Program-made: the position numbers and the translations under genes
Assembly (NCBI GenBank): GCA_012961035.1
Contig: DUAC01000007.1
Coordinates: forward strand, 1 to 49,190
DNA from: Acidimicrobiia bacterium
GTDB taxonomy: Bacteria; Actinomycetota; Acidimicrobiia; Acidimicrobiales; MedAcidi-G1
Direction: 5' to 3'
Length of the DNA stretch: 49,190 bases
Shown: one piece after another, positions 1 through 49,190 of the stretch
How the letters are laid out: each line of letters begins with the position of its first letter
Numbering within the stretch: position 1 is the first letter of the stretch
Notes under the pieces: generated by a model
Told to the model about the DNA's origin: nothing
Database searches by the model: none
Seen by the model: only the letters and a program-made list of their open reading frames with translations

Positions 1-2711
1 CTGGTCAACTCCTCCAGCGCCTCCTGCAGGGAGTTGGCCATGACGACCTTCTCACCCACGGCCACGATCACCCTCTCCAGCTCCGGCACGGTGTTGTCGC
101 CATCGGCCTGCACGTACAGGGGTCGCACGTAGAGGATCGAGTTCTCGATCGGGACCATCAGCAGCTCGCCGAACAGCACGTTCGACCCCCGCTGGCTGAG
201 AAGGGTCTGGAGGCTCGCCACCGCCTCGTCGTTGCGGATCCGCTCCTCGGCCAGTGCCGGGCCGTCGAAGTTCGACGACGGCGGTCGATAGACCACCAGC
301 TCGCCGTAGCTGTCGCCGTCGCTCCGACCCACCATGAAGGCGGCCAGTTCCTTACGGGCGTCATCTTTGTCCAGGGGCACGAACGCCCTCAAGATCACGA
401 ACTCGGCATCCTCGCTAAACTCGGCATGCTCGCCATCAGGCAACGCGATCATGGTCCGGTAGGGCGCCATGCGCATACGCGTTGTGCCGATCCGGAACCC
501 CGCCTCGTCGACGACAGCCAGATTCGCCGCGCCCTCGCCGGTCCGGCCCGGGTCCTGGGAGACCGACCACTCCGATGCCCGCTGGTAGAAGTTCTGGGTG
601 TCCTCGACGTGGTAGCGGCCCCACACCTCGGTCTGGACCCGGAACAGGTCCTCCGCGTAGCGCAGGTGGGCGATCAGCGACTCCGGCATCTCGGACGCCG
701 GCGTGAACAGGCCCGCGAAGGCCTGTCCGTACGAAGCCACCAGCGGATCACCCTCGTCCACCACGTAGAAGATGACCTCGCCCGTGAAGGCATCCACCGT
801 GGCCTTCACCGAGTTACGCACGTAGTTGAAGCGATGGCGACTAAGGCCGCTGGCACGCGGCAACTCGCCCGAGGATGCGAACTGGGAATACGGATACCGA
901 TCGGTGGTGGTGTAGCCGTCCACCACGTAGAGGATCCGACCGTCGATCAGCACCGGGTACGGGTCGGCGTCGAAGAGCAGGAACGGGGCCAGCTTCTCGA
1001 CCCGGTCCCGCACGTCGCGCACGTAGAAGACCCGCGAGTCCGACGTCACGAAGTTGGAGATGACGGGCTCCAGTTGGCCGAAGCGGAGGGCGAACGCCGC
1101 CCGACGGATCAACGTCCCCATGCCGACGCCGCCCTCGCCGCCGATATCGGCGTAGCGGACCTCCTGGGTCTCCTGGTTCTCGTCGGTGTAGTCCACCTCG
1201 GAGCGGGTGGCGCCGACCACGGCATAGCCGTTGAGTCCCTCGCCCACGTACAACTGCGGCCGATCCAGGGTCACGTTGACCGATGGGTCGATCAGGACCG
1301 GGAGGTCGCCAACCAGGAAGTCGGGGTCTCCCGAGCCCTTCACCCGACTCACCGGCGCCATGGCCACGCCGTAGCCGTGGGTGAACGCCACGTGCTGGTT
1401 CTCCCACGACCGGTTCTCGTTCACTTCCAGCTCGCGGGTGCCCAGCAGCACCTGGGTGGTCTCACCGTCGATGGTGTAGCGGTCGGTGTCCATCTCGTCG
1501 GCGAAGGTGTAGTACTCGCGCTCGCCCTGCAGCCGGTCGAAGGTGCCCTGCACGATCTGCGGGTCCAGGATCCGGATGTTGCGGACCGTCCCCCTGCTGG
1601 AGCGCAGGTCGGATGCGTCGATCCTGTTGTCGAAGTCGGAAAGCTGCACCACGGTGATCCCGTCGAGGCCGAACGCCGTCCGGGTGGCTTCGATGTTCCG
1701 GGCTATGTACAGCTCCTCCTTCTCGGACTCCGCCGGCTCCACCCGCAGGCTCTGGATGACCGCCGGGTAGATGCCGCCCATTACCAGCGCCACGAACGCC
1801 CACAGCCCGACGGCCAGCGTGGGCAGCACCCAGCCCCGCCGCCTGATGTTCACCAGCAGCAGCACGACGGCGAACAGGGAGATGAGGATCAGGAGGTTCG
1901 TCGCCGGGAGCTGCGCATTCACGTCGGTGTAGGTGGCTCCGATCACGGCGCCCCGGTCCGAGGTGGTCAGCTCGAATCGTGCCAGCCAGTAGTCCCCTGC
2001 CCGCACGAGGGCGATGAGGCCGAGTAGGACCGAGAGGTGGGCCTTGACCTGCGGCTGTACACGTTCGCCGACCGACTGGAGTCGGATGCCACCGTTTATG
2101 TAGTGGAAGATCGTGGTGAGTACCAGGACGATTATCAGGGTGGCGAACAGCCAGCCGACCACGAAGCTCATGAACGGCAGGCGGAAGACGTAGAAGCCCA
2201 GGTCCCGGCCGAACTGTGCATCGGTGATGCCGAAGTCCACGGAGTTGGTGAACAGCAGCCACTCCTGCCAGCGACCCGACACTCCCAGCCCGGCAATGAG
2301 CGCGAACAGGCCGGAGAGCACCAGGCGAACCAGGCCCCTGCGATGGCCCACCGCCAGGTGGTAGCCGCGCAGGAGGTCCTCTTCCGGGCCGGGCGAACGG
2401 ACGGGGGGTGCCAGGCGATCGGCGACCGTGAGGTTTCCGTACAGGAGCCCGAAGAACAACAGGGTGAACAGCACCACCAGGACCACCTGGGCACCGAACA
2501 CCGACACGAAGACGTTCTCGTGGCCGAGGGCGTCGAACCACAGGTAGTCGGTCCAGAACCCGGCAATGCCACGCAGCGACAGCATGAGGACGAACAGCGC
2601 CGAAACGACGCCGCCGGCCACCATGCGGAACTTCGTGGAGCCCGGCGAACGGCGACGCCGTTGGCGGGGGAACGGTCGCGGACCGGACGGCGGGGCGTCT
2701 TCAGGGCGCAT
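1..2711 (-). CDS. UPF0182 family large membrane protein (C-terminus beyond window)
   Basis: The minus-strand frame opens at ATG 2711 and runs about 903 codons to the window edge with no stop, so the C-terminus is missing. A basic, proline-rich start leads into hydrophobic segments from about residue 30, including LRGIAGFWTDYLWFDALG and a later FGRDLGFYVFRLPF stretch, both typical of UPF0182/COG1615. After roughly seven membrane spans comes a long soluble, probably extracytoplasmic region (for example residues matching RVEPAESEKEELYIARNIEATR in part). The family is common in actinobacteria and cyanobacteria and its function is unknown. The start is supported by a TAGGCT box (2723-2718) six bases upstream and no Shine-Dalgarno, as in a leaderless mRNA. 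The PDZ/Lon-like gene ends 41 bp upstream on the same strand. Confidence 0.9.
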   Translation of the reverse strand, partial: MRPEDAPPSGPRPFPRQRRRRSPGSTKFRMVAGGVVSALFVLMLSLRGIAGFWTDYLWFDALGHENVFVSVFGAQVVLVVLFTLLFFGLLYGNLTVADRLAPPVRSPGPEEDLLRGYHLAVGHRRGLVRLVLSGLFALIAGLGVSGRWQEWLLFTNSVDFGITDAQFGRDLGFYVFRLPFMSFVVGWLFATLIIVLVLTTIFHYINGGIRLQSVGERVQPQVKAHLSVLLGLIALVRAGDYWLARFELTTSDRGAVIGATYTDVNAQLPATNLLILISLFAVVLLLVNIRRRGWVLPTLAVGLWAFVALVMGGIYPAVIQSLRVEPAESEKEELYIARNIEATRTAFGLDGITVVQLSDFDNRIDASDLRSSRGTVRNIRILDPQIVQGTFDRLQGEREYYTFADEMDTDRYTIDGETTQVLLGTRELEVNENRSWENQHVAFTHGYGVAMAPVSRVKGSGDPDFLVGDLPVLIDPSVNVTLDRPQLYVGEGLNGYAVVGATRSEVDYTDENQETQEVRYADIGGEGGVGMGTLIRRAAFALRFGQLEPVISNFVTSDSRVFYVRDVRDRVEKLAPFLLFDADPYPVLIDGRILYVVDGYTTTDRYPYSQFASSGELPRASGLSRHRFNYVRNSVKATVDAFTGEVIFYVVDEGDPLVASYGQAFAGLFTPASEMPESLIAHLRYAEDLFRVQTEVWGRYHVEDTQNFYQRASEWSVSQDPGRTGEGAANLAVVDEAGFRIGTTRMRMAPYRTMIALPDGEHAEFSEDAEFVILRAFVPLDKDDARKELAAFMVGRSDGDSYGELVVYRPPSSNFDGPALAEERIRNDEAVASLQTLLSQRGSNVLFGELLMVPIENSILYVRPLYVQADGDNTVPELERVIVAVGEKVVMANSLQEALEELT

Positions 2712-2717
2712 GGGGAG

Positions 2718-2723
2718 AGCCTA
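2718..2723 (-). promoter_or_regulatory. Leaderless-type -10 box of the UPF0182 gene
   Basis: TAGGCT reading on the minus strand ends 6 nt before ATG 2711. There is no Shine-Dalgarno in the gap, so transcription would begin at or next to the start codon. Confidence 0.55.
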
Positions 2724-2752
2724 TGAGGGACTCCCGGCGAGGGGCCACCCGG

Positions 2753-3952
2753 TCAGCTATTCGGCAATACGAGATCGCGACTCTCACCGCCGTGCCTGGC
2801 CAGGGCCGCCAGGGCATCGTCGAGGGTCGACACACCCTCGACAGGGAGGTCGCCGGCGTGCTCACGTGCGTCGGCCAGCTCGGTGGTCGGCACGAGGAAC
2901 AGATCGATTCCGGCCTCCCGGGCAACTGCCACCTTCTGGATGATCCCCCCGATCGGACCAACGTTGCCCCCGATGTCGATCGTGCCGGTCGTGGCCACCC
3001 TCAGGCCACCGGTCAGCTCCCCCGGGGTGACCAGGTCCAGGATCGACAGCGTCAGGGCCAGTCCGGCCGAGTTTCCGCCAACCCGCCCCGTGTTCACCAG
3101 CACGTCCACCGGAAGGTCGTCCACGTCCTCCCAGCGCGTCTGGGGTACGACGCCCAGGAAGCCGATGGTCGGATCGTCCTCCCGCTCACCGAGCGTCACC
3201 TGGACCACCCGCGACGTTCCGCCCCGGACCGGCTCCACCTCCAGCCGTACGACCTCGCCGGGGACCCGATCCCCGATCGCATGCACCAGGTCCATCGCCT
3301 CGCGGACCTCGACCCCATCCACCGACAGGATCACGTCGTCGATGGTCAGCAACCCGGTCGAGGGGCCGACCACCTGCGCCATGCCCACCCCGGTCGCCTC
3401 GATCGGGTCGACACCGAGGTGGCGGAGGGCCACGGCGACAGCCGTCGACTTCGACACCCGCATCAACCTCATGTTGAAGGACCGGTTCTCGTCACGGCTC
3501 CGGCCGCCCAGCACCTGGTCCTCCCCGATCAGCGTGAGGGAACCCTTCAACCTCGCCTCGAGGTACTCCCAGCCGTTCACGGTGGAGTCCTGGCGGACCG
3601 TCGTGAAGTACACCTCGCCCACCGGATCGAACCGCTCGCCACGGGTGACGATCACCCTCTCGCTGAGGGCCTGGACGGAACCCGGCCGGAACACGAAGTA
3701 CGGGAGCCGGACAAACGTCAGCAGCAGCGCCGCCGCCAAGGCGACGAGCACGAGGGCGCCGATCCACCTCCGGCCGGTGGAGCCACTGCCGGAGTCTGAG
3801 CCGGAGCCGCTGCCGAAAGCAGAGCCCGAGCCTGGGCCGGAGCCGAGAGACACGCCACCATCTGGGCCACGACGCCCGGGCCAACGGGCACCGCGCCCGG
3901 AGCCGGCATCCGACACGGGTAGTTTTCCCGACGTGGAACTGCTCTCACCCAT
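2753..3952 (-). CDS. YlbL-type PDZ domain / Lon-like (S16) serine protease
   Basis: This 399-residue membrane-anchored protease has a low-complexity Gly/Ser N-terminus (residues 35-60), one membrane segment (about 62-82), a PDZ-like region (about 190-270) and a Lon-type S16 domain. The catalytic Ser295 lies in GGNSAG and the catalytic Lys340 in GGIIQKVAVAREAG; their 45-residue spacing is close to the 43 of Lon. Family members are extracytoplasmic proteases found widely in Gram-positives; substrates here are unknown. The start is uncertain: ATG 3952 overlaps the divergent GTG 3933 by 20 bp and has no clear Shine-Dalgarno, and in-frame GTG codons lie at about residues 13 and 34. All candidates keep the membrane segment. 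It is upstream of and co-directional with the UPF0182 gene. Confidence 0.9.
   Translation of the reverse strand: MGESSSTSGKLPVSDAGSGRGARWPGRRGPDGGVSLGSGPGSGSAFGSGSGSDSGSGSTGRRWIGALVLVALAAALLLTFVRLPYFVFRPGSVQALSERVIVTRGERFDPVGEVYFTTVRQDSTVNGWEYLEARLKGSLTLIGEDQVLGGRSRDENRSFNMRLMRVSKSTAVAVALRHLGVDPIEATGVGMAQVVGPSTGLLTIDDVILSVDGVEVREAMDLVHAIGDRVPGEVVRLEVEPVRGGTSRVVQVTLGEREDDPTIGFLGVVPQTRWEDVDDLPVDVLVNTGRVGGNSAGLALTLSILDLVTPGELTGGLRVATTGTIDIGGNVGPIGGIIQKVAVAREAGIDLFLVPTTELADAREHAGDLPVEGVSTLDDALAALARHGGESRDLVLPNS
3774..3850. repeat. Imperfect GAGCCG-type hexanucleotide repeats
   Basis: A run of GAGCC(G/A/T) units encodes the Gly/Ser-rich spacer ahead of the membrane segment of the PDZ/Lon-like protease. 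Such a tract is prone to length variation by slippage. Confidence 0.6.
3920..3925 (+). promoter_or_regulatory. Leaderless-type -10 box for the small membrane protein
   Basis: TAGTTT ends 7 nt before GTG 3933 on the plus strand. It supports GTG 3933 over the in-frame ATG 3999, which would cut into the first membrane segment. Confidence 0.5.
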
Positions 3953-4466
3953 TTCAGGCGGTTGGGTCCCGGCGCCGCTGCTGGTGTCCTCGTGGTTGAT
4001 GGTGCTGGTCCTGGGCGCCGTCGGCTACGGGTTGTCCCGCCGGTTACCACCGGGGGCCGTCCAGCCTGCCATGGTCGGCGCCGGGTCTGGCACCGCCACA
4101 CGACCCGGCCACCCGGGCCCGACGGTCGTACCCACGGGGTTCCTCCTGCCATTGGGATTTCTCTTCCCCGCAGGACTCACCCCCGCAGGCCGCGAGCACC
4201 GTGCTGGAAGTACGCGCCTGCCACCGTCAGGGGACGTCGAGTACGCGCTCGACCGATCCTGGAGTCCCAGCGCCCGCCTCGGCGTCTGGTACCAACCTCC
4301 ACGACGCGTGGTCACCGGCCACCGTGCCCACATCCGCTGGTGGCACCGGGTCCGTTCCGTGGCCCTGCTCACCGCTTTCGTGGTCATAGGCGGCGTGGCG
4401 ACGGCCACGGCCATCGGCATCACCCTGTTCCTCTCAGGGTTCCTCGTGGAACAGGCCATCGGCTGA
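3933..4466 (+). CDS. Hypothetical protein with two membrane segments
   Basis: The 177-residue protein starts at GTG 3933 (MELLSPISGGWVPAPLL) and is divergent from the PDZ/Lon-like gene. It has a hydrophobic segment at about residues 14-34, a proline/glycine-rich middle, a conserved-looking stretch DVEYALDRSWSPSARLGVWY, and a second strong hydrophobic segment near the C-terminus (VALLTAFVVIGGVATATAIG). No family is recognised. The HEAT-repeat gene starts 2 nt after its stop, so the two are probably translated together. The long frame in which it sits extends upstream opposite the protease gene, but that part reads as a shadow. Confidence 0.6.
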   Translation: MELLSPISGGWVPAPLLVSSWLMVLVLGAVGYGLSRRLPPGAVQPAMVGAGSGTATRPGHPGPTVVPTGFLLPLGFLFPAGLTPAGREHRAGSTRLPPSGDVEYALDRSWSPSARLGVWYQPPRRVVTGHRAHIRWWHRVRSVALLTAFVVIGGVATATAIGITLFLSGFLVEQAIG

Positions 4467-4468
4467 CG

Positions 4469-5359
4469 GTGGCCGGACCCGACCAGCACGAGACCGACGG
4501 TCGGGTGGACGACGCCCCCACCAGTGGCGCCCCGCCGGTGGGTCGACACGTCCACCCCGACCCGGCGCCAGACGTCGAGGTGTCCACCCGTCGTCGACAG
4601 GCCATCCTCGCCGGCCATGGGGGCGATGCCCGGCTGGCACGCGACCTCCTGACGGATCCGGCCGCACCGGTCAGGGCAGCGGCACTCGGCGCCCTGGATC
4701 GGATCGCCCGTTCCGGTGGAGCCGACGGGCTCTCGACCGACGAGTTGGCGACCGGTCTGGCCGACCCGGAACCCGCCGTCCGTCGGCGGGCCCTGGAGGC
4801 CCTGGCGGGTCCGGACCGGTCCGGCGCAGGTCCGATCCACGACGAGGCCGATAGGCCGGACGCCGCCGGACCCGACCGGGCCGAGGCCGGCCGGAGCAAC
4901 ACTCCCGATTCCGACCAGGACGAGACCAACCTGGGTGAGGCCAGCGGACTCGCCTCGAGGTTGACAGAACTCCTCCTGGCCTGCCTGGAGGATGCCGACC
5001 ACTCCGTCCTGGAAGTGGCCTGCTGGGCGGCCGGGGAAGTCCCGGAGGTCGCCGAGACGACCGTCGACGCCCTCACGGCCGTGGCCGGACCGGAACCCGG
5101 AGGCCACGAGGACGCCCTCTGCAGGGAGGCCGCCGTGGCCGCCCTCGGGGCGCTCGGCCACGAGCGGGGCCGGGCAGCGATACTGGGTGGCCTGAAGGAC
5201 CGACCTGCGGTCCGACGCCGGGCCGTACTGGCCCTCGCGGCGTTCGAGGGTGACGACGTCGAGGCGGCCCTGGAACGCTCCCTCGAGGACCGCGACTGGC
5301 AGGTCCGACAGGCCGCCGAGGACCTGCTTGGCCCGGGTGCTACCGGCGACCATCCATGA
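4469..5359 (+). CDS. HEAT-repeat protein
   Basis: This soluble protein of 296 residues is rich in Ala, Asp and Glu and is built of helical repeats: DPAAPVRAAALGALDRIAR, DPEPAVRRRALEALAG, DADHSVLEVACWAAGE, DRPAVRRRAVLALAAFEG and DRDWQVRQAAEDLLG. These match HEAT / PBS-lyase-type repeats, which serve protein-protein binding. An acidic linker of low complexity (about residues 125-155) splits the repeats into two blocks. GTG 4469 follows the stop of the preceding gene by 2 nt. The 3' end overlaps the convergent mreB gene by 20 bp. Partner unknown. Confidence 0.75.
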   Translation: MAGPDQHETDGRVDDAPTSGAPPVGRHVHPDPAPDVEVSTRRRQAILAGHGGDARLARDLLTDPAAPVRAAALGALDRIARSGGADGLSTDELATGLADPEPAVRRRALEALAGPDRSGAGPIHDEADRPDAAGPDRAEAGRSNTPDSDQDETNLGEASGLASRLTELLLACLEDADHSVLEVACWAAGEVPEVAETTVDALTAVAGPEPGGHEDALCREAAVAALGALGHERGRAAILGGLKDRPAVRRRAVLALAAFEGDDVEAALERSLEDRDWQVRQAAEDLLGPGATGDHP

Positions 5360-6344
5360 ACATCGCCCGCATCGCGTCGAACGACTCGATGCACTTGCCT
5401 GCGCCCTTCACCACACACTCCATCGGAGTGTCCACGTAGACCACGGGGACCCCCGTCTCCTCGGACAGCCGGGTATCCAGGCCACGCAGCAGGCTTCCAC
5501 CTCCCACGAGGCAGATGCCCTGCGCAAGCAGGTCCTGGGCGAGTTCCGGCGGAGCCTGGGAGAGGCACGTCAACACCGACTCGACCATCGCCGCCACCGG
5601 TTCCTCGATGGCCTTGCGGATCTCCGCCGGCGTCAGGATCACCGTCTTGGGAAGGCCGCTCATGAGCTCCCGGCCCTTCACCTCGGCCCGGACCTCGTTG
5701 GGCGTGTGGGCCGCTGACCCGATGTGGCACTTGATCTCCTCGGCGGTGCGCTCACCGATGGACAGCCCGTACTCCCTACGCACGTAGGCCTGGATCGCGG
5801 CGTCTATCTCGAAGGATCCGACCCTGACCGCCTCCAGGACCACCACCCCACCCAGCGAGAGCAGCGCCGACTCCGAGGTTCCGCCCCCGATGTCCACGAC
5901 CATGCTTCCGATCGGCTCGCTGATCGGAAGGTTCGCCCCGATCGCCGCTGCTATGGGCTGTCCGATGAGTTGCACGTCGGCGGCCCCCGACTTGCGTGCC
6001 GCATCGCTGACCGCCCGCCGCTCGACCGCCGTGATCGCCGACGGCACGCAGATGAGCACCTTGGGCCTGTTGAACCTGCTGACCCCGACCCTCTGCATCA
6101 GGAGGCGCACCATGCGCTGGGTCACGTCGAAGTCGGTGATGGCACCCCTTCGCAGGGGTCGCTTCGCCACCACGTGCGTCGGGGTCCGCCCGATCATCTG
6201 CCAGGCCTCCTCGCCCAGGGCCAGGACCTCGCCGGTGCGCTCGTTGATGGCGATCACCGACGGCTCGGCCAGCACCACGCCCTCCCCGCGGGCGTAGACC
6301 AGCGTGTTGGCGGTTCCCAGGTCGATCGCCAGGTCGCGTGCCAT
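5340..6344 (-). CDS. mreB: MreB-family actin-like protein, divergent active site
   Basis: At 334 residues this has normal MreB length. Phosphate loop 1 is DLGTANT (residues 8-14), phosphate loop 2 is DIGGGTSE (151-158) and the adenosine loop is GGGSLLRGLD. MreB forms membrane-bound filaments guiding cell-wall synthesis. Several normally conserved positions differ: the usual IEEPMAAAIG reads IGQPIAAAIG (Gln129 replaces the Glu before Pro), GGGTTE reads GGGTSE, and GGDxFDEAI reads GSFEIDAAI. Hydrolysis may therefore be altered. No mreC, mreD, rodA or pbp gene is adjacent. It is the last gene of an apparent unit with moaE and a small membrane protein, starting 8 nt after that gene. Confidence 0.88.
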   Translation of the reverse strand: MARDLAIDLGTANTLVYARGEGVVLAEPSVIAINERTGEVLALGEEAWQMIGRTPTHVVAKRPLRRGAITDFDVTQRMVRLLMQRVGVSRFNRPKVLICVPSAITAVERRAVSDAARKSGAADVQLIGQPIAAAIGANLPISEPIGSMVVDIGGGTSESALLSLGGVVVLEAVRVGSFEIDAAIQAYVRREYGLSIGERTAEEIKCHIGSAAHTPNEVRAEVKGRELMSGLPKTVILTPAEIRKAIEEPVAAMVESVLTCLSQAPPELAQDLLAQGICLVGGGSLLRGLDTRLSEETGVPVVYVDTPMECVVKGAGKCIESFDAMRAMFMDGRR

Positions 6345-6352
6345 GGGGTGTC

Positions 6353-6598
6353 CTAACCGTCCCGCCGGCCGTCATCGGAGCCGGACCCGTGGTCCTCATG
6401 GCCGAGGATCCGCACGCCGCCCTCACCATGGGTCGGCCTGGGCCGGTCCCTGGACTCCATCCGCAGGGCCCGCAACGTGTGCCGGAGGTGGTTCGGATCC
6501 TCGACGCGGTTCTTCGGTCGGCTGAACAACCACACGACCACCGAGAGCACGACGGCCAGCGCCACCCCACCCAGCAGGAACAACACAGCCGGGTTCAT
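6353..6598 (-). CDS. Small single-span membrane protein
   Basis: An 81-residue protein with an N-terminal membrane segment (MNPAVLFLLGGVALAVVLSV) followed by a charged tail containing RVEDPNHLRHTLRALRMES and an acidic/glycine-rich end. The family is not recognised. Its ATG overlaps the moaE stop in an ATGA arrangement and mreB begins 8 nt after its stop, so translational coupling in a moaE-orf-mreB unit is likely. Its closeness to mreB makes an envelope role possible, but only by position. Confidence 0.7.
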   Translation of the reverse strand: MNPAVLFLLGGVALAVVLSVVVWLFSRPKNRVEDPNHLRHTLRALRMESRDRPRPTHGEGGVRILGHEDHGSGSDDGRRDG

Positions 6599-7185
6599 CA
6601 GCCTGTCCCCGCCGAACCGGCCCGGTCGACAGGCGCGTCCACATCGGCACTCCCGTCGACATCAACCACGTGCTGTGCGTCCAGGCCCCAGCTCTCGCCG
6701 CCATCCCACGTCTCGCGCTTCCAGATCGGCACGGTCGACTTGAGGCTGTCGATGCACCACCGGCAGGCGTCGAATGCAGCGTCCCGGTGTGGCGAGGAGA
6801 CGGCCACCACCACGGCCGCCTCACCGATCGACAGCGGACCCACCCGGTGCAGCATCGCCACCCTCGCCAGGACCGGCCATCGACTTCGGGCCTCGGCAGC
6901 CACACCCGCAAGACGCGGAACCACCTGGGACTCGTACGCCTCGTACTCCAGGGCGCTGACCCCGACCCGCCCCTCGGAATGGTCCCTGGCATTTCCGGCG
7001 AACACCACCACCGCTCCGCAGTCCGGACGGCCCACCCACCGGGTGACCTCATCGACGGGAAGGGCGCCGGAACCCAGCCCCAGCCAGGTGTCCGGATCCG
7101 GGGCGTCCGGGGACGGCGCAGAAGTGACGGATGACAGGCCTACAGGCAGGTCGGACTCCGGATCGGCGGATGTTCCAGCGGGCAT
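6598..7185 (-). CDS. moaE: Molybdopterin synthase catalytic subunit MoaE
   Basis: MoaE transfers sulfur from MoaD thiocarboxylate to precursor Z (cPMP) to make molybdopterin. The 195-residue product contains the family features GAVVVFAGNARDHSEG, LEYEAYE, RVAMLHRVGPLSIGEAAVVVAVSSPHRDAAFDACRWCID and the catalytic-loop KSTVPIWKRE. The first 45 residues are a Ser/Pro-rich extension not usual in MoaE. ATG 7185 is chosen because TACGAT lies 8 nt upstream (leaderless pattern) and the upstream epimerase ends at 7224. The gene is a plausible supplier of cofactor for the molybdopterin oxidoreductase at 46.2-48.2 kb. No moaD is visible next to it. Confidence 0.92.
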   Translation of the reverse strand: MPAGTSADPESDLPVGLSSVTSAPSPDAPDPDTWLGLGSGALPVDEVTRWVGRPDCGAVVVFAGNARDHSEGRVGVSALEYEAYESQVVPRLAGVAAEARSRWPVLARVAMLHRVGPLSIGEAAVVVAVSSPHRDAAFDACRWCIDSLKSTVPIWKRETWDGGESWGLDAQHVVDVDGSADVDAPVDRAGSAGTG

Positions 7186-7193
7186 CGGGCGCA

Positions 7194-7199
7194 ATCGTA
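7194..7199 (-). promoter_or_regulatory. Leaderless-type -10 box of moaE
   Basis: TACGAT on the minus strand ends 8 nt before ATG 7185, within the gap after the epimerase gene, which would give moaE its own start site. Confidence 0.45.
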
Positions 7200-7223
7200 T
7201 GGGGACACGCCGGTCGGCGGAGG

Positions 7224-8258
7224 TCAGCGCCGACGCTGGCGGCGCACCAGCCAGACGACCACGCCCAGCAGGGTCACCAGCAGCAACCCTGCTGCCGCCA
7301 GCGAGAGCTGCTGCCTGGACCTGGCGGTCAGGCGGTCCAGCACGCCCGGCTCGTGGCCGGCCACGTAGGCCTCCTCGTTGGAGTGCGACGGCGTCCAACC
7401 CAGGTCTCGCAACCTGTCGTTGGAGACCACCCACGGATGCACCGTGTAGGGGAACACCCCGGGAGGCGCCGGCGACAGGCCGACCCGGAAGAGCACGCGT
7501 CCCACCAATGCGGCCAGGCTGCCCGGCAGGCGCAACCGCGGCCCCGGCCCACCCAGCTCGGCCATCACGTCCACGCCTATCCAGCCGTCGGGCGCCACGT
7601 TCAGCGGACCGTCGTAGCGCACTGCCACGGCACAGACTGCTGCGTCCGCCAGGTCGTCCGAGTGCAGGAACTGGCCGAGCGGTTCGCCTTCGTCGCTCCT
7701 GATGGAGGTCGCCGCACCGACCACGCTGGCCAACCCGCCCGGACGCTCCTCGGCCACGGTCACCGCCGGCCGCAGAACGGTCAGGACACGATCCGGGTGG
7801 CCATCAGCCCAGGCTGCGGCCAGCTCCTCCAGCCGGGCACGGTGGACCGCGAACAGGAAGTCCGGACAGGGCCGCACCGGCGCATCCTCTGTCAGGGGCA
7901 CCGGGTTGTCGGGCCACGCTCCGTAGACCATGGCCGAGGACCGCACGACCAGGTGGCCGACCCCCACGTCCCCGGCCGCGGCCAGCAACCTCTCCACCAC
8001 CGCCAGCCGGTCGTGTCCCGTGTTCCCGCCCACGTCACCTGCCGTCACCCCCGACGCCAGGTGGACCACCGTGTCGACACCGCTGAGCAGGTCCCGCAGG
8101 TCGGCGACAGCAAGGTCGACGACCCTGATCTCGACGCCGGGCGCCGGTGGAACGCTGGAACGCCGATCCAGCCCCACCACCTCATGGCCGTCCGCGGCGA
8201 GGCGGGCACAGACCCGTCGCCCGATGGCACCGGTGGAACCGGTCACGACGACCCTCAC
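7224..8258 (-). CDS. NAD-dependent epimerase/dehydratase with C-terminal membrane segment
   Basis: This 344-residue extended-SDR protein starts at GTG 8258 (RVVVTGSTGAIGRRV). The Rossmann motif GSTGAIG (residues 7-13), the VVHLASG strand and the SSAMVYG segment fit atypical extended SDRs acting on nucleotide sugars or similar substrates. The usual YxxxK is replaced by a stretch reading FLFAVHRARLEEL, so the catalytic Tyr/Lys pair is not evident. A hydrophobic helix near the C-terminus (LSLAAAGLLLVTLLGVVVWLV) followed by RRQRRR suggests tail-anchoring in the membrane, unusual for the family. Substrate unknown. moaE follows 38 nt downstream. Confidence 0.78.
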   Translation of the reverse strand: MRVVVTGSTGAIGRRVCARLAADGHEVVGLDRRSSVPPAPGVEIRVVDLAVADLRDLLSGVDTVVHLASGVTAGDVGGNTGHDRLAVVERLLAAAGDVGVGHLVVRSSAMVYGAWPDNPVPLTEDAPVRPCPDFLFAVHRARLEELAAAWADGHPDRVLTVLRPAVTVAEERPGGLASVVGAATSIRSDEGEPLGQFLHSDDLADAAVCAVAVRYDGPLNVAPDGWIGVDVMAELGGPGPRLRLPGSLAALVGRVLFRVGLSPAPPGVFPYTVHPWVVSNDRLRDLGWTPSHSNEEAYVAGHEPGVLDRLTARSRQQLSLAAAGLLLVTLLGVVVWLVRRQRRR

Positions 8259-8298
8259 GGCTGGGTACGGCGCAGGCAGGCGGGGCTGGTCACCGTCA

Positions 8299-8304
8299 TA
8301 GAGT
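8299..8304 (+). promoter_or_regulatory. Leaderless-type -10 box of the DUF2342 gene
   Basis: TAGAGT ends 6 nt before GTG 8311. Confidence 0.5.
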
Positions 8305-8310
8305 GCCTCC

Positions 8311-9675
8311 GTGAGCAGCGAGGATCCACCAGAGTTCCCGGGTGACGGCCCCGGAGGACCGGACGACCCCGACGATCCACCAGGTTCCGGCGCCTCAGGC
8401 GACCAGCCTGACCCGTTGGCGGGACTGTTCGGGGCGCTCGGAGAGATGTTCGGCGGCGGGTTCCCGGGCACCGGTGGCATTCCCGGCCTGCCCGGGGGAT
8501 TCCCCGGCGGCCAACCGTTCGGCGGCGCTGCGGGCGGGCCGGATCCCGCTCGCCAGATCGCCATGGCAGTTGCCTCGGAGGGGAGCAGCGAGCCCAACGT
8601 GGATCCGTTGGTCCGCATCGAATACGAGTCGCTGCTACGGGTCGCCGAACTGCAGATCGCGGACCGCACCGGGCTGCAGGTGACGCACGGCGGTGCACTC
8701 CGCCTACGGCCGGTGACCCGTACGGCATGGGCCTCCGCCTCCGTCGACGCCTACCGCCCCTACCTGGCCAGGATGGCCCAGATGCCGGGCGCCACAGCCG
8801 ATGGGGATCCCGACCCCACCAACCCGGGCATGGACCTGGGCATCGGCCCATCTGACCCGGATGAGGATCCCTCGACCGCCTGGCTGTCCGGCCTCCTGGC
8901 AGCCGTGGCGCCGATGATGGCCGGCATCACGACCGGAACGATGGTCGGTCGGTTGGCGCTGCGCAGCCTCGGCACGTACGACCTGCCCATCCCACGCGAC
9001 GGCGACGAGCTGCTGGTGGTCGTCCCCAACGTGGAGGCGTTCGCCGCCGACTGGAGCCTGCCGGCCGCAGACCTCAGGCTCTGGATCTGCCTGCACGAGG
9101 TAGCCCACCACGCCGTGCTCGGCGTCCCCCACCTCAGGGCGGCGTTGACCGACCTCCTCACCCGGCACGCCGGGGCGTTCCGCAACGACGGCTCGGCCCT
9201 CCAGGACCAGCTCGGTGACATCGACCTGACCAGCGGCCCCGAGGCCCTCGCACGCCTACAGGAATCCCTCAACCCGGAGATGGTGCTCGGCGCCGTCCGC
9301 TCCCCGGAACAGGAGGCACTCCTCCCGCACCTGGAAGCACTGGTGGCGGTCGTGATCGGCTACGTGGACCACGTCATGGACGACATCGGAAGCACCCTGA
9401 TCGGGTCATACCGGCAGGTCACCGAGGCCGCCCGCCGGCGCCGGGTGGGAACCGGCGACGCCGACCGGTTCGTGGAGCGGATCCTCGGACTGGACCTCAC
9501 CGTTGAGCAGGTCGACCGTGGCTCGGCGTTCGTCGCCGGCGTGGTCGACCGCAGCGGGAGCGAGGGGCTGGGCCGCCTCTGGGCTACCGGACGGAACCTG
9601 CCCACACCGTCCGAGGTGGACGCGCCGGGCCTCTGGTTGGCCCGCATAGACCTGCCCGACCAGCCCCAGCCGTAG
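8311..9675 (+). CDS. Zinc-dependent metalloprotease, DUF2342 / F420-associated family
   Basis: A 454-residue protein with a Gly/Pro-rich N-terminus (about 1-85) and a DUF2342 domain. The zinc motif is HEVAH (His262, Glu263, His266), inside ICLHEVAHHAVLGVPHLR. Upstream segments TGTMVGRLALRSLGTYDLP and VPNVEAFAADWSLP, and the downstream VVIGYVDHVMDDIG region, match the actinobacterial family whose members often occur beside coenzyme F420 genes. Its substrate is unknown and no F420 gene is visible here. The GTG start is supported by a -10 box 6 nt upstream. Confidence 0.88.
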   Translation: MSSEDPPEFPGDGPGGPDDPDDPPGSGASGDQPDPLAGLFGALGEMFGGGFPGTGGIPGLPGGFPGGQPFGGAAGGPDPARQIAMAVASEGSSEPNVDPLVRIEYESLLRVAELQIADRTGLQVTHGGALRLRPVTRTAWASASVDAYRPYLARMAQMPGATADGDPDPTNPGMDLGIGPSDPDEDPSTAWLSGLLAAVAPMMAGITTGTMVGRLALRSLGTYDLPIPRDGDELLVVVPNVEAFAADWSLPAADLRLWICLHEVAHHAVLGVPHLRAALTDLLTRHAGAFRNDGSALQDQLGDIDLTSGPEALARLQESLNPEMVLGAVRSPEQEALLPHLEALVAVVIGYVDHVMDDIGSTLIGSYRQVTEAARRRRVGTGDADRFVERILGLDLTVEQVDRGSAFVAGVVDRSGSEGLGRLWATGRNLPTPSEVDAPGLWLARIDLPDQPQP

Positions 9676-9687
9676 GCACGCCGGACC

Positions 9688-9788
9688 GGCTGGATGCCAC
9701 CACCGGACATGTCACGGTTGGCCACCACGGCTGGACCCGGTGACCCAACTCGGCTGGCTGGCCACCATCGGGACATGCCACGATTGGC
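9688..9788 (+). repeat. Two imperfect ~36-bp direct repeats upstream of the DUF1330 gene
   Basis: Copy 1 (9688-9722) and copy 2 (9752-9788) share GGCTGG, GCCACCA, GGACATG, CACG and TTGGC in order and begin 64 bp apart. They occupy most of the gap before the DUF1330 start and could be paired regulator sites. Confidence 0.55.
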
Positions 9789-9831
9789 GCTCGGGATGCA
9801 GCCTCTGCTCCCCTGACCGACAGGAGGACCT

Positions 9832-10125
9832 GTGAGCGCGTGGGTGGTCGTTGACACGAAGATCACGAACCCGGAGGCCTACGAGGAGTACAAGGCCCTC
9901 GCCGGCCCGATGATCCAGAAATACGGGGGCAGCTACAGGGCCCGTGGCGGCGAGACCGACGTCGTGGAGGATGACCTCTGGTCACCCACCCGGATGGTGA
10001 TCGTGGAGTTCCCCGACATCGAGGCGGCCCGCCTGTTCGCCTACTCCGATGACTACGCACCGATCGCCGCTATACGCCACGCCAACGCCGACTGCACCGT
10101 CGTCATAGTGGACGGCGTGGACTGA
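9832..10125 (+). CDS. DUF1330 domain protein
   Basis: This small soluble protein has 97 residues and a dimeric alpha/beta barrel fold (DUF1330). Typical elements are VVVDTKITNPEAYEEYKALAGPMIQKYGGSYRARGG and, later, VIVEFPDIEAARLFAYSDDYAPI. Biochemical function of the family is not established. GTG 9832 has a full Shine-Dalgarno (AGGAGG, 9822-9827), unlike many neighbours that look leaderless. It stands alone after a repeat-bearing spacer. Confidence 0.85.
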   Translation: MSAWVVVDTKITNPEAYEEYKALAGPMIQKYGGSYRARGGETDVVEDDLWSPTRMVIVEFPDIEAARLFAYSDDYAPIAAIRHANADCTVVIVDGVD

Positions 10126-10231
10126 GCAGACCGACCGGACCGACCCGTACCGACCGGTCACGGCAAGCACCGGGTCCGACCATGGCGAACCGACCCCCAT
10201 GGTTGCAGGCAGGCCACGAGCCCCGTCCGGG

Positions 10232-11584
10232 TCAGTCCCGGCGCCAGAACCCGAGTTGCCCATCGGGCCGATCCGGCTCATCGGGGGTGACGACGGGCCG
10301 CGGCGGTAGGGGCCCCAGTTGGAACCACGCCAGGGCCGCGGCCATCGCCACGGCGACGATGAGGTAGCCGTGCTCCACCGGCAACGGCAGGAAGACCGCC
10401 AGGAAGGCGCCGACGGCCCACGCCATCTGGAACCGCCCCTCGAACCTGGCGAACGACCGGCCGTGGTTGGCCCCAGGTGCGTCCCGCTGGACGAGCGAAT
10501 CAAATGCCAGCTTGGCCGTACCGCTACAGAGGGCCACCATGCCGGCGATCACGACGGCGCCACGGATGCCTCCCAGCCATGTGGCCAACGCCGCACCGCT
10601 CACCCCCAGGAAGAGGACCCCGCGTATGAGGAGTTCCTCTGTGAACCTGCGCCTCAGCTTCGGAGCCAGGGTGGCACTCAGGAACGCCCCGAGGCCCACA
10701 GCCAGGACGACCAGGCCGAAGTACCACACCGGCGCGGCCGGGCTGCCCAGGACGTCCTCGCCCCGCACGATGCCCGTTGACGCACCGGCGGCACGGCCGG
10801 CCGCGTCGATGGGCACACCCTCCTCTCCGCCCCTGAACTCGAATGCCAGCAGGAACGTCGTGAAGCCGACCACCGCCCTGAAGACGCCGATGGCGGCGGC
10901 GGCCGCCCTGATCCCCTTCTGACGGAGCGCCGCCATCTCACCTGCGGTGGCCCGGGTGGCCGCCACGAGGACCGTCGGAACCCTCCAGGCCAGGACGAGG
11001 GTGAGCAGGTAGCCGGCCATCGCCACCCTCGTCGGGGCAGCCGGCCCCACCAGCAGGGCGATGCCGCCGATGCCGGCGCCCAGCATGCTCCCCACGGCAC
11101 TCAGCATCGCCAGCTGTGCATTCGCCGCCAGCAGGTCCAACTCGTTGTGGACCAGGGAGGGCACCACGGCGCTCTTGGCCACGGTGTAGCCCTTCTGCAG
11201 CACCAGCAGGCCGAAGGCCAGCGGGAACAGCAGCAGGCCGTCGAGGTTGGTGGCCATCTGCCAGGCGATCAGCCCACGCCCGACGACCGTGATGAGGATC
11301 ATCCCGCGGCGCCCACCCCTGACGCTGTCCACCAGCGGACCGATCAGGGGGGTGACCACGGCGAACGGGGCGATCGTCAGGACCAGGTAGACGGCGACGC
11401 GCCACCGGGCCGCATCTGGATCTATCGAGAAGAAGATCGAGCTGGCCAGGGCGACCGCGATCATGGCGTCCGACATGGACCCGAACACGTGCATCCGGGC
11501 GAATCGGGTGAACGGGCTGGCCCGGCCCTTGGCGACCGGGTCGGACCCGTCGCCGGTACCTGAACCCGCTAGATCGGCAGCCAC
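10232..11584 (-). CDS. MFS-type transporter
   Basis: This integral membrane protein of 450 residues has about 10-12 hydrophobic segments. Segment content such as MSDAMIAVALASSIFFSID, LTIAPFAVVTPLIGPLVDSVRGGRRGMI (an MFS loop 2-3 type sequence with RGGRR) and FGLLVLQKGYTVAKSAVVPSLV resembles the MFS exporters related to enterobactin/multidrug carriers. The substrate cannot be read from sequence. GTG 11584 is chosen because TAGCCT lies 7 nt upstream; the open frame continues to 11683 but would overlap surE. surE ends 34 nt upstream on the same strand. Confidence 0.8.
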   Translation of the reverse strand: MAADLAGSGTGDGSDPVAKGRASPFTRFARMHVFGSMSDAMIAVALASSIFFSIDPDAARWRVAVYLVLTIAPFAVVTPLIGPLVDSVRGGRRGMILITVVGRGLIAWQMATNLDGLLLFPLAFGLLVLQKGYTVAKSAVVPSLVHNELDLLAANAQLAMLSAVGSMLGAGIGGIALLVGPAAPTRVAMAGYLLTLVLAWRVPTVLVAATRATAGEMAALRQKGIRAAAAAIGVFRAVVGFTTFLLAFEFRGGEEGVPIDAAGRAAGASTGIVRGEDVLGSPAAPVWYFGLVVLAVGLGAFLSATLAPKLRRRFTEELLIRGVLFLGVSGAALATWLGGIRGAVVIAGMVALCSGTAKLAFDSLVQRDAPGANHGRSFARFEGRFQMAWAVGAFLAVFLPLPVEHGYLIVAVAMAAALAWFQLGPLPPRPVVTPDEPDRPDGQLGFWRRD

Positions 11585-11591
11585 AGGTCGG

Positions 11592-11597
11592 AGGCTA
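11592..11597 (-). promoter_or_regulatory. Leaderless-type -10 box of the MFS gene
   Basis: TAGCCT on the minus strand ends 7 nt before GTG 11584, between surE and the transporter gene. Confidence 0.5.
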
Positions 11598-11618
11598 CGG
11601 GCGGACGATCGTTCCGGC

Positions 11619-12455
11619 CTACGCCCCACCACCCGGCAGGGACGCGGACCACTCCGCCAGCGGGAGCTCCACGTCCACCGCACTGGTGGGTAGGAGCGGC
11701 GTGATGGTCGCCCACCCGGCCACGAGCAGGGCGCTGTCGGTGCCCTCGGGTACCGGGCGGTCGTTGGCGATCAGGTCCAGGTCGAGACCGTGGTCGTCGA
11801 TGCCGGTGATGACCGTCCTCACGCCTCCCACCGGAGCCAGCCCGGCGCCGCGGAGTCCACGGACATCGGACAGCGGCGCATCAGGCACGTTCAGGTTCAG
11901 GATGGTTCGCTGCGGTGCCGCCACCAACCAGGGCAGAACCGTCCGAACGAGGTCGGCCGCCGTGCCCCAGTGCGGCTCTCGGGGACCTTCCCGGGCCGAC
12001 CCGCCATCCTCGGGACCATCGTCAGACCCATCGGAGACAGCTACGTCGAGGCTGACGGCCATACCCGACCAACCGAACCGTTCGCCGGTCAGGACGGCGC
12101 CGATCGTCCCCGAGAACAGGGTGGACCTACCGGTATTGGGTCCACGGTTGATGCCGGCCACGACCATCTCCGGCGGTTCGCCGAAACCGCCCAGGTCGGC
12201 CAGCATCGAGATCAGGGCCGGCGGTGCCCCGACCGAGAATCCGGTCATCGTGGATCCGTCCGGAACCGGCAGGGCCACCCGTTCGACCGACACGCGCTTC
12301 GGGTCCTCCAGCGGCCCGAGGCAGGCCGACGCCCCACTCCAGTCGGATGACGGCGCGGCCACGACCGCCTCGTGCCCGGCGGCCACGACCGCTGCGGCCA
12401 GGGCGTGGAGGCCCGGTGAGTGGATCCCGTCGTCGTTGGTGACGAGTATGCGCAT
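11619..12455 (-). CDS. surE: 5'/3'-nucleotidase SurE
   Basis: SurE dephosphorylates nucleoside monophosphates with a divalent metal. The 278-residue product begins MRILVTNDDG with the metal-binding Asn7-Asp8-Asp9, followed by the GASAC loop, VVAGINRGPNTGRSTLFSGTIGAVLTGE (metal-site Asn and the family's signature) and LNLNVPDAP. An acidic insertion (DGSDDGPEDGG) sits in the middle and is not usual. ATG 12455 follows TAGTCT by 8 nt with no Shine-Dalgarno. Confidence 0.92.
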   Translation of the reverse strand: MRILVTNDDGIHSPGLHALAAAVVAAGHEAVVAAPSSDWSGASACLGPLEDPKRVSVERVALPVPDGSTMTGFSVGAPPALISMLADLGGFGEPPEMVVAGINRGPNTGRSTLFSGTIGAVLTGERFGWSGMAVSLDVAVSDGSDDGPEDGGSAREGPREPHWGTAADLVRTVLPWLVAAPQRTILNLNVPDAPLSDVRGLRGAGLAPVGGVRTVITGIDDHGLDLDLIANDRPVPEGTDSALLVAGWATITPLLPTSAVDVELPLAEWSASLPGGGA

Positions 12456-12463
12456 GGGGATCG

Positions 12464-12469
12464 AGACTA
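12464..12469 (-). promoter_or_regulatory. Leaderless-type -10 box of surE
   Basis: TAGTCT on the minus strand ends 8 nt before ATG 12455. Confidence 0.5.
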
Positions 12470-12553
12470 CGGCGGACGGGCCGGACGCCGATGACCGGGC
12501 GGCAGCCCGTCGACGACCCGCAGGTCGGGTCGGGACCGGCTGGGGTCGCCAGC

Positions 12554-13243
12554 TCAGTCCTGGTCGCCCTTCCCGCCCTTGTCGCCGTAGCCGTCCTCGT
12601 CGAAGTAGTCGAGTCGATCCACCGGCATGACCACGGCGGTCACCACGTTCAGCGAATGGGCGGTTATGCGCTTCAGGAACCGGTAGAGGAGCGCCCGGGG
12701 AACCGCATGGTTCGCAACCGAGGTGGAGTGCACGAGCTCGGTCACCAGGTCATCGAACTCATGGCGCATCACATCGCCGCGGGCGATGAAGGCCCTGGCC
12801 CTCTCGGCGTCCCGCGTGGTGAGGATCTCGCCCATCAGCGCGATCCGGGACGAGATCTCGTCGCGGAAGCCGAGGATGCGCTCCAGGTCGTCCGCGTCCA
12901 CGAACGAGACGCCCTCCTCGGCCAGGTCGAAGACGTTCTTGTTGTAGTCGCCGATCCGCTCGAGGTCCTTGATCATGTTCATGAACACGAGCATCTCGGT
13001 GGCGTCACCGTCGGCGTGGACCGAGAAGTGGACGACCAGCTCCCTGCGGATCTCCATCTCGGTGACGTTTATCCGACGATCGGTTCGCCTCACCTCGTCC
13101 CCGACCGAGGCCACCGAACCACCGGTGAGGGCGTTCATGGCCAGGTCGAAGGTGTGCCTGGCATCGGTCACCATTCGTTGAACCTGTGCCTCGATGAGAT
13201 CGATACCGCTGTCATCGCTGCGACGGAAGAAGCTCATGACCAT
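12554..13243 (-). CDS. PhoU-like phosphate-signalling protein
   Basis: The 229-residue helical protein carries PhoU-type features: MVTDARHTFDLAMNAL at the N-terminus, the acidic metal-cluster segment MNMIKDLERIGDYNKNVFDLA, and a second PhoU-like bundle. The tail is acidic and glycine-rich. Such proteins modulate phosphate uptake, often with Na/Pi cotransporters. The Na/Pi gene lies directly upstream on the same strand (126-bp gap). The ATG has AGGAGA 7 nt upstream. DUF47 is an alternative name for the same kind of fold. Confidence 0.82.
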   Translation of the reverse strand: MVMSFFRRSDDSGIDLIEAQVQRMVTDARHTFDLAMNALTGGSVASVGDEVRRTDRRINVTEMEIRRELVVHFSVHADGDATEMLVFMNMIKDLERIGDYNKNVFDLAEEGVSFVDADDLERILGFRDEISSRIALMGEILTTRDAERARAFIARGDVMRHEFDDLVTELVHSTSVANHAVPRALLYRFLKRITAHSLNVVTAVVMPVDRLDYFDEDGYGDKGGKGDQD

Positions 13244-13369
13244 GGGACGTTCTCCTGGTTTCTGGAACTGCTGGAACTGTCGGGGCTACCGGTGCCTGCT
13301 TCAACAATGCCATCCACAGGTAGTCGCCGGTGGCTGGCCGGGTGCCGGTAGGTGCTCATCTGCATGCCT

Positions 13370-14524
13370 TCATCGGAGGACCATGACGCCGATCAACGGA
13401 ATGACCACGAACATCCCCAGCGCGTAGACGATGGCGGTACTGCGTCGTTCGGCGGCCACGTCGGCCAGGCCGGCTGCCAGCCGCAGCGGTATCCGCCTGA
13501 GGGCCCGTATCGGATAGAAGAGGGCGATTCCGCTCACGTTGAACAACGTGTGCACCACGGCGACGGTGACAGCCGCCGGGTTCCCGGTCGCCAACGCAGC
13601 CAGGAGCGCCGTGACCGTCGTACCCACGTTGGCGCCGAGCGTCACCGGGTAGATGTTCTCCAGGGTGAGGACGCCGGAAGCGGCCAGCGGCACCAGCACG
13701 GAGGTCGTGATTGACGACGACTGCACCGAGACCGTGATGATCGCACCCAGCAGGATCGCCACCAACCCGGAACCGGCCCCGAGGGTCCGGTTGATGGCCG
13801 CCTCCACCCGGTCGGCCACCAGCAGCCGCATGTTGCGGGTGATGTAGGCGAGGGCCAGGAAGATGAACACCAGGCCGATGAGGATCATCAGCCCACCCAT
13901 CCAGTTCCCGCCGGCCCCGACACCCGAGAGGAGGTCCTTCACCCAACCGGCGGGCATCTTCACCGCTGCCTTCAGCGGGCTGTTGAATTCGGCGCCCGAG
14001 CTGCCGATCACCTGCTCGGTGATCCAGCCCGCAGTGGAGGACAGGTAGCCGGTGGCCAGCTCGAGGGGCAGGAAGACGATCACGGCGAGGATGTTGAAGA
14101 AGTCGTGCACCGTGGCCGCGGCGAACGCACGGCGGAACTCCATGTCCCGACGCATGTGTCCCAGGGAGGCGAGCGTGTTGGTGACCGTGGTCCCGAGGTT
14201 TGCGCCCATGATCATCGGAACCGCCTCGTCGGCGCCCACGACGCCCGAAGCCACCAGGCCGACGATGACCGAGGTCGACACCGACGAGGACTGGACCAGC
14301 ACGGTGGCGAGCAGGCCGACGAAGAGGCCAGCCACGGGATTCGAGACACCCTCGAAGAGGCCGTCCACGAAACCGGCACCCATGGTCTTGAAGCCACCGC
14401 TGAGCAGCTCCACCCCGGTCAGGAAGAGGTAGAGCAGTGCCACCACCAGTGCGGCTCGCGCCGCAGTGGACCACTCCCCTCCGGACGGATCCCTGGACCC
14501 GAGTGCCGAGCCTTCGTCGGTCAT
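13370..14524 (-). CDS. Na/Pi cotransporter family protein (NptA/PF02690 type)
   Basis: This 384-residue membrane protein has two inverted Na_Pi_cotrans repeats, each bearing the QSSS signature: LATVLVQSSSVSTSVIVGLVASGV and GAIITVSVQSSSITTSVLVPLAASGV, each followed by GANxGTTVT. It should import phosphate with sodium. The PhoU-like protein encoded downstream is its probable regulator. It lacks the long C-terminal PhoU domain seen in many YjbB/NptA homologues, consistent with that domain being the separate downstream gene. The start ATG 14524 has no strong Shine-Dalgarno. A TTCCCGGGAA palindrome lies 43-52 bp upstream. Confidence 0.9.
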   Translation of the reverse strand: MTDEGSALGSRDPSGGEWSTAARAALVVALLYLFLTGVELLSGGFKTMGAGFVDGLFEGVSNPVAGLFVGLLATVLVQSSSVSTSVIVGLVASGVVGADEAVPMIMGANLGTTVTNTLASLGHMRRDMEFRRAFAAATVHDFFNILAVIVFLPLELATGYLSSTAGWITEQVIGSSGAEFNSPLKAAVKMPAGWVKDLLSGVGAGGNWMGGLMILIGLVFIFLALAYITRNMRLLVADRVEAAINRTLGAGSGLVAILLGAIITVSVQSSSITTSVLVPLAASGVLTLENIYPVTLGANVGTTVTALLAALATGNPAAVTVAVVHTLFNVSGIALFYPIRALRRIPLRLAAGLADVAAERRSTAIVYALGMFVVIPLIGVMVLR

Positions 14525-14566
14525 CGACGACCCCCGAGGACATGGGAGCGACCCGACCCGGACGGA

Positions 14567-14576
14567 TTCCCGGGAA
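14567..14576. promoter_or_regulatory. TTCCCGGGAA palindrome between the Na/Pi gene and whiB
   Basis: A perfect 10-bp palindrome in the divergent spacer, followed by a partly overlapping GGGAA-G-TTTCCC element. It is placed to act as an operator for either gene. Confidence 0.35.
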
Positions 14577-14591
14577 GTTTCCCAGGTCGGC

Positions 14592-14612
14592 CCCCGGCTT
14601 TACCGGGGTTTT
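14592..14612 (+). terminator. Terminator-like hairpin in the whiB upstream region
   Basis: CCCCGG / CCGGGG arms (14592-14597, 14603-14608) with a CTTTA loop and TTTT directly after. On the plus strand it lies 68 bp before whiB ATG 14680, with no plus-strand gene upstream, so it is either a leader attenuator or a stop for antisense transcripts. Confidence 0.45.
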
Positions 14613-14679
14613 CGGTCCGATGTGAGAGAAATACACCTGTCACGGGCGGAGCCGGCGAGAAAGTAGAGAACAAGGACCC

Positions 14680-14940
14680 ATGGACACGATCTGGATGGCA
14701 CGGGGCAGTTGCGCGAATACCGACCCCGAGGTCTTCTTTCCCCACGATGGGATCGGCGTGGCGCTCGCCAAGCTGGTCTGTGAAGCCTGCACGGTCACCG
14801 CACCCTGCCTGGAGTACGCGCTGACGAACCGGGTCGAGCACGGGGTCTGGGGCGGCTGCTCCGAGCGGCAGCGCCGCAGGATCCTGAAGGCCCGACGCGC
14901 CGCGACCCGCAACGACGAGCTGGTGGCAGTGGCCGCCTGA
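14680..14940 (+). CDS. WhiB-family iron-sulfur regulator (first copy)
   Basis: The 86-residue protein carries the four-cysteine [4Fe-4S] signature, Cys11-x22-Cys34-x2-Cys37-x5-Cys43, followed by GVWGG and the basic tail ERQRRRILKARR. WhiB-like proteins are restricted to actinobacteria and their phages and bind sigma factor or DNA in response to redox or NO. It is divergent from the Na/Pi transporter gene and ends in a strong terminator (14973-15012). A second whiB lies 1.1 kb away on the other strand. Which WhiB class it belongs to cannot be decided here. Confidence 0.93.
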   Translation: MDTIWMARGSCANTDPEVFFPHDGIGVALAKLVCEACTVTAPCLEYALTNRVEHGVWGGCSERQRRRILKARRAATRNDELVAVAA

Positions 14941-14972
14941 TCCCCCCGGGGCGACCCCTCCACGCCCCGTAT

Positions 14973-15012
14973 CGGCAGCAGCCTCGACGAACGTCGGGGT
15001 TGCTGTCGTTTT
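14973..15012 (+). terminator. Intrinsic terminator of the first whiB gene
   Basis: A 17-bp stem (14973-14989 with 14992-15008; all pairs Watson-Crick or G-U, two-base AA centre) followed by TTTT (15009-15012). It lies 32 bp after the whiB stop. Confidence 0.75.
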
Positions 15013-15018
15013 GGCGAG

Positions 15019-15051
15019 GAGATGCCCGTTGGCAGAGAGATGCCCGTCGGC
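15019..15051 (+). repeat. 15-bp direct repeat, two copies
   Basis: GAGATGCCCGTTGGC (15019-15033) and GAGATGCCCGTCGGC (15037-15051) differ at one base and start 18 bp apart. They sit after the whiB terminator in a gene-free stretch. Confidence 0.6.
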
Positions 15052-15150
15052 GACAAGATTCGCACTGGGCCGACGTTGCCCCGGTGTACGGGCCCTGGAG
15101 GGCCGACACCGCGGAGGCTGAACCCCCGGACGGTGGACCATGCCGGGTTT

Positions 15151-15426
15151 CTAGCCCTCGGCCTCTTCGTAGCCGAGGTCCCAGGTGATCAGGACGTTCT
15201 CACGCTCGGCATCACGGTTGATGCGCTCGCGGTTGCGACGGAACTGCGGATCGTGAGGTGGGAGCAGCATCAGGCGGGCGTGCACACGATCACGGAAGGA
15301 CTCGATCATCCGGGGATCGCCGAACGTGGAACGGACCTCCCAGTGGGGGGCGGCCGGGCCCAGGTAGACGACCTTCACATCGCCGATCGGAGGCTGTGGT
15401 GGTAGTTCCTGGGTGAAGTTGCTCAT
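15151..15426 (-). CDS. Hypothetical 91-residue protein
   Basis: A small acidic soluble protein (MSNFTQELPPQPPIGDVKV...) containing VVYLGPAAPHWEVRSTFGDP and a basic/acidic helix HDPQFRRNRERINRDAERE. The family is not recognised. The balanced composition, with natural secondary-structure blocks, favours this strand over the overlapping plus-strand open frame. AGGAG lies 13 nt before the ATG. A perfect 22-bp palindrome sits 40 bp upstream, between this gene and tatA. Confidence 0.65.
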   Translation of the reverse strand: MSNFTQELPPQPPIGDVKVVYLGPAAPHWEVRSTFGDPRMIESFRDRVHARLMLLPPHDPQFRRNRERINRDAERENVLITWDLGYEEAEG

Positions 15427-15465
15427 CGGCGTGGATCGCTCCTGGGGATGGGTCGACTCGGCGTT

Positions 15466-15487
15466 GGCCGCTGGTCGACCAGCGGCC
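15466..15487. promoter_or_regulatory. Perfect 22-bp palindrome (half-site GGCCGCTGGTC)
   Basis: The sequence equals its own reverse complement over 22 bp with no spacer. It lies between tatA and the 91-residue gene, 40 bp before the latter's start. It may be an operator or a hairpin ending the tatA transcript; no T-run follows on the minus strand. Confidence 0.55.
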
Positions 15488-15563
15488 CGGAAGTGTACCC
15501 AGCACCCAACCGGGTCGGTCGAGCCCCGGGTAGCCGGTACTCAGGCCCGGGTCGGACCCGGGA

Positions 15564-15743
15564 TCATGTATCCGTGTCGCCGTCGACGTCGGCCTGACCC
15601 TCCGCCAGCCCCTTCTGGAGCTCGCGCTGGGCCCTGCCCAGGTTGCGGGCCAACTTCGGGATCTGGCTGCCGCCGAACATGACCAGGAACACGATTCCCA
15701 CGATGAGGAGTTCCTGTGTGCCGAGGAATGCGATGGCGTTCAT
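15564..15743 (-). CDS. tatA: Twin-arginine translocase TatA-type subunit
   Basis: A 59-residue protein with the TatA plan: short N-terminus, membrane helix (LGTQELLIVGIVFLVMFGG), hinge SQIPKLARNLGRAQRELQKG and an acidic tail. TatA forms the pore for folded-protein export. It is slightly short for TatA, and TatE/TatB-like roles cannot be excluded. ATG 15743 is preferred over GTG 15749 because TAGTAT (15755-15750) ends 6 nt before it, which would place the GTG at or upstream of the transcript start. tatC is not in the window. Confidence 0.88.
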   Translation of the reverse strand: MNAIAFLGTQELLIVGIVFLVMFGGSQIPKLARNLGRAQRELQKGLAEGQADVDGDTDT

Positions 15744-15749
15744 GGACAC

Positions 15750-15755
15750 ATACTA
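15750..15755 (-). promoter_or_regulatory. Leaderless-type -10 box of tatA
   Basis: TAGTAT on the minus strand ends 6 nt before ATG 15743 and decides the start. Confidence 0.5.
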
Positions 15756-15782
15756 CCCATCGGCTCGTCACGCGCCGTTCGG

Positions 15783-16067
15783 TCAGACGGCCTCTGCGGT
15801 GCGCTCCGCCGCCTGGCGGTCGAGGGCACGCTGACGCCGTATGCGACGTCGCTCGCGTTCGCTCATGCCACCCCAGATTCCGAACTTCTCGCCGTTCAGG
15901 AGTGCGTACTCGAGGCAGTCCTCCCTGACGACACAACCCCGGCAGACCTCCTTGGCCTCCCTGGTGCTGGCTCCACGCTCCGGGAAGAACAGGTCCGGGT
16001 CAACTCCCAGGCAATTGGAGTAGTCCTTCCAGTCAGTATCCAGATCGGGCTTCGCGATGATCCCCAT
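15783..16067 (-). CDS. WhiB-family iron-sulfur regulator (second copy)
   Basis: At 94 residues, with Cys19-x22-Cys42-x2-Cys45-x5-Cys51, then FGIWGGMSERERRRIRRQRA, this is a typical WhiB. The DLFFPERGASTREAKEVCRGC and CLEYALLNGEKFGIWGG segments resemble the WhiB2/WhmD branch; that assignment is inference. ATG 16067 is preferred to GTG 16073 because AAAGGCGG lies 9 nt upstream of it. Its leader and promoter region (16074-16180) are unusually structured: see the separate entries. It does not share close sequence outside the cluster motif with the first whiB. Confidence 0.93.
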   Translation of the reverse strand: MGIIAKPDLDTDWKDYSNCLGVDPDLFFPERGASTREAKEVCRGCVVREDCLEYALLNGEKFGIWGGMSERERRRIRRQRALDRQAAERTAEAV

Positions 16068-16100
16068 GGTCACTGTCCGCCTTTCCGCCGGTCCGACATG

Positions 16101-16131
16101 CCCCCGATGTCGGGGGAGTCCCCCGAAGGGG
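16101..16131 (-). promoter_or_regulatory. Mutually exclusive hairpins in the second whiB leader
   Basis: Read as RNA (minus strand) three stems compete. CCCC-UUCG-GGGG uses 16131-16120, CCCCCG-ACAU-CGGGGG uses 16116-16101, and the alternative GGGGG-ACU-CCCCC (16124-16112) would break both. In DNA, TCGGGGGA-G-TCCCCCGA (16110-16126) is a perfect inverted repeat. The segment lies 34-64 nt before the start codon. Confidence 0.55.
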
Positions 16132-16141
16132 TTCCAGCAGT

Positions 16142-16163
16142 GGAATTACACCACTGTAATTCC
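16142..16163. promoter_or_regulatory. Operator-like inverted repeat over the whiB -10
   Basis: Perfect 9-bp arms GGAATTACA / TGTAATTCC with a 4-bp CCAC spacer, strikingly A+T-rich for this genome. It covers the proposed -10 of the second whiB gene, so a bound protein would block RNA polymerase. Confidence 0.65.
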
Positions 16164-16174
16164 CGTAATTGCAA
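16145..16174 (-). promoter_or_regulatory. Candidate sigma-70-type promoter of the second whiB gene
   Basis: Minus strand: TTGCAA (-35, 16174-16169), 18-bp spacer, TGTAAT (-10, 16150-16145; five of six matches to TATAAT). The transcript would start near 16138, giving a leader of about 70 nt. Confidence 0.55.
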
Positions 16175-16204
16175 GGGAAATCACGAATTTCTGGAAACTC
16201 CGCC

Positions 16205-18244
16205 TCAGCGGGCCACCCTCCGCTGCTCCACGAAGTCGACGAGCACGTAGTCGCCGAGGTTCTCATTCGTGGTGAAGAACGCCCGTCCGCCGTTCAACCG
16301 GGTCATGTCCTCGACGAAGCGGGCCAGGTGCGGCGTGGCGTCCAGCACGAAGACGTTGATCCTGATCTTCTCGCGGGTGCAGCGCCGAACCTCGCGAAGC
16401 GTCCGCTCCACCGTCTCGCGGGTGGGCGGATAGCTGAAGACGGGAAGGCCGTCGTCGGTCAGGTGGGCGGTCGGCTCACCGTCGGTGACCATGATTATCT
16501 GCCTGTTCCCCGACTGGCGCGCCAGGATCGCCCGCGCCAGGGCGAAGCCATGCTGCATGTTGGTGCCGTACACGTAGTCCCAGGACACCTCGGGCAGGCG
16601 CTCGGGCCGGATCTCCCTGGCCACCTCACTGAACGTGACCACCCCCAGGAAGTCCCGCGGGAACTGGCTGGACATGAGCGAGTGCAGGGCCATCGCCATC
16701 TTCTTGGCCGGGAGGAAGTTCCCCCGCATCGGCATCGACAGGGAGAGGTCCAACATGAGAACCGTGGAGGACCGGACCTCCGACTCGGTGCGTTCGATGG
16801 CGAAATCCTCCGGCATGAGGGCCACCGGCACGCCGGCACCGCCCCTGGCCACCGCGTTGCGAACCGTCTGCTCGATGTCCAGGTCGAACGGGTCACCGAA
16901 CTCCCACGGCCGGGTCGTGAACTCACGCTCGTGGCCCAGACCGGCCCGGGACTGGTCGTGGCGACCTGACCGGTCCCGGCTGAGCCGTCGGTAGAGGTCC
17001 GACAACGCATTCTGGCCAAGTCGTCGGATCGCCCTGGGGGTCAGCGTCAGGCCCTCCTCGGTGTTCTCGATCAGGCCGGCCTCGGTCAGGAGCCGGGTCA
17101 TCTCCGCCAGCCTCTCGAGGCTCTCTGCGGACTCATCGTCCAGGAGGTCCCGTACGCGGTCGATGTCCACCTCGGCCAGGGCGCCCGGCGAGGACGCCCC
17201 GCGCAGCATCTGCTCGAGCTGGTCCAGCTCGGCCAGTTCCTCCATCGCCTCGAAGGCCCCGCCCAGGTCCAGGGGCTGGTCGCCGGTGAACTGGCGGGAG
17301 TCCTCCCACCCCATCTGCGGAAAGGCCTCGCGTAGGGACTCGCCCAGTCGGGACACCTCCCACTGGAGGTCCAGGTCCTCCATCAACTGGTCGGAGAGTT
17401 CCTGCAGCTGCGCACGCTGCTCGGGCGTCATCGAGTTGAGGACCTGCTGCATGGCCGCCATGCGACGGGCCAGGACCTCCAGGAGCTCGTCGAGCGTGGT
17501 GGGGTTCTCCGGGAAGAAATCGCCGAACCGCTCCATGAACCCGGCGAAGTCCGGTTCATGGCCCTCGGACCTCTGCTCCAGCATCCGGTTCAACTCGGCC
17601 AGCATCTCGACCATGCGGGAGCGGCCCTCGGGCGTCATGGCCTGCGTGGCGTCGGATACCTGCTCCACGAACTGCGCCATGAGCTGCTCTCGTAGTCGCT
17701 CCAGCAGGGCCTCGAACCGCTGGCGGGCCTCGGTAGAGGCGAAGTCGTGCTGCTGCAGGCCGCGGACCTTCCCGGCCAGGTTCTCGTGTTCGAGGAGGTC
17801 CAGGTGGTCCCGGCGGGCCTGGCTGGCCTGGCTGGCCGCGCTGGCTTCATCCATGGACGAGCTCTCCGGATCACGCCCACCCATGTCGTCGGTCTCCGGG
17901 GTACCCAGTGCGGCCCGCTCCTCGTCGATGACATCGCGCAGGGCCTGGTCGATCTCGGCGTAGACGCCGCCCAGGTCATCCCTCCCGAGGCGCTCCTGTC
18001 GGGCCCGGCGCAGCCTCTCGAGGATCTCCCGGATGCCCTGGAGGTGTTGGCCGTCGACGTCGAGGCCCTGGTGGAGCATCCGACGCAGGGCCGATTCCGG
18101 GTCACCGTGCTCGATTAGCTCGTCCCCCATTGCCTGGAGGAGCGCATCGGCGTCCAGATCCGGCAACTCCTGGGTGCCGTCCCACCTGGAGTAGGTGGAC
18201 CGTCGCACCTCCCGGCGGTGGGAACGACGTCGCCAGCGGGTCAC
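16205..18244 (-). CDS. von Willebrand factor A domain protein (COG4867-like)
   Basis: This large soluble protein has 679 residues. The N-terminal two thirds is long, charged and helical, with coiled-coil-like stretches (for example MVEMLAELNRMLEQRSEG). The C-terminal vWA domain has the MIDAS motif D499-L-S-L-S503 (VLMLDLSLSM), a GVVTFSE strand and MVTDGEPTAH. Such proteins work with MoxR-type AAA ATPases in metal-dependent assembly or activation; the probable partner is the ATPase at 19383-20813 on the same strand. The GTG start follows TAGGGT by 6 nt. Confidence 0.88.
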   Translation of the reverse strand: MTRWRRRSHRREVRRSTYSRWDGTQELPDLDADALLQAMGDELIEHGDPESALRRMLHQGLDVDGQHLQGIREILERLRRARQERLGRDDLGGVYAEIDQALRDVIDEERAALGTPETDDMGGRDPESSSMDEASAASQASQARRDHLDLLEHENLAGKVRGLQQHDFASTEARQRFEALLERLREQLMAQFVEQVSDATQAMTPEGRSRMVEMLAELNRMLEQRSEGHEPDFAGFMERFGDFFPENPTTLDELLEVLARRMAAMQQVLNSMTPEQRAQLQELSDQLMEDLDLQWEVSRLGESLREAFPQMGWEDSRQFTGDQPLDLGGAFEAMEELAELDQLEQMLRGASSPGALAEVDIDRVRDLLDDESAESLERLAEMTRLLTEAGLIENTEEGLTLTPRAIRRLGQNALSDLYRRLSRDRSGRHDQSRAGLGHEREFTTRPWEFGDPFDLDIEQTVRNAVARGGAGVPVALMPEDFAIERTESEVRSSTVLMLDLSLSMPMRGNFLPAKKMAMALHSLMSSQFPRDFLGVVTFSEVAREIRPERLPEVSWDYVYGTNMQHGFALARAILARQSGNRQIIMVTDGEPTAHLTDDGLPVFSYPPTRETVERTLREVRRCTREKIRINVFVLDATPHLARFVEDMTRLNGGRAFFTTNENLGDYVLVDFVEQRRVAR

Positions 18245-18250
18245 GGATCG

Positions 18251-18256
18251 ACCCTA
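18251..18256 (-). promoter_or_regulatory. Leaderless-type -10 box of the vWA gene
   Basis: TAGGGT on the minus strand ends 6 nt before GTG 18244. This gives the vWA gene its own promoter, separate from the MoxR-like gene. Confidence 0.55.
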
Positions 18257-18429
18257 GCGCCGACCTTCCGGGCGGCTTCTCGTCGGCCCGGCGGTTCAGC
18301 CCGGCACAGGCCACGACGCCGCGGTTGGGCCCCGGTCGCGGGGCTCCCGTACTGTCGGATCGGCTCGCGACCGGCCATCGGACCGGCACGCGATGCCCAC
18401 GTCAACCACCCGGAGACATTGGAGTCCAC

Positions 18430-19293
18430 ATGCCCATCAACCCCGACGCCGCCGGATCCGTGGGCGAACCCACCGAGATCTCCTGGACCTCCAAGCAGAG
18501 CCTCATCTACGCACTCGGCATCGGTGCCGGCGTATCGGACCCCACCGGCTTCGAGCTGGAGTTCACCACTGAGAATTCGGACGGCGTGGACCAACGGGCG
18601 TTCCCCACCCAGTGCGTGGTGATGGGCGGGGGCCGGACCCCCGGCTTCGGCGACTTCAACCCGATGTTCCTGCTCCATGCCGAGCAGGCGATCACCTGCC
18701 ACCAGGAGATCCCGGCCGCCGGAAAGGGCATCGCCACCGGCAGGATCGGTGAGATCTACGACAAGGGGAAGGCGGCCCTCGTCTACATGCAGACCGACGT
18801 CACCGATCCGGATGGAACCCCCCTCTGGTCCACGCGATCTGGATTGTTCATCGGCGGCGAGGGCGGCTGGGGCGGCGACCGCGGACCATCCAACGACTGG
18901 GAACTCCCCGACCGCGAGGCCGATCACGTGGTCACCTACGAGACCAGGCGGGACCAGGCGCTCCTCTACCGGCTTAGCGGCGACCGCAACCCGCTGCACT
19001 CCGATCCGACATTCGCCGCGGGGGCTGGATTCGACACGCCGATCCTCCACGGGCTGTGCACCTACGGGTTCACCGGACGTGCGCTCCTGCACGCCGTGTG
19101 CGGCTCCGACCCTGCACGGTTCGCCTCCATGGGCGGCAGGTTCAAGTCGCCGGTCATGCCCGGAGAGACCCTGGAGGTCCACGCCTGGGAGGACGACGGA
19201 CCCGGCGGATCCGATAGCGGACGGGTCCTGTTCCAGACCCGTGTCGGTGACCGCGTCGTCTTTGACGCCGGCGTCCTGACCCGCAGGACATGA
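18430..19293 (+). CDS. MaoC-type (R)-enoyl-CoA hydratase, double hot-dog
   Basis: A 287-residue protein whose C-terminal half carries the hydratase-2 motif (YRLSGDRNPLHSDPTFAAGAGFDTPILHG), in which the Asp of SGDRNPLH and the His are the catalytic pair. The N-terminal half reads as a degenerate hot-dog domain, as in MFE-2/17-beta-HSD type 4 hydratases and actinobacterial steroid or fatty-acid enzymes. The expected reaction is hydration of trans-2-enoyl-CoA to (R)-3-hydroxyacyl-CoA. ATG 18430 has GGAG 6 nt upstream. The gene runs opposite to, and lies between, the vWA and MoxR-like genes. Confidence 0.88.
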   Translation: MPINPDAAGSVGEPTEISWTSKQSLIYALGIGAGVSDPTGFELEFTTENSDGVDQRAFPTQCVVMGGGRTPGFGDFNPMFLLHAEQAITCHQEIPAAGKGIATGRIGEIYDKGKAALVYMQTDVTDPDGTPLWSTRSGLFIGGEGGWGGDRGPSNDWELPDREADHVVTYETRRDQALLYRLSGDRNPLHSDPTFAAGAGFDTPILHGLCTYGFTGRALLHAVCGSDPARFASMGGRFKSPVMPGETLEVHAWEDDGPGGSDSGRVLFQTRVGDRVVFDAGVLTRRT

Positions 19294-19300
19294 CCCGCCG

Positions 19301-19317
19301 GGCCTGAACATCAGGCC
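19301..19317. terminator. Hairpin between convergent MaoC and MoxR-like genes
   Basis: Perfect GGCCTGA-ACA-TCAGGCC, starting 8 bp after the MaoC stop. There is no T-run on either strand. Confidence 0.45.
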
Positions 19318-19355
19318 TCAACCAGCCCTGACGCTCCAACCACCCACCCGGGTCG

Positions 19356-19373
19356 CATCGGGGAACCCCGATG
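19356..19373. terminator. Second hairpin between convergent genes
   Basis: Perfect 8-bp arms CATCGGGG-AA-CCCCGATG, 10 bp beyond the MoxR-like stop (on its 3' side). It may end the minus-strand transcript. Confidence 0.45.
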
Positions 19374-19382
19374 ACCAGCCCG

Positions 19383-20813
19383 TCAGGCGCGGATCCGGTA
19401 GCGGGATCCCCTCCCGGTCGTCTCCTTGTTGAGGCGCTTGGAGAGGTGCAGGCCCTCCAGCACCAGCTCCACGGCGCTGGCGACAAGGGCCGGCGGGGGA
19501 TCGCCTCCACCCGGTTCGTCTCCCAGCAGGACGGTCACAGCCGTGGCGAGAGCGGGGATCCCGGCGGCCACCTCGGCATAGGCGCCCGACCCGATGGCCT
19601 CGCCAACCGACACGCCGACCGACACGCCGTCGTGCTCCTCGAAGGCCTCGACCACACCCCGGTGCAGCTCACCGGGAACCACCTCCCGGAACACCCCCAG
19701 GAGGGCCGCCCGGACGATCCTGTCCAGGATCTCGCCGTCACGATCATCGTCGATGCTGTCGATCTCGACCTTGCCGGCCATGGAAGCGGCGAGGGCATCC
19801 AGGTCCGATACCCGGGGCACGGCCACCGCTTCGCCGGATCGCACGGCCCGACGCACGGCGCTGGCCGCCAGGGCCTCCTGGTTGGCGATGCTCACCCTCA
19901 CCGACACCCCCGACCGCTGGTTCAGGTGGGGGCTGCGGCGGGCCTCGTGGGTGATCGCCACCACCACCCGGGACATGAAATCGGGAACGACCACGTCCAA
20001 CCCGTCCACCACCGGGATGGTCGCCTCCTGGTCCACGATGTCCATCTCGACGTCGGGGTCCAGCGGATAGTGGGTCCTGATCTGGGAGCCGAAGCGGTCC
20101 TTCAGCGGGGTGATGATGCGACCCCTGTTGGTGTAGTCCTCCGGGTTGGCCGAGGCGAACATCACCACGTCCAGGGGAAGGCGGATCCGATGTCCCCTGA
20201 TCTGGACGTCCCGTTCCTCCAGGACGTTCAGGAGGCCGACCTGGATGCGTTCGGAGAGGTCCGGGAGTTCGTTGATGCAGAACAGTCCACGGTTGGTGCG
20301 CGGCACGAGGCCGTAGTGGATGGTCAGCTCGTCTGACAGGTAGCGGCCCTCCGCCACCCTGATCGGGTCCACCTCACCGATCAGGTCGGCTATCGACGTG
20401 TCCGGGGTGGCCAGCTTCTCGCCGTAGCGGTCATCGCGGTGCACCCAGCCCAACTCGGTGTCGTCTCCCATCTCGGCAACCAGGTCCCTGGCGTAGCGCG
20501 ACACCGGTCCGTAGGGGTCGTCGTTGATCTCCGAGCCGGCGACTATCGGCATCCATTCGTCCAGCAGACCGGTCAGGCTCCGGATGAGGCGGGTCTTGGC
20601 CTGCCCGCGCTCGCCCAGGAAGATCACGTCGTGCCCGGCCAGCAGGGCGTTCTCCAGCTGCGGGATCACCGTGTCCTCGTAGCCCAGGACCGTCGGGAAC
20701 ATCGGCTCCCCGGACCGGATCATGGCCACGGCGTTGCGGCGCAGCTCCTCGGCAACCGGTACGGACTCCCAGCCGGCCAATCGCAGTTCGCCCAGTGTGG
20801 TCGGTCGCGTCAT
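19383..20813 (-). CDS. MoxR / magnesium-chelatase-type AAA+ ATPase
   Basis: At 476 residues this has the Walker A loop GERGQAKT (67-74), the Walker B-like GLFCINELPDLSERIQ and a sensor stretch FASANPEDYTNRGRIITPLKDRFGSQI, matching the ChlI/MoxR group. Such ATPases remodel target proteins with a vWA partner; the vWA gene at 16205-18244 fits. The C-terminal third is family-specific. ATG 20813 follows TATGGT by 7 nt. The open frame continues upstream but would overlap the divergent GH2 gene. An alternative ATG lies 12 nt upstream but would fall inside that -10 box. Confidence 0.87.
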   Translation of the reverse strand: MTRPTTLGELRLAGWESVPVAEELRRNAVAMIRSGEPMFPTVLGYEDTVIPQLENALLAGHDVIFLGERGQAKTRLIRSLTGLLDEWMPIVAGSEINDDPYGPVSRYARDLVAEMGDDTELGWVHRDDRYGEKLATPDTSIADLIGEVDPIRVAEGRYLSDELTIHYGLVPRTNRGLFCINELPDLSERIQVGLLNVLEERDVQIRGHRIRLPLDVVMFASANPEDYTNRGRIITPLKDRFGSQIRTHYPLDPDVEMDIVDQEATIPVVDGLDVVVPDFMSRVVVAITHEARRSPHLNQRSGVSVRVSIANQEALAASAVRRAVRSGEAVAVPRVSDLDALAASMAGKVEIDSIDDDRDGEILDRIVRAALLGVFREVVPGELHRGVVEAFEEHDGVSVGVSVGEAIGSGAYAEVAAGIPALATAVTVLLGDEPGGGDPPPALVASAVELVLEGLHLSKRLNKETTGRGSRYRIRA

Positions 20814-20820
20814 GACGGGA

Positions 20821-20826
20821 ACCATA
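20821..20826 (-). promoter_or_regulatory. Leaderless-type -10 box of the MoxR-like gene
   Basis: TATGGT on the minus strand ends 7 nt before ATG 20813. Confidence 0.5.
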
Positions 20827-20918
20827 GCGACGGGCATCCCGTCGGTAGGCACCCGATCGGCGGGCCTGCCTGCTGTCACGCCGGCTGCCTGCGGCCGATA
20901 GGCCGGCCGGGCCGCCGG

Positions 20919-20924
20919 TAGCGT
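20919..20924 (+). promoter_or_regulatory. Leaderless-type -10 box of the GH2-like gene
   Basis: TAGCGT ends 7 nt before ATG 20932. It stands back to back with the MoxR-like -10 box, 93 bp apart. Confidence 0.55.
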
Positions 20925-20931
20925 CGCGGAC

Positions 20932-23058
20932 ATGGACCTTCCGGGGCCCTGGCGGGCCAGGGTGGCCGACAATGCCCTCCGCCGGACCTTTCCCGACGAT
21001 GACCTGGACGACGGCGACTGGCCGGAGGTGGCCGTCCCCGGCCACTGGCAGGCCGAACCCGACTTCAGCACCGAGGACGGACCACTCCTCTACCGGACCC
21101 GGTTCTGCACCACAGAGCCGACCGCCGACCAGAGGCTCTGGCTGGAATTGGACGGGGTCTCCTACCAGGGCGACGTCTGGTTGAACGGCTCCTACCTGGG
21201 CCCCACCGAGGGGTACTTCTTCCGCCACGCCCTCGAGGTGACCAGTGCGGCCCGCTCCCGCTCCGAGCACCTCCTGGCCGTGGAGGTGGCCTGCCCGCCG
21301 ACCGGCAACCCCGACGAGAAGCGCACCCTCACCGGCTCCACCCAGGGCGCCCCCGGCGGCCACAACCCCGGAGGCATCTGGCAGCCGGTGCGCCTGCGCC
21401 TCACAGGGCCGATCCACCTCCAGCACGTCCGCGTGGTCTGCACCCGAGCCACCCAGAACGTGGCCACCCTGGCGCTGCGTGCGGTCGTCGACTCCGATCG
21501 CCCCCGGGCGGCGGTGTTCCGGACCCGGATCCTGGGCATCGACCACCGCCACCGCCAGCCACTGGCCGGCGGCGAGAACAGGGTCGAGTGGACGGTCCGG
21601 GTGCCGCGCCCGCCGCTCTGGTGGCCTACCGAGCTGGGCGACCAGCCCCTGAACGACGTCGTCCTGGACGTAGCCACCGAAGACGGCCTGGTCAGCGACA
21701 CGACGGTACGCACCATCGGATTCCGGTCGGTCCGGATGAGGGACCACGTGTGGGAGGTGAACGGCGAGAGGTTGTTCCTGAGGGGGGCCATCGTTCCGCC
21801 CCTGGACCGGCACCTGGCATCGGTCACGACCGAGTCGACCGGGAGGGACCTGGAGCTGGCCCGTGATGCCGGCCTGAACCTCCTCAGGGTTGCCGGCCAC
21901 ATCTCGGCTCCCGCCCTCTACGAGGCTGCCGACCGGTCCGGGATGCTGCTCTGGCAGGACATGCCCCTGACCGGCGGATACCACCGGGGGGTGCGGGGCC
22001 AGGCGGCCCGCCAGGCCCGTGAGATGGTCGACCTGCTGGGCCACCATCCGTCCGTGGTGGTGTGGTGCGGGCACGACGCCCCGGACCCGGTGGACCGCAC
22101 ACGTGCCGCCCCGCGGCTCATGGCACAGCAGTGGCCGACATGGAACCGGACCGTGCTGGACCGCGCCGTCCACCGGGCGCTGGACCAGGCCGACCCGTCC
22201 AGACCGATCATCAGCCACTCCGGCGTGCTCCCCAACCTGCCCTACCTGGACGACGCCGACAGCCACCTCTGGTTCGGCTGGTACAGCGGCAGGCGCGGGG
22301 ACCTGGCCGACTACCTGGACCGCCTGCCGCGGGTCGGCCGATTCGTCTCCGCATTCGGGTCCCAGTCGGTTCCCGAGGACTCGCCCGCCCTGACCGACGG
22401 CACCCTGGATCCCTCCACCTGGCCCGACGTCGACCTGGAGGGGCTCGCATCCCGGTACGGCGCCGAAGCCGAGGTGCTGGTCCGTCGGTTCCCCCCAGCC
22501 GACCGACCGGACCGGGAATCCTGGGCGTCCGCCACCCGCCAGCACCAGGCCGATCTGCTCAGGATCCAGGTCGAGGCGCTGCGCCGCCGCAAGTACCGGC
22601 CCACCGGCGGCTTCGCCCTGGACCGCCTACTCGACGGTGCACCGGCCATCTCCGGCTCGCTGCTGGACCATCGTCGGGTCCCGAAGCCGGCCTACGGGGC
22701 GGTCGCCGCCGCCTGCGCAGAGACGATCGTGGTGGCGGACCCACCACCGCTGAGCATTACCCCGAGGTCCACCCTGGAATGCCGGGTACTGGTCGTACAC
22801 GACGGCCGGACGCCGATCCACCACGTACGCGTGGACGCCGTGCTGACCGTCGCCGGCCGGGAGCAGGCCAGGTCCTGGGGTGGATCCATCGAAGCCGATT
22901 CCGTGACGCTGGTAGGCACGATCCGGCACCAGTTGGGCGATGCCACCGGGGAGGTGCTCCTGGACCTGCGGGTGACCCGAACCTCGCCACCGGGTGGCCC
23001 ACCGGCCGACGGGCGGACCACCACCAACCACTACCGCGGCCATATAGGCGCCGGTTGA
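20932..23058 (+). CDS. Glycoside hydrolase family 2-like protein lacking both catalytic glutamates
   Basis: The 708-residue protein has the GH2 order: sugar-binding domain (about 1-150), Ig-like domain, TIM barrel (about 265-610) and a C-terminal beta domain. It is closest to beta-mannosidase-like GH2 (SHLWFGWYSG, LPRVGRFVSAFGSQSVPE). In that group the acid/base lies in WCGNNE and the nucleophile in SEFG/SEYG. Here they read WCGHDA (Ala383) and SAFG (Ala474). The 91-residue spacing matches the family, so these are true substitutions and not a misreading. It probably binds rather than cleaves a glycan. There is no signal peptide, suggesting a cytoplasmic location. Confidence 0.85.
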   Translation: MDLPGPWRARVADNALRRTFPDDDLDDGDWPEVAVPGHWQAEPDFSTEDGPLLYRTRFCTTEPTADQRLWLELDGVSYQGDVWLNGSYLGPTEGYFFRHALEVTSAARSRSEHLLAVEVACPPTGNPDEKRTLTGSTQGAPGGHNPGGIWQPVRLRLTGPIHLQHVRVVCTRATQNVATLALRAVVDSDRPRAAVFRTRILGIDHRHRQPLAGGENRVEWTVRVPRPPLWWPTELGDQPLNDVVLDVATEDGLVSDTTVRTIGFRSVRMRDHVWEVNGERLFLRGAIVPPLDRHLASVTTESTGRDLELARDAGLNLLRVAGHISAPALYEAADRSGMLLWQDMPLTGGYHRGVRGQAARQAREMVDLLGHHPSVVVWCGHDAPDPVDRTRAAPRLMAQQWPTWNRTVLDRAVHRALDQADPSRPIISHSGVLPNLPYLDDADSHLWFGWYSGRRGDLADYLDRLPRVGRFVSAFGSQSVPEDSPALTDGTLDPSTWPDVDLEGLASRYGAEAEVLVRRFPPADRPDRESWASATRQHQADLLRIQVEALRRRKYRPTGGFALDRLLDGAPAISGSLLDHRRVPKPAYGAVAAACAETIVVADPPPLSITPRSTLECRVLVVHDGRTPIHHVRVDAVLTVAGREQARSWGGSIEADSVTLVGTIRHQLGDATGEVLLDLRVTRTSPPGGPPADGRTTTNHYRGHIGAG

Positions 23059-23212
23059 GGGCCCGCCCATCCGGCGTGTCATCCGGCACGCGATCCACGA
23101 TCCGATCCGGCCTTCGGCAGGGTTCCCCACAGCGACCACGCGCTACCCTCTTGCCGGCGATCACCCCGGTCGGTCCGCCCGCCGACACGGTGAGAGCCTG
23201 AGGAGGGGCACC

Positions 23213-24093
23213 ATGGCACAGACCACAGAGCAGCGGTATCGCGTGGCTCCGGTCCGGAGCCGCGGGCGGGAATGGCCCTTCCCGTTGAACCTCTACCAGT
23301 CGGCGGTCGGACGCAAGTGGGTCATGGCCCTGACCGGCATGGGCCTCATCGGCTTCGTCCTCATCCACATGGTCGGCAACCTCCACGTGTACGAGGGCCC
23401 TGCCCGGATGTACGAGTACGCCGAGTCGCTGCGCACCATCGGTGGTGGGCTGGTACCGGAGGGCGGGGTGCTGTGGCTCATGCGCCTCGGCCTGCTCACC
23501 ATGTTCGTCGTACACCTCCACTCGGCGATCACCCTCAGCCGAATGAGCGGCAACTCCAGCGAAAAGGCCGGTCGCATCAGCGGCGCCAAGAAGTACGAAG
23601 GCGGACGGGACCACATAGCAGCCACCTTCGCCAGCCGGACGATGCGCTGGACGGGACCGATCATCGCCCTGTTCGTCCTGTTCCACCTGGCCGACCTGAC
23701 CTGGGGTTGGTGGCTCGGCGGAGACTTCGTGCCTGGCGATCCGTACCACAACGTCGCCGAATCCCTCGGCTACCTACCCGTGGCCATCATCTACGTGGTG
23801 GCCAACATCGCCCTGGCGTGGCACATCTTCCACGGCGCCTGGTCCATGTTCCAGAGCCTCGGGGTGAACAACCCCCGCTACAACCACCTGCGGCGCACCC
23901 TCGCCACCACCCTTGCCGGGCTGATCCTGGTCGGGAACCTGAGCTTCCCGATCCTCGCCCAGGCCGGGCTGATCGACGAGGACGGACGCATGTGTCCGGT
24001 GGGCGAGGTTGAAGGCAACGCCTGCCTGGCCGAGCAGGGCCACGGTGCGGCGGCCACCGGACATGGGACCGATTCGACAGGGAGCGTGTCACC

Positions 24094-24097
<4 letters not shown>
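23213..24097 (+). CDS. sdhC: Succinate dehydrogenase cytochrome b558-type membrane subunit
   Basis: A 294-residue protein with five predicted membrane spans of the single-subunit b558 family. Likely heme-ligand histidines occur in [35 protein letters not shown] and [20 protein letters not shown]. It anchors SdhAB and passes electrons to the quinone. The C-terminal tail is histidine- and glycine-rich. ATG 23213 has GAGGAGG upstream. The 3' end overlaps sdhA by 4 nt. Confidence 0.92.
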
Positions 24098-26052
<1,955 letters not shown>

Positions 26053-26141
26053 GACCAGCAGGCAGCATCAGGACGTTGGAGCCGGTCACCCCGATGGCCT
26101 CAGCGCCACCGGATACCGGGACCAGAAGGGAACACCACGAC

Positions 26142-26924
26142 ATGGGCGGAGGACACGGCGAGACCATCAGCGTCACCCTCAGGGTGTGGCGCCAGGACGG
26201 CCCCGACGAACCGGGCCGTTTCGACGTCCACCACCAGACCATCAGCACCGATGCCTCGTTCCTCGAGATGCTCGACCTGCTGAACGAGGAGCTGAACGCC
26301 GCCGGTGAGGAGCCGGTGGCATTCGAGAGCGACTGCCGCGAGGGGATCTGCGGCACCTGTGGCGTGATGATCAACGGGCGGGCGCACGGACCCCAGAAGG
26401 CCACCGCCACCTGCCAGCTCCACATGCGGGAGTTCTCCGACGGCGACGAGATCGTGATCGAGCCGTTCCGTGCAGCCGGCTTCCCGGTGGTGCGCGACCT
26501 GGCGGTCGACCGGTCCCCCCTGGATCGGATCATCGAAGCCGGCGGATACATCTCGGTCGGTACGGGAGCGGCATCCGACGCCAACCTCACCCCGGTCCCG
26601 AAGGTGGCGGCGGACCAGGCGTTCGACGCCGCCGCCTGCATCGGATGCGGTGCCTGCGTGGCCGCCTGTCCGAACTCGGCGGCGCAGTTGTTCACCTCGG
26701 CCAAGATCGGCCACCTGGGCCTGCTGCCCCAGGGTCAGGCGGAGCGCTGGAGCCGGACCGAGACCATGGTCGAGACCATGGAGGAGTACTTCGGCTCGTG
26801 CACGAACCACGGCGAGTGCTCGGAGGCCTGCCCGAAGGAGATCTCGCTGGACTTCATCGCCTTCATGAACCGCGACTACATCAAGGCGAAGGTCAGGAAC
26901 CGGGCCCTTACCGGCCAGCACTGA
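26142..26924 (+). CDS. sdhB: Succinate dehydrogenase iron-sulfur subunit
   Basis: A 260-residue protein holding the three electron-relay clusters: [2Fe-2S] in [12 protein letters not shown] with a fourth Cys at TATC, and two further clusters in [12 protein letters not shown] and [12 protein letters not shown]. It completes the sdhCAB operon, 89 bp after sdhA. ATG 26142 is chosen because GAAGGGA lies 12 nt upstream; an in-frame ATG at 26094 would add 16 residues with no homology to SdhB. Confidence 0.93.
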
Positions 26925-27099
26925 CCCCGACAGCCGGGCCGCCCTCCCACCGGATGGGCAACCGACCCGGGCATCAGCCGTTCGCGGCTCGACGGTTGAC
27001 AGACGTCCTCAGCGGCGCGACGGTGTCAGGGCTACCCCGTCCCTTCGGTGGGGTGGTGATCGACACGGTCCCCAACTCCGAGCGACGGGAGGACTCCAA

Positions 27100-27150
27100 G
27101 TGCGATCCGACCGGTTCGAAGGACGGTGTCGAGCCCCGCCCGGCGGGTGA
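27100..27150 (+). CDS. Possible 16-residue peptide with strong Shine-Dalgarno
   Basis: GTG 27100 is preceded by GGGAGGA (27087-27093) at 6 nt, one of the best ribosome sites in the window. The peptide is MRSDRFEGRCRAPPGG. No plus-strand gene follows for 1.2 kb, so it is not an obvious leader peptide. It may be a small protein or chance. Confidence 0.25.
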   Translation: MRSDRFEGRCRAPPGG

Positions 27151-27254
27151 GTCCGAGGCCCCTGCACCGAGCCGGTCCCCTCACGCTCTCGCGACCAAAG
27201 CCCTGCTGGGCCATGGAGAACGTTGACGTGCGACGACTCGCAAAGGGCCCCGAC

Positions 27255-27293
27255 GGAACGACGTCTTCCCACCCGCCGGGAGGGCGTCGTTTC
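27255..27293. terminator. 16-bp stem hairpin, possible bidirectional terminator
   Basis: Arms 27255-27270 and 27278-27293 pair throughout (Watson-Crick plus three G-U pairs in the plus-strand RNA) around the loop ACCCGCC. Only TT at the arm's 3' end resembles a U-tract. It lies 330 bp past sdhB and 75 bp past the hydrolase stop. Confidence 0.5.
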
Positions 27294-27368
27294 CGCGTCC
27301 GACCCGGGCCTACCCGTACAGCGGACCCGGCGGGGAGTTCGACAGGACGCCCGAGCCGATAAGGCAGG

Positions 27369-28223
27369 TCAGGACCCGCCGCCGAGATGCTCCCGGATGC
27401 GCTCGAGCAGTGCCGGCACCAGGCCATCGGGCACCTCGTGGCCCAGGCCCTCCACCAGCCAGAGCCCGGAATTGCCGATCCCATCGGCCAGGGCCAGAGC
27501 GTGCTCCACCGGGAACACCGGGTCGGCCGTGCCGTGGACGACCAGAGTCGGTACTGCGATCGCAGCCAACCGACCCAGCAGGGACGGCGAGGAGTTGACC
27601 GCCGGGCCGTGCCCCGACTCCGGGTACCAGCACCGCTCCACCTCGGCCACCGCCGTACGGATCCGCTCGGCGGTGGTGACCGGATAGCGCGTACCGGCGA
27701 ACATCTCGTCCAGTTCCACGATCCAGGCGACCCGTTCGGCCTGGCCGGCCGGCGGGGGTGCGAAAAGCCTCTCAGCCATCCGGTCGACCAGCCAGTCGGC
27801 GGCCGACGGCAGGCTCTCGTCGCCGAGACCGGGGCTGGAGCAGAGCAACGTCAACGTGACCACCCGGTCGGCATGGTCCAGCGCCATCACCTGGCCGACC
27901 ATGCCCCCCATGGACCGACCAACCACGTGGGCCCGGGCGATTCCGTGCTCGTCCATGACCGCACAGGCGTCATCGGCCAGGTCCGCCAGCGTGTAGCCGA
28001 CATCGGCCGGCACCTTGGTGGAGAGCCCGCTGTCCCGGTGGTCGTATCGCACCACGCGGTGTCCCAGGTCCAGCAGCGGCTGGATGAACGCCGACGTCCA
28101 ACGGGTGCAGTGGGAATCGGCTCCAGAGACGAGCAGCACGGCGTCGCCCTCGGTTGCCCCGGACGCCGGCTGGAACACCTCGGAATGGATCTGGACCCCG
28201 AACGATGAGTCCGTACCCGCCAT
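27369..28223 (-). CDS. Alpha/beta hydrolase
   Basis: A 284-residue enzyme with the alpha/beta-hydrolase plan: the oxyanion region VSGADSHCTRW, the HRDSGLST turn, nucleophile elbow GRSMGGM (Ser), acid region VHGTADPVFP (Asp) and the catalytic His in VEGLGHEVP. It resembles carboxylesterases and the Rv-type hydrolases annotated as epoxide hydrolase or lipase-like; substrate unknown. ATG 28223 follows TACCCT by 7 nt. Confidence 0.85.
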   Translation of the reverse strand: MAGTDSSFGVQIHSEVFQPASGATEGDAVLLVSGADSHCTRWTSAFIQPLLDLGHRVVRYDHRDSGLSTKVPADVGYTLADLADDACAVMDEHGIARAHVVGRSMGGMVGQVMALDHADRVVTLTLLCSSPGLGDESLPSAADWLVDRMAERLFAPPPAGQAERVAWIVELDEMFAGTRYPVTTAERIRTAVAEVERCWYPESGHGPAVNSSPSLLGRLAAIAVPTLVVHGTADPVFPVEHALALADGIGNSGLWLVEGLGHEVPDGLVPALLERIREHLGGGS

Positions 28224-28230
28224 GGGGTGG

Positions 28231-28236
28231 AGGGTA
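28231..28236 (-). promoter_or_regulatory. Leaderless-type -10 box of the hydrolase gene
   Basis: TACCCT on the minus strand ends 7 nt before ATG 28223. Confidence 0.5.
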
Positions 28237-28320
28237 GCCCTGCGACATCGACCACCCGACCGGCCGACCGGCCGCCACGAACGAGGCCCGGGCGGCTCCG
28301 AACCCTGCAAGCCCGACGGC

Positions 28321-28326
28321 TAGCGT
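28321..28326 (+). promoter_or_regulatory. Leaderless-type -10 box of the thioesterase gene
   Basis: TAGCGT ends 7 nt before GTG 28334. The same TAGCGTC core precedes the GH2-like gene and folD. Confidence 0.5.
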
Positions 28327-28333
28327 CACCCGC

Positions 28334-28795
28334 GTGCCCAACGCCCCGACCGCCCCACACCGCCATCCGGTGAAGGTCCGGTTCTACGAGCTGGACCCCT
28401 ACGGGCACCTGAACCACAGCGTCTACGTCCAGTTGTTCGAGATCGGCCGGATCGAGCTGCTGGACGAGGCGGGACTGGGACTGCACGACCTGGAAGCCGA
28501 GGGCTTCCGGTTCGTCGTCTCCCGCATCACCACGAAGTTCCTGGCCTCTGCTGTCGCCGGCGACAACCTCGTGATCGAGACCGAGGTACTCGAACTGCGG
28601 CGCGCATCGTCCCGCTGGGGACAGCGTCTCCTCCGGGGCGACGCCGTGCTGGCCACACAGGAAGTCGTGGCCGCCGTCACCGGCACCAACGGGAGGCCCA
28701 CCCGCTTCCCCACCGACATGGCCGCCCGCCTGACCCCCTACCTGGTCGCGGACCCGCCCCCCTCCGTGGTGGCCGCCGGGGGCGCCGGGACCTGA
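28334..28795 (+). CDS. Acyl-CoA thioesterase, 4HBT (YbgC) type
   Basis: The 153-residue hot-dog enzyme has the 4-hydroxybenzoyl-CoA thioesterase motif YELDPYGHLNHSVYVQLFE (Asp21, His25, Asn27). It should hydrolyse acyl- or aryl-CoA. GTG 28334 is supported by a leaderless-type -10 box. Its TGA shares one base with the ATG of the downstream DUF368 gene, so the two are translationally coupled; YbgC-type thioesterases elsewhere act near envelope genes, which would suit a lipid-carrier transporter. Confidence 0.88.
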   Translation: MPNAPTAPHRHPVKVRFYELDPYGHLNHSVYVQLFEIGRIELLDEAGLGLHDLEAEGFRFVVSRITTKFLASAVAGDNLVIETEVLELRRASSRWGQRLLRGDAVLATQEVVAAVTGTNGRPTRFPTDMAARLTPYLVADPPPSVVAAGGAGT

Positions 28796-29739
28796 TGACG
28801 GACACCGTGCCCCACCGGGGCCAGGACCGCCCCGGGGCGCCAACGCTGCTGGCACAGCTGGGACGCGGTGCCTGCATGGGAGCGGCCGACGTGGTCCCCG
28901 GCGTGTCCGGTGGGACCCTCGCCCTGCTGTTCGGGATCTACGACAGGCTTCTGGCTGCGATCCGCAGCGGTTCGCGCGCACTGGGCCGGTTCATACGGGG
29001 CGACCTACGCGGAGGCCTCCGACGGCTCGGCGAGGTGGACTGGTGGTTCCTCGTCCCGCTGCTGGTCGGCCTCCTGTCCACCGTCGTGCTGCTGGCCGGC
29101 GTGATCGAGGGCGCCCTCATCGACCACCCGGAACCCATGGCCGGCCTGTTCCTGGGCCTGGTCGTGGCCTCGGTGCTGGTGACCCGTCGCGAGGTGGCAT
29201 GGACCCGGCGGCGCCTCGGCGGAGCCTCCCTGGTCAGCGTCGTCGTCTTCGCCGGGCTGGGCTACCAGGGGGCTCCGATCACGGATCCGTCCGCCCTGAT
29301 GCTGCTGGCCTCGGGGGCAGTTGCCGTCTGCGCCATGGTCCTGCCGGGTATCTCTGGCTCGTTCCTGCTGCTCATCCTGGGCATGTACTCCGCGGTGATC
29401 GGCGTGGTGGACGAACGCCTGCTCCTCGACGCTGCCGTGTTCGGCGCCGGTGCGATCGTCGGCCTGGCGTGCTTCTCCTCGCTTCTGGCCGGCCTGCTGG
29501 AACGGCGCCGCGACGACGTCCTGGCCGTGATGGTCGGGCTCATGGCTGGTTCGCTACGGGTCCTCTGGCCCTGGCCCAACGGCGTCGGCGTGGTCAGCCG
29601 GCATGCCGACGTGGCCGTCGGTGGGGCCGACCTGGGCTGGCCGGACGCCGCTGGTGGTCTGGTCGCACCGATGGCCCTCGCCATGGCCGCCGTGGTGGTG
29701 GTCCTGGTCGTCGACTCTCTGGCCCGCTCCAGGAGCTGA
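28795..29739 (+). CDS. DUF368 undecaprenyl-phosphate transporter (PopT-like)
   Basis: The 314-residue multi-span membrane protein carries the DUF368 signatures GACMGAADVVPGVSGGTLALLFGIYDRLL and MVLPGISGSFLLLILGMY, two repeated PGxSG motifs. DUF368 proteins were shown to return the C55-phosphate carrier across the cytoplasmic membrane for cell-wall synthesis. Function here rests on that family. It overlaps the thioesterase gene by one base and converges with the next gene 4 bp away. Confidence 0.9.
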   Translation: MTDTVPHRGQDRPGAPTLLAQLGRGACMGAADVVPGVSGGTLALLFGIYDRLLAAIRSGSRALGRFIRGDLRGGLRRLGEVDWWFLVPLLVGLLSTVVLLAGVIEGALIDHPEPMAGLFLGLVVASVLVTRREVAWTRRRLGGASLVSVVVFAGLGYQGAPITDPSALMLLASGAVAVCAMVLPGISGSFLLLILGMYSAVIGVVDERLLLDAAVFGAGAIVGLACFSSLLAGLLERRRDDVLAVMVGLMAGSLRVLWPWPNGVGVVSRHADVAVGGADLGWPDAAGGLVAPMALAMAAVVVVLVVDSLARSRS

Positions 29740-29743
29740 CCGT

Positions 29744-30910
29744 TCAGGCGTACGCCGGGTAGACGTCAACGCCAGGGTCGCGTTCCGGTGGCTCCATGTC
29801 GGTCGTGACCAGCGGGTACAGGTCTGCGGGGGTGTCCCGAGGGCACGTCCAGTCGATCTCGTCTGCCACGCCTGCGATCTCGGCGAACGGTCGCAGGAAG
29901 GTGAAGTAGACGTAGGCGCCACAGGCGATGCGCTCATCACGGTCCATGGCGACGATGTCCCGGTAGTGCTGCCGCTGGGCCACCTTCGCCGCCGCAGCCG
30001 TTGCCTCCAGGTCCTGGTCGGAGAGCGGCACCGGCAGCCCACCGGGTGCCACTCCATCGGTGGTGTAGAGGCCGAACCCGCTGAGGTGCTCCAGGTAGTC
30101 CTCCGGCGATGAGATGGTCGTCCCGTAGTCGGTGATGGACACCTCGACCTCCGGGTCCAGGACCAGCGCCGCCGTGAGGTTGCGGAACGGAACGCCCGCT
30201 GCCACGCCGGACCAGGAGAAGTCGCTCTCCCCGAGGCGGTAGAAGTCCCGGACGATCATGGTCCGGCCGTCCTCCAGGCGGTACGGGCCGGTATCGGCAT
30301 GGCCCACCCGGGTGTCGAAGTAGAGCAGGAACAGGTGGTTGATGATCGTGGCATTGGCCCTACGGATCCGGTCACGGCGCTCGTCGTCTACCGCCCTGGC
30401 CCCGGCGGCCAGGTGGGTGACCATGTCTGGCGACAGCACCTCGATCCGGTTGCCCACCTCGGCGGCATGCAGGTACGGGCCGCCCCGGTAGGCGTGTGAT
30501 GCACGCGCCCAGAAGTCCAGCACCGTGTGGGTCCGCTGAACGGAGTCCAACGTCGGATCCACCATCGCCATGACGTTGCGACCGATGAGGAAGAAGTTGG
30601 CGATCCCCCACAGGAACACCGAGTCGGCCTGGCAGCCGGGCCGCCGGGCCGCCGCACCGATCTCCTCTGGCGACATGGCGGCGGCGATCCTCGCCACCGC
30701 CTCCGGGTAACGCAGGAACGCCTCGATGCACGACACGGTCACGTACGGGGTGACGGGTATGAGCTGCGACGAATAGGAGGTGCGTTCAGCCACCAGGTGG
30801 CTGGTCACCGGGTTGATGGCGGCCAGCCAGGAGTTCACCTGCTCCCGGGCCGTTTCGTCTGCTCCCCCGGACAGCACACCCGGGTCCCCGCCGACAGGAT
30901 CGCAGCTCAT
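29744..30910 (-). CDS. Hypothetical 388-residue partner of the swivel-domain protein
   Basis: A soluble, balanced-composition protein with no motif I recognise. Notable stretches are CIEAFLRYPEAVARIAAAM, HTVLDFWARASHAYRGGPYLHAAEVGN, LFLLYFDTRVGHADTGPYRLEDG and RDFYRLGESDFSWSGVA. No ATP-grasp, PEP-binding or signal sequence is visible. ATG 30910 overlaps the stop of the upstream swivel-domain gene by 4 nt (ATGA), so the two are almost certainly co-translated. A role in a phosphohistidine relay is inferred only from this pairing. Confidence 0.75.
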   Translation of the reverse strand: MSCDPVGGDPGVLSGGADETAREQVNSWLAAINPVTSHLVAERTSYSSQLIPVTPYVTVSCIEAFLRYPEAVARIAAAMSPEEIGAAARRPGCQADSVFLWGIANFFLIGRNVMAMVDPTLDSVQRTHTVLDFWARASHAYRGGPYLHAAEVGNRIEVLSPDMVTHLAAGARAVDDERRDRIRRANATIINHLFLLYFDTRVGHADTGPYRLEDGRTMIVRDFYRLGESDFSWSGVAAGVPFRNLTAALVLDPEVEVSITDYGTTISSPEDYLEHLSGFGLYTTDGVAPGGLPVPLSDQDLEATAAAAKVAQRQHYRDIVAMDRDERIACGAYVYFTFLRPFAEIAGVADEIDWTCPRDTPADLYPLVTTDMEPPERDPGVDVYPAYA

Positions 30911-31257
30911 GGCGTTACCAGCCGGATCACGCCCTCGTCGCCTGACGCGTCCAACTCCACCTCTGTGCCGTTCACCGGTTCGTCGGTGAGCTGGGCGGCG
31001 ATCACCCCGGGCACCCTGTACTCCCGACTGACGATCCCGATGTGGCTCCGGATCGTGCCACCGGTGCACACCACGCCGGCCAACTCGTCGAAGATCGGTC
31101 CCAGGAACGTGGCGCCGGCATCCCGAACCACCGCCACGATGCCGTCAGCGCCGGTGTCCATGAGGTCCAGGACGTCCTCGGGGCCCTCCAGGCGGAGCCA
31201 TCGACCGCGCCGGAGCCCGTAGTCATAGGTCTTCTGGCCACGCCCGATCTCGGTCAT
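30907..31257 (-). CDS. Stand-alone PEP-utilising enzyme mobile (phosphohistidine swivel) domain
   Basis: This 116-residue protein is essentially one PEP-utilizers domain. The motif TGGTIRSHIGIVSREYRVPGVIA (quoted in part: SHIGIVSREYRVPG) carries the phospho-acceptor His72 as in PPDK, PEP synthase and rifampin phosphotransferase. Those enzymes also hold ATP-grasp and PEP-binding domains, absent here. Stand-alone swivels are known, for example in phenylphosphate synthase, where partners are separate proteins. The only adjacent co-directional gene is the unknown 388-residue one. Confidence 0.82.
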   Translation of the reverse strand: MTEIGRGQKTYDYGLRRGRWLRLEGPEDVLDLMDTGADGIVAVVRDAGATFLGPIFDELAGVVCTGGTIRSHIGIVSREYRVPGVIAAQLTDEPVNGTEVELDASGDEGVIRLVTP

Positions 31258-31391
31258 GCGGTCACCTTCCCTCGTTCCACGCCGGCCCGCACCTCCCGGG
31301 CGCCCCAACCAGGCTGTCCCGATCAGGCTGGCGAAGCCCGGACCGTAGCCGTCGCCCCCTTGTCGAGGCGGAGCGGGGTGGGACCGGGACC

Positions 31392-31397
31392 TAGGCT
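31392..31397 (+). promoter_or_regulatory. Leaderless-type -10 box of the SCP2 gene
   Basis: TAGGCT ends 8 nt before GTG 31406. Confidence 0.5.
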
Positions 31398-31405
31398 GCG
31401 AAATC

Positions 31406-31774
31406 GTGGCAGAGCCCCTCACCGAAGCCTGGATCGAAGCCATGGACGCGGCTGCGTCGACCCACGCCGGACTCCTGGAGGCCACCGCTGACATGGCCCT
31501 CGTCATCGAGTACCGGGTCGTGGACGGGAACACCTGGCATGTGCGGCTGGAGGGTGGCACGGCGAGGGTGGTCAGCGGCCCGGCGGAGGAACCCGACCTC
31601 AGCTTCACGACCGGGCCGGCCACTGCGAGCGCCATCGCCGATGGGACCCTGGATCCGCTACGGGCCGTGATCGACGGGGACGTCATCCTGTCGGGCGACC
31701 CCCGGGTGCTGGTGGACCACCGGGCCGTGCTGGCCGGTCTCGGAGACGTGTTCGCCGCAGCCCGCCACCCCTAG
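31406..31774 (+). CDS. SCP-2 sterol-carrier domain protein
   Basis: The 122-residue protein is a single SCP-2 lipid-binding domain. Family hallmarks seen are VIEYRVVDGNTWHVRLEGG, DLSFTTGPATASAIADG and DPLRAVIDGDVILSGDP. Such domains bind sterols, fatty acids or acyl-CoA in a hydrophobic tunnel. The gene converges with mdh, 18 bp away. Confidence 0.85.
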   Translation: MAEPLTEAWIEAMDAAASTHAGLLEATADMALVIEYRVVDGNTWHVRLEGGTARVVSGPAEEPDLSFTTGPATASAIADGTLDPLRAVIDGDVILSGDPRVLVDHRAVLAGLGDVFAAARHP

Positions 31775-31792
31775 ACCAGGCCTGGATCGGGC

Positions 31793-32782
31793 CTAGATCA
31801 GGCCGAGGCCCCGCACCATGTCCCGCTCGGAGACCAGCTCGGCTACCGATGCATCGATACGGGCCCGTGAGAAGTCGTCGATCTCCAGGCCCTGGACGAT
31901 CTCGTAGTTGCCGTCGGCACAGGTGACCGGGAAGCCGCAGAGCAGGCCCTCCGGTACGCCGTAGCTGCCATCGGATGGGACTCCCATGGATACCCAGTCG
32001 CCGTCCGGCGTTCCCGTAACCCAGTCATGGACGTGGTCGATGGCGGCGTTGGCCGCAGATGCTGCGCTGGAGGCCCCCCGGGCCTCGATGATGGCCGCCC
32101 CACGCTGCTGCACGGTCGGGATGAAGTCGCCCTCCAACCAGGCCTGGTCACCGATCACCTCGGCGGCGGTGCCACCGGGAACCTCGCAGTGGACGAGGTC
32201 CGGGTACTGGGTGGCCGAGTGGTTACCCCAGATGGTCATCCGCGATACGTCGTTGATGCTCGTGCCGAGCTTCTGGGCCACCTGGGTGAGGGCACGGTTG
32301 TGGTCGAGGCGCATCATGGCCGTGAAGCGCTCGCCGGGAACGTCCGGGGCGCTGTTCATGGCGATCAGGCAGTTGGTGTTGGCCGGGTTACCGACCACGA
32401 GGACCCGCAGGTCGTCCGCGGCGTGATCGTTCAGGGAACGACCCTGACCGGTGAAGATGGCGCCGTTGGCCTCCAGCAGGTCCTGGCGCTCCATCCCCTT
32501 GGTCCTGGGCCGCGAGCCGACGAGTAGGGCCACGTTCGCCGCTCCGAAGGCCGTGTCGGGATCATCGCTCAGCTCCAGGCCGGCCAGGAGCGGGAAGGCG
32601 CAGTCGTCGAGTTCCATCGCCACGCCGTCCAGCGCACCCATCGCCGGAGGGATCTCGAGGAGCTGCAGGATGACCGGCTGGTCCGGTCCCAGCATGGCAC
32701 CGCTGGCAATCCGGAAGACGAGGCTGTAACCGATCTGGCCGGCGGCGCCGGTGACTGCGACTCTGACGGGGGTGGGGCTCAC
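31793..32782 (-). CDS. mdh: Malate dehydrogenase
   Basis: A 329-residue NAD-dependent enzyme converting malate to oxaloacetate. It has the nucleotide loop [10 protein letters not shown], the substrate arginines around [29 protein letters not shown] and the catalytic His in [12 protein letters not shown]. This length and sequence style match the actinobacterial/cytosolic-type MDH. GTG 32782 has GAGGAG 6 nt upstream and a TAGCCT -10 (32825-32820), giving a short leader. It is one of four TCA-cycle loci in the window. Confidence 0.95.
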
Positions 32783-32819
32783 GGAATGCTCCTCAGCAGG
32801 GACGGGTCGAACGGAAGCG

Positions 32820-32825
32820 AGGCTA
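32820..32825 (-). promoter_or_regulatory. -10 box of mdh (short-leader promoter)
   Basis: TAGCCT on the minus strand, 37 nt before GTG 32782. In contrast to its neighbours, mdh retains a leader with a clear Shine-Dalgarno. Confidence 0.4.
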
Positions 32826-32872
32826 CTGATCGTCCGTATCCGGTGCCGCAGCGCGGAGGCGTGACGCGCGGC

Positions 32873-33637
32873 TCAGCCGGCGACCGGCAGGAACACCTCC
32901 GAGGACCGGGCGAAGTGCTCCAGGAACCCTGCCGGTAGCACCGGCCTGTGGCCGTCGGCTGGCTGCACCTGGCTCGAATAGGCGGCGATGCCGGCCTGCT
33001 TCCGGCTGGCCAGGTCGTCGCCGAACGACCAGGCCACGGCCCCGTCGAACGGGATGGACGGTGACGACGGATCGTCCCAGTTCCAGGACCAGACGGGGAA
33101 CCGGGCGAACCGCACCCCCAGGTCCCGGCAGGCGTCGCCGGCCACCCGGCCACAGACATCGTGGTCGGGATGCCCGTCGGACTCCCATGGGGCGAGGCAC
33201 CAGGCGGCGCCGACCAGCAGGGCAGCCAGCCCTTCGGCAAGGCGTCCAGCATGGTTCGAGGCTCCACCGTCGGGAAGCCCCAGGCGGTGGCGGACGGCCA
33301 CGATGCCGGCCGCCGCATAGGCCCGGTCGGTCTCGGCAAGGCGCAGGCCGACCAGCTCGTCGCGCTCACCGTCGGTCAGGTGCGGGTGGGATGCCTCGCC
33401 GTCGGTGACGGCCACGATCGTGATCTCCGTCCCTGCATCAGAAGCAGCGGCCAGGGTGGCCCCGATGGCCAGCAGCTCGTCATCCGGATGGGGAGCCACC
33501 ACCACGATCGGGCCCACCGGAGGCCACGGAACAGGAACGGGGGGCAGGCCCGAGACCAGCCGGTCCCACTCCCCGGCCCTCCGACCGATCATCGGGTCGA
33601 TCCGATCCTGTGGTTCCAACGACTCCCGTGGTTCCAA
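32873..33637 (-). CDS. PIG-L / LmbE-type zinc deacetylase
   Basis: A 254-residue protein with the zinc motif APHPDDE (48-54; His50, Asp53) and the later third ligand in SDGHPDHD. Family members deacetylate N-acetylglucosaminyl substrates, including MshB and Mca of mycothiol metabolism in actinobacteria; assignment to one of these is not possible from sequence alone. The start is taken as TTG 33637 with GGAG 6 nt upstream, just past the ABC transporter stop. ATG at residue 16 is an alternative. Confidence 0.85.
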   Translation of the reverse strand: MEPRESLEPQDRIDPMIGRRAGEWDRLVSGLPPVPVPWPPVGPIVVVAPHPDDELLAIGATLAAASDAGTEITIVAVTDGEASHPHLTDGERDELVGLRLAETDRAYAAAGIVAVRHRLGLPDGGASNHAGRLAEGLAALLVGAAWCLAPWESDGHPDHDVCGRVAGDACRDLGVRFARFPVWSWNWDDPSSPSIPFDGAVAWSFGDDLASRKQAGIAAYSSQVQPADGHRPVLPAGFLEHFARSSEVFLPVAG

Positions 33638-33646
33638 CTCCAGCTC

Positions 33647-35458
33647 CTAGGACATCCCGGCGGTACGGGTGTTGCCCAGCCACGAGGCGTGGAGGCCCGC
33701 GTAGATCCCGTCGCGCTCCAGCAACTCGGCGTGCGTACCCCTCTCGGCGATCCGACCGTCGTCGAACACCAGCACCAGGTCGGACCGCTCGGCCGTCGAG
33801 AGCCGGTGGGCGACGCTGACCGTGGTCCGACCCAGGGCGAGGCGCTCCAGCGCACGCTCGAGGGCGGTCTCCGTCTCAGGGTCGACGGCCGACGTGGCCT
33901 CGTCGAGGATCAGGAGGCCCGGATCACCCAACTGCGCCCTGGCCAGGGCCACAAGCTGGCGTTCGCCCACCGAGAGGCCCTCGCCACGCTCGCCAACCAT
34001 CGTCTCCAGGCCGTTGGGCAGGCGCTCCACCCACTCGCGCAGCCCGAGCAGGTCGATGGCCGCGTCCACGTCGTCATCATCGGACCCGACCCGGCCGTAT
34101 CCGATGTTCGCCCTGACGGTGGTGTCGAACAGGAAGCCGTCCTGGGGGACCATCCGTACGGCCCGTCGCCGGTCCTCCGGCGATGCGTCACGCAGGTCGA
34201 CGCCCCCGACCAGGACGCGACCCGCCGTGGGATCGGCCAGCCGGGCCAGCAACTTCACGAACGTGGTCTTCCCCGAGCCGGTCTCGCCCACGACCGCCAC
34301 CGAGGAGCCGGCTGCCAGCACGACATCGATCCCGCGGAGCACCAACCCACCGGTCCGATACGAGAACTCCACAGCCTCGGCCCTCACCTCCAGAGCGCCA
34401 CCGGGGACGGGCCGGGGCTCAGCGGGATCTGCCACCTCGACGGGGGTGTCCAGCACATCCAGGATCTTCCACCACCCCGCCAACGCCGTCTGGGTCTGGT
34501 CCAGCACCTCTCCCAGTTCGGTGATCGGGGCCACCAGGAGGTTCGAGAGGAACACGAACGCCACCAGCTCACCCGAGCTCACGCCCCAGGCGCCACCCCA
34601 CCAGACGCCGGCTCCGATGACCGAGGCGATGGCCGTCACCCCGAAGACGTCGGAAATCGGCAGCACGAGCGAGAAATACCTGGCCGCCTTCAGCTGCTGC
34701 CGGTACTGGGCGTCCACGGCGGACCGGACCCGGCGGCGGGTCGGCTCCCGGTATCCGTAGGTGCGGACCACCTCCACCCCGTGCACGGACTCCGATATCA
34801 CCCCAAAGGTCTCCGAGACCCTGGTGCGGAGCATGTCGTAGGCGATCAGTTGGCGTTGCTGCATCCAACGCAGGATCGGAAGGAGGGGCAGGTGCAGGCT
34901 GAGCGTCACCAGCGTCAGCTGCCACGAATAGATCGACATGATGACCAGCACGGCGACTATCTGGACCGAGTTGATGATCCACGCCACGGCGCCCCACTGG
35001 GCGAACCTGGTGAGGGTCTCCACGTCGCTGGTCACCCTGGCCGTCAGCACGCCCTTGCTGGAGGCCGTGTGCTCGGCGAGGCTGAGGCGGTGCAGGTGGG
35101 CGAAGGCGCGCACCCGCAGGCCGTAGAGCACGTTCTCCGCCGTGGTGACCAGCCGGAAGTACGTGACGCGGCCCAGTTGGATGCTGCCGACGACCAGCAC
35201 GGCGGCCCCGCCGGAGAGGGCCACGACCCGACCCATGCTCACGCCCTCGGAGGTCATCGCCCCGTCAAGCACCGCCTGGATGGTGAGCGGGACGAGCAGC
35301 TTGGAGCCTGCGACGGCCAGGGCCATCAGGGCGGTGAAGACCAGCCCATTGCGCAGCTCCGGCGAGGCGGCCATCCCGCGTCGCAGGATGGCGTAGGCAC
35401 CCACCGCCCTGATCTCGTCAGGGGCTTCGGCGGCCGGGCTCCGGTCCACGTCGCTCAC
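33647..35458 (-). CDS. ABC exporter half-transporter (canonical catalytic Glu)
   Basis: This 603-residue protein fuses a six-span membrane domain to an ATPase domain: Walker A GETGSGKTT, Q-loop MVPQDGFLFDT, Walker B LLILDEATSAVD with the catalytic Glu, and H-loop VAHRLST. The signature motif is LSVGER, not the usual LSGGQ. GTG 35458 overlaps the upstream ABC gene stop (GTGA). Together with that gene it forms a heterodimeric type IV exporter; substrate unknown. Confidence 0.92.
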   Translation of the reverse strand: MSDVDRSPAAEAPDEIRAVGAYAILRRGMAASPELRNGLVFTALMALAVAGSKLLVPLTIQAVLDGAMTSEGVSMGRVVALSGGAAVLVVGSIQLGRVTYFRLVTTAENVLYGLRVRAFAHLHRLSLAEHTASSKGVLTARVTSDVETLTRFAQWGAVAWIINSVQIVAVLVIMSIYSWQLTLVTLSLHLPLLPILRWMQQRQLIAYDMLRTRVSETFGVISESVHGVEVVRTYGYREPTRRRVRSAVDAQYRQQLKAARYFSLVLPISDVFGVTAIASVIGAGVWWGGAWGVSSGELVAFVFLSNLLVAPITELGEVLDQTQTALAGWWKILDVLDTPVEVADPAEPRPVPGGALEVRAEAVEFSYRTGGLVLRGIDVVLAAGSSVAVVGETGSGKTTFVKLLARLADPTAGRVLVGGVDLRDASPEDRRRAVRMVPQDGFLFDTTVRANIGYGRVGSDDDDVDAAIDLLGLREWVERLPNGLETMVGERGEGLSVGERQLVALARAQLGDPGLLILDEATSAVDPETETALERALERLALGRTTVSVAHRLSTAERSDLVLVFDDGRIAERGTHAELLERDGIYAGLHASWLGNTRTAGMS

Positions 35459-37302
35459 AGGCCGGCCTCCTCGTATGCCCTGGCCAGGGCGGCGTAGGCC
35501 GGCACGTCCAGCAGCTCCTCGTGGCTGCCGGAGGCCGCGATCGAACCGCCCTCCAGGAACAGCACACGGCCCGCCATGCGGATCGTGGCCAGCCGGTGGG
35601 CAATGACCAGGAGGGTCGGTACGACAGCATCGGATCCGCCCCGGCCCATCCCCGGTGCGACCCTCAGGTTCCGGAGGATCCCGGCCTCGATCGTCGGGTC
35701 CACGGCCGACGTGGAGTCATCCAGCACCAGTACCCGGGGGCGGCGAAGCAGCGCCCTGGCTATGGCCAGGCGTTGGCGCTGGCCACCCGACAGGGTCGAC
35801 CCCCGCTCCCCGACCACGGTGTCGAGCCCGTCGGGCAGCGCCTCGACGAACCCGTCTGCCGCCACGACGACAAGGGCGGCATCGATCTCCTCGTCCGTGA
35901 CGTCGTTGCCCAGGGTCAGGTTGTCGCGCACCGTGTCGGCGAAGAGGAAGGTCTCCTGGAGAACCGGGGCGACGATGCCCGACGCACCGTCCGAACCCAG
36001 TTCGGAGACGTCCACCCCACCGAGGAGCACCCGACCAGCAGTGGGCTGGACGAGGCCGCAGAGCAGGGAGACCATCGTGCTCTTCCCCGACCCTGTGGCG
36101 CCGACCATGGCGACCGACTCGCCGGGCTGGATCCGGAACGAAAGGTCTGCCAGCACCGGTGCCGAGATGGGCTGCTTCGCTCCCCCCAACCTGGCGGCAC
36201 CCTTGTCGACCGGCTGGTAGGCGTAGGAGACCCCGTCGAACTCGACGGCCACCCGGTCGCCGACGGGGGGAACCGGGTCCGGCCGGGCTTCGGGGCCGAC
36301 CGCCAGGACGCGGTCGATGCGATCCATGGCCACCACCGAGCGCGGCATCTCCTGGAACATGTAGCCGAGGATCTCCATCGGCAGGGTCAGGATGCTGAAG
36401 AGGGACATGGCCCTGACGACGTCGCCGATGGACACCGCCCCACGGCCCACCAGCCATGCGCCCAGGACCAGCAGGATGATGATCCCCAGGTTGGGCAGCG
36501 CGTAGATGACCGGTGCGTACCCGCTCCTCAAGCGACCCACATCCATGCGGTGCCCGCGCAGTTCATCGGCTGCCTCGGTGAACCGGGCCACCTCCTCGTC
36601 CTCGCGCCCGAGGGTCTTGACGGCCATCACCCCGTCGAGGCTCTCGTGGGCGATGCCGGAGAGCACGCCGACGGCATCCTGGCCCAGGGCCGCCGGTGCC
36701 TCCACCGCGCTCGTGAACCGGCGGTTCAGCACCGTCAGCGTCGGGAACAGGAGCAGCGCCACGCACGCGAACAGTGGATGGACGACCAGCAGGCTGACCA
36801 GCGACGCGACGGCCAGCAGCACCACCGACATGGAGAACGCCAGCGGCATGAGCATGGCCGTGGCCACCTCCACGTCGGCATCGGCGTGGGCGAGCAGGAG
36901 GCCGGCAGGTCGCGAGCGGTGGAAGTCCAGCGGGGCATCCAGGAACCTGTCGGTGACGGCCAGCCGCCATGTCCGTTGGGTCCTGGCGATCGCCAGCATG
37001 TTGAACCACCGGCGGACCATGATCGACGCACCGCGCACGACGCCGATTCCCACGACCGTCGCCACCGCCACCAGGAGCGACCGACGCGACACCCCTTCGC
37101 CGTCCAGACCCGGGACGATCACGTCGTCCGTGACGCGCCCCACGATCACGGTGAAGCCCACCACGGCCAGGGCGAACACGTTGGCGCCCATGATGCCCGT
37201 GGCGTGGGCCAACGGATGGGTCCGCAGCGAACGTCGGATCAACCGCCATCCGCGCCTGAACACGCTGTCCGGGACATCCGGGGCTGTACCGGGCCTCGGC
37301 AC
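35455..37302 (-). CDS. ABC exporter half-transporter (degenerate Walker B)
   Basis: A 615-residue membrane-ATPase fusion. Walker A is GATGSGKST, the signature is the standard LSGGQRQR, and H-loop is IAHRLAT, but Walker B ends LVLDDSTSAVD: Asp replaces the catalytic Glu. This is the complement of its partner, whose signature is atypical, as in heterodimeric exporters with one dead ATP site. GTG 37302 is preferred (GGAG 6 nt upstream, 22 nt after the icd stop); the longer open frame would overlap icd. Confidence 0.9.
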   Translation of the reverse strand: MPRPGTAPDVPDSVFRRGWRLIRRSLRTHPLAHATGIMGANVFALAVVGFTVIVGRVTDDVIVPGLDGEGVSRRSLLVAVATVVGIGVVRGASIMVRRWFNMLAIARTQRTWRLAVTDRFLDAPLDFHRSRPAGLLLAHADADVEVATAMLMPLAFSMSVVLLAVASLVSLLVVHPLFACVALLLFPTLTVLNRRFTSAVEAPAALGQDAVGVLSGIAHESLDGVMAVKTLGREDEEVARFTEAADELRGHRMDVGRLRSGYAPVIYALPNLGIIILLVLGAWLVGRGAVSIGDVVRAMSLFSILTLPMEILGYMFQEMPRSVVAMDRIDRVLAVGPEARPDPVPPVGDRVAVEFDGVSYAYQPVDKGAARLGGAKQPISAPVLADLSFRIQPGESVAMVGATGSGKSTMVSLLCGLVQPTAGRVLLGGVDVSELGSDGASGIVAPVLQETFLFADTVRDNLTLGNDVTDEEIDAALVVVAADGFVEALPDGLDTVVGERGSTLSGGQRQRLAIARALLRRPRVLVLDDSTSAVDPTIEAGILRNLRVAPGMGRGGSDAVVPTLLVIAHRLATIRMAGRVLFLEGGSIAASGSHEELLDVPAYAALARAYEEAGL

Positions 37303-37324
37303 GGCTGGCTCCGGGGAATTCAGC

Positions 37325-38521
37325 TCAGAGCCGGTCGGCGACGGCCGAGGCGAACTCCGAGCACCTGACCTCCGTGGCGTCATCCATGAGGCGGGCGAAG
37401 TCGTAGGTCACGATCCTGTCGGCGACTGCGGACTCGATTCCCCGGACGATGTCGTCAGCGGCGTCCTTCCAGCCGATGTGCTCGAACATGAGCGCCCCGG
37501 AGAGGATGACCGACGAGGGGTTCACCTTGTCCTGACCGGCGTACCTGGGGGCCGTGCCATGGGTCGCCTCGAAGATGCCGTGGCCGGTGACGTAGTTGGC
37601 ATTGCCCCCGGGGGCTATGCCGATGCCGCCCACCTGTGCGGCCAGGGCGTCCGACAGGTAGTCGCCGTTCAGGTTCATCGTGGCGATCACGTCGAACTCC
37701 GAGGGCCTGGTCAGCACCTGCTGGAGGGCAATGTCGGCAATGGTGTCCTGTACGAGGATCCGGTCTCCGGGTTCACCACCACAGTCGTCCCATCCGACGG
37801 CCACGTCGGAGAACTCCTCGCGCACCAGCTCGTAGCCCCACTTCTGGAACGCTCCCTCGGTGAACTTCATGATGTTGCCCTTGTGCACCCAGTGGATCCG
37901 GGGGCGACCGCGCTCCACCGCGTACTGGATGGCGGCCCGTTGGAGGCGCTGCGAGCAGGTCTTGGAGATCGGCTTGATGCCGATGCCGGCGTCTTCGGCG
38001 ATGCGCCAGCCGAACGCGTCCTCCAACAGCTCCCGGAGCTTCTTGGCGTCCGGCGTCATCGCCTCCACCTCGAGGCCCGCGTAGATGTCTTCGGTGTTCT
38101 CGCGGAATATCACCATGTCCACCAGCTCGGGCCGCTTCACCGGCGACGGCACACCCTCGAACCAGCGGACGGGTCGCAGGCAGACGTAGAGGTCCAGGAT
38201 CTGGCGGAGGGCCACGTTGAGGCTGCGGAAGCCGCCACCGATCGGGGTGGTCAACGGTCCCTTGATGCCGATCAGGTACTCGGAGAAGGTCTCGACCGTC
38301 GCCTGGGGCAGCCACTCGCCGGTCTCGTTGTAGGCCTTCTCGCCTGCGAGTACCTCTTTCCACTCGATGGAGTGGCCGTACTTCGCCGCCGCGGTGTCCA
38401 GCACCAGCCGGGCCGCCGGCCAGATGTCCACGCCTGTGCCGTCACCCTCGATGAACGGGATGATCGGGTCGTCGGGGACGTTCAGGACACCGTCATCGCC
38501 CATGGTGATCTTCTCTGCCAT
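37325..38521 (-). CDS. icd: Isocitrate dehydrogenase (NADP-type)
   Basis: A 398-residue enzyme that oxidises isocitrate to 2-oxoglutarate. It carries [12 protein letters not shown], the substrate serine loop [25 protein letters not shown] and [17 protein letters not shown], closely following the E. coli-type subfamily. NADP preference is inferred from that subfamily. ATG 38521 follows TAGGGT by 7 nt, so it has its own leaderless promoter within a long co-directional run. Confidence 0.95.
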
Positions 38522-38528
38522 GGGAACG

Positions 38529-38534
38529 ACCCTA
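38529..38534 (-). promoter_or_regulatory. Leaderless-type -10 box of icd
   Basis: TAGGGT on the minus strand ends 7 nt before ATG 38521. Confidence 0.55.
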
Positions 38535-38591
38535 CCGATTGGAGACCCGTCGCCATTCAGCGGAACGACCGGCGGACCGGGCCTGTATCTG

Positions 38592-38604
38592 GAACCCGGG
38601 GTTC
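38592..38604. repeat. Short inverted repeat at the end of the metF remnant
   Basis: GAACCC-G-GGGTTC, 6-bp arms, overlapping the stop of the remnant. It may have served as the end of the folD-metF transcript. Confidence 0.35.
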
Positions 38605-38754
38605 AGGCGGCCCGCTCTCCGGGAAATCCCCTGAAGGCGGCAGGACCCAGACGGTCCAGCACCCCCTCGGCGGCTTCCGGCACGTTCAGGGTGTAGAGGT
38701 GGATGCCGGGCGCCCCGAGGTCGAGCAGTTCAGCCGCCAGCCCGGGCGGCCCGA
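38603..38754 (-). pseudogene. metF: C-terminal remnant of methylenetetrahydrofolate reductase
   Basis: Immediately after the folD stop (38755), in another frame, about 50 codons read ...LAAELLDLGAPGIHLYTLN VPEAAEGVLDRLG and end at TGA 38603. GxPGIHxYTLN followed by an Ala/Glu helix and RLG is the C-terminal signature of MetF (COG0685). The remaining ~240 residues of that enzyme are absent and no start codon is available except one inside folD in a different frame. This suggests an internal deletion that fused the end of metF to folD. MetF would have shared folate substrates with FolD. Confidence 0.65.
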
Positions 38755-39612
38755 CTACGAGACGGAGCGCTCCGCTGCCGCCACGGTGTTGCGAAGCAGC
38801 ATGGCCACGGTCGTCGGACCCACACCACCCAGACGGGGCGTGATCCACGACGCAACCTCACCGACCGACTCGTCCACATCTGCCAGCAGCCTGCGCCCCT
38901 CCCAGGAGATGCCTCCGCTCACCACGACCGCTCCCGGCTTCACCATGTGGGGCTTCACGAAGGACGGAACGCCCAGGGCGGCCACGACGATGTCGGCCTC
39001 ACGCGTCAGGTCCGCCAGGTCCGGAACAGCCGAGTGCACCACGGTCACCGCTGCGTTGGCGCCGGGAGCCTTGGTGGTCAGCAGTAGCGCCAGCGGCCTG
39101 CCCAACGTCGGGCCGCGGCCGATCACGACCACGTGCCTACCGCTGATGTCAATGTCGTAGTGGACGAAGATGGCCTGGATGCCGGCCGGCGTACAGGGCA
39201 CCGGACCGTCCTCCTGGAGGACCAGCCTGCCCAGGTTCATCGGGTGGAGGCCGTCCGCGTCCTTGCCCGGGTCCATGGCGGACAGGGCGGCGTTGAAGTC
39301 GAAGCCGTCGGCGACCGGGTGCTGGATGATGTACGCGTGGACCGCCGGGTCCTCGTTGAAGGCCGCGACGGCCTCGTCCAGGGCTGCCGGAGGATCCCCG
39401 GCCTGGACCTGGATGTGGCTGGAGACGAGGCCCACCGACTCACAGGTCTCGTGCTTCTTGCGGACGTAGCCGGCACTGGCGCCGTCGTCGCCGACGAGGA
39501 TCGTGCCCAGGCCGGGCGTTATGCCGATGGCCCTGAGGGCGTCCACCCGGGCCCTGACATCATCCAGGACGGCATCGGCCACCGGTCCACCTTCGAGAAG
39601 TCGTGCGCTCAT
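38755..39612 (-). CDS. folD: Bifunctional methylene-THF dehydrogenase/cyclohydrolase FolD
   Basis: A 285-residue enzyme interconverting 5,10-methylene-THF and 10-formyl-THF. Motifs seen: YVRKKHETCESVG (catalytic Lys), PGKDADGLHPMNLG, the NADP loop VVIGRGPTLGRPLA and PRLGGVGPTTVAMLLRNT at the C-terminus. The usual QLPLP reads QHPVA, a substitution seen in some actinobacterial sequences. ATG 39612 follows TAGCGT by 7 nt. It supplies formyl-THF to PurN and PurH, encoded just upstream. Confidence 0.93.
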   Translation of the reverse strand: MSARLLEGGPVADAVLDDVRARVDALRAIGITPGLGTILVGDDGASAGYVRKKHETCESVGLVSSHIQVQAGDPPAALDEAVAAFNEDPAVHAYIIQHPVADGFDFNAALSAMDPGKDADGLHPMNLGRLVLQEDGPVPCTPAGIQAIFVHYDIDISGRHVVVIGRGPTLGRPLALLLTTKAPGANAAVTVVHSAVPDLADLTREADIVVAALGVPSFVKPHMVKPGAVVVSGGISWEGRRLLADVDESVGEVASWITPRLGGVGPTTVAMLLRNTVAAAERSVS

Positions 39613-39619
39613 GGCGGCG

Positions 39620-39625
39620 ACGCTA
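39620..39625 (-). promoter_or_regulatory. Leaderless-type -10 box of folD
   Basis: TAGCGT on the minus strand ends 7 nt before ATG 39612. Confidence 0.55.
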
Positions 39626-39659
39626 TCGGACGTCCGGAGACTGTCGAATGGCCCGCTTC

Positions 39660-41189
39660 TCAGTGCCGGAAGTGGCGTTCACCGGTAAGCACCATCGCCA
39701 TGCCGTGGGCATTCGCTGCGGCGATCACCTCATCGTCACGTATCGACCCTCCCGGCTGGACCACTGCCGTGGCGCCGGCCTCGGCGGCTGCCTCCAGGCC
39801 ATCCCTGAACGGGAAGAAGGCGTCGCTGGCACAGGCTCCGCCGACGGCCCGACCAGCAGCCTTCTCCGCCGCGATGCGTCCGGCATCACGGCGATTCTGC
39901 TGGCCGGCACCGATCCCCACGGCACGTCGGTCCTTCACCAGCACGATCGTGTTCGAGTTCACCCGTGCCGCCACCCGCCACGCGAACTCCAGGTCCGACC
40001 ACTCTGGCGCCGTGGGTTCCCGGTCGGTCACCACCTGCCACGTGGCCGGCTCGGCGATGAGGCGATCGGCGGTCTGGACCAGCAGCCCGCCGTCAATCCC
40101 CCTCACGTCCAGCTCAGGCCAGGTGGGCTCATCTGCCTCCAGTATCCGGAGGTTCTGACGGGCCTGTAGGTGGACCAGGGCGTCCGGTTCATAGGCCGGT
40201 GCCACGACCACCTCGGTGAACACCTCGGAGAGCGCCTCGGCCATTGCCATGGTGACGGGACGGTTCACGGCCACGATCCCCCCGAACGCCGACACCGGAT
40301 CGCATTCGTGGGCGGCCATGTACGCCTCGGCGATGTCGGAGCCGACCGCTGCCCCACACGGGTTGGCGTGCTTGACGACCACGGCACACGGCTCCTCGCC
40401 CAGGCGGTGCACGAGGCGCCAGGCAGCCTCGGTGTCGAAGAGGTTCAGGTAGGACATGGCCTTTCCGCCGTGCACCACCGCGGTGTCCCACCACCCCGTC
40501 GTTCCCGCGGCCCGGTACCGGGCACCCACCTGGTGGGGGTTCTCGCCATACCGGAGGTCCTGCACCCGTTCCAGGGCCAGGTGAATGGAGGGCTTGAGGG
40601 GATCATCGGCGTGGTCCGAAGCCGGATCGGCATCGAACCAGCTGACGATCGCGGCGTCGTAGGTCGCGGTGTGGGCGAACGCCGCCCTGGCCAGTCGGCG
40701 GCGGGTGGCATCTCCCAGCCAGCCGTCGGCCCTCAGCTCGTCGACGACCGGGCCGTAGTCGGCCGGATCCACCAGCACGCCGACGTGGGCGTGGTTCTTG
40801 GCCGCCGCCCGGACCATGGTCGGGCCTCCGATGTCGATCAACTCGATACCCGGGTCGGACGTGAACGGGTAGAGGTTCCCCACCACCAGGTCGATCGGCG
40901 TGATGCCACGCTCGCCCAGGTCGTGCATGTGGGCCGGGTCCGACCGGTCAGCCAGGATCCCGCCGTGGACCACCGGGTGGAGGGTCTTCACCCGGCCGCC
41001 CAGCATCTCGGGAGCCTGCGTCATCTCGGCCACCTCGGTCACCGCGATGCCCTCGGCCGCCAGCAGTGAGGCCGTACCGCCACTCGAGACCAGCTCCCAG
41101 CCCAGGTCCACCAGGGAGCGGCCGAGGTCCACGATCCCCGTCTTGTCGTAGACCGACAGCAGGGCGCGGCGCGGGGTGGGGACGCTCAC
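39660..41189 (-). CDS. purH: Bifunctional AICAR transformylase / IMP cyclohydrolase PurH
   Basis: A 509-residue bifunctional enzyme for the last two steps of IMP synthesis. The N-terminal cyclohydrolase (LLSVYDKTGIVDLG, SSGGTA, GGRVKTLHPVVHGGIL) is followed by the transformylase (LRYGENPHQ, VVVKHANPCGAA with the catalytic Lys-His, DPVSAFGGIVAVN, DAFFPFRDG). GTG 41189 overlaps the purN stop by 4 nt. Confidence 0.95.
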   Translation of the reverse strand: MSVPTPRRALLSVYDKTGIVDLGRSLVDLGWELVSSGGTASLLAAEGIAVTEVAEMTQAPEMLGGRVKTLHPVVHGGILADRSDPAHMHDLGERGITPIDLVVGNLYPFTSDPGIELIDIGGPTMVRAAAKNHAHVGVLVDPADYGPVVDELRADGWLGDATRRRLARAAFAHTATYDAAIVSWFDADPASDHADDPLKPSIHLALERVQDLRYGENPHQVGARYRAAGTTGWWDTAVVHGGKAMSYLNLFDTEAAWRLVHRLGEEPCAVVVKHANPCGAAVGSDIAEAYMAAHECDPVSAFGGIVAVNRPVTMAMAEALSEVFTEVVVAPAYEPDALVHLQARQNLRILEADEPTWPELDVRGIDGGLLVQTADRLIAEPATWQVVTDREPTAPEWSDLEFAWRVAARVNSNTIVLVKDRRAVGIGAGQQNRRDAGRIAAEKAAGRAVGGACASDAFFPFRDGLEAAAEAGATAVVQPGGSIRDDEVIAAANAHGMAMVLTGERHFRH

Positions 41190-41794
41190 GTGGAGGCTCC
41201 CTCGGAGGCACCGGCCGGAACAGGTGGGGCCGCAACGGATGCCTCGCCGACCAGGACCGATCGGATGGTGTCCACGTAGAGGCGCCGCTCGACGGCCTTG
41301 ATGCGCTCGTGGAGGCTGGCCTCGTCGTCATCGGGGCGGACCTCGACCGTCCCCTGGGCCAGGATCGGCCCGGCATCCACCTCGAGGGTCGCCAGGTGCA
41401 CGGTGCAGCCGGTCACCGTCACGCCGTGGGCGAGGGCATCGCGGACCGCATGCCAGCCGGGGAAGGCGGGCAGCAGGGCGGGATGGGTGTTCAGGATCTG
41501 GCCGGCGAAGCGGTCGTAGACCGGTTGGCCGAGGATCGTGCCGAACCCCGCCATGGCCACCAGCGAGACCCCACGGTCGACCAGCAGGTCCGTCAGTCGG
41601 ACCGTGTAGGCGTCCCTGTCGAAGTCATCGCCGAAGGAATCCCGACGCACCACGACCGCCTCGATGTCATGGTCGGCCGCCAATCCAATGGCCGGACAGG
41701 GGCGATCCGAGACGACCAGGGCGACCGGCAGACCGGCTGCCACCATCGCGTCCAGGATCGAACCCGTACCCGAGACCAGCACCGCCAACGACAT
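41186..41794 (-). CDS. purN: Phosphoribosylglycinamide formyltransferase PurN
   Basis: A 202-residue enzyme that formylates GAR with 10-formyl-THF. The N-terminal VLVSGTGSILDAM has the Gly-rich phosphate loop (usual GxGSNLQA reads GTGSILDA), and the catalytic Asn/His lie in ILNTHPALLPAFPGWHAV with the Asp in VDAGPILAQ. It overlaps purH. ATG 41794 follows TACGGT by 7 nt; sucD ends 38 nt upstream. Confidence 0.93.
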   Translation of the reverse strand: MSLAVLVSGTGSILDAMVAAGLPVALVVSDRPCPAIGLAADHDIEAVVVRRDSFGDDFDRDAYTVRLTDLLVDRGVSLVAMAGFGTILGQPVYDRFAGQILNTHPALLPAFPGWHAVRDALAHGVTVTGCTVHLATLEVDAGPILAQGTVEVRPDDDEASLHERIKAVERRLYVDTIRSVLVGEASVAAPPVPAGASEGAST

Positions 41795-41801
41795 GGGGGC
41801 G

Positions 41802-41807
41802 ACCGTA
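41802..41807 (-). promoter_or_regulatory. Leaderless-type -10 box of purN
   Basis: TACGGT on the minus strand ends 7 nt before ATG 41794. Confidence 0.55.
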
Positions 41808-41832
41808 CCAGTGGCCCCGTGAGCTGATTCCG

Positions 41833-42720
41833 TCAGCCCAGGTCGGCGACGATGTCGGCCATGTGCTCGCCGGCCTCGGTCGGATTCAGACCGATCCGGA
41901 CCCCTGCATCGCGCAGCGCATCCATCTTGGCGGCGGCGGTTCCCCGACCTCCCGAGACGATGGCACCGGCATGGCCCATCTTCTTTCCGGGCGGAGCGGT
42001 CACCCCCGCCACGTACGCCGAAACCGGCTTGGTCATGTGGTCGGCGATGAACTCGGCAGCCTCCTCCTCGGCGGACCCCCCGATCTCACCGATCATCATC
42101 ACCGCCTTCGTCTCAGGATCGGCCTCGAAGGCCGCCAGGCAGTCGATGAACGAGGTGCCGGGCACGGGGTCGCCACCGATGCCGACACAGGTCGTGCAGC
42201 CGATGCCCTTCTCCTTCAGCTCGTACAGGGCCTGGTACGTGAGCGTGCCGGACCGGCTCACGATGCCCACGGGGCCGCCAGGTAGGGCGATGTGGCCGGC
42301 GGTGATGCCGATGTTGCACTCTCCGGGAGAGATGATCCCCGGGCAGTTGGGGCCCAGCAGCCGCACGTCGGGAAAGTCCCGGCGGAGGCGGTTGTAGAGG
42401 TCGGCCTCGTCATGGGCCGGTACGCCCTCCGTGATCGCCACGATGAACTCCACGCCACCCCTGGCAGCCTCCATCACGGCATCGTGCACGCCGGGTGCCG
42501 GGATGAAGATGCACGAGGCCGTGGCCCCGGTCTCGGCGACCGCCTCGGCCACCGTGGCGTAGACGGGGATGCCGTCCACGTCGGTGCCGGCCTTCCTGGG
42601 GTTGGTGCCGGCCACCACCTGCGTGCCGTAGTCACGGTTCAGCAGGCCGTAGTAGCGGCCCTGGCTGCCGGTCAGGCCCTGGTAGACGACCTTCGTGTCG
42701 GAGTCGACGAAGATGCTCAT
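41833..42720 (-). CDS. sucD: Succinyl-CoA synthetase alpha subunit
   Basis: A 295-residue subunit that binds CoA and holds the phosphohistidine. Visible are VVAGTNPRKAG, IPAPGVHDAV, LLGPNCPGIISPGECNIGI and GKKMGHAGAIVSGGRGTA with the active-site His. It starts 3 nt after sucC. Confidence 0.96.
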   Translation of the reverse strand: MSIFVDSDTKVVYQGLTGSQGRYYGLLNRDYGTQVVAGTNPRKAGTDVDGIPVYATVAEAVAETGATASCIFIPAPGVHDAVMEAARGGVEFIVAITEGVPAHDEADLYNRLRRDFPDVRLLGPNCPGIISPGECNIGITAGHIALPGGPVGIVSRSGTLTYQALYELKEKGIGCTTCVGIGGDPVPGTSFIDCLAAFEADPETKAVMMIGEIGGSAEEEAAEFIADHMTKPVSAYVAGVTAPPGKKMGHAGAIVSGGRGTAAAKMDALRDAGVRIGLNPTEAGEHMADIVADLG

Positions 42721-42723
42721 GGC

Positions 42724-43893
42724 TCAGGCCTCCCGGTTCTCGTCGGTGCCCGCTGACGCGGCCAGTTCCACGGCCCGTCGGGCCGCCTCCAGCATCGTCG
42801 GAGCCATCTGGAGGGTGTCGGACAGGTGCGGCTCCAGGATGGCCCGACCCTCCTCGGCGTTGGTGCCGTCGAGTCGGATCACGATCGGGGCGTCGATCCG
42901 GACCCTTTCAAGGGCACCGATGATGCCGTTGGCGACCTCCTCGCCCCGGGTGATGCCGCCGAAGATGTTGATGAAGATGGACCGGACCGCCGGGTCGTTG
43001 TTGATGACCTCCAGGGCTCCGGCCATGACATCAGCATTGGCACCGCCACCGATGTCCAGGAAGTTGGCGGGGCTGCCACCCACCTGGTTGACCACGTCCA
43101 CCGTGGACATGGCCAGCCCGGCTCCGTTGGCGATCACACCCACGGAGCCATCCAGGCCGACGTACTGGAGGCCCCGGGCATGGGCCGCCGTCTCGCGCTC
43201 GTCGCGGGTCTGGGTCTCGTCGAACACCGCGTAGTCCTCATGGCGGAACACGGCGCTGCCATCCAGCGTGACCTTGGCGTCCAGCACGTGGACACGGCCG
43301 TCCGGGGTGAGGATGAGCGGGTTGATCTCCACCAGGTCGGCGTCGCCGTCCACGTAGGCCGTGTAGAGCTTCTGGAGGATGTCCACCGTGCCCTCCACCG
43401 CAGCCTCCGGCAGGTTCGCCGCGGCCACCCAGGCCCGGGCCGCCGCCTCGTCGAGGCCGTCGACCGGGTCGATCCAGACCTTGGCGATGGCATCCGGGTT
43501 CTCTTCCGCCACCGTCTCGATCTCCACGCCGCCCTCAGCCGAGAGCATCCCGAGGTGCTTCCGGGCCGAACGGTCGAGGGTGAACGAGGCGTAGTACTCC
43601 TCGGCGATGTCCGAGGCCAGCTCGATCCAGACCCGTCCCACCACATGCCCGCTGATGTCCAGGCCCAGGATGTTGGCGGCGTGTTCCCGCACGTCGTCGA
43701 TCGTGGCGGCGAACTTCACCCCGCCGGCCTTGCCCCGGCCACCTGTGTGGACCTGGGCCTTGACCATCACAGGCATGCCGATCCGTTCGGCCGCTGCCAC
43801 GGCCTCCTCCACGGTGAAGGCGATCTCGCCGGGAGACACCGGCATCCCGTACCGGGCGAAGAACTGCTTGCCCTGGTATTCGAACAGGTCCAC
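42724..43893 (-). CDS. sucC: Succinyl-CoA synthetase beta subunit
   Basis: A 389-residue ATP-grasp subunit. Features are MDLFEYQGKQFFARYGMPVSP, VKAQVHTGGRGKAGGVK, LVEINPLILTPDGRVHVLDAKVTLD and SIFINIFGGITRGEEVANGI. GTG 43893 has AGGAGG 7 nt upstream, so it is translated from a leader. The sucCD pair heads the minus-strand run that continues with purN. Confidence 0.96.
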   Translation of the reverse strand: MDLFEYQGKQFFARYGMPVSPGEIAFTVEEAVAAAERIGMPVMVKAQVHTGGRGKAGGVKFAATIDDVREHAANILGLDISGHVVGRVWIELASDIAEEYYASFTLDRSARKHLGMLSAEGGVEIETVAEENPDAIAKVWIDPVDGLDEAAARAWVAAANLPEAAVEGTVDILQKLYTAYVDGDADLVEINPLILTPDGRVHVLDAKVTLDGSAVFRHEDYAVFDETQTRDERETAAHARGLQYVGLDGSVGVIANGAGLAMSTVDVVNQVGGSPANFLDIGGGANADVMAGALEVINNDPAVRSIFINIFGGITRGEEVANGIIGALERVRIDAPIVIRLDGTNAEEGRAILEPHLSDTLQMAPTMLEAARRAVELAASAGTDENREA

Positions 43894-43945
43894 CTGTCAT
43901 CCTCCTGCCGGTCGGAACCGGCCCGCTGGCCACCGGTCGGCCCGG

Positions 43946-43976
43946 TTGACACCCAGATCCCGACTCTTGCGATACT
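43946..43976 (+). promoter_or_regulatory. Candidate promoter for the membrane-anchored hypothetical gene
   Basis: TTGACA (43946-43951) and GATACT (43971-43976) with a 19-bp spacer in the sucC-divergent gap. The transcript would have a leader of about 90 nt. Confidence 0.45.
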
Positions 43977-44072
43977 AGGCAGCGCCCCCATGGGACCTAC
44001 CCAGCGGGGCCGAACTGTGGCGCGGGTTTCCGACACACCCGTGGCCAACCTACGAAGGGAGCCCTGCTGGCC

Positions 44073-44573
44073 ATGACCGTCGCCCGGGGAGTACGGATCG
44101 ACCTCCGGCGGGCCATCGCCACGATGGTCGTGGGCCTGGCCGCCGCAGTGGGTGCCATGGTCCTGGTGCTCTGGCTGGCCGGCTCGACCGACGCCATAGA
44201 GGTGAAGCTGGGCGACTCCGACTTCCGTGGCATCGACGCGGCGCGCCTCTCCGCCGAGATCGCCGACAACGGACCCGTGCCGTTCCCCGACCTGGTGGGT
44301 CGGAAGCGGCCGATCTGGCTCACCCACGCCGGCAACGACCCGGGCAGCGGCTGGAACGCCTTCTTCGCCACGGTGCCGGGGACCGGAGGCGACGGAACCT
44401 GCCTGGCCCAGTGGGACGGTGCCTCGTCGGTCTTCGTGGACTCCTGCGACCCGACGGCCACCTGGCCGCCCGACGGCTATGGACTGCAGCAGTTGGAGTG
44501 GCAGGTGGTGGGCGGGGAGCTGCGTGTGGCCGTCGGCGGGACCCGCCCTGCCGACTGGGAGACCGGACCATGA
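44073..44573 (+). CDS. Membrane-anchored extracytoplasmic hypothetical protein
   Basis: A 166-residue protein with an N-terminal signal-anchor (MVVGLAAAVGAMVLVLWLAG) and a likely extracytoplasmic domain containing two Cys (GDGTCLAQWDG and FVDSCDPTATWPPDGYGL) that could form a disulfide. The family is not recognised; the segment resembles small Rieske-like folds only superficially and lacks their His ligands. ATG 44073 has GGGAG 12 nt upstream. Its stop overlaps the AlaX start (ATGA). Confidence 0.7.
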   Translation: MTVARGVRIDLRRAIATMVVGLAAAVGAMVLVLWLAGSTDAIEVKLGDSDFRGIDAARLSAEIADNGPVPFPDLVGRKRPIWLTHAGNDPGSGWNAFFATVPGTGGDGTCLAQWDGASSVFVDSCDPTATWPPDGYGLQQLEWQVVGGELRVAVGGTRPADWETGP

Positions 44574-45283
44574 CAGACCGCCTGTACCTGGTGGATGCCG
44601 ACCTGCGCACGTTCGACGCCACCGTCGTGTCCGTCGACGGCGACCGCGTGGAGTTGGACCGGACCGCCTTCTACGCCACGAGCGGCGGCCAGCCACACGA
44701 CACCGGCCACCTGGTGTGGGCCAACGGAGCGGCGGCGGTCCTCGACGTCCGGACCGTCGACTCGACGGTGCTCCACACCCTGGCCGGTCCGGTACCCGAG
44801 GTGGATACGACGGTCACCGGCGAGGTGGACGACGCCCGACGCCGGCAGATGATGCGAACCCACACCGCCATGCACATCCTCTGCGGGGTCATGTGGAGGG
44901 ACTGGAGGCGGGTGGTCACAGGCGGCAACATGGATGCCCTCTCAGGACGCATGGACTTCGAGGTGGACCAGCTACCGGAGGGCTTCGCAGCCGAGGTGGA
45001 GGCACTCTGCAACGCGGAGATCGCCGCCGACCGACCCATTGAGGTGTCGTTCATCGCCAGGGGCGACGCCGTGCTGGACCGTGACCTCATCCGGACCAAG
45101 GTGAGCCTGGTCCCGGACTCGGTGACCGAGATCCGCATCGTGGACATCGTCGGCCTGGACAAACAGGCCGACGGCGGGACCCACGTGTCGTCAACCGGCC
45201 AGGTCGGTCGCCTGGAGGTCGTCAAGACCGAGTCGAAGGGGAAGGGCTTCAAGCGGATCCGGTTCGTCCTCCACGACCGGTGA
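44570..45283 (+). CDS. AlaX-type alanyl-tRNA editing protein
   Basis: The 237-residue protein is a free-standing version of the AlaRS editing domain and should hydrolyse mischarged Ser- or Gly-tRNA(Ala). The zinc motif HTAMH (His98, His102) is intact, but the second motif, normally CGGTHV, reads DGGTHV (Asp201, His205). Asp in place of Cys also occurs in some AlaX sequences as I recall, so activity is likely. FYATSGGQPHDTGHL at the N-terminus is typical. ATG 44570 overlaps the upstream gene by 4 nt. Confidence 0.85.
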   Translation: MTDRLYLVDADLRTFDATVVSVDGDRVELDRTAFYATSGGQPHDTGHLVWANGAAAVLDVRTVDSTVLHTLAGPVPEVDTTVTGEVDDARRRQMMRTHTAMHILCGVMWRDWRRVVTGGNMDALSGRMDFEVDQLPEGFAAEVEALCNAEIAADRPIEVSFIARGDAVLDRDLIRTKVSLVPDSVTEIRIVDIVGLDKQADGGTHVSSTGQVGRLEVVKTESKGKGFKRIRFVLHDR

Positions 45284-45289
45284 GCCCCG

Positions 45290-46153
45290 TCAGGGAAGGG
45301 TCACCGAGGTGAGGTCGCTCGCCACGACCACCTCGCCCGTGTAGCCGCCGGACCGCACGTCGTCCACGAACGCCTGCTCGTCCGCGTCGCAGGTCGGCGC
45401 TGGGATCAGATGGGTCAGCACCAGCAGCGGAACGCCGATCTCCTCAGCCTGCGCACCGATGAGGAGAGTGTCCGCGTGGTAGTCGAGGATGTACTGACGG
45501 TGTTCGGGAACCTTACGGATCTCAACGAATCGAATGGCCTCGTAGACCAGCACGTCGGCCCCGGCGGCCAGGACGGCGACCTCGTCGCACACCAGGGTGT
45601 CGCCGGATATCGCCACCACGCCGTCCGGTGTCTCGATCCGGTAGCCCACCGCCGGATGGACCGGCTCGTGGCGCACCTGTCCGGCCAGCACGCCCACGTC
45701 GCCCGACCGCCACACCTCGGTCGGAACCTCCGGGTATGCGAACGCCGTCGGCTGCACCGATGGTCCGCTGTGGCGCCGGGAGTGGGCGGACCGCACCTCC
45801 AGGTCATCGGCCCACCGCTCGCAGAGGCCCTCCACGAACCCGATGCATGGTCCGTCGGGTGCCACCACCGGCAGGGGCGGGAGGTTCTGTTCCCGATCCA
45901 TGACCCACCTGGTGAGGAGCACGTCGTCGAGGCCGACCAGGTGGTCGGAGTGGTGGTGGGTGAGGAAGACGGCGTCCAGGTCCCCGGGACCGGATCCGGC
46001 ACCCAGCAGCCGCATCACCGTCGACCGCCCGGCATCGAACAGCAGGTCCGTCCTCCGGCCATCGGACCGGTGGGTGACCAGCACCCCCGGTCCGGCACGG
46101 TCCGGCGTCGGGATCGGCGTACCCGTTCCCGTGATGGTGACCGTGGTGCTCAC
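45290..46153 (-). CDS. MBL-fold metallohydrolase
   Basis: A 287-residue RNase Z-like metallo-beta-lactamase fold protein with the metal motif THHHSDHLVG, a Gly-Asp ligand in VAISGDTLVC and a final His in LVLTHL. Substrate unknown. GTG 46153 overlaps the stop of the molybdopterin oxidoreductase gene (GTGA), so the two are co-translated. The frame extends upstream but only as shadow. Confidence 0.85.
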   Translation of the reverse strand: MSTTVTITGTGTPIPTPDRAGPGVLVTHRSDGRRTDLLFDAGRSTVMRLLGAGSGPGDLDAVFLTHHHSDHLVGLDDVLLTRWVMDREQNLPPLPVVAPDGPCIGFVEGLCERWADDLEVRSAHSRRHSGPSVQPTAFAYPEVPTEVWRSGDVGVLAGQVRHEPVHPAVGYRIETPDGVVAISGDTLVCDEVAVLAAGADVLVYEAIRFVEIRKVPEHRQYILDYHADTLLIGAQAEEIGVPLLVLTHLIPAPTCDADEQAFVDDVRSGGYTGEVVVASDLTSVTLP

Positions 46154-48216
46154 GACCCGGCCTTCTCCACCTGGACGAGGGTGTCGTGGAACGACGCTGA
46201 ACCGATCTGCCGGCCGAGGCTCGGGTTGGTCAGGGCATTGGCTCCCCTGCCACCTGAGGTGGCGTTCGCCCACCACCCGAAGGGCATGGTCACCAGACCC
46301 GGCTGCACACGGTCCACCACGGCGGCACGCATCTCGACCGACCCCCTGTCGTTGAAGACCCGGACCGTGTCGCCGGCGATGATGCTGCGGGGGCCCGCAT
46401 CATCCGGGTGGATGTCCAGGAGCGGCTCGCCCTCGGCCGGGAGGTGGTCCGCGAACCCGCCGTAGTGGCTGTTCAGGAACTTGACGTGCTGCTTGCGGGT
46501 CAGCAGTCCGAGGGGGAACCTCGCCGCCAGCCCCGCATCACCGTCAGGAGTCTCGTCACCGGGCCGGTACTCCAGGTGGCCCAGGGCCAGCCGGCCGTCC
46601 GGCGTGGTGGTGGCTCCATCCATCGGTGGGTTGAAGCCCTCCGGCACGTTCAGGCGCACCCACCCCTCCACCTCGAGGCTCTCCAGGTCGATGCCATCCA
46701 GCCAGGGATGGTCCGAGTCCAGCAGCTGGCGGACCATCGTCTCGTCGTCGTCGGCCAGGCCGGGACCATCCAGGCCCATTGCGATGGCCAGCCGTCGGAA
46801 CACCTCCGTGTTCGGCAGCGCCTCACCGACCGGCGCGATGGCCGGACGGTTCAGGGACAGGTACATGTGGCCCCATGCGTTCATCAGGTCCAGGTGCTCC
46901 ACCTGGGTGGTGGCCGGCAGCACCAGGTCGGCGTACCGGGCCGTGTCGGTCATCGCCTGTTCCATCACGACCGTGAACAGGTCGTCCCTGGCCAGTCCGG
47001 CCAGCACCCGGTTCTGGTCCGGGGTGATGGTCGCCGGGTTGCAGTTGTGGACGATCAGGGCGGTGATCGGCGGATCCAGGTCGGGATCGGTCAGCACCTC
47101 GCCCAATGCGGCCATGTTGAACACCCGGGGCGGCCGCCCGTGGGTCCGCCTGGGCACCGGATCCACCAGGACGCTGTCGAAGTACTGCTGCGTCGACCGG
47201 CAGAGACCGCCACCGCGTTCCCGCCACGCCCCCGTCACCGCCGGCAGCATGGCCAACGCCCTGTGGGCCTCCTGGCCGTGCTGGCGGTGCTCGAGGCCCA
47301 CGAGCACCCGGACGGCGGCCGGTCGGCGCGTGGCGAAGGTGGTGGCCAGCCACTCGATGGTGGCCACGTCGATCCCGGTGATCGTCGCCGTGGCGTCCAG
47401 GTCCACCCGGCGGGCATCGGCCAGGAGCTCGTCCCAACCGGACGTGTGGTCCTCCAGGAACGCCCGGTCCACGAGGCCGTCCCGATCGATGACGTGGAGC
47501 ATTCCGAGCACTAGGGCCACGTCGGAACCCGGCCGGAGCTGCACGTGGCGGTCGGCCCGTTCAGCGGTCGTGGTCCGGACGGGGTCCACCACGACGACGA
47601 CGGCGCCCTCGGCCCGGGCCGCCTCGATGGTGGGCCAGAGGTGGCGGTTGGTGACCAGCGTGTTGGTACCCCAGAGCAGGATCGTCCGGGAATGTCGAAG
47701 GTCCTCCGGATCCATGCCCAACGGCACGCCGTGCACGTCGGCCGCCCCCAGCCATGCCGTCACCCCACAGAGGTGTCGGTGGACGCGCGTCGCCCCCATG
47801 GCGTCGAAGAAGCGCTGGGACATGACCCCCATCTGCACCAGCCCCTGGGTGCCGGCGAACGAGTAGGGCAGCACGGTCTCGGGCCCGTGGCGGCCGATGG
47901 CCTCTGTGAGTCGTTCGGCGATCTCAGCAATGGCCTCCTCCCAGGTGATCGGCTCGAAGCGGGCCTCGCCCTTGCGGCTGCCCGGAACCCGACGAAGGGG
48001 TCGCAGGATCCGGTCGGGGTGGTACACGCGGTCCAGGTAGCGGTTCACCTTCGGGCAGAGTTCGCCGGCGGTGAACGGGTGGTCGTCCACGCCACGGAGT
48101 CGGACGGCGCGCCCATCGATGACCGTCACCTCCCACGCACAGGTGTCCGGACAGTCGTGGTGGCAGGCGCCCCTAACGATGCCGGCCCCGTCCCGGAGCA
48201 CCTCGGTACCCGTCAT
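46150..48216 (-). CDS. Molybdopterin-dependent oxidoreductase (DMSO-reductase family)
   Basis: A 688-residue protein with an N-terminal [4Fe-4S] site, Cys18-x3-Cys22-x3-Cys26-x27-Cys54 (ACHHDCPDTC...ELCPK), the bis-MGD domain (ILLWGTNTLVTNRHLWPT, VVVDPVRTTTAERADRHVQLRPGSDVALVLGM) and the C-terminal cofactor cap (GDTVRVFNDRGSVEMRAAVVD). There is no Tat signal, so it is cytoplasmic. The substrate cannot be assigned. It is co-translated with the MBL hydrolase. The DNA before ATG 48216 holds AAGGCT at 6 nt, a weak -10. Confidence 0.9.
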   Translation of the reverse strand: MTGTEVLRDGAGIVRGACHHDCPDTCAWEVTVIDGRAVRLRGVDDHPFTAGELCPKVNRYLDRVYHPDRILRPLRRVPGSRKGEARFEPITWEEAIAEIAERLTEAIGRHGPETVLPYSFAGTQGLVQMGVMSQRFFDAMGATRVHRHLCGVTAWLGAADVHGVPLGMDPEDLRHSRTILLWGTNTLVTNRHLWPTIEAARAEGAVVVVVDPVRTTTAERADRHVQLRPGSDVALVLGMLHVIDRDGLVDRAFLEDHTSGWDELLADARRVDLDATATITGIDVATIEWLATTFATRRPAAVRVLVGLEHRQHGQEAHRALAMLPAVTGAWRERGGGLCRSTQQYFDSVLVDPVPRRTHGRPPRVFNMAALGEVLTDPDLDPPITALIVHNCNPATITPDQNRVLAGLARDDLFTVVMEQAMTDTARYADLVLPATTQVEHLDLMNAWGHMYLSLNRPAIAPVGEALPNTEVFRRLAIAMGLDGPGLADDDETMVRQLLDSDHPWLDGIDLESLEVEGWVRLNVPEGFNPPMDGATTTPDGRLALGHLEYRPGDETPDGDAGLAARFPLGLLTRKQHVKFLNSHYGGFADHLPAEGEPLLDIHPDDAGPRSIIAGDTVRVFNDRGSVEMRAAVVDRVQPGLVTMPFGWWANATSGGRGANALTNPSLGRQIGSASFHDTLVQVEKAGS

Positions 48217-48292
48217 GGGTCGAGCCTTTCAGACCGGGCGGGCCTCGACCACGACGGCGGTGCATCAGGTCCACCGGGCCGGGTCCGTGTGG

Positions 48293-48298
48293 CAGGCT
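48293..48298 (+). promoter_or_regulatory. Weak leaderless-type -10 box before the upstream ORF
   Basis: CAGGCT ends 7 nt before ATG 48306. It keeps the A2 and T6 positions of TAnnnT. Confidence 0.3.
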
Positions 48299-48305
48299 CA
48301 GCGCC

Positions 48306-48389
48306 ATGATCCGCCCCGCGCCAACGCCCCTGGACAGAGACCGTCCGAAACGAGCCCTACGACCCGCATGCCCGGGCTGCAGGCCATGA
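48306..48389 (+). CDS. Possible 27-residue upstream ORF coupled to the SDR gene
   Basis: ATG 48306 opens a 27-codon frame (MIRPAPTPLDRDRPKRALRP, then a Cys-Pro-Gly-Cys end) whose TGA (48387-48389) overlaps ATG 48386 of the SDR gene. No Shine-Dalgarno precedes the SDR start, so translation may be handed on from this short frame. It could be chance. Confidence 0.3.
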   Translation: MIRPAPTPLDRDRPKRALRPACPGCRP

Positions 48390-49183
48390 CGACCGACGGC
48401 ACACCGGGCGGCCGCCTCGCCGGGAAGGCGGCGTTCATCACCGGCGCCGCATCGGGGATCGGCCGCGAGAGCGCCCTCCTCTTCGCTGCCCAGGGAGCCC
48501 GGGTAGCCGCAGTGGACGTGGACTTCGACGGATCGCAGCAGGTCGTTGACGAGATCACCGGTGCGGGCGGTGAAGCCATTGCCATGTCTGCCGACGTGGC
48601 GATCGAGACCGACGTGGCTACCGCCATCGCCGCCACCGAGGAGGCCTTCGGGCGACTCGACGTGCTGTTCAACAACGCCGGGATCATGCACCCCGGTGAC
48701 GGCGACGCCGAAGCCACCGAGGAGGCCGTCTGGGACCTGACCATGTCCATCAACCTGAAGGGCGTCTGGTTCGGCTGCCGCCACGGCATCCCGGCCCTGC
48801 GTCGCTCCGGCGGCGGAAGCGTGATCAACACGGCCAGCTTCGTGGCCCTCGTCGGTGCGGCCACCCCGCAACTGGCCTACACCGCCTCCAAGGGCGGCGT
48901 GCTCGCCATGACACGGGAACTGGCCGTGATCCATGCCAGGGAGGGCATCCGGGTCAATGCCCTGTGCCCCGGACCGCTTCGTACCGAGCTGCTGATGTCC
49001 TTCCTGGACACAGAGGAGAAACGGCAGCGACGCCTGGTCCACGTGCCGATGGGCCGCTTCGGGGAAGCCGGGGAGATCGCCCAGGCCGCCCTCTGGCTGG
49101 CGTCGGACGAGTCCTCCTACGTGACCGGGACCGACTTCTCAGTAGATGGCGGGCTGACCGCCGCCTACGTCACCCCCGAATAG
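48386..49183 (+). CDS. Short-chain dehydrogenase/reductase
   Basis: A 265-residue classical SDR with the nucleotide loop TGAASGIG, NNAG, the catalytic Ser (INTASF) and YTASKGG (Tyr-x3-Lys), plus the tail GTDFSVDGGLTAAY. Asp at the end of the second strand (VAAVDVDFDG) suggests NAD. Substrate unknown. ATG 48386 is chosen because it overlaps the stop of the small upstream frame; ATG 48368 is in frame and would add six residues. Confidence 0.9.
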   Translation: MTTDGTPGGRLAGKAAFITGAASGIGRESALLFAAQGARVAAVDVDFDGSQQVVDEITGAGGEAIAMSADVAIETDVATAIAATEEAFGRLDVLFNNAGIMHPGDGDAEATEEAVWDLTMSINLKGVWFGCRHGIPALRRSGGGSVINTASFVALVGAATPQLAYTASKGGVLAMTRELAVIHAREGIRVNALCPGPLRTELLMSFLDTEEKRQRRLVHVPMGRFGEAGEIAQAALWLASDESSYVTGTDFSVDGGLTAAYVTPE

Positions 49184-49190
49184 ATCCGAC

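Follow-up and report, generated by a model that had tools for sequence, protein, structure and literature searches.

Gene content of the locus

The window analysed here, a stretch of 49,190 nucleotides from an Acidimicrobiia genome, carries an intact open reading frame for a GH2-like protein (708 amino acids; ATG at 20932, stop codon at 23056–23058, zero internal stops), placed between a divergent MoxR-type AAA+ ATPase gene, with its VWA-domain partner beyond, and the succinate dehydrogenase (SDH) genes sdhC, sdhA and sdhB (Table 1). The scores of the SdhA product against the NCBIfam models NF005749 and TIGR01811 are both above cut-off. A MaoC-like gene abuts the MoxR gene in the window, and relatives have a GH1-like gene between these two. 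Further downstream of the sdh genes, two genes conserved in this position in the window's bacterial family, at 29744–31069 (−) and 28795–29739 (+), presumably encode an MpaB-like protein and a DUF368-like membrane protein, respectively. Scans for sigma-70 promoters and terminators, which are uninformative for a G+C-rich actinobacterium, found none, and the promoter box assigned to the GH2-like gene in an earlier sequence-only reading was thus not recovered.

Table 1. Features of the window and of comparison loci (prefixed L) discussed in the text
Feature	Coordinates	Strand	Details
VWA-domain partner of MoxR	16205..18244	−	Pfam VWA_2
MaoC-like hydratase, between VWA and MoxR	18430..19293	+	Pfam MaoC_dehydratas
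MoxR-type AAA+ ATPase, divergent neighbour	19383..20813	−	Pfam AAA_5, Mg_chelatase; neighbourhood kept class-wide
GH2-fold protein, putative pseudoglycosidase	20932..23058	+	708 aa; family models, PDB search, AlphaFold2 model
Domain order of GH2-fold protein			N-terminal sugar-binding-like, Ig-like, TIM barrel (about 282–595), C-terminal beta domain
Thr347-Gly348	21970..21975	+	Gln-Trp in intact orthologues; Gly348 goes with nucleophile loss in independent lineages
Acid/base motif WCGHDA (W378–A383)	22063..22080	+	Asp382 for Asn, Ala383 for Glu
Asp382 codon	22075–22077	+	
Ala383 codon	22078–22080	+	
Nucleophile motif SAFG (473–476)	22348..22359	+	Ala474 (GCA, 22351–22353) for Glu
SdhC, cytochrome b subunit	23213..24097	+	Pfam Sdh_cyt; 154 bp downstream of GH2-like gene
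SdhA, succinate dehydrogenase/fumarate reductase flavoprotein, B. subtilis type	24094..26052	+	NF005749 1147 bits, TIGR01811 933 bits
SdhB, iron-sulfur subunit	26079..26924	+	Pfam Fer2_3, Fer4_8; start codon provisional
SdhA, type B	L108:9071-10807	+	
SdhA, type B	L195:11739-13565	+	
SdhA, type C	L160:12161-14149	+	
GH1-fold gene (others exist)	L149:6047-7417	+	
GH1-fold gene	L160:4972-6198	+	
GH1-fold gene	L111:9850-11088	−	

Family membership, fold and catalytic motifs

Both homology and fold place the window protein in GH2. The Pfam model Glyco_hydro_2_N2 is matched at 37.1 bits against a cut-off of 27, with Glyco_hydro_2 and Glyco_hydro_2_C sub-threshold, and the best PDB sequence matches found by phmmer are 6byg, 6byi and 6byc (4e-26). 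Structure prediction, proposed in the sequence-only reading as a check, returned an AlphaFold2 model of GH2 fold with a pLDDT of 93.8 and a pTM of 0.92, its closest fold match being the exo-β-mannanase 6byc (Z 35.3 over 660 residues).

The boundaries of the gene, the WCGHDA and SAFG motifs and the GCA codon had all been given exactly in that reading. In the phmmer alignment against the PDB, Ala383 and Ala474 fall on the acid/base and nucleophile glutamates of the Xanthomonas exo-β-mannanase, and the crystallised E-to-A mutants 6byi and 6byg (E477A and E575A in their PDB titles) match the window protein at one site each. The 91-residue spacing between the two positions, previously equated with that of β-mannosidases, is real in this protein but is not the β-mannosidase spacing, E477 and E575 of XacMan2A being 98 residues apart. 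The two residues that mark an active GH2 enzyme, the acid/base Glu of WCGNNE and the nucleophile Glu of SEFG, are both absent; retaining GH2 enzymes lacking nucleophile and acid/base are not expected to hydrolyse at useful rates, and hydrolysis has probably been lost in the window protein. No signal peptide is evident on reading the N-terminus (MDLPGPWRARVADNALRR), as had been noted before, and the protein is best read as cytoplasmic.

Distribution and age of the glutamate losses

A search for orthologues of the GH2-like gene was positive for 62 of 100 relatives and for 37 of 148 genomes from other orders of class Acidimicrobiia, the named database relatives being uncultured Acidimicrobiales or Acidimicrobiaceae genomes. 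The window's genome has a single GH2 match, which rules out a pseudogenised paralogue left by duplication in that genome. Catalytic positions were compared in 27 members of the window's family (f1), all of which lack both glutamates: position 474 is Ala and position 382 is Asp in every one, and position 383 is variously A, S, G, T, V or N. The suggestion that the WCGHDA/SAFG form might be fixed in a clade accordingly holds for Ala474 and for the absence of both glutamates, with position 383 left variable. In some 30 family genomes, the gene is free of stop codons and frameshifts. Since independent genomes show the same catalytic replacements, sequencing error is ruled out, as is a recent loss, since some 30 genomes of the family are without either glutamate; close homologues with glutamates, by which a recent loss would have been recognised, are not among the compared sequences, these residues occurring only in other families.

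HNEP and SEFG are retained in many other families of the class and in relatives from Chloroflexi and Bacillota, so the ancestor very likely carried both catalytic glutamates, and since orthologues elsewhere in Acidimicrobiia often keep both, a single-copy enzyme appears to have turned into a pseudoenzyme. With the catalytic columns removed from the alignment, the tree requires at least 10 changes at position 474 and at least 11 at position 383, and a mixture model on 48 rows gives 7 and 6, respectively; on these reconstructions the nucleophile would have been lost about 7–11 times across the class. A second lineage with HDAP and SAFG is found in another order (L180 and L182, family f64), where the GH1-like neighbour is still intact. 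A single clade for the double-Ala forms of the two families, as a horizontal origin would entail, was rejected by an AU test (p 0.0012), and the form in the other order arose independently.

Several members keep an Asp382-Glu383 pair with A, S, G or Q in place of the nucleophile (L035, L036, L111, L114, L117, L130, L134 and L194), a combination that resembles the Asp-Glu pair used by substrate-assisted hexosaminidases and may reflect a change of mechanism. By extension, the window protein might be a cryptic enzyme that uses Asp382 or an external nucleophile, a proposal that draws on these HDEP/xAFG intermediates, on the presence of HDEP with A, G or S at position 474 in several lineages and on the fixation of Asp382 in the family; it is highly improbable, however, as Glu383 has also gone from the family, leaving no ordinary acid/base, and position 383 evolves fast (8 changes, a count of at least 8 being reached by 15% of sites).

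In one 2.0-Mb genome, the GH2-like gene (L202:7926-9785) shows alignment gaps at both catalytic segments and still adjoins sdh genes. Genome streamlining was rejected as a cause of the losses, nucleophile-less members being present, as judged by eye, in 3–5 Mb genomes as well.

Selection on the gene and its pocket

Nine close pairs within the genus give a dN/dS of 0.15–0.22 for the GH2-like gene, which is clearly purifying and in most pairs exceeds the values for SdhA, SdhB, SdhC and MoxR. Taken with the loss of both glutamates from all 27 family members and the excellent predicted fold, these values bear out the earlier description of an intact gene as opposed to a decaying one, and the protein has the attributes of a pseudoenzyme, namely absent catalytic residues, purifying selection, fixation in the family and intact orthologues in other families. 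Slow decay toward gene loss, whereby a useless activity is abandoned and the catalytic sites erode first, would fit the many separate losses of the nucleophile, the complete disappearance of the gene from genera g3 and g6, a dN/dS above that of most neighbours, the relaxed pocket residues described below and the L202 member without an active-site segment; it appears distinctly unlikely, given the absence of stops and frameshifts in the family, a dN/dS still about 0.2, the uniformity of Ala474 and Asp382, and the recurrence of the same substitutions in separate lineages.

With the pocket set defined as the strand ends (barrel ends) of the predicted secondary structure, the family shows 2.21 changes per site in the pocket against 3.78 in the rest of the barrel (p 0.003), a ratio close to that of the intact clade (4.77 against 8.54). 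R319, H323, Q342, D343, H381 and W450 are invariant in the family and in the intact clade, and H445 is kept in 25 of 27 family members; H321, Q347, W348, D443 and Q478, each with a conservation of at least 90% among intact orthologues, have been relaxed or replaced in the family, where Asp382 and Gly348 are newly fixed. Across the alignment, Gly348 and Asp382 are each present in 40 of the 45 rows without the nucleophile, and Trp348 in 39 of the 44 rows that keep Glu474. Independent pairs mostly agree in coupling the N382D and W348G changes to nucleophile loss, up to 5 to 0 for W348, a sample of 5–6 pairs that cannot reach p 0.05. A Fisher test for an excess of altered conserved sites in the pocket gave p 0.026 with the two glutamates included and 0.095 without them.

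Judged from these alignments, the pocket is partly conserved and partly re-fixed, not simply preserved. A cytoplasmic, lectin-like pseudoenzyme whose unaltered pocket still binds the ancestral sugar, with no tie to SDH, would explain why the pocket changes more slowly than the rest of the barrel and why six of its residues are invariant and H445 nearly so, and the GH2 E-to-A mutants 6byi and 6byg do remain folded; the five relaxed or replaced residues nevertheless argue against such a protein, which would also leave the SDH neighbourhood unexplained, and this alternative is considered unlikely. The specifically glycan-binding role put forward in the sequence-only reading is not upheld on the same grounds, with the six invariant residues set beside the five that have changed.

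The succinate dehydrogenase neighbourhood

Throughout the class, the GH2-like gene lies between the divergent MoxR–VWA chaperone pair and the sdh genes. Neither this setting nor the second inactivated glycosidase described below featured in the sequence-only reading. Among the 27 representatives of the window's family, MoxR is nearby in 22–23 and SdhA in 23–24, with every other neighbour reaching 7 at most; in family f7, sdhBAC is flipped yet still adjacent in most members. Three non-orthologous SdhA types occupy the same place, all less than 2 kb from the GH2-like gene: type A (NF005749/TIGR01811) in the window and most loci, type B (TIGR01816; L108, L109, L110, L128 and L195), 28–31% identical to the window's SdhA, and type C (NF005866; L160, within the window's own family), 27% identical to it. 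The distal neighbours at L160 are the same as in its relatives, which points to a replacement of the SDH type in place at that locus; ancestral tandem SDHs with differential loss could alternatively have produced the present types. The SDH neighbourhood thus outlasts the loss of the catalytic residues, the flip of the sdh genes and the change of SDH type.

Association is not obligatory in either direction. SDH is kept without the GH2-like gene in two genera of the window's family, g3 and g6, and in single members of f54, f7 and f20, and the gene is dispensable for SDH-bearing genomes. Genomes of g2 and some of those of g1 lack the MoxR–VWA pair altogether and keep the GH2-like gene, MoxR being missing from 12 searched g1/g2 genomes that retain it; an obligate complex of the GH2-like protein with MoxR and VWA is therefore excluded, and dependence of the GH2-like protein on the pair is not borne out.

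Against a role in SDH, conserved gene order may be inherited without function, the protein then having an unrelated cytoplasmic role and merely an ancestral position beside SDH and MoxR–VWA. Loss of the GH2-like gene without loss of SDH, its own 154-bp gap before sdhC and its holding place beside flipped sdh genes are all compatible with inheritance of this kind, to which a low probability is nonetheless assigned, as the remaining neighbours show no conservation across an equal distance and three non-orthologous SDH types are found at the same place.

A second inactivated glycosidase fold

The GH1-like gene, absent from the window's genome, lies between VWA and MoxR in many relatives, its product matching PF00232 above cut-off in 10 of 10 tested. 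Intact forms with NEP and the nucleophile Glu are found, for example, at L181, L118, L110, L185, L187, L172 and L174, and in the window's family and several others NEP has become EDP, DDP or LDP, with Ala or Gly as the nucleophile residue in nearly all; exceptions are L150, which keeps the nucleophile Glu, and L126, which keeps the acid/base Glu. The dead form is predicted to adopt a GH1 barrel (pTM 0.86; PDB match 1vff, 2e-27). Of 40 loci, 24 have dead forms of both the GH1-like and the GH2-like protein and 9 have intact forms of both, and since the GH1-like state changes only about twice on the tree, linked death of the two was rejected as an independent association. A GH1-like relative found by whole-genome search of G074 (L274:1132-2685) has one in-frame TGA inside the match and is possibly a pseudogene.

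Proposed role of the GH2-like protein

The long retention of a glutamate-less protein beside SDH genes suggests a different, non-cutting job there, and the fixed fold, the partly re-fixed pocket, purifying selection and the SDH neighbourhood are best accounted for together by binding without hydrolysis in connection with SDH. The window protein is accordingly proposed, with moderate confidence, to be a cytoplasmic, single-copy GH2-fold pseudoenzyme serving as a non-hydrolytic accessory factor of the neighbouring SDH; binding by the protein and the functional link to SDH are both inferred. The ancestor would have been a retaining β-glycosidase encoded beside SDH genes and the divergent MoxR–VWA pair. 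In the window's lineage, loss of the nucleophile and the change of Asn382 to Asp would have occurred in or before the ancestor shared with neighbouring families, after which the acid/base Glu at position 383 could have drifted freely. Selection would now keep a folded body and a reshaped pocket for binding instead of cutting, the protein acting in assembly, stabilisation or regulation of the adjacent SDH, possibly with MoxR–VWA where that pair is present; candidate ligands are sugars, glycolipid head groups and peptide segments from a partner.

A more far-reaching and tentative proposal is that VWA, GH1-fold, MoxR and GH2-fold proteins form an undescribed SDH module of Acidimicrobiia; one or two of its members, of glycosidase fold, may on repeated occasions have turned into factors that assemble or regulate SDH without hydrolytic activity. 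For the GH2-fold member, the recurrent changes of Trp348 to Gly, Asn382 to Asp and Glu474 to a small residue would then mark a new function gained repeatedly, as opposed to decay.

The persistence of the SDH neighbourhood through loss of catalysis, sdh inversion and change of SDH type poses a direct test, namely whether the protein binds, assembles or regulates SDH, and the intact orthologues of other families provide natural before-and-after pairs.

Comparison with known systems

The closest structural relatives are the GH2 enzymes XacMan2A (6byc/6byg/6byi), BtMan2A (2je8) and DtMan (5n6u), with which the window protein shares domain order and fold (Z 32–35 over about 650 residues, at about 22% identity) and the TIM-barrel motifs around both catalytic positions. 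It differs from these mannanases and mannosidases in the replacement of both glutamates by Ala and of Asn382 by Asp, in the shorter spacing given above, in having no visible signal peptide and in its location in an SDH locus.

Pseudoenzymes usually originate from spare gene copies, whereas here catalysis was lost, apparently many times over, from a conserved enzyme with no second copy, and the gene was retained. Catalytically dead glycoside hydrolase proteins are known in Klotho (GH1 fold), heparanase-2 and the chitinase-like lectins, which are animal proteins mostly derived from duplications. They resemble the present case in keeping the glycosidase fold, losing the catalytic residues and reusing the fold for binding, and differ from it in that here a single-copy bacterial orthologue was itself converted, several times. 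Heparanase-2 is stated to be inactive (PMC12406646). A literature search, with most subscription papers outside its scope, found no paper on a GH2 pseudoenzyme or an SDH-linked dead glycosidase; dead glycosidases as such are known, and the present case stands out by its repeated conversion and its setting beside SDH genes.

For a partner of the SDH type, the precedent, not the proof, comes from Escherichia coli, where the MoxR–VWA pair RavA–ViaA binds the FrdA flavoprotein directly and lowers fumarate reductase activity (PMC10585395). The Acidimicrobiia loci are alike in linking a MoxR AAA+ protein and a VWA protein to a succinate/fumarate oxidoreductase, here at the level of gene neighbourhood only, the genes adjoining one another as a RavA–ViaA-type system would have it; they differ in that no GH2-like component has been described in the E. 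coli system (PMC10585395) and in that the GH2-like protein persists in some genomes that lack MoxR–VWA. The present loci would thereby add a bacterial group with MoxR–VWA beside a succinate/fumarate oxidoreductase to a link so far studied mainly in E. coli.
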